From positions 1-36,851 of the forward strand of contig CALZIL010000003.1 of the NCBI GenBank assembly GCA_945787495.1: a stretch of 36,851 nucleotides of DNA, in the 5' to 3' direction. The position numbers and the translations under genes were made by a program. Each line of letters opens with the position of its first letter. Within the stretch, counting starts at the first letter, position 1. The DNA is from an uncultured Afifella sp. (GTDB lineage Bacteria > Pseudomonadota > Alphaproteobacteria > Rhizobiales > Afifellaceae). Below, one piece after another: positions 1 to 36,851 of this stretch. The notes beneath the pieces are model-generated. The model had not been told where the DNA came from. It searched no databases and saw only the letters and a program-made list of their open reading frames with translations.

Positions 1-10
1 ATTGGATTTT

Positions 11-86
11 TGGTGCCGCATGCCGGACTCGAACCAGCGACCCCATCATTACGAATGATGTGCTCTACCAACTGAGCTAATGCGGC
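11..86 (-). tRNA. tRNA-Thr (anticodon CGT)
   Basis: Read on the minus strand, this folds into a full cloverleaf. The acceptor stem GCCGCAT pairs with ATGCGGC, followed by discriminator A and an encoded CCA. The D-arm is GCTC/GAGC. The anticodon stem CATCA/TGATG closes the loop TTCGTAA, so the anticodon is CGT (Thr, reads ACG). The T-arm is GCTGG-TTCGAGT-CCGGC. It lies downstream of hemY in the same orientation. A second tRNA-Thr(CGT) with a different T-arm and acceptor lies at the other end of the window. Confidence 0.96.
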
Positions 87-218
87 CAATCCGAACCGTC
101 CATCATGGCTGCCCATGCGGGCCGGATATGAGCGGCCTCATACTATCTGTTCGCCCACCGGGCAAGCGTCAAGACCGGTTGTGCAAAGATTGGCGCCGGT
201 GGTGGATAGCGGAGGCGG

Positions 219-2075
219 TCAGAATAGCTTGAACCGGCGGCTCGGCGGTTCAACGTCGATCTCCTCGACGCCGGGGTCGTCCGGCGGGCGCGGCAGGTCG
301 AGCACCGCGTCGGCATCGCGGCCGTTCTTTGTGCTGCCCGATTCGTCGCTTTTAGCAGGCTCAACTGACGTCTGTTCCTTCGGCCTGGGCGCTTCGCCGC
401 CATCGGCAGGCGCAGCCTGGGATGCAGGGACCGGCTCGGCTACAACGACGTCGGCATCGTCAATGGCAACTTCACTGGCAGCGACAGCAGCGGCCCCCTC
501 ATTGGCCTCGGCATCGGCGCCATTGCCGGTTTCCACTGCCTGCACTTTTTCCGCTTCGGCTTCCGGCTCGGCTTTCAATTCAGCCGGGCCGTCGGCACTT
601 TCGACGTCAATGGTGGTCACGTCGCCACCCGTGACGGTTGCCGCTTGTTCCTCAACCGCCATCTCAGCATCGCCAATCTCTTCAGTGGGCGGTGTTTCCT
701 CTTCGGCCTCGGCCGGCTTGGCTGGCTCGACTGGCAGAAGCACGACAGGCTCCAGTTCGGCATCGTCGATATCGATGGCAGCCGGCCCGCCGAGGCTTTC
801 AGCCGGCACTTTCCATTCCACCGCGTCGATCAGGCCGCTGACCGGCGAAACCGGCGCCCAGTTTTGCAGGACCATGCCGTCGGCAACCCATGCTGGATCG
901 CGCGCCGCATGCACCGCCCGTGACAACCATTCGCGGGCCCGCCCGCGATCGCCATGTTCGCCTTCCTCGATCTCCGCCATCAACAGCAGCGCGCCCTGGC
1001 TCGGCCGCGTCCGCACGACCGGTATCAGTGTCTCGCGCGCCCGCGCCCAGTCACGCGCTTCCATCGCCGCCCGCGCCAGCGCCAGCCGGCCCTCATCGGC
1101 ATGCGGCTTGAGCCTGGCCAGGGTTTCCATCCGCTTGAGCCGGTCGCGCGCCGAATCGCCCGGCCGTACATGGGCATAGGCCTCAGAGATTTCCGGGTGC
1201 GGATTGGCCTTCCATGCCGCTTCCAGGACCTTGGTGGCCCGGCGCAATTCGCCCAGCCGCGACAGCACCCGCCCGGCAACGACAGCGGCAGGCACCAGCC
1301 CCGGTTCGATATTGTGCGCTTCCAGCGCTGCCTGTTTGGCCGCTTCAGGATCGCCGTCTTCGGCTTCCAGGGCGCGCGCCGCCAGGATCACGGCCCGGTG
1401 GCGGCGCGCCGTTTTCTTGTCGATGGCCTTCTTGTCGGCGGCCGCGGCCAGCGTGCCGAGCGCGCTGCCCCAGTCGCCCTCGCCGGTCTGGTATCGCAAC
1501 AAAGCCCGTGTCGCCCATGGCGCGCCGGGAAAAATCCTGTGCGCCTCCTGTGCGGAATGCCGGGCAGCGGTGTGATCGCCGGCGCGTTCAGCTTCAATAT
1601 GCAGGCCCCGCAGACCGACGACCCGCGTCGCTGGCCATTCCAGCATGGCGGCAAAGGTCTGCCGCGCGGCATCGTGATCGCCCTTGGCCTGCGCCGTCTG
1701 GGCCTGCAGCAAAAGCGCCACGGCCTTGTCGGGCGACCGCTTGGCCGCCTCCGATGTGGCGCGCTCGGCGGTACGAATATCACCGGCGGCTATCGCCAGC
1801 AGGCCTTGTGACAGGGCGCTGCGGCCTTTTTCCGTGCGCCGCCCGGTCCAGGCGTCGATCGTCTTGCGCGGCGCCAACAGGACCAGCCGCAAAAACCAGA
1901 GCACCAGAACGGCAACCAGAACAACGACGCCGAAGGCCAGCGCGGCGCGCGCCAGACCTATCGCATAGGTCGTGCCACCGACCGTCAGAGCCAGTTCTCC
2001 GGAGGTGTCTTTCAACCACTCAAAACCGAAAACGATGGCGAAAAATATACCGATGAAAACAAGGAAGCGGATCAT
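219..2075 (-). CDS. hemY: HemY-like TPR membrane protein of haem biosynthesis
   Basis: This 618-residue protein has the HemY layout. Two hydrophobic helices (about residues 2-20 and 44-67) flank a short loop, matching the HemY N-terminal domain. A long alpha-helical, Ala-rich TPR-type region follows (about 95-420). The tail (about 440-600) is acidic, Ala/Glu/Pro-rich and probably disordered, ending in a basic PSRRFKLF. HemY proteins are inner-membrane proteins linked to late haem synthesis; their biochemical role is not well settled. The start overlaps the stop of the upstream Mic60-like gene by 4 nt (ATGA) and has a purine-rich ribosome site, so the two are probably translationally coupled. 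The hemC-hemD-Mic60-hemY order is typical of alphaproteobacteria. The long acidic tail is the part most likely to be lineage-specific. Confidence 0.9.
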   Translation of the reverse strand: MIRFLVFIGIFFAIVFGFEWLKDTSGELALTVGGTTYAIGLARAALAFGVVVLVAVLVLWFLRLVLLAPRKTIDAWTGRRTEKGRSALSQGLLAIAAGDIRTAERATSEAAKRSPDKAVALLLQAQTAQAKGDHDAARQTFAAMLEWPATRVVGLRGLHIEAERAGDHTAARHSAQEAHRIFPGAPWATRALLRYQTGEGDWGSALGTLAAAADKKAIDKKTARRHRAVILAARALEAEDGDPEAAKQAALEAHNIEPGLVPAAVVAGRVLSRLGELRRATKVLEAAWKANPHPEISEAYAHVRPGDSARDRLKRMETLARLKPHADEGRLALARAAMEARDWARARETLIPVVRTRPSQGALLLMAEIEEGEHGDRGRAREWLSRAVHAARDPAWVADGMVLQNWAPVSPVSGLIDAVEWKVPAESLGGPAAIDIDDAELEPVVLLPVEPAKPAEAEEETPPTEEIGDAEMAVEEQAATVTGGDVTTIDVESADGPAELKAEPEAEAEKVQAVETGNGADAEANEGAAAVAASEVAIDDADVVVAEPVPASQAAPADGGEAPRPKEQTSVEPAKSDESGSTKNGRDADAVLDLPRPPDDPGVEEIDVEPPSRRFKLF

Positions 2076-3757
2076 TGGCCTTCTCCCCCACCGGCCTTGG
2101 CAAGCCGCGACAGCGCTTCTGCCCGGAGCGACCCGGCAAGCGCATCGGCAGCCAGCCTCGCCTCCAGCTTTGCCGACCAGCCGGCCGATGCCTGCCGCGC
2201 TTCAGCCGGCAAGCCCTCCCAGGCGGTGCGCGCCGCTTTCAGGTTATTGCCCGTCAAGGCCTGCAGGACGGCACCGGTCTGGCGCATCAATTCGCCGCCC
2301 GCCGCCGGTCCGGCCTCGCGCACTTCGACAACATTGCGGGCACTCGCCATCAGCCGATCGACCAGCCCGGCACCTTCCGGCGCCGCCGGCCGCTCTGGTT
2401 CGGGCGGCAACATGGACGGGATCAGCGCTTCAAATTCCGCCGCCAGGACGGCCGCGTCAGGCAGTCCTTCTGCGGCATAGGCCGCAATCGCCGTCAAATC
2501 GGGTCCGCCATCCATACTCGATTGAAGAATCTGCAGCTCGGCAGCGAATGGACGACCAGCCGCCACGGCGGCCGCCAGGCTTTCCGCCGCCAGCGCCGAT
2601 TTCAACGCCGCAATTGATTGCGGCGATGCATTTTTATCGACCACGCCGGCAAGCTGCTCCACGCGCGTACCAAGCGCGGCAACAATTTGCGGGTCGATCT
2701 GCCCGCTCAATCCGCCCTCAAGCGTCTTGACGCGTTTGGTGAGTTCATCGGCGCTGGCGGCCAGCCGGTCGATCTCCGGCTTGACGGCGGCAGCGGCGTC
2801 GCTAGCAGTCTTACCGGCCAGAGCCTGAACAGCGGCGATCGATTCTTCCACGCCAGCGAGCTTTTGTTCGATTGCCGCAAGCCCGGCCTCCGGCCCGGCA
2901 GCGCCGGCCTGCACGGCCGATTCAAGCCCCGCAAGCCGCGCCTCCAGATCGCTCAAAGCTTGCGGTTGTTCGGCCTTGGCGATGCGCGCGCCTTGTTCGG
3001 CGAGCGAAGCCTCGATTTGCGTGATTTTTTCGCCCAGCGGTGCAAGGCCATCGGCGTCGGTCCCGCTTGTGGCAGGAAGCGCCGCAATCTGCGCCTGCAG
3101 ATCGGCGATCTGGCCGTCGGCTTCCTGTTTGACACCGGCGATTTGGGTTTGCAGGTCCGACAGACCCGGTTTGGCGCCGAAAATGGAGATCATCTGCAGC
3201 CGGTCCAGCGCCACGGCGCCGCCAAGCGCGATAATTCCCCCGGCAAAGGCAGCAACGAGCCGTGATGCCGCCGATGCTGAGGGCGACGATTTTTGTGATT
3301 CACGGGCGGTCGGCGGAACGGCGGATTGCGCCGGTCGGGCAGGTCCGGACTTCGAACCCACCGGCTCGCGATCAGGATGTCTGATCGCCGATGCGGCTTT
3401 TTTCGCGCCTCCGTCACCGCTAGCACCCGATTTCGTCGGCTCTTCGGCAATCTTGGCCGTATCAGCCGCCGCTCTGCCGCCCGCCGACTGTTTTTTGGCA
3501 GGCTGTCCCTTGGCAGCATCGGCCTTCAATGGCCCAGCCTTGACCGGCTCGCTGGCCATCTTTGACGGTTCCGGCTTTGACGAACTGGCGCTAGAGGAGG
3601 TCGATTGCGCCGGCTTCTTTGTCGCCTGGGCCGCCGGGCTGCTTTTCGTGCCGCCCTTGCTGACTTCCTCGGCATCGAGATCAATCGTCACGCCCTTGCG
3701 CCTGGCTTTAGACTGGCGCGGCCCGGTGCCTCGGCCGGAAGAGGGATCTTTCGCCAA
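2072..3757 (-). CDS. Alphaproteobacterial Mic60/mitofilin-like inner-membrane protein
   Basis: I place the start at a TTG at 3757, which has GGAG six bases upstream and gives 561 residues. An ATG at 3856 extends the frame but has no ribosome site. The protein has a Lys/Ala/Ser/Pro-rich, low-complexity cytoplasmic N-terminus (about 1-160) and one transmembrane helix (about 166-185). A long Ala/Glu/Gln-rich coiled-coil-like region with repeated 'IAxLxxQI' spacing follows, then a C-terminal helical domain of mitofilin type (about 430-561). Alphaproteobacterial Mic60 homologues lie beside hemC/hemD and are linked to inner-membrane invaginations and membrane contact sites; that role is transferred from the family. 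Position between hemD and hemY with a 4-nt overlap supports the call. The main alternative label is an 'uroporphyrin-III C-methyltransferase/HemX-like' annotation, which shares the same topology. Confidence 0.82.
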   Translation of the reverse strand: MAKDPSSGRGTGPRQSKARRKGVTIDLDAEEVSKGGTKSSPAAQATKKPAQSTSSSASSSKPEPSKMASEPVKAGPLKADAAKGQPAKKQSAGGRAAADTAKIAEEPTKSGASGDGGAKKAASAIRHPDREPVGSKSGPARPAQSAVPPTARESQKSSPSASAASRLVAAFAGGIIALGGAVALDRLQMISIFGAKPGLSDLQTQIAGVKQEADGQIADLQAQIAALPATSGTDADGLAPLGEKITQIEASLAEQGARIAKAEQPQALSDLEARLAGLESAVQAGAAGPEAGLAAIEQKLAGVEESIAAVQALAGKTASDAAAAVKPEIDRLAASADELTKRVKTLEGGLSGQIDPQIVAALGTRVEQLAGVVDKNASPQSIAALKSALAAESLAAAVAAGRPFAAELQILQSSMDGGPDLTAIAAYAAEGLPDAAVLAAEFEALIPSMLPPEPERPAAPEGAGLVDRLMASARNVVEVREAGPAAGGELMRQTGAVLQALTGNNLKAARTAWEGLPAEARQASAGWSAKLEARLAADALAGSLRAEALSRLAKAGGGEGQ

Positions 3758-3899
3758 CGTCGTCTCCGTAATCCGATAGTTTGATGCAGCGGATGAGCCA
3801 AACGGTTGATATTCGCCTAGCAAACGCACAACAGCCCAAAGTCCGCATGAGTTCAATAGGCAGTGGAAAATTCAGGTATGTAACTGACTAATTGTTCAT

Positions 3900-4622
3900 T
3901 TATACCCGAAATACAGCGTCAACGGTTGCAAAAAGGTGAATCTGATCGGGTTTCTCGGCGACATGAACGGGGCCTTCGAAAACCGCGGCAAGCGGTCGCG
4001 AAGCCGCTTCGGAAAGACAGAAGGCATGAACGCCGGAAAGCGCCGTCAGGCCGGCGGCGCGAAGCGCCAAAGCAAAAGCGGCCGCCGATCGTTGCGAATA
4101 GATGAGGACGCCGTCGATCTCGCCAGCGCGCAAAGCATCGACAGCCGCCTCGCTTAGCCCGCCGGCGTCTTCCATGTCGTAAACGACCCGCAAATCGACC
4201 GAAAAACCGATGTCTTCCAGCCGCCCCTCCAAATCGCCGGCTCGCGCCCGGCCGGCGAGATAAAGCAGCGGCCCGGCATCCGGCCGGCAGGTTGAGCCGA
4301 CCAGTGTGGCAAGGTCATCGACAGAGCCGCCGGCAGAACGCGCTTTGGCAAAGCCGGCCCGCCGCGCCATCAAGGCGGTGCGGTCGCCGACGGCGAGCAA
4401 TGGGCTGTCGGCGAACAGGTCGCGCTCGCGGTGGTCAAGCAAGGCGCGCACGGCATTGGTGCTGGTCACAAGCACCGCCTGATAGTGCCGTTTGGGGAGC
4501 CGCACATCCGGCAAAGGCCGGAACCGCATCAGCGGCGAGATGGTGACCGTGTGACCGAGAGCGCGCAACGCTTGCGCGGTGCGCCCGGCATCCGGTTCAG
4601 GCCGTGTCAGAAGAAGATGCAT
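3900..4622 (-). CDS. hemD: Uroporphyrinogen-III synthase
   Basis: This 240-residue protein starts at the ATG at 4622, inside the end of hemC (26-nt overlap); the longer open frame upstream is only hemC sequence read in another frame. The N-terminus LLTRPEPDAGRTAQALRALG is the characteristic opening of HemD. Other matching stretches are 'VLVTSTNAVRAL', 'LLAVGDRTA', 'LYLAGRARAGDLEGRL' and 'IDGVLIYSQRSAAAFA', the two-lobe pattern of the family. The enzyme cyclises hydroxymethylbilane to uroporphyrinogen III with inversion of ring D in the cytosol. It uses the product of the adjacent hemC, and the overlap suggests coupled translation. HemD sequences diverge strongly, so context adds much of the certainty. 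Confidence 0.92.
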   Translation of the reverse strand: MHLLLTRPEPDAGRTAQALRALGHTVTISPLMRFRPLPDVRLPKRHYQAVLVTSTNAVRALLDHRERDLFADSPLLAVGDRTALMARRAGFAKARSAGGSVDDLATLVGSTCRPDAGPLLYLAGRARAGDLEGRLEDIGFSVDLRVVYDMEDAGGLSEAAVDALRAGEIDGVLIYSQRSAAAFALALRAAGLTALSGVHAFCLSEAASRPLAAVFEGPVHVAEKPDQIHLFATVDAVFRV

Positions 4623-5556
4623 TGCCAATCCCGAGCCGCGCCAGGAATTCCTCGCCGGCCTGATCGCGCACCGCCCGGCCTGCCGACGCGCCGATGGTCG
4701 CCGCCTCAGCCGCGGGTCCGGACCGCCGCTCCGAAAAGACTGACCCGCCATCGGGCGCCAGCAGCAGGCCGTCGAAGACCAGATCAACACCCTCGATGCG
4801 GGCATGGCCGGCGATCGGCGTCCGGCACGACCCGTCAAGCACGTCGAGGAACGCCCGTTCGCAGCGCACCGCCGTCGCCGTCGGCCGGTCGTCGATCGTC
4901 GCCAAAAGATCCCGGACCGAGACATCGTCCTCGCGGCACTCGATCACCACCGCACCCTGGCCGCAGGCGGGCGGAAAGGCGTCAACATCGAGCAACGAGG
5001 AAATATGACCCGAAAGCCCGAGCCGCTTCAAGCCGGCATGGGCGAGCAAAGTCGCGTCGAAATCGCCATCGGCAACACGCCGCAACCGGGTCGGCACATT
5101 GCCGCGGATGAGTTCCACGCGCAGATCCGGCCGCGCCCGCTTGAGCAGCGCCTCGCGGCGCAAGGATGCCGTGCCGACGACGGCGCCCTCAGGCAGGTCG
5201 CCGACCGATTGCGCCGCGTGACCGATAAAGGCATCGCGCACATCCTCGCGCGGCAGATAGGCGGCAAGCACCAGCCCGTCCGGCAATACTGTCGGCATGT
5301 CCTTGGCCGAATGCACCGCCATGTCGATGGCGCCGGACAACAGCGCCTCTTCGATTTCCTTGGTGAAAAGGCCTTTGCCGCCCGCTTCCAGCAGCGCCCG
5401 GTCCTGGATCCTGTCGCCCGTTGTGCGAATGATGCTTGTCTCGATCGCATCGGCGGCAAGCTCGGTATTTGCGACCAGAGCGTCGCGAACCGCGCCCGCC
5501 TGCCACAGCGCGAGATCGCTTCCCCGCGTGCCGATTCTGACCGCTTTTGTTTGCAC
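4597..5556 (-). CDS. hemC: Hydroxymethylbilane synthase (porphobilinogen deaminase)
   Basis: I chose the GTG at 5556, giving 319 residues, close to the family's usual ~310. It opens directly into the conserved RIGTRGSDLALWQA segment and has GGGAA about 8 bases upstream. The frame extends to 5646, but that would overlap the divergent tsaD start. The protein has 'DRALLEAGGKGLFTKEIEEA', 'VHSAKDMPT' (substrate-binding Lys and catalytic Asp region), 'TASLRREA' and 'RGNVPTRLRR'. The cofactor cysteine lies in GSCRTPIAGHA (Cys about 244), where the dipyrromethane cofactor attaches. It condenses four porphobilinogens to hydroxymethylbilane, the substrate of HemD encoded by the overlapping downstream gene. 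It is divergently arranged with tsaD, as is common in Rhizobiales. Confidence 0.96.
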   Translation of the reverse strand: MQTKAVRIGTRGSDLALWQAGAVRDALVANTELAADAIETSIIRTTGDRIQDRALLEAGGKGLFTKEIEEALLSGAIDMAVHSAKDMPTVLPDGLVLAAYLPREDVRDAFIGHAAQSVGDLPEGAVVGTASLRREALLKRARPDLRVELIRGNVPTRLRRVADGDFDATLLAHAGLKRLGLSGHISSLLDVDAFPPACGQGAVVIECREDDVSVRDLLATIDDRPTATAVRCERAFLDVLDGSCRTPIAGHARIEGVDLVFDGLLLAPDGGSVFSERRSGPAAEAATIGASAGRAVRDQAGEEFLARLGIGNASSSDTA

Positions 5557-5621
5557 GTTTTGAGTTCCCGATGATAGGAGCCAGTGATCTGAACCCGTAG
5601 AGAGTGGCGCGCTGAAGCGCA

Positions 5622-6728
5622 ATGGTTTCCTCCCGCTCCAGTTCAAAGCCGCTGACCGTTCTCGGCATCGAGACGAGTTGTGACGAGACTGCAGCCGCGA
5701 TCGTCACCCGCGCCAGTGACGGTAGTGGCATGATTCGGTCAAATATCGTCCTCAGCCAACTGACCGAACACGCCGCTTTTGGCGGCGTTGTGCCGGAAAT
5801 CGCCGCGCGCGCCCATGTCGAAGCGCTGGATGGCGTCATCGCTGCCGCCCTGCGCGAGGCCAAGGCCGGCTGGAATGATCTTGACGCCATAGCGGTCACC
5901 GCCGGACCGGGCCTGATCGGCGGTCTTCTCCTCGGCACGGTGACGGCGGCGGCGATTGCGGCGGCGCGCGGCCTTGCCTTGATGCCGATCAATCATCTGG
6001 AAGGCCATGCCCTGACAGCGACGCTGACTGACGGCCTGGCTTTTCCCTATCTGTTGCTGCTCGTCTCCGGTGGCCACAGCCAGTTTTTGCTGGTTGAGGG
6101 TGTCGGCCGCTACAAACGCCTTGGCACGACCATCGACGATGCGCTCGGCGAAGCTTTCGACAAGACCGCCAAGCTGCTTGGCTTGGCCTATCCCGGCGGC
6201 CCCAGCGTCGAGCTTTGCGCCAGGAACGGCGATCCTGAGCGCTTTGATCTGCCGCGGCCGCTCACGGGCACAGCCGGTTGCGATTTTTCGTTTTCCGGTT
6301 TGAAGACAGCCGTCCGGCAGGTGGCTGAGGCCAATGCGCCGCTATCGGACCAGGACCTCGCCGATTTGTGCGCCGGCTTCCAGATGGCGGTCGGCGACGT
6401 GCTGGAGGACCGCCTGCGCCATGCCGTCGCCGCCTGCCGTTCAGGCCCAAACGGACGCCCCGGCCATCTTGTCGCCGCCGGCGGTGTCGCCGCCAATCTT
6501 TATCTGCGCGAACGGCTTGAACAGGCTGCGGCGGCGCTTGGCCTGACATTCATCGCGCCGGCGCCGGACCTGTGCACCGACAATGCCGCCATGATCGCCT
6601 GGGCCGGGGTGTCGCGCCTTGTCGAAGGCTTTCCGGCGTCAGACAATATCGCAGCTCGGGCGCGTTGGCCGCTCGACGAGGCCGCCGAGCCGGTCATCGG
6701 CGCCGGGCGCAAGGGCGCGCGGGCATGA
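5622..6728 (+). CDS. tsaD: tRNA N6-adenosine threonylcarbamoyltransferase TsaD
   Basis: This 368-residue protein of the Kae1/TsaD/YgjD family opens with [16 protein letters not shown] (ASKHA nucleotide-binding fold). It has the metal-binding NHLEGH (His125 and His129), [26 protein letters not shown] and the C-terminal [12 protein letters not shown]. TsaD transfers threonylcarbamoyl from TC-AMP to A37 of ANN-decoding tRNAs, with TsaB and TsaE as partners; neither partner is in this window. The length is slightly above the usual 340-365, because about nine Ser-rich residues precede the conserved start. The ATG at 5622 has no clear ribosome site. It overlaps gpsA by 4 nt. The tRNA-Thr genes at both window ends decode ACG and would be substrates, but that proximity is probably chance. 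Confidence 0.96.
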
Positions 6729-7729
6729 GGGAAGCCAGCAACAAGATCGGCATTGTCGGCGCCGGCGCCTTCGGCACGGCATTGGCAACAATTGCCGCCC
6801 AGACCGGGCGCGCCGCCGTCATTTATGGCCGCGACCCTGCAAGCATCGCCGAGATCAACGAGCGCCGCACCAATGCGCACTATCTGCCGGACGTCAGATT
6901 GCCCGACGCTGTTTCGGCGAGCACCGATCCGGTTGCGCTGGCGCTGTGCGATATCGTCCTCATCGCCGTGCCGGCGCAGGCGACCCGCAAGGTGACGCAG
7001 GCGCTTGCCAACACATTGCGCCGCGGCGTTTACATTCTCGCCTGCGCCAAGGGGATCGAGCGCGAAACCGGCGCCAGCCAGGCCGCGATTCTCACCCAAA
7101 CCTTGCCGCACCGGCCGCTTGCGGTGCTTTCCGGACCCGGCTTTGCCGCCGATATCGCCAAGGGGCTGCCAACGGCGGTGACCATCGCCGCCCATGCGCT
7201 CAAAACGGCGCACCACGTCGCCGATAGCCTGGCAACCCCGAGCTTCCGCCCCTATGCCTCCACGGATGTGATTGGAGTCGAACTGGGTGGCGCCCTGAAA
7301 AACGTCATCGCCATAGCCTGCGGCGTCGTTGCCGGCCGCCGGCTTGGCGAAAGCGCCCGCGCGGCGCTGATCACCCGCGGCCTTGCCGAGATGATGCGTC
7401 TCGCCGACGCCTTCGGCGCGGAACGGCAGACCCTGATGGGCCTGTCCGGCCTTGGCGATCTCGTCCTGACGGCAACCAGCACGCAATCGCGCAACACCCG
7501 CTTCGGCGTGGCGCTTGGCGAAGGCCGCACCGTCGGCGAGCTTCTGGACGCCGGTATGCCGCTCGCCGAGGGCGCCCATACTGCCGGGATCGCTACCGAT
7601 CTGGCGGCGCGCCACGGCGTCGACATGCCGATCACCTCGGCCGTCGCGGCGGTCATTGCCGGGGCGCTCTCCGTGGATGAGGCGATTGCCGGCCTTGTCA
7701 CGCGGCCGCTGAAATCTGAAAACGCTTAA
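6725..7729 (+). CDS. gpsA: NAD(P)H-dependent glycerol-3-phosphate dehydrogenase
   Basis: This 334-residue protein starts at the ATG at 6725, sharing ATGA with the tsaD stop. The N-terminal Rossmann motif [13 protein letters not shown] (residues 8-20) binds NAD(P)H. Further family signatures are '[16 protein letters not shown]', '[10 protein letters not shown]', '[18 protein letters not shown]', the catalytic-lysine region [13 protein letters not shown], and '[11 protein letters not shown]'. It reduces dihydroxyacetone phosphate to sn-glycerol 3-phosphate for phospholipid synthesis. The tsaD-gpsA pair is a widespread alphaproteobacterial arrangement. In several Rhizobiales, as I recall, a YciI-like gene sits between gpsA and the EVE-domain gene; here only 33 nt separate them and none is present. 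Confidence 0.97.
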
Positions 7730-7762
7730 TACCAAAGATCATTACGATAGGGAGTAAAACTC

Positions 7763-8176
7763 ATGGCCTACTGGCTGTTCAAATCCGAACCCGGCGCATG
7801 GTCGTGGGAAAACCAGAAGGCGAAAGGCGAGGCCGGCGAGGAATGGGACGGCGTGCGCAACTATCAGGCGCGCAATTTCATGCGCGACATGAAGGTCGGC
7901 GATCGCGGCTTTTTCTACCATTCCGTCGATGAAAAGCGCATTGTCGGCATTGTCGAGGTGATCGCCGAAGCCCACCCGGATTCGACCACCGACGACGACC
8001 GCTGGGAATGCGTCGACATCAAAGCCGTCGCCGACATGCCCGAACCGGTCAGCCTCGATGACATCAAGGTCGATGAGCGGCTGGCCGATATGGTGCTGGT
8101 GAAAAATTCCCGTTTGTCCGTACAGCCGGTGAGCGCCAAGGAATGGAAAATTGTCTGCAAATTGGGTGGTATGTGA
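7763..8176 (+). CDS. EVE (PUA-like) domain protein
   Basis: This 137-residue protein consists of a single EVE domain. It has the opening YWLFKSEP, then 'WDGVRNYQARNFMRDMKVGD', 'FFYHS' and 'IVGIVEV', the residues that line the aromatic ligand cage in this family. AGGGAG lies 8 bases before the ATG at 7763. EVE and related PUA/YTH folds bind modified bases in nucleic acids; the ligand of this housekeeping, gpsA-linked subfamily is not established, so I give no specific function. It stands alone, unlike EVE domains fused to restriction nucleases, so there is no sign that it belongs to a defence system. It probably forms a unit with gpsA and the following membrane protein. Confidence 0.9.
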   Translation: MAYWLFKSEPGAWSWENQKAKGEAGEEWDGVRNYQARNFMRDMKVGDRGFFYHSVDEKRIVGIVEVIAEAHPDSTTDDDRWECVDIKAVADMPEPVSLDDIKVDERLADMVLVKNSRLSVQPVSAKEWKIVCKLGGM

Positions 8177-8249
8177 CTTTGCCGGTCGGGGGAACATGCC
8201 GTTATAGTTTGCCGCAACCGGGTTCCTGAAAACGGATTGGAATAATGTC

Positions 8250-8663
8250 ATGACCTTTTCCGGCATCAGCTATCTCGCCGTTCTTGTCGCCGCAATCGCC
8301 GGCTTTCTCGTCGGCATGGTCTGGTATGGCATTCTCGGCGAGCGATGGATGGCGGCGCTCGGCAAGAGCAAGGATGAATTGCTGCCCGACGGCAAGCCGC
8401 CGATCGCGACGATGGCGATAAGCTTCGTGAGCGAACTGGTCATGGCCTGGATGCTGGCCGGCGTCATCGGCCATATCGACGCGGTCACGGTCAGCGGTGG
8501 CATCATCACGGCGTTTTTCGTCTGGCTCGGTTTTGTCGCGACGACGCAACTGGTCAATCACCGTTATGGCCGGTATCCGCTATCCCTGACGGCGATCGAT
8601 GCCGGCCACTGGCTCGCCGTGCTTGTGGCAATGGGCATCGTCATCGGTCTGATGGGCACCTGA
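8250..8663 (+). CDS. DUF1761-family small integral membrane protein
   Basis: This 137-residue protein has four predicted transmembrane helices: about residues 6-27, 52-72, 83-103 and 116-135. It carries the family's early GMVWYGILGERWM and later 'ATTQLVNHRYG' segments. This matches my memory of DUF1761 proteins, whose function is unknown. GGA lies 7 bases ahead of the ATG at 8250. It follows the EVE gene by 73 nt on the same strand. Beyond it are 175 nt without a gene or obvious hairpin terminator before acs. Confidence 0.85.
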   Translation: MTFSGISYLAVLVAAIAGFLVGMVWYGILGERWMAALGKSKDELLPDGKPPIATMAISFVSELVMAWMLAGVIGHIDAVTVSGGIITAFFVWLGFVATTQLVNHRYGRYPLSLTAIDAGHWLAVLVAMGIVIGLMGT

Positions 8664-8838
8664 TCCTGTCTGATACGGCCCCGAACGGGTTCAAGGCTTA
8701 CTAAGACATTTCGTCCTATCCGACCAAAGTCCGACCGCCAGCACATGGACGCCGCCGGGCTCTCTCAGCATAATGCGGCACGAACAGGCGGGGCGGTCTT
8801 GGCTCCGCGCAAACAGACAAGCTGCGGGAGGACACGCA

Positions 8839-10797
8839 ATGTCGGAAGCGCATCTTTATCCGGTCACCGAAGACTGGGCGAGCCGGGCATTCATCGACAA
8901 GGCCAAATATGACGAAATGTACCGGCGCTCGATCGACGACCCGGATGCCTTCTGGGGCGAGCACGGCAAGCGTATCGACTGGATCAAGCCCTATTCGAAG
9001 GTCGAGAACACGTCCTATGCCTATCCCGATGTCTTCGTAAAATGGTTCGAGGACGGCACCCTCAATGTCAGCGCCAACTGCATCGACCGGCATCTGAAGG
9101 ACCGCGGCGATCAGACCGCCATCATCTGGGAGGGCGATGATCCCGCCGACGACAAGAAAATCACCTATCGCGAGCTGCACGAGCACGTCTGCAAGCTCGC
9201 CAATGTGATGAAGGCGAACGGCGTCAAGAAGGGCGACCGGGTGACGATCTACATGCCGATGATCCCGGAAGCCGCCTATGCCATGCTCGCCTGCACCCGC
9301 ATCGGCGCCGTCCATTCCATCGTCTTCGGCGGTTTCTCGCCCGACGCTTTGGCCGGTCGCATCGAGGACTGCCGCTCCGATTTCGTCATCACCGCCGATG
9401 AGGGCGTGCGCGGCGGCAGGCCGATTCCGCTCAAGGCCAACACCGACCGGGCGGTCGAACGCGCCGAAAAGGACGGCGCCCATGTCCGCCACGTGCTGGT
9501 CGTGCGGCGCACCGGTGCCGAAGTTGCCATGCAGGACGGCCGCGACATCTGGTATCACGAGGCGATGGGTGAGGCCTCCACCGACTGCCCGCCCGAAGAG
9601 ATGAACGCCGAGGATCCGTTGTTCATCCTTTACACCTCCGGTTCGACCGGCAAGCCCAAGGGCGTTCTGCACACAACCGGCGGCTATCTGGTCTATGTCG
9701 CCATGACGCATCAATATATTTTCGATTATCACGACGGCGATATCTACTGGTGCACCGCCGATGTCGGCTGGGTGACCGGCCACAGCTATATCGTTTATGG
9801 ACCGCTCGCCAATGGCGCCGTGACGCTGATGTTCGAAGGCGTTCCCAACTATCCCGACGCCTCACGCTTCTGGCAGGTCTGCGACAAGCACAAGGTCAAT
9901 ATCTTCTACACCGCCCCGACCGCCATTCGCGCCCTGATGGGCCTTGGCGACGATTATGTAAAGAAAACCTCGCGCGCCTCGCTGCGGCTGCTCGGCACGG
10001 TCGGCGAGCCGATCAATCCGGAAGCCTGGGAGTGGTATCACCGCGTCATCGGCGATGAGCGCTGTCCGATCGTCGATACCTGGTGGCAGACGGAAACCGG
10101 CGGCATATTGATCACGCCACTGCCCGGCGCGATCACTTTAAAACCGGGTTCGGCGACCCTGCCCTTCTTCGGCGTCCAGCCGCAGCTTGTCGACAATGAA
10201 GGCAATGTCCTTGACGGCGCCGCGGAAGGCAATCTGTGCATCACCAATTCCTGGCCGGGCCAGATGCGCACCGTCTATGGCGACCATGACCGCTTCGTTC
10301 AGACCTATTTCGCCACCTACAAGGGCAAATATTTCACCGGCGACGGCTGCCGCCGTGACGAGGACGGCTATTACTGGATCACCGGCCGCGTCGATGATGT
10401 CATTAACGTTTCGGGCCACCGGATGGGCACGGCCGAGGTGGAGTCGGCCCTGGTCGCCCATGACATGGTGTCGGAAGCTGCCGTTGTCGGCTATCCGCAC
10501 GACATTAAGGGCCAGGGCATCTACTGTTATGTCACCCTGATGTCCGGCGAGGAGCCGTCGGACGAGTTGAAGAGCGAATTGCGCAACTGGGTGCGTACAG
10601 AAATCGGCCCGATCGCCTCGCCGGATCTGATCCAGTTCGCGCCCGGCCTGCCCAAGACCCGCTCCGGCAAGATCATGCGCCGCATCCTGCGCAAGATCGC
10701 CGAGGATGATTTCTCCAATCTCGGCGACACCTCGACCCTGGCCGACCCGGCCGTCGTCGACGATCTGGTCGATAACCGTCAGAATAAAAGGGCCTGA
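8839..10797 (+). CDS. acs: Acetyl-CoA synthetase (AMP-forming)
   Basis: This 652-residue protein matches the usual Acs length. The start is the ATG at 8839 with GGGAGG 7 bases upstream; the frame opens at 8773 but lacks a site there. The N-terminus has the acetyl-CoA synthetase domain ([16 protein letters not shown]). Core motifs are [11 protein letters not shown] (P-loop, from residue 264), '[18 protein letters not shown]', '[16 protein letters not shown]', and '[19 protein letters not shown]'. The C-terminal [11 protein letters not shown] contains Lys611, the lysine acetylated by Pat-type enzymes in the family. It makes acetyl-CoA from acetate, ATP and CoA through acetyl-AMP in the cytosol. 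It is monocistronic, ending at a clear terminator. Confidence 0.98.
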
Positions 10798-10842
10798 CAA
10801 CCGGCCTGATCAGTCCCTTATCGCCGATTGATGTCAAAAGAG

Positions 10843-10865
10843 CGCGGGCTCCGGCCCGCGTTTTT
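10843..10865 (+). terminator. Rho-independent terminator after acs (possibly bidirectional)
   Basis: The perfect 7-bp stem CGCGGGC / GCCCGCG with loop TCCG is followed directly by TTTTT, 46 nt after the acs stop. On the minus strand the same hairpin is followed by CTCTTTT, so it may also serve the convergent nuclease-like gene, whose stop codon touches the T-run. Confidence 0.88.
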
Positions 10866-11335
10866 CAGCACCAGCCGGCCCGTGCCTTGCCCCGATAGGG
10901 ACGCGCAAGCCTGCGGCTTAACAGCCGCCGCGCCACGTCATTGCCCTCCGCCGTCGTCACATCGGTCAGAATCCGGCCGAAATATTTGCCGCCGGAAATC
11001 CGGGTCAGACGCACCGGCCCGCCGGAAACCATCGCCGCAAGATAGGCGCTGGTGCGCTTTGCCAGTAGCCGCTCGGCCGCACAACGGCTCTTGCGCTCCG
11101 GCGCATCGATGCCGCGCACCCGCACAAGGATGCGCAGTTCCTGGCCGATCCACACCGGCACCCGCACCGCCAGCGTGTCGCCGTCAATGACCCGTTCCAC
11201 CTCAGCCGTGTAGGGTCCGGCCAGTGTCTGCCCCGCAAGAGCCGACGCCGACCCCGCCACCGGCAACAGCATGGCAAAACCGCAGGCAGTGATGAGCCGA
11301 GTTATCCTGTTCGCGATTCGCCTAAATAGGAACAT
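10865..11335 (-). CDS. Secreted thermonuclease-like (SNase-fold) protein
   Basis: This 156-residue protein has an N-terminal signal or anchor segment (about residues 9-35: basic start, hydrophobic core, ASALAGQ cleavage-like site). A staphylococcal-nuclease-like OB-fold domain follows. 'VERVIDGDTLAVRV' supplies the Asp-rich calcium-binding strand, 'VRVRGIDAPE' supplies positions equivalent to the catalytic Arg and Glu, and 'KYFGRILTDV' the second catalytic Arg. Catalytic residues therefore appear present. Two cysteines (SRCAAE and the last residue, GWC) could form a disulfide, fitting an exported protein. The likely role is a periplasmic Ca-dependent nuclease, but substrates are unknown. It is convergent with acs, sharing the terminator, and lies 57 nt downstream of cfa on the same strand. 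Confidence 0.83.
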   Translation of the reverse strand: MFLFRRIANRITRLITACGFAMLLPVAGSASALAGQTLAGPYTAEVERVIDGDTLAVRVPVWIGQELRILVRVRGIDAPERKSRCAAERLLAKRTSAYLAAMVSGGPVRLTRISGGKYFGRILTDVTTAEGNDVARRLLSRRLARPYRGKARAGWC

Positions 11336-11391
11336 TTTCCTTTAATGCCGCATGGCCCGCGAAAATTCAAGGAATATATTCCGATACCTGG

Positions 11392-12705
11392 TTATCGATA
11401 TAAATCAGCGCGCGTTGGCGGCAGGCCCGATGGGCCGCGTTGGCGTTTGGAAGCAAGGGTCTGATAGATCGCCAGGGTGCCGCGCTCAAAGGCGATGGTG
11501 ACACCGGTCAGATAGGCGAGCCAGAGCCTGGTGATATCCTCGCCGGCCTCCGCTATGGCTTCATCTTTCCGGCCGGCCAGCCGCTCCGCCCACAGCCGGG
11601 TCGTGCGCCCATAATGTTCACGCCAGGCTTCCAGGTCGTGAACCTCAAAACCATGCGTTTCCAGATTGCGGATTGTCATGCCGGGATGATCGACCTCACC
11701 GCCGGGGAAGATATACCTCACCATGGATTGGTATTCCGGGCGTTTGCGGCGGAACGTGCGGTCATCGGCCTTTCCGCGGCGGGCAATGGCATGGTGCAGA
11801 TAGAGCCCGCGCGGGCGCAGCAGCCGCGCCATCGCCTTGAAATAGGCATCATGGTTGTCCAGCCCGACATGCTCGAACATGCCGATTGAGGCGATCTTGT
11901 CATATTCGCCGTCAAGCTGGCTGAAGTCGGTCAGATCGAGCTTGATCCGATCGGCAAGTCCGGCTTCGGCGACCCGCTCGCGCGCCAGCGAAAGCTGGTT
12001 CTCCGACAAGGTCACGCCATGCGCCGTGACGCCGTAATTCGTCGCCGCGTGGATGACCAGCGCCCCCCAGCCGCAGCCGATATCAAGAAACCGGTCACCC
12101 GGCTTCAGCCTGAGCTTGCGGCAGATCATGTCCAGCTTGTCGGCCTGGGCCTGGTCGATGTCGTTCTCCCAATCGGTGAAATAGCCGCAGGAATAGACCA
12201 TCCGTTTGTCCAGGAAGAGCCGATAGAAGGCATTGGAAACATCGTAGTGATAGGCGACGTTCTGCCGGTTTTCCTGCCGCTGCCGGTTGTCGTCCCGATT
12301 TTCCTCGCCCCCGCTCGATCCCGTATGCGCCGCTGCCTTGCCGATCCCCGGCGCCCTTTCGCCAAAGACGAATGGCAGCAGGCAGCGGACAAGCAGTGTC
12401 TTGTCGAGACGTTTTCGGATATCACGCGTTCGGATCGATGGCCGCTTTTCTATGAGATCGAACAGCGAGCCGCCCTCAAGATCGAGGCGCTTTGTCGACC
12501 AGGCGTCGATCAGCGCATCGAGCCTGCGCTGGCGGATCATGCTGGTCAGGACCCTCGGATCGTTCAGGCAGAGCGTCAGGCCGCTCCATCCGGGCGGGAT
12601 GACGCTGCCGTCCCAGAGCCGGATTCCGAATTCAAGCGCAAGTGCGTCATGAAGGTGGCCGGCCAGGCGGCGAGCCGCTGCAAGGCGCTTTTGATCGTCC
12701 GGCAT
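11392..12705 (-). CDS. cfa: Cyclopropane-fatty-acyl-phospholipid synthase family methyltransferase
   Basis: This 437-residue protein has the family's N-terminal lipid-binding region (about 1-130). The SAM-dependent core includes YHYDVSNAFYRLFLD, 'MVYSCGYF', the SAM motif FLDIGCGWGAL, 'ASIGMFEHVG' and 'YIFPGGEVDHPGMTI'. It methylates cis double bonds of membrane phospholipids, giving cyclopropane rings. A charged, Gly/Glu/Asn/Gln-rich insert around residues 122-148 is a likely linker. The start lies 30 nt after the SDHAF4-like stop, so the two are probably co-transcribed from the htpX-divergent promoter region. Rhizobiales often carry several Cfa paralogues, and I cannot tell which one this is. 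Confidence 0.93.
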   Translation of the reverse strand: MPDDQKRLAAARRLAGHLHDALALEFGIRLWDGSVIPPGWSGLTLCLNDPRVLTSMIRQRRLDALIDAWSTKRLDLEGGSLFDLIEKRPSIRTRDIRKRLDKTLLVRCLLPFVFGERAPGIGKAAAHTGSSGGEENRDDNRQRQENRQNVAYHYDVSNAFYRLFLDKRMVYSCGYFTDWENDIDQAQADKLDMICRKLRLKPGDRFLDIGCGWGALVIHAATNYGVTAHGVTLSENQLSLARERVAEAGLADRIKLDLTDFSQLDGEYDKIASIGMFEHVGLDNHDAYFKAMARLLRPRGLYLHHAIARRGKADDRTFRRKRPEYQSMVRYIFPGGEVDHPGMTIRNLETHGFEVHDLEAWREHYGRTTRLWAERLAGRKDEAIAEAGEDITRLWLAYLTGVTIAFERGTLAIYQTLASKRQRGPSGLPPTRADLYR

Positions 12706-12735
12706 GAAAAGGCGTCCAGGGTTGGGTTTGACCGC

Positions 12736-12984
12736 TCAGAAATCGCTGGTCCGGCCGTTGACTTCCCAGTCGCCATAGCGGATCGGCTCCGGCCCGTCAC
12801 GGCCCCCGATTTCTTTCTTTGCCCTCGCGCCTGTTTCGATGGCTGTCGTGGCAGACAGTTTTTGCGCCGCGCGGCGGGCTTCCGCTTCGTCAAGGGCGCG
12901 GCGGGCCTGCGGCGTCAGCCTTTTGCCGCCTGCGTCGCGGCGGATTGTCTTGTCGCCGTCGTGGCTTTCTTTTTTTGCTGTCAT
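12736..12984 (-). CDS. SDHAF4-like (DUF1674) succinate dehydrogenase assembly factor
   Basis: This 82-residue protein has a Lys/Arg-rich helical N-terminal half (RRALDEAEARRAAQK) and the diagnostic C-terminal box EIGGRDGPEPIRYGDWEVNG, ending SDF. This box defines DUF1674, which includes mitochondrial SDHAF4, a factor that helps mature the flavinated SdhA subunit. Bacterial function is inferred from that homology. The ATG at 12984 has AAAGG just upstream. It is divergent from htpX across a 134-nt intergenic stretch, a neighbourhood I recall as conserved in Rhizobiales, and lies 30 nt upstream of cfa. No sdh genes are in the window. Confidence 0.9.
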   Translation of the reverse strand: MTAKKESHDGDKTIRRDAGGKRLTPQARRALDEAEARRAAQKLSATTAIETGARAKKEIGGRDGPEPIRYGDWEVNGRTSDF

Positions 12985-12995
12985 GACCTTTACGA

Positions 12996-13026
12996 TTGAA
13001 CCCTGCCTGCCGGCTGCCCATCATAT
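12996..13026 (+). promoter_or_regulatory. Candidate heat-shock (RpoH-type) promoter for htpX
   Basis: TTGAA (12996-13000) is separated by 16 nt from CCCAT (13017-13021), followed by CATAT. This fits the sigma-32 pattern of TTGAA and CCCAT at about 13-17 nt. htpX is a classic RpoH target in other bacteria. No sigma-70 pair with normal spacing is visible at the same place. The predicted 5' UTR is about 85 nt. Inference from pattern only. Confidence 0.4.
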
Positions 13027-13118
13027 AGAGTGCTGAATGGAGTGCCAAACCGGTCCGCGAAATCGCCTTCTATCAACGGCAAATGCCGGGACCGGACGTC
13101 AACAACGGAGCCTTGATG

Positions 13119-14081
13119 ATGAATGCCATGAAGACCACCATGCTGCTGGCGGCCATGACCGCTATCTTCATGGGCTTCGGCTATCTGATCGGCGGCGGCG
13201 CCGGTGCCATCGTGGCGCTGATTGTCGCCGCAGCCATGAATCTTTTCAGCTTCTGGAACGCCGACAAGGTCGTTCTGCGCATGCACCGCGCCGTTGAGGC
13301 CGACGAGCGTTCAGCGCCGGAGCTGTTCGATATCGTGCGCCAGCTCGCCGACCGCGCCGGCCTGCCGATGCCGAAGGTCTATGTCATCGACAATCCCCAG
13401 CCCAACGCCTTCGCCACGGGCCGCAATCCGCAAAACGCCGCCGTGGCGGCGACGACCGGGCTGCTTGAGCAGCTGACACCCGAGGAGGTTGCCGGAGTGA
13501 TGGCCCATGAACTGGCTCATATCGACAATCGCGACACGCTGACCATGACGGTGACGGCGACGATTGCCGGCGCCATATCCATGCTGGCCAATTTTGCGCT
13601 GTTCTTTGGCGGCGGGCGCAACAACAACAGCCCGTTCGGTCTTATCGGCCTTATCCTTGCCGCCATCACCGCGCCCTTCGCCGCCATGCTGGTGCAGATG
13701 GCAATCAGCCGGACGCGCGAATATTCGGCCGACCGACGCGGCGCCGAAATCTCTGGAAATCCCATATGGCTTGCCTCCGCCCTTGCCAAGATCGCCCGCG
13801 CCGCCGGCCGCATGCCGATGATCTCGGCGGAACGCAATCCGGCGACGGCGCATCTGTTCATCATCAATCCGCTGTCCGGCGAACGCATGGACAATCTGTT
13901 TTCCACCCACCCCAACACCGAAAACCGCATCGCCGCCCTTCAGGACATGGGCGGGCAAATGACCGGCGGCACACCGGAACCGGCACAACGAGCCGATGAC
14001 ACACCGACCGGTCCGTGGTCCCAGGACAGCCGGCAGGCACCGCCGCGCTCCGGGGGTCCATCGGAGGGTCCATGGAGTTGA
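13119..14081 (+). CDS. htpX: Membrane zinc metalloprotease HtpX (M48B)
   Basis: The start at 13119 gives 320 residues beginning MNAMKTTML; an ATG one codon earlier (13116) is equally possible, with GGAG 5-8 bases ahead. Two N-terminal transmembrane helices (about 7-26 and 29-48) precede the cytosolic protease domain. The zinc site is HELAH (in [10 protein letters not shown]), with the third ligand Glu in [11 protein letters not shown]. Two more hydrophobic stretches follow the HExxH (about 145-165 and 175-195). The C-terminal tail (about 275-320) is Pro/Gly-rich and probably disordered. HtpX degrades misfolded membrane proteins together with FtsH. The stop overlaps rsmB by 10 nt. Confidence 0.96.
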
Positions 14082-15541
14082 GACCGCCCGCCCCGACCGG
14101 CGACAAGACCGGCGACCGAAAGCCCGCCGGCCGCAAGTCAAAGGGCAAAAGGGCAGCGGGAAAGCCATCGGCCGGCGCCCGCGCGCAGCCTTATCAGGCA
14201 CCCGGTCTTGCCGCCCGCCGCGCCGCCGCCTCGATCCTGTCGCGCATTATCGAACATCGGATACCGCTCGACCCGCTTGTCGACGAACGCTCCGGCGCCA
14301 CACTATTCCGCGCCCTGCCGGCCCAGGACCGAAATCTGGTTCGGGCAATCCTCGGCACCGCCCTGCGCCGGCGCGGCGAGATTGCCGCGGCGATCGCGCA
14401 TTGTCTCGACCGGCCGCTTGAAGACAAGGCCGGCGCCCTATCGGCGCTGTTGCATGTCGGTGCTGCGCAGATCCTTTATCTCAACGTGCCCGACCACGCC
14501 GCCGTCAGCCTGGCCGTCAGCGCCGCGATGGCCGATAAAAGAACCCGGCAGGCGCGCGGCCTGGTCAATTCGGTTCTGCGCCGCATCGCCCGCGAACGCG
14601 ATGAGATCCTCAGCCGTGTCGATCCTGGCCGGCGCAACACCCCGGACTGGCTGTTTGAGCGCTGGTCGGCTTGTCACGGGCAAGAAACGGCCGAGGCCAT
14701 CGCCGCGGCGCATTTGGCGATCCCGCCGCTCGATCTGACGCCGCGCGAGGGCGAGCCCGCAAACATCGCTGCATTGGCCGATGAACTGGGCGGCACTGTG
14801 CTGCCGACCGGCTCGATTCGTCTTCAATCACCCGGCCGGATCACCGCCTTGCCCGGCTTTGAGGCTGGCCGCTGGTGGGTGCAGGACGCCGCCGCCGCCG
14901 TGCCGGCGCGTTTGTTCGGCCAGATCGCCGGCAAACCGGTCGCCGATCTTTGCGCCGCGCCCGGCGGTAAGACGGCACAGCTGGCTGCCGCCGGCGCGCA
15001 CGTCACCGCCGTCGACATTTCCCAGAACCGCTTGCGGCGGCTTTCCCGCAACCTTTCGCGCCTTGGATTTGCGGTGCAAACCGTGACCGCCGATCTCCTC
15101 ACCTGGACGCCGGATGATCAATTCGACGCCCTCCTTCTCGACGCGCCCTGCTCGGCCACCGGCACAATTCGCCGCCATCCTGATATCGCCTGGCTGAAAA
15201 CCCCTCGCGACATCGCGACCCTTGCCGACCTTCAGGCGCGCCTGCTTGACCGCGCCGTGACCTGGCTGCGGCCCGGCGGCCGCCTCGTCTATTGCACCTG
15301 TTCGCTGGAAAAGGAGGAGGGTGAGGACCAGATTGCCGGCCTGCTTGCCCGCCATGGCGATCTGCAACGCGATCCGATCGCGCCGCACGAAGTCGCCGGG
15401 CTGTCACACTGTCTGACGTCGAACGGCGAATTGCGCACACTGCCTTGCACCACGTTCGAGGTATCCGGCGCGGCCGATTCCAATTCAGCACAAAGCGGCA
15501 TGGACGGGTTTTTTATTGCCCGGCTGCAACGGCTCACCTGA
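14072..15541 (+). CDS. rsmB: 16S rRNA (cytosine-5)-methyltransferase RsmB
   Basis: The ATG at 14072, with GGAGGG just upstream and overlapping the htpX end, gives 489 residues. The N-terminus is a basic, Gly/Lys-rich extension (about 1-45). A NusB-like RNA-binding domain follows (about 45-175, '[15 protein letters not shown]', '[17 protein letters not shown]'). The C-terminal Rossmann methyltransferase has the SAM motif [14 protein letters not shown]. Both cysteines used for m5C chemistry are present, in [17 protein letters not shown] and [12 protein letters not shown]. RsmB methylates C967 of 16S rRNA (E. coli numbering). It sits in the htpX-rsmB-heparinase-purH plus-strand run. Confidence 0.94.
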
Positions 15542-15595
15542 TCCGCCATGTGTCTTTTTCTTGCCTTAATTGGGAAAGCAGGATAGGCGCGGGTC

Positions 15596-17266
15596 ATGTC
15601 AGCCATTGCGCCAAGTGACCGATTTCGGCTTGCCCTGCATCGCTTTTCCCGCATCGGCAGGGCCGGTATCGGCACCCTTGCCGCGCCCTTGACGCGCTGG
15701 CGCGCGGCTCGCGGCTCCGGCTCGCAATTGCTGATCGCCCCACCCGATCTCAGAACCGCCGACCCGACGATTGCCAACGACATCTATGCCGGCCGCTTCG
15801 GCTTTGCCGGCCAGTCCGTGGAGACCGAAGGCCGCTCGCCCTTCGACATCGAGCCGCCGTCCGATGACTGGCTCAAGGCGCTGCACGGATTTGGCTGGCT
15901 GCGCCACTTGCGCGCCGCCGATACGGAGCTGGCGCGTTCCAACGCCCAGGCAATCGTCGCCGATTGGCTCCTGGCCTATGGCCGGACCGGCGAGCCGGCC
16001 TGGGAGCCGGCGGTCACCGCCCGCCGCACCATGGCATTCTTGTCCCAGTCGCCCCTGATCCTGGGCAATGCCGATCTGACGCTCTACCGCGCTTATGTGC
16101 GCGCGCTGGTACGCCATGCCGCCTTTTTGCGGACCCGGTTTACGACGATCGAGGCCGGCGCACCGCGTCTTCGCGCCGCCACCGCCATTGCCATGGTGGG
16201 ACTGTCGCTGTCGCGCCAGGACCGGTTGATACGCGCCGGCCTGGAAAGGGTGGAGAGTGAACTGGAAGCCCAGGTCCTTTCCGACGGCGGCCATATCACG
16301 CGCAACCCGGCGGCGATCGTGGAGATCCTGCTCGACCTGCTGCCGTTGCGCCAGACCCTGATTGCCCGCAACCAGAACCCGTCCGATCTGATGCTGCGCG
16401 CCATTGACCGGATGATCCCGATGCTGCGGTTCTTCCGTCACGCTGACGGAACCATTGCCAATTTCAATGGCGTCGCCTCCTCGGCCAATGACATCACCGC
16501 GACGGTCCTTGCCTATGACGAAACCCTTGGGTTGCCGATCTCCAGCGCCCGCTATTCCGGCTATGAGCGGATTACCGCCGGTCCGGCGTTGTTGATCGCC
16601 GATGCCGGCCCGCCGCCGCCGCTTGCCTACAGCGCCGATGCCCACGCCGGCACCTTGTCGTTCGAGATGTCGGTGGCCGGGCAGGGCCTCATCATCAATT
16701 GCGGCGCCCCGGCGAAACGGCACGCCGATCTGCGCCATGCCGCCAGGCTGACGGCCGCCCACTCCACTGCTGTCATCAGTGGTCAATCCTCCTGCCAGTT
16801 TTCCGGTCCCGAGCCCGATGCCCGGATCGTCTCTGGTCCGCGCGCCGTCGTCAGCCGACGCCATGAGGACGAAGACGGCAGCCAGCGGCTTGAGACGAGC
16901 CATGACGGCTATCTGCGGTCATTCGGCTGCACGCATGAACGGACGCTGGTCCTGTCAGCCGCAGGCGACAGGCTGACAGGCATGGATCGGTTCGCAGGCC
17001 TCGGCAAGGGATCGGAACCGGATTTCGCCCTGCGCTTTCATCTTCACTATACCCTCCGCGCCGAACCCGGCGAGGACGGCACCGGCATCGATGTTTATCT
17101 GCCCGAGGGTTCATTGTGGCGCTTTGAAAGCAGCCGGGCGGTCGACCTTGAGCCGAGCGTCTATTTATCGGACGTTTTTGGCAGCCGTCCGACGCAGCAG
17201 ATCGTTATATCCGGCACCTGTCACAACCAGACTTCTGTGGATTGGCAGCTTTTTCGCGCCCGCTGA
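15596..17266 (+). CDS. Heparinase II/III-family protein (conserved upstream of purH)
   Basis: This 556-residue protein has an alpha-helical N-terminal toroid-like region (about 60-310) and a C-terminal beta-rich heparinase II/III-like domain (about 330-550). The C-terminal part includes 'GYERITAGPALLIADAG', 'AHAGTLSFEMSVAGQGLIINCGAP', 'AARLTAAHSTAVISG' and 'HDGYLRSFGCTHERTLVLSAAGDRLTGMD'. Related enzymes are uronic-acid polysaccharide lyases. Despite the name, the substrate here is unknown, and I see no clear signal peptide or membrane helix, which is odd for an enzyme acting on exopolysaccharide. It lies between rsmB (54 nt upstream) and purH (96 nt downstream). I recall this pairing from other Rhizobiales, so it is probably vertically inherited and might act on an envelope glycan. 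Confidence 0.88.
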   Translation: MSAIAPSDRFRLALHRFSRIGRAGIGTLAAPLTRWRAARGSGSQLLIAPPDLRTADPTIANDIYAGRFGFAGQSVETEGRSPFDIEPPSDDWLKALHGFGWLRHLRAADTELARSNAQAIVADWLLAYGRTGEPAWEPAVTARRTMAFLSQSPLILGNADLTLYRAYVRALVRHAAFLRTRFTTIEAGAPRLRAATAIAMVGLSLSRQDRLIRAGLERVESELEAQVLSDGGHITRNPAAIVEILLDLLPLRQTLIARNQNPSDLMLRAIDRMIPMLRFFRHADGTIANFNGVASSANDITATVLAYDETLGLPISSARYSGYERITAGPALLIADAGPPPPLAYSADAHAGTLSFEMSVAGQGLIINCGAPAKRHADLRHAARLTAAHSTAVISGQSSCQFSGPEPDARIVSGPRAVVSRRHEDEDGSQRLETSHDGYLRSFGCTHERTLVLSAAGDRLTGMDRFAGLGKGSEPDFALRFHLHYTLRAEPGEDGTGIDVYLPEGSLWRFESSRAVDLEPSVYLSDVFGSRPTQQIVISGTCHNQTSVDWQLFRAR

Positions 17267-17362
17267 AGCCGGCTGCGTCACCGATGCGCTTTAAGCTCGG
17301 GCCAGTGGATGCTACGGCAGTTTCCGTTCAATCCCTCGACCCTTTTGAGCGGGAGACCCGCA

Positions 17363-19006
17363 ATGTCAGTGCCATCAGCCGCCACGTCATCCGGTCCCGA
17401 CCACGCCCCAATCCGCAAGGCCCTGATCTCGGTCTCCGACAAGACCGGCCTGGTCGAATTCGCCGCTGGCCTGCAGGCCGCCGGCGTTGAAATCCTCTCC
17501 ACCGGCGGCACGGCCCGGGCCCTGAAGGATGCCGGCGTCTCCGTTATCGACGTCAGTGCCGTGACCGGCTTTCCGGAAATCATGGATGGCCGGGTCAAGA
17601 CGCTGCATCCAATGATTCATGGCGGCCTGTTGGCGCATCGCGACAATCCCGGACACGCCGCCGCGATGGCCGATCACGACATCACCGGTATCGATCTGCT
17701 GGTCGTCAATCTTTATCCTTTTGCCGAAACCGTTGCCGGCGGGGCGGATTTTTTCACCGCCAACGAAAACATCGATATCGGCGGCCCGGCGATGATCCGC
17801 GCCGCCGCCAAGAACGCCGCCTTCGTCACGGTGGTGACCGATCCGGGCGACTATGACGCGGTACTCAGCGAAATGAAGGCGCAAGACGGCATAAGCCGCA
17901 ATATGCGCCGCGCGCTCGCGGCCCGGGCCTTTGCCATGACCGCCGCCTACGATGCGGCAATCGCCGGCTGGTATGCCGGCGAGGTTGATGGCGCGAACGA
18001 TGGCGAAACGGCGGAAAGGCAATTTCCCGACCGCCTCAGCCTGCCGGCCAGGCTCAAATCGACATTGCGCTACGGCGAAAATCCGCACCAGGCGGCGGCT
18101 CTCTATGTCACCGGCGCGCAAGGTCCAAGCGCCGCCGCAGCCGACCTCATCCAGGGCAAGGAACTCTCCTTCAACAATCTCAACGACGCCGACGCGGCCC
18201 TGGCGCTGATTGCCGAATTCGCCTCCGGTGAGGCTGCAACCCTTGCCATCATCAAGCACGCCAATCCCTGCGGCGTCGCCGCCGCCGATACATTGGTTGC
18301 AGCCCACCAGGCGGCGCTTGCCTGCGATCCAGTTTCCGCTTTTGGCGGCATCGTCGCCGTCAACCAGCCGCTCGATGCGGCCGCGGCGAGCGCCATCACG
18401 GCGCTTTTTACCGAGGTCGTGATCGCCCCAGGCGCGGATGCAGAGGCGCGGACGATCTTTTCCAAAAAAACCAATTTGCGGCTTCTCATTACCGGCGCCC
18501 TGCCGGATCCACACACCGCCGGCCTCGATGTGCGGACAATTTCCGGCGGCCTGCTGGTCCAGGACCGTGACAATGGCGTGACCGGACCCGGCGACCTGAA
18601 GGTCGTAACGAAACGGCCGCCGACAGATCGGCAAATGGCCGATATGCTGTTCGCTTTCAAGGTCGCAAAGCACGTCAAGTCGAACGCCATCGTCTACGTC
18701 AGGGACCGCGCCACCGTTGGCATCGGCGCCGGCCAGATGAGCCGTGTCGATTCAGCCCGCATCGCCGCGGCCAAGGCTGAAGACGCCGCAAAGACTGCCG
18801 GGCTCGAGGCGCCGCTGACGCAAGGCTCGGTCGTGGCGTCCGACGCGTTCTTTCCCTTTGCCGATGGATTGATGGCGGCGGTCGAAGCGGGCGCCACCGC
18901 AGTCATCCAACCGGGCGGGTCGATGCGCGATGACGAGGTCATCGCCGCCGCAGATGAAGCCGACATCGCCATGGTCTTCACCGGCATGCGCCATTTTCGG
19001 CACTAG
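17363..19006 (+). CDS. purH: Bifunctional AICAR formyltransferase / IMP cyclohydrolase
   Basis: The ATG at 17363 with GGGAGA 6 bases upstream gives 547 residues, close to the family's length. The N-terminal MGS-like IMP cyclohydrolase domain (about 15-210) has [15 protein letters not shown], '[11 protein letters not shown]' and '[17 protein letters not shown]'. The C-terminal AICAR transformylase domain has [21 protein letters not shown] (catalytic Lys-His), '[10 protein letters not shown]' and '[10 protein letters not shown]'. It catalyses the last two steps of IMP synthesis in the cytosol. The gene ends at a palindromic repeat rather than a typical terminator, and is convergent with the NAD-GDH gene. 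Confidence 0.98.
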
Positions 19007-19110
19007 AGCGCATTCCGAAAAGTGGGAACCGGTGTTCGGATAAAATGCGCGGCAAATAAAAAAACTGGAGCACTTTGAGTGACTCCGGTTTCACGAAAAG
19101 CGGCCTAGAG
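19006..19110. repeat. Rhizobiales-type intergenic palindromic repeat
   Basis: Two stem-loops lie in tandem in the purH/gdh intergenic gap. The first has outer arms GCGCATT (19008-19014) and AATGCGC (19044-19050) plus inner arms CCGAA (19015-19019) and TTCGG (19035-19039), around the core AAGTGGGAACCGG. The second has arms AAACTGGAG (19062-19070) and CTCCGGTTT (19083-19091). The sequence CCGAAAAGTGGGAACCGG and the closing ACGAAAAGCGG...CTAGAG resemble a dispersed intergenic element I recall from Mesorhizobium, Brucella and relatives. No other copy was seen in this window. Its start overlaps the purH stop. Confidence 0.75.
19054..19091 (-). terminator. Probable terminator for the NAD-GDH gene, within the repeat
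   Basis: On the minus strand the 9-bp stem AAACCGGAG/CTCCAGTTT is followed by a T-run (TTTTTTTATTT), about 28 nt after the GDH stop. This is the form of a Rho-independent terminator. It uses the second half of the palindromic repeat. Confidence 0.6.
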
Positions 19111-19118
19111 TCAGGAGC

Positions 19119-22100
19119 TTAGCTGCGGCTGGCCAGTTCCGTCAAAAGACTGGCCGCAACGGTCGCCTTTGCCGTCGTCGCGCGCCCATCGGCGAGGATC
19201 GTCTCGATCTGATCGGCGGTTGCCGCGACTTTGTAACCCAGGCCCTTCTCCCAGTTGGCAATGTCCGGTGCGACCTTTGACGCCGACAAGACGCTTTCCG
19301 TCAGCCGTTTCTGCGCCAGCGCCAGGCCGTCGCAGGCCTTCTCCACCGCCAGATCCTCGTAATAATCCACCGTCTCCAGACTGCGCGCCATGGCGACGAT
19401 CCGGCCGATCTGGAAGCGCTCGGTCACACGGTAATAGGCGGTCGCGGCATCGCGCAGTTTGCGCTTCGAACCATCGGCGATGAGCACGACATCCGCCGCG
19501 CTCGCCAGATAGGGCAGATAGGCGATCTGCCGGGCCAGCGCCGCCGGCACCTTGCCGCCGGCTAGCAGCGCTTCGGCCTCGCGCGCCGCTTTCGCCATGA
19601 ACGGCGGCATCAGGTCCGGCAACAGCCGGGCCAGCGCATCGAGGCTCTGGCGGTAATGAGTCGTTGTCTTTTCAAGCCCGCCATCAAGACTGACATTGCG
19701 CAGAAACCAGCCGATACGGTCGATGAGAACATTCTGGACGGTCAAATACATGTCGAGCTGGAGCCGGCCGGGAATCTTCGTGTCCAGCGCGTCGATCCCG
19801 GCATGCAGGTCCTGCATGGCGAAGGCGCCGCGAACAGCGGCATAAGCGTGTGTTATGTCGCCCACCGATGCGCCCGTGCGTTCTGCGATCCGGCTGATGA
19901 TCGTCGGGCCGCCGCGATTGACCAGAGAATTGGCGATCTGCGTGGCGATGATTTCACGCCGCAGGCGATGGCGCTCGATCTGCCTGGCATAAGTCTTCTG
20001 CATGTGCGCCGGAAAATAGCTGAACAATTCATGGCTGAAATACGGATCGTCGGGAACGCCGCTGGCGACCAGGTCGCCGAAAAGCACGATCTTGGCATAG
20101 GAGAGCAGGACTCCGATTTCAGGCCGGGTCAGCGGTTCGCCAGCGGCCGCACGCTCGCTAAGCATGGCCGCATCGGGCAGCGTCTCCACTTGCCGGTCGA
20201 GCAGCCCGCGGCCTTCCAGGCTGCTCATCATCCGCGACTGATGGGACAGATTGTCGAGACCGCGAGCCTCTTCCAGTGATATGGCCAGCGTCTGCTGATA
20301 ATTGTTGCGCAGGACCAGCGCCGCGACTTCGTCGGTCATCTTCTTCAGCAACGTGTCGCGGGCGGGCTTGGTGAGTTTCTTGCTGCGCAATGCCGCGGCC
20401 AGGGCGATCTTGATATTGACTTCCATGTCGGAGGAATTGACGCCGGCGGAATTGTCGATCGCATCGGAATTGCAGCGCCCGCCCTTGAGCCCGAAGGCGA
20501 TCCGGGCGCGCTGCGTCAAGCCCAGATTGGCGCCTTCCCCGACAACCTTGACGGCAAGTTCTCCGGTGGTGATGCGGATCGCATCATTGGCCTTGTCGCC
20601 GACCTCCAGGTCGGATTCGTCCGCCGCCCGCACATAGGTGCCGATGCCGCCGAACCACAAAAGGTCGGCCTTCAGTTTCAGAATGGCGTTGATCACTTCG
20701 TTCGGCCGCGCTTCACCCTTGCGCAGGCCCAGAAGCTTCTTCATTTCGGCCGACAGCTTGACCGATTTCTCGCGCCGGGAAAAAAAACCGCCGCCCCTGG
20801 AGATCAGGGATTTGTCATAATCCTGCCAACTGGAGCGTGGCAGATCGAACAGCCGTTTGCGTTCACGCCAGCTCTTGCCCGGATCGGGATGGGGATCGAT
20901 GAAGATGTCGCGGTGATCGAAGGCGGCGACCAGCTTGATCGTTTTGGACAGCAGCATACCGTTGCCGAATACGTCGCCCGACATATCGCCGACGCCGATC
21001 ACCGTGAACGGCTCGCTCTGGATGTCGATATCCACTTCGCGGAAATGCCGTTTGACCGCCTCCCAGGCGCCGCGGGCGGTAATCCCCATCGCCTTGTGGT
21101 CGTAGCCGGCCGAGCCGCCCGAAGCAAAGGCATCGCCGAGCCAGAAGCCGCGCTGTTCGGAAATCCCATTGGCCGTATCGGAAAACGTCGCCGTGCCCTT
21201 GTCTGCCGCAACGACAAGATAGGGGTCGTCACCATCATGGCGAACGACATTGTCCGGCGGCACGACCTTGTCGTCCTCCAGATCGTCGGTGACCGCCAAT
21301 AATCGATCGACGAACTTGATATAGGCCTGTCGGCCGGCCTCGAATATTGCCTCCCGGCTGCCGCCTTCCGGCAGGCGCTGCGGTACAAATCCGCCCTTTG
21401 AGCCGACCGGGACGATCACCGCATTCTTGACCTGCTGCGCCTTGACGAGGCCGAGCACCTCGACGCGGAAATCCTGCGGCCGGTCCGACCAGCGCAGGCC
21501 GCCGCGGGCAATCGGGCCAAACCGCAAATGCAAGCCCTCCACCTGCGGCGAATGGGTGAAGATTTCCCGATAGGGCCGCGGCCGGGGCACGAATGCCAGC
21601 TCCGATGGCTTGATCTTCAATGTGATCGCTCCCGGCGGATTGCCATCGGCGTCGAAGGTGAAGAAATCGGTCCGTTGTACGGCGTGAATAACATCGCGAT
21701 AGGCGCGCAGGATCGTATCGTCATCGAGGCTTTCGACGCTCTCCAGTGCCGCATTGATCCTTCTGTTGACGCGTTGGCGGGCATCGTCGCGATTTTTGAC
21801 TGCCGGGTCGAAACGCGCCGTGAACAATTCGCTGAGCAGCGCCGAAAGGCGGGGATGCCGGATCAGCGTGTCCCAGACATAGTCGAGCGAATAGGGAATC
21901 TGCGTCTGCCGCATATAGCGTGCGATCGTTCGCAGCATCGCCGCATCGCGCCAACCCAATCCCGCCGTCAGCACAAGCGCGTTGAAACCGTCGTTTTCTG
22001 CAAGATCGGCCCAGGTTGCCAGAATGGCCGCGCGCAGACGGTCGCCGCTCTCTTCAAGGTCGTAATCCGTTTCGATCCGTGCTTCCAGCGTCATGTCATG

Positions 22101-23960
22101 CAGATAGACCTGCGCCGATCTGCTCGGTGTGATCCGGTAGGTGCGCTCATTGATGACCCTGAAGCCGAGATTTTCCAAGAGTGGAACCCGGCGCGACAAA
22201 GGGATTGGCGAATGCAGGTTATGAAACCGCAACGCGATCTGATTCGCGCCCATGTCCGGCCGCCGCACCAGATGGGCCGCGATCGCCTCCTCGCCGACCA
22301 GGGATTCGGCGATCCGCATGTCATTGACCGCGTCTGTGGCTGAGAATGAGGCCTGATAGTCCGTCCCGAAGGCGTCTCGGTAACTTTCCAGCATCGCCGC
22401 CCGGCGTTCGTCTTCAAAGGCCTCGGCAACCGCGACGGCGAGATCATCCTCCCAAGTCCGTGTGATCGCCCTTATGCGCGCTTCAACCGCTGTCTGTGCC
22501 GGCTCCGGCCCGCTTCCCGGCTTGCGGCCGATGATGAAATTAACCCGCGCCAGGCCGCCTTCCGGGAAGGACGGGAAATAGGCCGATACGCGTCCATCAT
22601 AGAGCTGCGCCAGAGCTTCGCCGATGCGCTCGCGAATATGCGAGGCGTAGCGATCGCGCGGCACGAAGACCAGGACGGAAACGAAGCGGTCGAAGCGGTC
22701 CCGCCGTGCCAGCACCCGCACGCGCGGCCGCTCGTTAAGCTGCAATATCGCCAGCGAATTGCGATACAGAACGCCTTCGTCGGCCTGGAACAGCTCGGTT
22801 CGCGGATAGCCTTCCAGGATATTCAGGATTGCCTTGCCGGAATGGCTGTCCGGATCGAACCCGGCGTGCTTGAGGATGTTGTCGACCTTTTTGCGGATGA
22901 ACGGGATTCTCTGGACCGAACGGGTGAAGGCCGTCGATGTAAACAGGCCGATGATCCGCAGTTCGCCGGTCACGGCATTTGAGTCGTCAAAGAGTTTCAG
23001 GCCGACATAGTCCATGTAATCGCGGCGATGGACACGCGATTTCACATTCGCCTTGGTCAGCATCAGCGGTTCCGGCCGCATCAGGAACTCGCGGATTTCC
23101 GGCGTCATAATGACGAGTTCCTTGCCTCGGCGCAGAACCTTGACATTCGGGTCGCGAAGGATACCGAGGCCGTCACCATCATCCGTCGGCAGCGTCTCGC
23201 CGGTCAGCCCCTGATAGGAGAATTCGCGCATCCCCAAAAACACGAAATTGTCGTCGTCAAGCCATTCCAGGAAGGCAATCGTCTCGCTGCCGGCAACCCC
23301 ATAGGACCGCTTGTAGGCCTTGTCGCCGGCAACAGCCGGCGGGTTTTCACGGTAACGCTCAATGGCCGTCAATAGACGCTTGCGCATGTCCAGCCAGTCA
23401 TCGGTGACAAGATGCACTTCCTTGAGAAGGCTGGTCAGGCCGGACTCAAGATCCTTGCGCGCGCCGGCATCCATCTTTCCGTCGACGTGGATATGAACAA
23501 AGCTTTCACGGATTCCTTCGGTTTTCTTTCCGCGCTTTGCCGGCGTGAACGATTGAAGGACGCCGCTGCCCTTGCGTTCAACATGGAATATGGGATGCAA
23601 GACCATCCGTATGCGACGCCCTGTCGCCTGGACCTCCCCCAGAACGGAATCGAGGATGAACGGCCGGTTCGTCGTCAGCACTTCGACAATCGTTTCCGGC
23701 CGGTCCTCATCGTCTGACGCCGGAAAATCGATGACACGAACCGTTGGCGTCCCGGGCTTGTGCTTGGAGAACGGCGCAAAGGCGATCTTTGCAATCTCGG
23801 CGAGGCGCTCCGCCCGGTAGGCCGATACATCTTCGGCCGCGCCGTGCAAAAAAAACGCTGACGCGAACTCCGCGAGCAGCGCGCTCGAACCGCCCTTGTC
23901 GATCTGGCGGATGGCCGATGCGAGCTTTTTCTTTTTCTCGGCTTCGTGACGATCACGCAA
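19119..23960 (-). CDS. gdhB: Large NAD-dependent glutamate dehydrogenase (about 180 kDa type)
   Basis: I place the start at the TTG at 23960, with GGGAGG 8 bases upstream, giving 1613 residues, which fits the ~1600-residue alphaproteobacterial class. The frame runs on to 24290 but that extension has no conserved content. N-terminal regulatory regions ('TTNRPFILDSVLGEVQA', 'EWLDDDNFVFLGMREF', 'RSVQRIPFIRKKVD', 'FVPRDRYASHIRERIGEAL') precede the catalytic core. The core has ARGGLRWSDRPQDFRVEVLG, VKNAVIVPVGSKGGFV (catalytic Lys), 'GDMSGDVFGNGML' and 'GGIGTYVRAADESD'. The enzyme deaminates glutamate to 2-oxoglutarate and ammonia for catabolism. It appears monocistronic, with its own 128-nt leader and the terminator inside the repeat. 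Confidence 0.95.
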   Translation of the reverse strand: MRDRHEAEKKKKLASAIRQIDKGGSSALLAEFASAFFLHGAAEDVSAYRAERLAEIAKIAFAPFSKHKPGTPTVRVIDFPASDDEDRPETIVEVLTTNRPFILDSVLGEVQATGRRIRMVLHPIFHVERKGSGVLQSFTPAKRGKKTEGIRESFVHIHVDGKMDAGARKDLESGLTSLLKEVHLVTDDWLDMRKRLLTAIERYRENPPAVAGDKAYKRSYGVAGSETIAFLEWLDDDNFVFLGMREFSYQGLTGETLPTDDGDGLGILRDPNVKVLRRGKELVIMTPEIREFLMRPEPLMLTKANVKSRVHRRDYMDYVGLKLFDDSNAVTGELRIIGLFTSTAFTRSVQRIPFIRKKVDNILKHAGFDPDSHSGKAILNILEGYPRTELFQADEGVLYRNSLAILQLNERPRVRVLARRDRFDRFVSVLVFVPRDRYASHIRERIGEALAQLYDGRVSAYFPSFPEGGLARVNFIIGRKPGSGPEPAQTAVEARIRAITRTWEDDLAVAVAEAFEDERRAAMLESYRDAFGTDYQASFSATDAVNDMRIAESLVGEEAIAAHLVRRPDMGANQIALRFHNLHSPIPLSRRVPLLENLGFRVINERTYRITPSRSAQVYLHDMTLEARIETDYDLEESGDRLRAAILATWADLAENDGFNALVLTAGLGWRDAAMLRTIARYMRQTQIPYSLDYVWDTLIRHPRLSALLSELFTARFDPAVKNRDDARQRVNRRINAALESVESLDDDTILRAYRDVIHAVQRTDFFTFDADGNPPGAITLKIKPSELAFVPRPRPYREIFTHSPQVEGLHLRFGPIARGGLRWSDRPQDFRVEVLGLVKAQQVKNAVIVPVGSKGGFVPQRLPEGGSREAIFEAGRQAYIKFVDRLLAVTDDLEDDKVVPPDNVVRHDGDDPYLVVAADKGTATFSDTANGISEQRGFWLGDAFASGGSAGYDHKAMGITARGAWEAVKRHFREVDIDIQSEPFTVIGVGDMSGDVFGNGMLLSKTIKLVAAFDHRDIFIDPHPDPGKSWRERKRLFDLPRSSWQDYDKSLISRGGGFFSRREKSVKLSAEMKKLLGLRKGEARPNEVINAILKLKADLLWFGGIGTYVRAADESDLEVGDKANDAIRITTGELAVKVVGEGANLGLTQRARIAFGLKGGRCNSDAIDNSAGVNSSDMEVNIKIALAAALRSKKLTKPARDTLLKKMTDEVAALVLRNNYQQTLAISLEEARGLDNLSHQSRMMSSLEGRGLLDRQVETLPDAAMLSERAAAGEPLTRPEIGVLLSYAKIVLFGDLVASGVPDDPYFSHELFSYFPAHMQKTYARQIERHRLRREIIATQIANSLVNRGGPTIISRIAERTGASVGDITHAYAAVRGAFAMQDLHAGIDALDTKIPGRLQLDMYLTVQNVLIDRIGWFLRNVSLDGGLEKTTTHYRQSLDALARLLPDLMPPFMAKAAREAEALLAGGKVPAALARQIAYLPYLASAADVVLIADGSKRKLRDAATAYYRVTERFQIGRIVAMARSLETVDYYEDLAVEKACDGLALAQKRLTESVLSASKVAPDIANWEKGLGYKVAATADQIETILADGRATTAKATVAASLLTELASRS

Positions 23961-24088
23961 AAGCCCGTCCTCCCGCGTCCGTTCCTTGCCATATCCACAG
24001 ACGGCGAACGGCAAAGTAACAGCATGTCGCAAGGCACAGACAGAGGCAATCGAAGAGTAACGGAACGTAACCGGCAGCCTGCCGCCGA

Positions 24089-24511
24089 TCAGGCCGACAT
24101 ATTGTCGGAGCTGTAGCCGCCGGCTGTCCGCCCGGCGATGAGCCAGTAAGCAAGGCCGCCGATGATGCCGGCCGTCATCGACAATTGCGCATCGGTATCG
24201 CTGATCGCCCCGGCTGTACTGTCCGCCAGAAGATAGGCCGACAGGCCCGCGACGCCTCCGGCCACCAGATAGGCAAGCACGGACCGCCACGACAAAAGCT
24301 CGGCGGCAACGATAACAATCAATGCCGGCAGCGCGACCAGCCCGCCGATCACAGGCGCCGCAAGAATACCGAAGATTACCGGCCAGATCACCGTGTCCCG
24401 ATCGATCGAGCCGGTGCCATAGGCCGCCAGGGTGATAAAGATTCCGGCGGCCAGGCAGGCAGCAATGAATCCAAGCGGAATGACGAAAAGGGCCCGCCAG
24501 ATGACACGCAT
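24089..24511 (-). CDS. Hypothetical four-helix membrane protein downstream of rlmN
   Basis: I do not recognise a named family. The 140-residue protein has four hydrophobic segments: about 7-30, 42-70, 75-96 and 110-127. Its tail is Gly/Ser/Asp-rich (TAGGYSSDNMSA). The ATG lies 4 nt after the rlmN stop, so translation is probably coupled to rlmN. Codon use matches the neighbours. No charged catalytic cluster or known motif is visible. Confidence 0.75.
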   Translation of the reverse strand: MRVIWRALFVIPLGFIAACLAAGIFITLAAYGTGSIDRDTVIWPVIFGILAAPVIGGLVALPALIVIVAAELLSWRSVLAYLVAGGVAGLSAYLLADSTAGAISDTDAQLSMTAGIIGGLAYWLIAGRTAGGYSSDNMSA

Positions 24512-24515
24512 CGGC

Positions 24516-25745
24516 TTAAACAGGTCCCGTTGTCGCGGCCTGCGCCGCTTGCCCCTGCATGCGCTGCGTCTTTCGCAGGCGCTCGGAGGTTGATTTCAGC
24601 TGACCGCAAGCGGCAAAGATGTCACGGCCGCGCGGCGTGCGGATCGGCGAGGCGTAGCCGGCCCGGTTGACGACATCGGCGAAGCGTTCGATGGTCTGCC
24701 AGTCGGAGCATTCATGCGGGCTGCCCGGCCAGGGATTGAACGGGATCAGATTGATCTTCGCCGGAATGCCCTTCAACAGCCGCACCAGCTCCTTGGCTTC
24801 CGCCAGACTGTCATTAACGCCCTTGAGCATCACATATTCAAATGTGATCCGCTTGGCGTTGGACAGGCCCGGATAGGTGCGGCACGCAGCAAGCAATTCG
24901 GCGAGCGGCCACTTTTTGTTGATCGGCACCAGTTCGTCGCGCAGTTCATCGCGAACCGCATGCAGCGATATTGCCAGCATGCAGCCGATCTCCGCGCCGG
25001 TTCGCGCAATCATCGGCACGACGCCGGAGGTCGAGAGCGTGATCCGCCGTTTCGACAGCGACAGGCCCTCGCCGTCGGAGGCGATCAACAGTGCCTGCTT
25101 GACATTGTCAAAATTAAAAAGTGGCTCGCCCATCCCCATCATCACGACATTGGAGACGAGCCGGCCCGTCCCCGGCACGATGGCACCGGCCGGCGTATCG
25201 GCATCGGGAAAATCACCGAGCCGCTGCCGGGCAAGCAGGATCTGGCCGACGAGTTCCGCCGCTGTCAGATTGCGCACCAGCATTTGCGTGCCGGTATGGC
25301 AGAAGCTGCAGGTGAGCGTGCAGCCGACCTGCGAGGAAACGCACAATGTGCCGCGGCCGGCTTCGGGTATATAGACCGTCTCGATTTCCACCGGCCGCCC
25401 GGCTCCTCGGGCGGGAAACCGCAACAGCCATTTACGCGTTCCATCGGCCGACACCTGTTCGCTGACGACTTGCGGTGCGGCCAGCGAATATCGCTCGCCA
25501 AGGCTTTGGCGCAGATCCTTTGAGACATTGCTCATCTGATCGAAATCGCTGGCGCCGCGCACATAGACCCAGTGCCACAACTGCCCCGCGCGCATGCCGA
25601 TTTGTCTGTTAGGCACACCGACTTCGGCCAGCGCCTCGCCAAGCTCGGCACGCGTCATGCCGATCAGCGACGGCTTCTGTGTGTCAGAAGGCGCAGGCAG
25701 GCACCGTCCGGTGGCGGGATCAATGGTGGCGGCTGCGCTGGTCAT
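24516..25745 (-). CDS. rlmN: Dual-specificity 23S rRNA/tRNA adenine C2-methyltransferase RlmN
   Basis: This 409-residue radical-SAM enzyme is slightly long for the family because of tails at each end. The radical-SAM cluster motif is in CTLTCSFC (CxxxCxxC). The preceding [10 protein letters not shown] contains the extra cysteine, and [10 protein letters not shown] near the C-terminus carries the methyl-bearing cysteine. Other signatures are '[23 protein letters not shown]', '[13 protein letters not shown]', '[14 protein letters not shown]' and '[13 protein letters not shown]'. RlmN methylates C2 of A2503 in 23S rRNA and A37 in some tRNAs. It is separated from the upstream ialB-like gene by a very strong 60-nt hairpin. 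Confidence 0.97.
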
Positions 25746-25776
25746 GCCGGGCTCTTATCACGACATCGCCTGCAAC

Positions 25777-25836
25777 CAAAACGGGCTGCCCGGTGCCGTC
25801 ACATGCATCGTGACAAGAACCGGTCAGCCCGTTTTG
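25777..25836. repeat. Long near-perfect hairpin between ialB and rlmN
   Basis: The outer arms CAAAACGGGCTG (25777-25788) and CAGCCCGTTTTG (25825-25836) are a perfect 12-bp inverted repeat. Inside it are CCGGT (25790-25794)/ACCGG (25819-25823) and GTCAC (25798-25802)/GTGAC (25810-25814), closing a 7-nt loop. In all, 22 base pairs lie in 60 nt. The A/T tracts at the base allow a bidirectional terminator of ialB transcription. It could also be a single copy of a palindromic element. Confidence 0.8.
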
Positions 25837-25874
25837 ACGAAAATTCAGCGCCGTCTGGCGCCTGCCGGGTGCGC

Positions 25875-26378
25875 CTATTTGCACTCAGTAATGATTTTGT
25901 TGCTGGCCGCCGTCACGCCTGAGAGCGAATAGCTGTAGCTCGTAGCGTTGCCGCGCCGCGACGTGCCGCTCACGGACATCTTCTTGCCGGCCTTCATTGC
26001 TGCCAGAAGCTTTGGTTCCTCTGCGGCATTGAGCAGCCAGGCGCTGTCTTCCTGGGTGAACATTGTGAATTTCTGACCGTCAATGTCGACGGTCACCGTC
26101 GAATTTTCCTTGAACGGATAGCCGACGACGAAATTCGCCTCGTTGGAGATGCCTTCGCTCGGGCTGGTGCGAATAAAGAACGACACGTCACCGTGGCGCA
26201 AACTGCTCGGGACCAGTTCGGAGGGCGACGAATGAATGTAGCAGACCTTGCCCTTGTTGCCGGCATAGGACCAGGCGGACCAGTCGTTGAACTTGCCGAG
26301 TGAACTCGGCGACTGGGCCAGCACGGCACCGGTCGACACGACGAACAACGCCGCTGAGAGGAGGATTCGGGTTTTCAT
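25875..26378 (-). CDS. Invasion-associated locus B (IalB) family secreted protein
   Basis: The ATG at 26378 with GAAGG 4-5 bases upstream gives 167 residues; the frame runs further to 26432 but without a ribosome site. A Sec signal peptide (about 1-22, ending AVLAQ) precedes an IalB-type domain with 'FNDWSAWSYAGNKGKVCYIHS', 'GDVSFFIRTSPSE', 'VVGYPFKENSTVTVDIDG' and a closing 'ITECK'. Two cysteines (VCY and TEC) could pair in the periplasm. The family is named after a Bartonella erythrocyte-invasion factor, but members are common in free-living Rhizobiales with unknown function, so virulence should not be inferred. It is preceded by an unusually hairpin-rich 200-nt region and followed by a strong hairpin, suggesting its own transcription unit. 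Confidence 0.88.
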   Translation of the reverse strand: MKTRILLSAALFVVSTGAVLAQSPSSLGKFNDWSAWSYAGNKGKVCYIHSSPSELVPSSLRHGDVSFFIRTSPSEGISNEANFVVGYPFKENSTVTVDIDGQKFTMFTQEDSAWLLNAAEEPKLLAAMKAGKKMSVSGTSRRGNATSYSYSLSGVTAASNKIITECK

Positions 26379-26411
26379 TTTGCCTTCACGTTCCATCTGT
26401 TGCTTGTCATG

Positions 26412-26556
26412 TGCTGCCTGCCCCGGCAGCATGGTGAAACGTCGTAGGTCTCACAAATCGGTCAATATGGTTACCAAATCCTGAAGATCCCGCCCCGTTT
26501 AGGATTTGAATGCCGATTTGGCATAGTTTTCGGTCACAACCCTATTCTGCCGAAAA
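26412..26556 (-). promoter_or_regulatory. Hairpin-rich region upstream of the ialB-like gene
   Basis: Four separate inverted repeats lie in the 200-nt gap between the TrmH stop and the ialB start. They are TTTTCGG/CCGAAAA (26527-26533, 26550-26556), ATGCC/GGCAT (26510-26514, 26520-26524), CAAATCCT/AGGATTTG (26475-26482, 26501-26508) and TGCTGCC/GGCAGCA (26412-26418, 26425-26431). The first may be a terminator for the methyltransferase gene. The last lies close to the ialB ribosome site. They may form operators or a structured leader; which one cannot be told from sequence alone. Confidence 0.5.
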
Positions 26557-26578
26557 GGGGCAAGATTTTGACTGCCCG

Positions 26579-27160
26579 TCAAGGTTGCGAGCGCCTGGCT
26601 GCACGCTTTTTGCGGTCTCGAACCTTTTCGCCGCCGCGATAGAGCGGCCCGCCAAAGGCCGCCACCGGCTTTTCCACCGGGCCGCCCGGACGCACGGTTC
26701 GCCCGGCAAAACCGCCGAACATGCGAACGCGATCATACATCACAATGGCGCCGGCCGTTGCAACATTGATGCAAAAAGCACTCGGAATCCGAATCACATG
26801 ATCGCAGCGTGACAACATTGCCTCCGACAACGAGCCCCGTTCCGGCCCGAGCACATAGGCGGCGCGCCTGGGATGGGAAAAACTCGGCAGATCGACCGCC
26901 TCCTCGCTCAGCTCCACGCCGACGATCTGGCAGCCCTTCGGCAGCGCCATCGACGTCACATCCGGCCAGGCATAGTAGGGCAGATGGTCGACCGAGCGTG
27001 ACGTATCGGAGACCGGTGAGCGCTTGATCGCCGCGTCGGCACTAACTGTGAAAAAGAAGGAAGCCCCGAAGGCATGCGCCGATCGCATGAGGTTGCCGAA
27101 ATTCATCGGCTTCGACAATCCTTCAACACCAATGGCGAAATAGCCCCGCAAATCCTTCAT
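26579..27160 (-). CDS. TrmH/SpoU-family RNA 2'-O-methyltransferase
   Basis: This 193-residue single-domain SPOUT enzyme carries the three family motifs: 'KPMNFGNLMRSAHAFGA' (motif 1), AAYVLGPERGSLS (motif 2) and 'IPSAFCINVATAGAIVMYDR' (motif 3, the knotted SAM site). In motif 3, 'CINVATAGAI' stands where many members have 'SLNVSxAxxI'. The C-terminus is a basic tail (EKVRDRKKRAARRSQ) that could bind RNA. The target RNA is unknown. The short form resembles alphaproteobacterial members with no assigned nucleotide. It lies 44 nt downstream of the YkvA/DUF1232 gene on the same strand, probably one transcript. Confidence 0.9.
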   Translation of the reverse strand: MKDLRGYFAIGVEGLSKPMNFGNLMRSAHAFGASFFFTVSADAAIKRSPVSDTSRSVDHLPYYAWPDVTSMALPKGCQIVGVELSEEAVDLPSFSHPRRAAYVLGPERGSLSEAMLSRCDHVIRIPSAFCINVATAGAIVMYDRVRMFGGFAGRTVRPGGPVEKPVAAFGGPLYRGGEKVRDRKKRAARRSQP

Positions 27161-27204
27161 CCCCGATAAGACAGGCTAGGTCATGCACCGGGCGGGAATT
27201 CCGA

Positions 27205-27603
27205 TCAAGCGCTTGCCGCCTCGCTTTTGCTCTGGGCATCGCCGGGACCGTCGGCGAGCGCCTCGCGCGCCGCCTCGCGGTGATCGTCGGTGATCGAGGA
27301 GCGTACCGAGGCGATCGCCGCCGCCAGGATCGAGGCATCGTCGAGGAACCCGACGCCGAATATGATGTCCGGCACCAGGTCGAAGGGCAGCACGAAATAG
27401 GCCAGCGCGCCGATCAGTATCAACCGCGGCCGGGTCGGCGTCTTCGGATCCAGCATGGCGAAATAGGCGGCGACCACCTCGTCCATGAACGGGATGGTTC
27501 GCAGCGCCTTCTTCACCGTCGGCCAGAATTTGGCGCGAATATGCGCCTGCTTTTTCTCGTCTTCCGGACCGAGGATTTCGATCTCCGGTTCATCTCTTGC
27601 CAT
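27205..27603 (-). CDS. YkvA/DUF1232-family membrane-associated protein
   Basis: The ATG at 27603, with GGAGG 5 bases upstream, gives 132 residues; a TTG 15 nt earlier is less likely. The DUF1232 signature is ALAYFVLPFDLVPDIIFGVG followed by 'FLDDASILAAAIASVRSSI', a short hydrophobic hairpin with the conserved D-x-x-P-D. The N-terminal third is charged and soluble. The function of this family is unknown. It is first in a minus-strand unit with the TrmH-like gene and divergent from the SDR gene across 160 nt. Confidence 0.9.
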   Translation of the reverse strand: MARDEPEIEILGPEDEKKQAHIRAKFWPTVKKALRTIPFMDEVVAAYFAMLDPKTPTRPRLILIGALAYFVLPFDLVPDIIFGVGFLDDASILAAAIASVRSSITDDHREAAREALADGPGDAQSKSEAASA

Positions 27604-27763
27604 GATCGCCTCCGACAATGAGATGGGAACAAATGGCGGCTTTCACAAGCGCCGGCGCTCCGCTATCACTCCACAATCGGCCCAAAACCCCTTCAAAATC
27701 AAGGGACAGGCTTAACACGATCAGACAAAATATGCCCGGTTTTCAGGCAGTTCCGGAGGTTCC

Positions 27764-28549
27764 ATGAAACTCGACAAATCGCTTGCCGCCATCGTCACCG
27801 GCGGCGCGTCCGGCCTTGGCGAAGCGAGCGCCCGCATGCTCGCCGGCCACGGCGTCAAGGTGGCGCTGTTCGACATGAACACTGAGCGCGGCGAAGCCGT
27901 CGCCGGCGAAATCGGCGGCCTCTTCTGCGCCGTTGATGTCACCGACGAGGCCAGCGTCGAGGCCGGTCTCCACAAGGCCCGGGCGGCGCATGGCACGGAA
28001 CGCATCCTGGTCAATTGCGCCGGCATCGTGATCGGCCGCAAGACGCTGTCGAGCGATCGCGAGACCGGTGCGTTGCGAGCCCACGATTTGGCCTCGTTCC
28101 GGCGCACGGTCGAGGTCAATCTGGTCGGCACCTACAATGTCATCACCAGATCGGCCTTGGCCATGGCGGCGGCCGAACCGCTTGATGACGATGGTGCACG
28201 CGGCGTCATCGTCTGCACATCCTCGGTCGCCGGGACTGAAGGCCAGATCGGCCAGGCCGCCTATGCCGCCTCCAAGGGCGGGATTCTCGGCCTGACCCTG
28301 CCGGTGGCGCGCGACCTGGCGCTATACGGTATCCGTGTCGTCACCATCCAGCCGGGCATTTTCGAGACGCCGATGTTCGATTCCATGCCCGACAAGGTCA
28401 GGGAGGCGCTCGCCGCCGGTGTGCCGTTTCCAAGCCGCCTCGGCCGGCCGGACGAATATGCCGACCTGGTGCACTACATCTGCGAAAGCGATTACGTCAA
28501 CGGCGCGGCGATCCGCCTCGACGGCGCCATCCGCCTGGCGCCGAAATAG
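27764..28549 (+). CDS. Short-chain dehydrogenase, 3-hydroxyacyl-CoA dehydrogenase type 2-like
   Basis: This 261-residue classical SDR has the nucleotide site TGGASGLGEA (residues 12-21), NCAGI, the catalytic Ser in 'CTSSVAGTEGQIGQ' and YAASK. 'ALFDMNTERGE' places an Asp after strand 2, which favours NAD over NADP. 'IQPGIFETPMFDSMPDKVRE' and the length match 3-hydroxy-2-methylbutyryl-CoA/3-hydroxyacyl-CoA dehydrogenases (HSD10-like), which act in isoleucine and branched fatty-acid breakdown. That substrate is inferred by similarity. GGAGG lies 6 bases upstream of the ATG. The GNAT gene follows after 13 nt. Confidence 0.9.
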   Translation: MKLDKSLAAIVTGGASGLGEASARMLAGHGVKVALFDMNTERGEAVAGEIGGLFCAVDVTDEASVEAGLHKARAAHGTERILVNCAGIVIGRKTLSSDRETGALRAHDLASFRRTVEVNLVGTYNVITRSALAMAAAEPLDDDGARGVIVCTSSVAGTEGQIGQAAYAASKGGILGLTLPVARDLALYGIRVVTIQPGIFETPMFDSMPDKVREALAAGVPFPSRLGRPDEYADLVHYICESDYVNGAAIRLDGAIRLAPK

Positions 28550-28562
28550 ATACCGGGATGAC

Positions 28563-29069
28563 ATGACCGCCATCCGTTCCGTTGTGCCGGCGGATCACGG
28601 CGCCCTCGATGCGGTGATCACGGCTGCCTTCGGCCAGCGGGACGAAGCCGATCTCGTCGAACGGCTGCGCAGGGACGGCGACGTTCTGTTCGAGCTGGCT
28701 GCGACGCACGACGACACTGTCGTTGGCCACATCCTTTTCAGCCGGCTGCCCATCATCCGCGACGACGGAAGCGTTATTGCGGCGGCCTCACTGGCGCCGC
28801 TCTGCGTCCGGCCGGACTGTCAGAACCAGGGCATCGGCGCCGATCTGATTGGCGCCGGGATGAACGAATGCCGGAAGCGCTGCATTCCAGCTGTTATCGT
28901 GCTCGGTGATCCGGATTATTACCAGCGTTTCGGCTTTTCTGCGGCAGCGGCAAGGCCGCTTGCGGCGCCGTTCTCGGGGCCGCACTTCATGGCGATCGAG
29001 TTCGACTCAGGCGTTCTTAAAGACGGCGGCAAGGTCCGCTATCCGGCCGCGTTCGGCCTGCCAGGCTGA
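28563..29069 (+). CDS. GNAT-family N-acetyltransferase (YhbS-like)
   Basis: The ATG at 28563 gives 168 residues; the longer frame upstream is the SDR gene in another frame. The GNAT fold is shown by 'IRSVVPADHGALDAVI', 'VVGHILFSRLPI' and the acetyl-CoA loop 'LAPLCVRPDCQNQGIGADLI' (Q-x-x-G-I-G). These are followed by 'VIVLGDPDYYQRFGF', which is typical of the YhbS-like subgroup. The substrate is unknown. It is 13 nt from the SDR gene and probably co-transcribed. It ends 81 nt before the LexA box of dnaE2. Confidence 0.9.
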   Translation: MTAIRSVVPADHGALDAVITAAFGQRDEADLVERLRRDGDVLFELAATHDDTVVGHILFSRLPIIRDDGSVIAAASLAPLCVRPDCQNQGIGADLIGAGMNECRKRCIPAVIVLGDPDYYQRFGFSAAAARPLAAPFSGPHFMAIEFDSGVLKDGGKVRYPAAFGLPG

Positions 29070-29150
29070 CCTCCGATCGTTCAAACCGCATAGCACAGCT
29101 TTTGGAGACGACTTGGTCCGACTCTCCTGGTTTGACTCTCGCCGCACTTA

Positions 29151-29165
29151 GAACATACCATGAAC
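29151..29165 (+). promoter_or_regulatory. LexA (SOS) box upstream of dnaE2
   Basis: The exact direct repeat GAAC-N7-GAAC (GAAC at 29151-29154 and 29162-29165; spacer ATACCAT) is the alphaproteobacterial LexA operator (GTTCN7GTTC on the other strand). It ends 27 nt before the dnaE2 start codon, where repression of an SOS gene would be expected. Confidence 0.85.
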
Positions 29166-29192
29166 ATTAGCACCTAACCCATCACCCATCCC

Positions 29193-32100
29193 ATGCCCGA
29201 CAAAAATCCGTATGACCAGCCCAGCCATTTTCTTTCCGGCAAGCGGCCGGAATCCGCCCCGGCAGACAACATCACGCAATTCCCCGAAGGCAGGCGGCGC
29301 CGTGCCAGACCGCCGGCGGAGGTCCCAGCCTATGCGGAGCTGCTCGCCGCCTCCAACTTTTCCTTTCTGCGCGGTGCCTCGCATCCCGAAGAACTGGCCA
29401 CTGCCGCCCGCAACCTTGGCCTTGCCGGCCTTGCCGTTGCTGACCGCAACACACTGGCCGGCGTCGTCCGCGCCCATGCCGCGGCAAAGGAAACAGCGCT
29501 GAAATCCGTCGTCGGCTGCCGCCTGGTCTTTGCCGACGGCACGCCCGACATCGCCGCCTGGGTCACCGACCGCGCCGCCTATGGCCGCCTGTGCCGGCTG
29601 TTGTCTGAAGGCAATCTGCGCACGCAAAAAGGCGATTGCCGCCTCACCCTCGCCGATCTTGTCAACTGGGGCAAGGGGCTGGAACTGGCCGTCCTGCCGG
29701 GCCGCCGGATCGCCGACAATCTGGCGCCAACTTTGCGCACCTTGCGCGCCGTCTTTGCCGGCTCGGTGCGGCTCGGCGCCACCTGTCTTTATCGCGGCGA
29801 CGACCGGCGGCAGCTTGCCGAATGCGCGGCGATCGCGACGGCAACGCAGGTGCCGCTGATCGCGCTCGGTGACGTGCTCTACCATACGCCGGCTCGGCGG
29901 CCCTTGCAGGATGTGCTCACCTGCATCCGCGAACATGTCACCCTCGATACCGCCGGCCGGCTCTTGGAAGCCAACGCCGAACGGCATCTGAAACCGTCGC
30001 CGAGACGCTTGCCGTTCTTGAGCGGCTCGGCTTTTCCCTTGACGAACTGCGCTACGAATACCCGGAAGAACCGGCCGGCCAGAGCGCCACACCCTTTGAC
30101 GAACTGACGCGCCTGACATTGGAAGGCGCCAGGGACCGCTATCGGCACGGCGTGCCGGACAAGGTGAAAAAAAGCCTCGACCATGAACTGGCGCTGATCC
30201 GCCAGCTCGATTACGCGCCGTATTTTCTGACCGTCTGGGACATTGTTCGTTTCGCCCGCTCTGAAGGCATTTTGTGCCAGGGCCGCGGTTCGGCGGCCAA
30301 TTCCGCCGTCTGTTACTGCCTCGGCATCACCGAGGTCGACCCGGACCGTTCCGATCTTCTGTTTGAGCGCTTCATCTCCGCCGAACGCCGCGAGCCGCCC
30401 GATATCGACGTCGACTTCGAGCATGCAAGGCGCGAGGAGGTGATCCAGTATGTCTATGACAAATACGGCCACGACCGCGCCGGCATCGCCGCCACCGTCA
30501 TCACCTATCGCTCCCGCTCCGCCAGCCGCGAGGTCGGCAAGGCCTTTGGTTTGTCGGAAGATGCGGTCTCGGCCCTGTCCGGCAATATCTGGGGCTGGTC
30601 GTCGACCGGCGTCGATGAGGCCGATGCCCGCCGCGCCGGACTGGATGCCGCCGATCCGCGCGTCGAAAAGGTGCTGGCGCTGACCCGGGAGATCATCGGC
30701 TTCCCGCGCCATCTCTCCCAGCATGTCGGCGGCTTTATCATCACCCGCGGCCGCCTCGACGAGGTCGTGCCGGTGCTCAATTCGGCCATGGACGGCCGCA
30801 CCATCATCGAATGGGACAAGGACGATCTCGATGCCGCCCTCGGCATCCTCAAGATCGACGTTCTGGCGCTCGGCATGCTGACCTGCATGAAAAAGGCGCT
30901 GAGCCTGCTTGACGATCACTATGGCGTCGAACTGAGCCTGGCCACCATTCCACCAGAGGATTGCGAGACCTACGACATGATCTGCCGCGCCGACACGATC
31001 GGCGTCTTCCAGATCGAAAGCCGCGCCCAGATGACCATGCTGCCGCGCTTGCGGCCGCGCAATTTCTACGACCTCGTCGTTGAGGTGGCGATCGTCCGGC
31101 CCGGCCCGATCCAGGGCGACATGGTGCATCCCTATCTCAAGCGCCGGCAGAACCCCAAGGCAATCCGCTATCCCGCCCCGGCGCCCGAACACGGAGCCCC
31201 TGACGAACTGGAACAGGTTCTCGGCAAGACACTCGGCGTGCCGCTGTTTCAGGAACAGGCCATGCAGATCGCCATCGTCGCCGCCAAATTCACGCCCGGC
31301 GAGGCCGACCGCCTGCGTCGCGCCATGGCGACCTTCCGCCACGTCGGCACCATCCACACCTTCCAGACCAAGATGGTCGACGGCATGATCGCCCGCGGCT
31401 ACGACCCGGACTTTGCCGAACGCTGCTTCCGCCAGATCGAGGGTTTTGGCGACTACGGCTTTCCCGAAAGCCATGCCGCCAGCTTCGCTCTGCTCGTCTA
31501 CACCTCCTCCTGGGTGAAATGCCATTACCCGGACATCTTCTGCGCCGCGCTCTTGAACGCCCAACCCATGGGCTTCTACGCCCCGGCCCAGATCGTCCGC
31601 GATGCCCGCGAACACGGCGTTGAAGTGCGCCCCGTCGACATCAACCATTCGGCCTGGGAGTCAACCCTGGAACCCGTCGATGAAAACGGCGAGAGCATCG
31701 CGAACCGTATCCATGCCCGCCATGGCGAACAGGCGCCATCGATCCGCACACACTCAGCCGTGCGGCTTGGCCTGCGCCAGATCAAGGGCCTGCGCGAGGC
31801 CGATGCGGAGCGGCTGGTCGCGGCGCGTGGCCCAATCAAGACCGGAAAGGCCGGCAAGGCCGGCTACAAAAGCGTCCGCGATCTGTGGCGGCGCTCCGGC
31901 CTTGTCCGCGCCAGCCTGGAACGATTGGCCGACGCTGACGCCTTCCACTCCATCGGCCTGAACCGCCGCGAGGCGCTCTGGCAGGTGCGGGCGCTGAACG
32001 AAGCCGGCGCCGCCGAGCGCCTGCCCCTCTTTGATGGTCATGATGATGGCGGGGCCGATGATCTTGTGCGCGAGGCACCGGTGGCGCTGCCGGAAATGCC

Positions 32101-32689
32101 GCTCGGCGAACATGTGGTCAACGATTACCGGGCCTTGAAACTGTCCCTGAAGGGTCACCCGGTCTCATTCGTGCGCGATGAACTGACGGCGATGGGCATC
32201 GCCAAAGCCGAACGGCTGGCGGATTGGCCGAACGGTCGGCGGATCCGCGTCGCCGGTCTGGTGCTGGTGCGCCAGCGCCCCGGCTCGGCCAAGGGCGTCA
32301 TCTTCGCCACGCTGGAGGACGAAACCGGCATCGCCAATGTCATCGTCTGGCCGAAGACTTTCGAGCGCTACCGGCCAGTCGTCATCGGCGCCCGTTTCAT
32401 CGCCGTGACCGGCCGTGTCCAGTCTGCACAGGGCGTCATCCATGTCGTCGCCGAGGCGCTGGAGGACCTGACGCCGCTGCTTGCCCGGCTGTCGGACGAC
32501 TCGATCGGTGAAGGCGCCCTGGCCCGCGCCGACGAGGTGTGTCGGCCGATTGAGGACAGGCGCGAGAAATTCAGACCGCACTCGCGCCTTGCCGATCTGC
32601 TGAAGGAAGCCCCTGAACTGACCGCCGATCTGCAACGCCTCGCCCGCGCCGCCGGCAAGGTCATGCCCAAGGGCCGCAACTTTCACTGA
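29193..32689 (+). pseudogene. dnaE2: Error-prone DNA polymerase DnaE2 (ImuC), broken by a frameshifting deletion
   Basis: Two abutting frames together encode a DnaE2. The first (29193 to about 29993, residues 1-267) holds the PHP domain ('AYAELLAASNFSFLRGASHPEEL') and ends in EANAERHLK. It then runs 37 residues in a wrong frame to a stop at 30107. The second frame resumes at 29990 ([20 protein letters not shown]) and continues about 899 residues to 32689. It keeps the polymerase acidic motif [16 protein letters not shown], '[14 protein letters not shown]' and a C-terminal OB domain. Compared with family members I remember, about 13 residues (a P-A-E-M-A-R-L-F-like helix) are missing at the joint, so about 40 nt were probably lost rather than one base. 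Both halves are otherwise free of stops. An SOS box precedes it, but imuA and imuB are not adjacent. An assembly error cannot be excluded. Confidence 0.88.
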
Positions 32690-32702
32690 ACAATTGCCGC
32701 GC

Positions 32703-33026
32703 CTATTTCAGGCTGCCGATATAGGCGACGAGATCGCGGATCTCCTGCCGCGTCAGGCTCATCTCCGGCATCACCGGATGCGGATCGGCGAGAAAGCCTT
32801 CCAGCGCCACCAGAGCGCTTGGCGTTGCCCGCATTTGTGCGATCGTCATGAAACTCGGCGCATCGGCGCTCGCCGTCGTCTGCTCGGCGCTGACCTGATG
32901 ACAGGCGGCGCACCAGCGCTGGGCGATTGCCTTGCCTTGCTCAGGCCGGCTCGCCGCCAACGACGAACCGCCCACCAGCACCAGCAGCGCCGCAACCATC
33001 GCGATACGACCGGCTAGAACACGCAT
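32703..33026 (-). CDS. Small periplasmic class I cytochrome c
   Basis: This 107-residue protein has a Sec signal peptide (about 1-25, ending SLAAS). The mature domain has one haem site CAACH (Cys39, Cys42, His43). The likely axial methionine is in 'HPVMPEMSLTRQEI', followed by the C-terminal helix 'IRDLVAYIGSLK', typical of small monohaem electron carriers. GAGG lies about 7 bases before the ATG. An FNR/FixK-type box is centred about 56 nt upstream of the start codon. The gene is convergent with dnaE2 (13-nt gap) and downstream of gnd. Its redox partners are unknown. Confidence 0.9.
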   Translation of the reverse strand: MRVLAGRIAMVAALLVLVGGSSLAASRPEQGKAIAQRWCAACHQVSAEQTTASADAPSFMTIAQMRATPSALVALEGFLADPHPVMPEMSLTRQEIRDLVAYIGSLK

Positions 33027-33075
33027 CGCAGCCCTCGGTTTTCACGAACAAGAGCAGACTGCGTCACATCGCGCT

Positions 33076-33089
33076 TTGATCGACGTCAA
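33076..33089 (-). promoter_or_regulatory. FNR/FixK-type binding site upstream of cytochrome c
   Basis: TTGACGTCGATCAA (minus strand) fits the Crp/FNR-family palindrome TTGAY-N4-RTCAA used by FnrL, FixK and DNR regulators in alphaproteobacteria. The centre lies at 33082.5. A class II start site about 41 nt on would leave a 5' UTR of about 15 nt before the ATG at 33026. No strong -10 hexamer is visible. It suggests oxygen- or NO-dependent control of the cytochrome gene. Confidence 0.55.
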
Positions 33090-33116
33090 ACAGCGGGCAA
33101 ATCACAGTCTTTTCTG

Positions 33117-34541
33117 TCACGCGTCGGTTCCGCCCCAAGGTCCGTGGTGATCGCCATCACGATCGGTGCGCTTGAAACTGTGGGCGCCAAAAAAGTCGCG
33201 TTGCGCCTGAATCATCGCCGCCGATGAGCGGCCCTGCCGCATGCCGTCGAAATAGGCGAGCGCCGAGCATTGGGCCGGCGCCGGAATGCCTTGAGCAAGC
33301 GCCAGCGCTGCGGTTTTCCGCATGGCCTCGTGCGAGTGGATCATCATGCCGGCAAGATCGGTGGCGGTGAACAGGTTGGGCAGATTCGGCGTTTCGGCGA
33401 AAGCGGCCGCGATCGGATTGAGGAGCCGCGAGCGGATGATGCAGCCGGCCCGCCAGATGCGGGCGATCGTCGACAGCGGCAAGTCCCAGCCATAGGTTTG
33501 CGACGCCCCGGCCATCAGCCCGAAACCCTGCGCGTACATCGCGATCCGGCCGCCAAGCAGAGCGCCCTCCAGCATGGCGATCACCGCGTCGTCGATCGGT
33601 TTCCCGGACGGCCGATCAATGGTTTGATAAAGCGCTTCGGTCGCCAGCCGGTCGGCCTTGCGCGCCGAGATCACTCGCGCGACAACCGCTGCGTCGATCG
33701 AGGGCGCCGGCAGCCCGAGCTGCAGCGCCTCGATCGCCGTCCAGCGGCCGGTGCCTTTCTGGCCGGCTTTATCGACAATGACATCGATGATCGGACCGCC
33801 GCTGGCCGCATCTTCGGTGGCGAGGATCGCCGCCGTGATCTCGACCAGATAGGATTCAAGCGGTCCCTGGTTCCATTGCCCGAAGACGTCGCCGATATCG
33901 GCCGGGCGCATGGCAAACGCTGTCCGCATAATCTCGTAAATTTCGGCGATCAGCTGCATTTCGGCATATTCGATGCCGTTATGGACACTCTTGACGAAAT
34001 GCCCGGCACCATCCGCACCGAGCCAGGCGGCGCACGGCTCACCGTCATATTCGGCGGCAATGGCGTTCAGGATCGGTTCGACACGCTGAAAAGCCTCGCG
34101 CGGTCCGCCAGCCATGATCGAGGGTCCGCGCCGCGCGCCCTCCTCGCCGCCGGAAACGCCAACGCCGAGATAGGCGAACCCGGCCTCTTTCAGCGCCGCA
34201 GAACGGCGGATCGTATTGTGGAAATTGGCATTGCCGGCATCGATCGGAATATCGCCGGGCTCAAGGTGCGGGCGCATGGCGGCGATCAGTTCGTCGACCG
34301 GATCGCCGGCCTTGACCATCATCACGATCGGCCGTGGCGGCCGGATCGCCGCAACGAGCTCGGCCAGCGACCGGCATCCGGTCAGGCCGCCATCGTTGCC
34401 GGAAAAGCCGCCAACGACATCGTCGGTAACTGATTGTGTGCGATTATGGACGGCGACCCGGTAGCCATGATCGGCCATGTTGAGCGCCAGGTTGCGCCCC
34501 ATGACGCCGAGCCCAATCAGGCCGATATCAGCGCCGCTCAC
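33117..34541 (-). CDS. gnd: 6-phosphogluconate dehydrogenase (decarboxylating)
   Basis: I place the start at the GTG at 34541, with GGGAG 6 bases upstream, giving 474 residues, the normal length. The ATG at 34571 would add ten residues without a site. The N-terminal NADP domain has IGLIGLGVMGRNLALNMADH, and 'VAVHNRT' places the NADP-phosphate-binding Asn-Arg-Thr. The substrate site includes 'GVGVSGGEEGARRGPSIMAGG', 'GHFVKSVHNGIEYAEMQLI' (catalytic Lys) and 'KAGQKGTGRWT'. It oxidises 6-phosphogluconate to ribulose 5-phosphate, CO2 and NADPH. No zwf or pgl lies nearby. It is preceded on the same strand by the amidase gene (56 nt gap). Confidence 0.97.
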   Translation of the reverse strand: MSGADIGLIGLGVMGRNLALNMADHGYRVAVHNRTQSVTDDVVGGFSGNDGGLTGCRSLAELVAAIRPPRPIVMMVKAGDPVDELIAAMRPHLEPGDIPIDAGNANFHNTIRRSAALKEAGFAYLGVGVSGGEEGARRGPSIMAGGPREAFQRVEPILNAIAAEYDGEPCAAWLGADGAGHFVKSVHNGIEYAEMQLIAEIYEIMRTAFAMRPADIGDVFGQWNQGPLESYLVEITAAILATEDAASGGPIIDVIVDKAGQKGTGRWTAIEALQLGLPAPSIDAAVVARVISARKADRLATEALYQTIDRPSGKPIDDAVIAMLEGALLGGRIAMYAQGFGLMAGASQTYGWDLPLSTIARIWRAGCIIRSRLLNPIAAAFAETPNLPNLFTATDLAGMMIHSHEAMRKTAALALAQGIPAPAQCSALAYFDGMRQGRSSAAMIQAQRDFFGAHSFKRTDRDGDHHGPWGGTDA

Positions 34542-34597
34542 TGAAGGCTCCCATTCACCTGCATAAAACATTCCGGGCAGCGGCAGACAATCGCACG

Positions 34598-35932
34598 TCA
34601 GGCCGCCTGTGATAATTTCAGCGCCAGCCAGCGCGCCGTTCGAAGCAGTCGGGCGTCATCGCCGGCCGGCCCGACCAGCTGCACGCCCATCGGCATGCCG
34701 TTGGCGCCGGCAAGCAACGGCAAGGTTACGGCCGGTACGCCGGTGAGGGTCCAGATCGAGCAAAAGGCCGGATCGCCGGTCTGCGTCAGATCGGCCGGCG
34801 CTTCGCCCGGCGCGGCCGGCGTGATGATCGCGTCGAAGCTGTCAAAAATCTCGTCGAGGCCGGCATTGTAAACGCCGATCCAGTCAAGCGCCGCCAAGTA
34901 GTCCCGAGCGAGAGTGCCGGCGCCTTCATCCATCGCCGCAAGCATTTTTTCGCTCAGTCTGTCCCGCCCCTTACTTGAATAGCGGCTGAAGTGTTTGGCC
35001 AATTCAGTGAGTTGGATGCGCTGGTGGATTTCCAGTGCTTGGTCGAACGGCGCAGGCAGCGCAATCTCTTCACACTGCTCACCGAGCAATTCGACGATTT
35101 CGGCAAAACCGTCGTTCGTGTCGGCGTCGGCCTTGTCCCATGCTGGCTGTTTGACGAAGGCGAAAGCCGGTGGCACCGGCGGATCGCTCTCGGCCGTAGC
35201 GAGCAAGGGCGGCGCCGGCCGCGGGGTCTCGCCGCTTTGCGGATCAAACGCTGCCAGCGTTTCGGCAATCAAGGCGGCATCGGGGACGGAGCGCGCGAAG
35301 ACACCGACCGTGTCGAGCGTGTGGGCCTGACACAGCACGCCGCGCCGCGAGATCAGGTCACGGGACGGTTTGAAGCCGACAATGCCGCAAAACGCCGCCG
35401 GCCGGATGATCGATCCTGCCGTCTGGGTGCCGACTGCCAGCGGCACCATGCCGGCGGCCACCGCCGCCGCAGATCCGGACGACGAACCACCGGGCGTGCG
35501 CGCCGGGTCATGCGGATTGCGGGTCTTGCCGGGTGTAAAATAGGCAAGCTCCGTCGCCACCGTCTTGCCCATGATGTTGGCGCCGGCGGCTATGAGTTGT
35601 GAAACCAGCACCGCATCGTCGTCCGGCACCCGCCCGGCATCGAGCACCGTGCCGTTTTCCGTCGGGATTCCCTTGGTATCGATAATGTCCTTGAGGGCTA
35701 CCGGCAGGCCGTGCAGCGGCCCGAGAGGCCGGCCGCTGGCGCGATATTCATCGAGTGCCTTGGCTTGGGCGCGAACAGTGTCGGCGTCGAGGAAGGCCCA
35801 GGCCTGAACCGCGTCCTCGCGCTCTTCGATCCGCTCAAGACAGGCCTCGACCAATTCTGCGGAGGTGATCTCACCGCGGCGTATTTTTTGGAGAGCCGCG
35901 GTGGCGGAAAGTTCAATCAATGTCATATGCAT
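34598..35932 (-). CDS. Amidase-signature family hydrolase
   Basis: This 444-residue protein has the amidase signature with the Ser-cisSer-Lys triad. The Lys is in 'GLPVALKDIIDTKG' and the serines are in TPGGSSSGSAAAVAAGM, followed by 'AVGTQTAGSIIRPAAFCGIVGFKPS'. The C-terminal 'GVPAVTLPLLAGANGMPMGVQLVG' is also typical. It lies outside any gatB/gatC context and is shorter than GatA (about 485), so a stand-alone amidase is more likely than the tRNA amidotransferase subunit. The substrate is unknown. AAGGA precedes the ATG at 35932 by 4 bases and a second in-frame ATG at 35926 by 10; either may be used. Confidence 0.92.
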   Translation of the reverse strand: MHMTLIELSATAALQKIRRGEITSAELVEACLERIEEREDAVQAWAFLDADTVRAQAKALDEYRASGRPLGPLHGLPVALKDIIDTKGIPTENGTVLDAGRVPDDDAVLVSQLIAAGANIMGKTVATELAYFTPGKTRNPHDPARTPGGSSSGSAAAVAAGMVPLAVGTQTAGSIIRPAAFCGIVGFKPSRDLISRRGVLCQAHTLDTVGVFARSVPDAALIAETLAAFDPQSGETPRPAPPLLATAESDPPVPPAFAFVKQPAWDKADADTNDGFAEIVELLGEQCEEIALPAPFDQALEIHQRIQLTELAKHFSRYSSKGRDRLSEKMLAAMDEGAGTLARDYLAALDWIGVYNAGLDEIFDSFDAIITPAAPGEAPADLTQTGDPAFCSIWTLTGVPAVTLPLLAGANGMPMGVQLVGPAGDDARLLRTARWLALKLSQAA

Positions 35933-35977
35933 GAAGTCCTTGGCGCCAACAGCCGACAGGGCATCGGAGCCGCGAGA

Positions 35978-36184
35978 TCACTCAGACGGCTTTTTTCGCA
36001 GGCATGTATCCCAGAAGTCATAGACGACCAGCATCAGGACACCGATGCAGATCAGCCAAAACGGAAGGCCGCCCCAAAATCCAGCGGCACCGGAAGAAAT
36101 ACTTTCCGCCAGACCGAGAACAAAAGCGGCGACCAGAAGCGTTCCGACCAATCCGAAGAGTTTTTCAATGTTAGCTGCAGACAT
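35978..36184 (-). CDS. Small hypothetical two-helix membrane protein
   Basis: This 68-residue protein has two hydrophobic helices (about 8-27 and 38-56), separated by a short Ser/Gly turn, and a charged end (DTCLRKKPSE). AGGAG lies 10 bases before the ATG at 36184. I do not recognise the family. It is 45 nt upstream of the amidase gene on the same strand and may share its transcript. Confidence 0.7.
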   Translation of the reverse strand: MSAANIEKLFGLVGTLLVAAFVLGLAESISSGAAGFWGGLPFWLICIGVLMLVVYDFWDTCLRKKPSE

Positions 36185-36248
36185 TATATTTTCACTCCTT
36201 AAAACCCGATCCGAATTTTGTTCAGTTGATATCCCATCTCATCCGATC

Positions 36249-36485
36249 TCAAGGAACATATTTGCCGAAAAAGTAATCGGGCAGCCACAGGTCCGGGTTG
36301 TCTTCCTTGTGGCGGATTCGCCACCACAGCACCACCGCCGCCAGCGCCCAGGCGCCCCGGGAAAACCAAACCGCCGCCTCCTGGTCCTGGCGCCAGGGCT
36401 GGGCCAGGCGGAGATCGGTGCCGGCCGGCCCCCGGCTCAAGGCCGGAAGGTCGCGCCAATAGGGGAGGGTGACCTGGGTGATCAT
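36249..36485 (-). CDS. Unrecognised small protein with one membrane helix
   Basis: This frame is coding-like: third positions are strongly G/C and the protein is rich in Trp, Tyr, Arg and Asp rather than the Arg/Pro/Ala mix of shadow frames. From the ATG at 36485 it has 78 residues; a GTG at 36545 would give 98. A charged N-terminal part (YWRDLPALSRGPAGTDLRLA) precedes one transmembrane helix (about 41-56, AVWFSRGAWALAAVVLWW). It ends in 'DLWLPDYFFGKYVP'. Neither start has a clear ribosome site. I do not recognise it. It is the last gene before the right-hand tRNA. Confidence 0.5.
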   Translation of the reverse strand: MITQVTLPYWRDLPALSRGPAGTDLRLAQPWRQDQEAAVWFSRGAWALAAVVLWWRIRHKEDNPDLWLPDYFFGKYVP

Positions 36486-36615
36486 TCTTAGGTATTTATC
36501 CGCCTTAATCTTAAAATCATATTGTGGCCGGGGCGGGAAAGCCACTGAAATACGGGATAATCCCCGTTTTCCGGCGGCCCGGATCGCCCCGGGGGCAGTT
36601 GGGGGGCGCGGTTTG

Positions 36616-36645
36616 TTGACGGATGCCCCCCTTGCGAAGTATGAA
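36616..36645 (+). promoter_or_regulatory. Promoter of the right-hand tRNA-Thr gene
   Basis: TTGACG (36616-36621) and TATGAA (36640-36645) are separated by 18 nt. The start would lie about 10 nt before the tRNA. TTGACG is the typical -35 of alphaproteobacterial stable-RNA promoters. Confidence 0.55.
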
Positions 36646-36662
36646 GTGCGTCAGTTCCTTTC

Positions 36663-36738
36663 GCCGCCTTAGCTCAGTTGGTAGAGCATCGCATTCGTAA
36701 TGCGGGGGTCGGGTGTTCAAGTCACCCAGGCGGCACCA
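36663..36738 (+). tRNA. tRNA-Thr (anticodon CGT), second gene
   Basis: This is a full cloverleaf. The acceptor stem GCCGCCT pairs with AGGCGGC, followed by discriminator A and an encoded CCA. The D-arm GCTC/GAGC is identical to that of the tRNA at 11-86. The anticodon stem TCGCA/TGCGG (one G-U) closes the loop TTCGTAA, giving anticodon CGT. The T-arm is GGGTG-TTCAAGT-CACCC. The 113 nt after it (36739-36851) hold no gene that I can see. Confidence 0.95.
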
Positions 36739-36851
36739 TTTCCCTTCGAGTTCCTCTTGGATTCTGTCCCCTGGAACCCCATCTGGGAGATCAGGACTAT
36801 GTTACGGATACGCGCCAGTCGAACCCCGCCGGGCGGAATTCCAGCAAGTAC

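Follow-up and report, generated by a model that had tools for sequence, protein, structure and literature searches.

A LexA-boxed imuA-imuB-dnaE2 cassette split between two loci in Afifella and related genera, with a 43-nt deletion in one dnaE2 gene

The stretch of DNA analysed here (the window; 36,851 nt from an uncultured Afifella sp.) carries a dnaE2 gene that is read in two frames. Its N-terminal piece (29193-30107, + strand) comprises a ~45-residue N-terminal extension and the PHP domain, and its C-terminal piece (30119-32689, + strand) is an 856-aa open frame that contains the motif PDIDVDF and no internal stop. The upstream neighbours named in the initial annotation are both in place: a GNAT-like acetyltransferase ORF (28563-29069, + strand), which has weak N-acetyltransferase matches below the cut-offs and stands outside the cassette, and a gene for an SDR family oxidoreductase (27764-28549, + strand). 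Convergent to dnaE2 is a small gene that we read from its sequence as cytochrome-c-like (32703-33026, - strand). The LexA-type operator GAAC-N7-GAAC (GAACATACCATGAAC; 29151-29165, + strand) ends 27 nt before the dnaE2 ATG at 29193, exactly where the initial annotation had put it. A -35-like hexamer, TTGACT (29132-29137, + strand), lies 13 nt from this box, and the predicted -10 hexamer, TACCAT (29156-29161, + strand), falls inside it. The promoter-like site that overlaps the box is the one such site in 28900-29400, against 0.1 expected in shuffled sequence. LexA would presumably bind here.

The draft genome to which the window belongs (432 contigs, 95% complete) was searched for ImuA and ImuB with the proteins of Rhizobium sp. 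NLR16a as queries. The initial annotation had described imuA and imuB as absent and had considered that they were lost. They are indeed missing from the window, but an intact pair lies on another contig of the same genome, C230, where imuB (565-2253, - strand; E 1e-128) and imuA (2297-3172, - strand; E 1.4e-25 to the ImuA-position protein of NLR16a) are both open frames. ImuA gave no Pfam match. ImuB has an IMS domain and the word RPLKLFERPE, which we take to be a site of the type used for beta-clamp binding. The Y-family model PF00817 matched this ImuB and one protein on contig C78 that we read as DinB. A LexA-type box, GAACAAAGATAGAAC, precedes imuA with 23 nt between the box end and the ATG, so that each transcription unit, dnaE2 and imuA, has an operator of its own. 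The genome also encodes LexA, on contig C124, with a family match above the cut-off and a box upstream of the gene.

The three genes do not form a contiguous operon, dnaE2 being on contig C3 and imuAB on C230, with other genes flanking each. Because imuA and imuB stand with their own box on another contig, the cassette is split, which was one of the two readings offered initially and is supported also by the relatives described below. A further suggestion, that the window gene might be the decayed paralogue of a complete dnaE2 in operon with imuAB, found no counterpart in the assembly. The gene 3' of imuB on C230 is convergent and is not dnaE2; we read it as pterin-4a-carbinolamine dehydratase. 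A DnaE search of the genome returned one DnaE2 and one DnaE relative of 36% identity on contig C209, read as the replicative dnaE1. No second complete dnaE2 with imuAB was found in this genome, and its draft state leaves some room for a missed copy.

We searched 81 genomes and found DnaE2 in 63 and ImuB in 62 at the thresholds used; 62 have both and one (G026) has DnaE2 alone. By coordinates, the two genes are linked on one contig in 55 of the 62 (G056 being assigned by inspection) and occupy split loci in six, namely the window's genome (G000), G001, G002, G003, G005 and G006, which represent five genera of one family. An apparent split in G056 was rejected, as imuB is followed by dnaE2 on L227, and one in G019 was set aside, dnaE2 and imuB each lying near a contig end. 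The split genomes are drafts, and the dnaE2 of G005 has about 0.5 kb of upstream sequence before its contig ends; the imuB of this genome lies inside a contig without dnaE2. Genus g5 of the same family, represented by five genomes, has only linked cassettes. In G001 the split cassette is accompanied by another one of the genus g5 type, in which imuB and dnaE2 are linked (L192, G001:C185).

In quick-search trees of DnaE2 (37 rows) and of ImuB (25 rows), the rows of the six split genomes fall together as a single clade inside the linked forms, in each case with an SH-aLRT of 99. The trees also group G078 with Mesorhizobium amorphae, with full support in both, and as G078 belongs to the same order as the window's genome, we take that order to be Hyphomicrobiales. 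The grouping of the ImuB from C230 with that of the family's other split genomes argues against this contig being a contaminant. Gene order points the same way as the trees: YkvA-like, invasin-like and rlmN genes upstream of dnaE2 are common to G000, G003 and G006, and a pterin dehydratase gene follows imuB in G000 and G005. The SDR gene separates dnaE2 from the YkvA-like gene in the window's genome but not in G003 or G006. All six split-clade DnaE2 proteins start ~45 residues earlier (MP[DE][KQ]...) than the linked ones. In linked loci such as that of G050, 15 nt separate the end of imuB from residue 46 of dnaE2, leaving no room for a 45-residue extension. In the DnaE2 of G006 (L185, G006:C12), repeat-like sequence is inserted in frame at a place where the closely related G003 has none. 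The trees and the neighbouring genes show the split to be inherited and old in this family, dating from an ancestor of the five-genus clade. The cytochrome-c-like gene is found 3' of dnaE2 also in G001 (split; 60% identity) and in G080 (linked; 41% identity), and so it would seem to mark the old site of the cassette. The G080 neighbour, at 41% identity, is a weak hint that it was imuAB that moved, dnaE2 keeping its place.

The dnaE2 lesion is confined to the window's genome among the six split genomes. In a nucleotide alignment, the gene lacks 43 nt that each of the five split-cassette relatives has, with the junction at 29990-30000 (+ strand). The loss shows as a gap at the protein level as well, and the frame changes at about 29997; the aligned reading of the N-terminal piece stops near this point and gives way to out-of-frame residues and a stop codon. 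By Pfam, the first piece contains the PHP domain (residues 54-145) and the second contains the polymerase NTPase, finger, HHH and OB domains, so that the lesion lies between the PHP match and the polymerase core. The C-terminal piece alone scores 1176 bits against NF004225 (error-prone DNA polymerase), well above the 939-bit cut-off. In the five relatives, the lone dnaE2 is uninterrupted over the fetched length, that of G003 running off its contig. This assembly therefore holds no intact, expressible dnaE2, and the mutasome polymerase is probably inactive in the window's genome unless the deletion is an assembly error. The decay that the initial annotation suspected is thus borne out in so far as the gene lies in two frames, but the cause that it proposed is not: imuA and imuB are present, and their loss cannot account for the lesion.

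The two pieces themselves bear no apparent sign of long decay. In pairs that include the window's gene, dN/dS is 0.28-0.33 for the first part and 0.20-0.25 for the second, as against 0.20-0.42 and 0.19-0.27 in pairs of intact relatives, synonymous sites being near saturation in most pairs. The end branch of the window's gene in the DnaE2 tree is shorter than that of its sister (0.18 and 0.25). A very recent pseudogene and an assembly error would fit these values equally well.

We accordingly see an appreciable chance, somewhat short of even, that the gene is intact in the organism and that the break arose in sequencing or assembly. The deletion is known from a single draft assembly of many contigs; both pieces show normal constraint with no further stop, the branch is not lengthened, and all five split-cassette relatives read through the lesion site. 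Set against this, a clean 43-nt deletion is unlike the usual base-calling error, and a fresh, real deletion would look alike. It is much less likely, indeed very unlikely, that both pieces are made and work as a two-piece polymerase, with the C-terminal piece restarted at the TTG at 30119, 11 nt after the first stop of dnaE2. This piece does contain all the polymerase domains and is under normal constraint. However, the break has cost 14 residues, inspection by eye shows no clear ribosome-binding site before 30119, and the PHP domain is modelled as the main contact with ImuB (PMC12926913). Nor does a programmed frameshift help, since neither of the two XXXYYYZ heptamers in the frame overlap is convincing and no canonical in-phase heptamer is evident.

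The number of GAACN7GAAC matches says little about the box before dnaE2. Two matches occur in the window where shuffling predicts 1.04, which is not significant, and we take the second (34065-34079, - strand), inside the open frame 33117-34571, to be due to chance. The whole genome has 82, compared with 93 for a reversed-pattern control. With the count at control level, enrichment was set aside as evidence and single sites prove little; what gives the window box weight is where it stands and how it is conserved. A 60-nt stretch would be expected to contain about 0.0013 matches at the density seen in the genome. An exact box stands before the lone dnaE2 in all six split genomes, 23-59 nt from the ATG, and before imuA it is exact in five of the six, that of G001 having one mismatch.

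We then surveyed 96 loci for a box within 300 nt upstream of dnaE2 residue 46. Left out were two loci without an N-terminal match, six with short upstream sequence and nine in which imuB lies upstream with a gap of > 400 nt; the last group has a box before dnaE2 in none of the nine. Among the 79 classed loci, 70 linked and nine unlinked, the box was found in 8/9 unlinked and 2/70 linked loci (Fisher p 1.5e-8, a value that is overstated because six of the nine unlinked loci are one clade, the contrast resting on about three independent events). The unlinked locus without a box is L172, and at L162 the box is on the opposite strand. L154 and L162, on named MAG contigs titled Rhodospirillales, have a boxed dnaE2 and no imuB in the fetched upstream sequence; they may be independent splits. 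At one linked locus (L208, G079:C7), imuB apparently has a ~470-nt insertion near its 3' end, at about 5594-6061, and a GAACN7GAAC inside this insertion stands about 230 nt ahead of residue 46 of dnaE2.

The two kinds of promoter differ in build. The distance from TTGACT to the box at the lone dnaE2 genes is 13, 13, 13, 14, 14 and 17 nt, the last in G005, where another TTGACT lies at 29 nt; for imuA in these split genomes it is 23-28 nt. Elsewhere, we looked at 69 imuA loci, 41 with an exact box by the distance rule and 28 with none, so that the motif is not universal before imuA. TTGAC/T is present in 39 of the 41 boxed loci and lies at 23-27 nt in 34 of these 39, the remaining five being at 13, 14, 14, 19 and 19 nt. 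This difference in spacing puts the operator on the -10 region at the lone dnaE2 and further downstream at imuA. Transplantation of the imuA promoter to dnaE2 was considered as well and is not favoured by the spacing within the family. The lone dnaE2 of L154, with a spacing of 29 nt, resembles an imuA promoter.

These results bear on whether the box before dnaE2 is a chance match, dnaE2 being constitutive or read from the GNAT and SDR genes. Although the genome count is at control level and dnaE2 is codirectional with both genes, the box is equally placed in 6/6 split genomes, G003 and G006 among them with different upstream genes, and it overlaps a promoter-like site; we regard a chance match as highly improbable. 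Hardly any weight can be given to the proposal that imuA and imuB were lost and that dnaE2 decays without its partners, in favour of which there is nothing beyond the broken frame and the lack of imuAB in the window, given that both genes are present elsewhere in the genome as open frames with a LexA box and that the lone dnaE2 is uninterrupted in five relatives.

Small LexA-boxed ORFs were met in passing. At L069 (G000:C209), on the upstream side of the dnaE1-like gene, a GAACN7GAAC at 2144-2158 stands just before a 30-aa ORF (2176-2268) that has a single hydrophobic stretch (MTWLMREMVSFASVSVFIASLALWACGLAG). In size and putative control this ORF is similar to SidA, the 29-aa SOS division inhibitor of Caulobacter (PMC4211646). 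A LexA-boxed 32-aa ORF, MN[MI]FASELLSFAATVVLTASLYVLSLG[LM]FAPL, occurs in three genus g5 genomes (L223, L224 and L225, in G008, G007 and G004 respectively) and possibly encodes the same kind of small membrane protein.

We conclude that, with high probability, the imuA-imuB-dnaE2 cassette was split in the ancestor of the five-genus clade, its parts coming under separate LexA promoters, and that the dnaE2 of the window has since suffered a 43-nt deletion. dnaE2, which either kept its place or was relocated, stands alone behind a promoter that LexA would repress from an operator over the -10 region; imuA-imuB lie elsewhere, under the usual imuA-type LexA promoter. DNA damage would then derepress both loci jointly, and the three proteins would assemble in trans. 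The later deletion and frameshift behind the PHP domain would have cost the window's genome its DnaE2 function. We suggest more tentatively, and think it rather unlikely, that the differing promoter builds give unequal strength or timing of induction, and that in the window's species the polymerase half was knocked out very recently, the loader half being kept. The clade would provide a dated example of a mutagenesis operon that was split with both halves still under LexA, in keeping with the idea that selection favours joint SOS control even where linkage is lost. If the lesion is real, the mutasome polymerase has been knocked out naturally in the window's species, in which imuAB are retained.

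The contiguous imuABC cassettes of Alphaproteobacteria such as Rhizobium and Mesorhizobium encode the same three proteins and have a GAACN7GAAC operator before imuA, whereas in the present case dnaE2 has its own locus and a second operator. Caulobacter likewise has a contiguous imuA-imuB-dnaE2 cassette. According to published reports, dnaE2 typically occurs in a LexA-regulated cassette that is contiguous or split (PMC3919608), and in Mycobacterium tuberculosis imuC (dnaE2) is apart from imuA'-imuB, lone imuC genes being reported elsewhere too (PMC3901139). Phylum, LexA motif and ImuA type differ from those of M. tuberculosis, and the split described here is a local event in the Hyphomicrobiales, nested among linked cassettes. 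The DnaE2B and DnaE2X systems resemble it in having dnaE2 without linked imuAB, but their genomes are described as being without imuA and imuB (PMC12926913), both of which the window's genome has. A small literature search found no published account of this clade's split. Split LexA-controlled cassettes are already known, and the present one is of the ordinary kind, cleanly shown; its noteworthy details are the build of the promoter at the lone dnaE2 and the fresh lesion in that gene.
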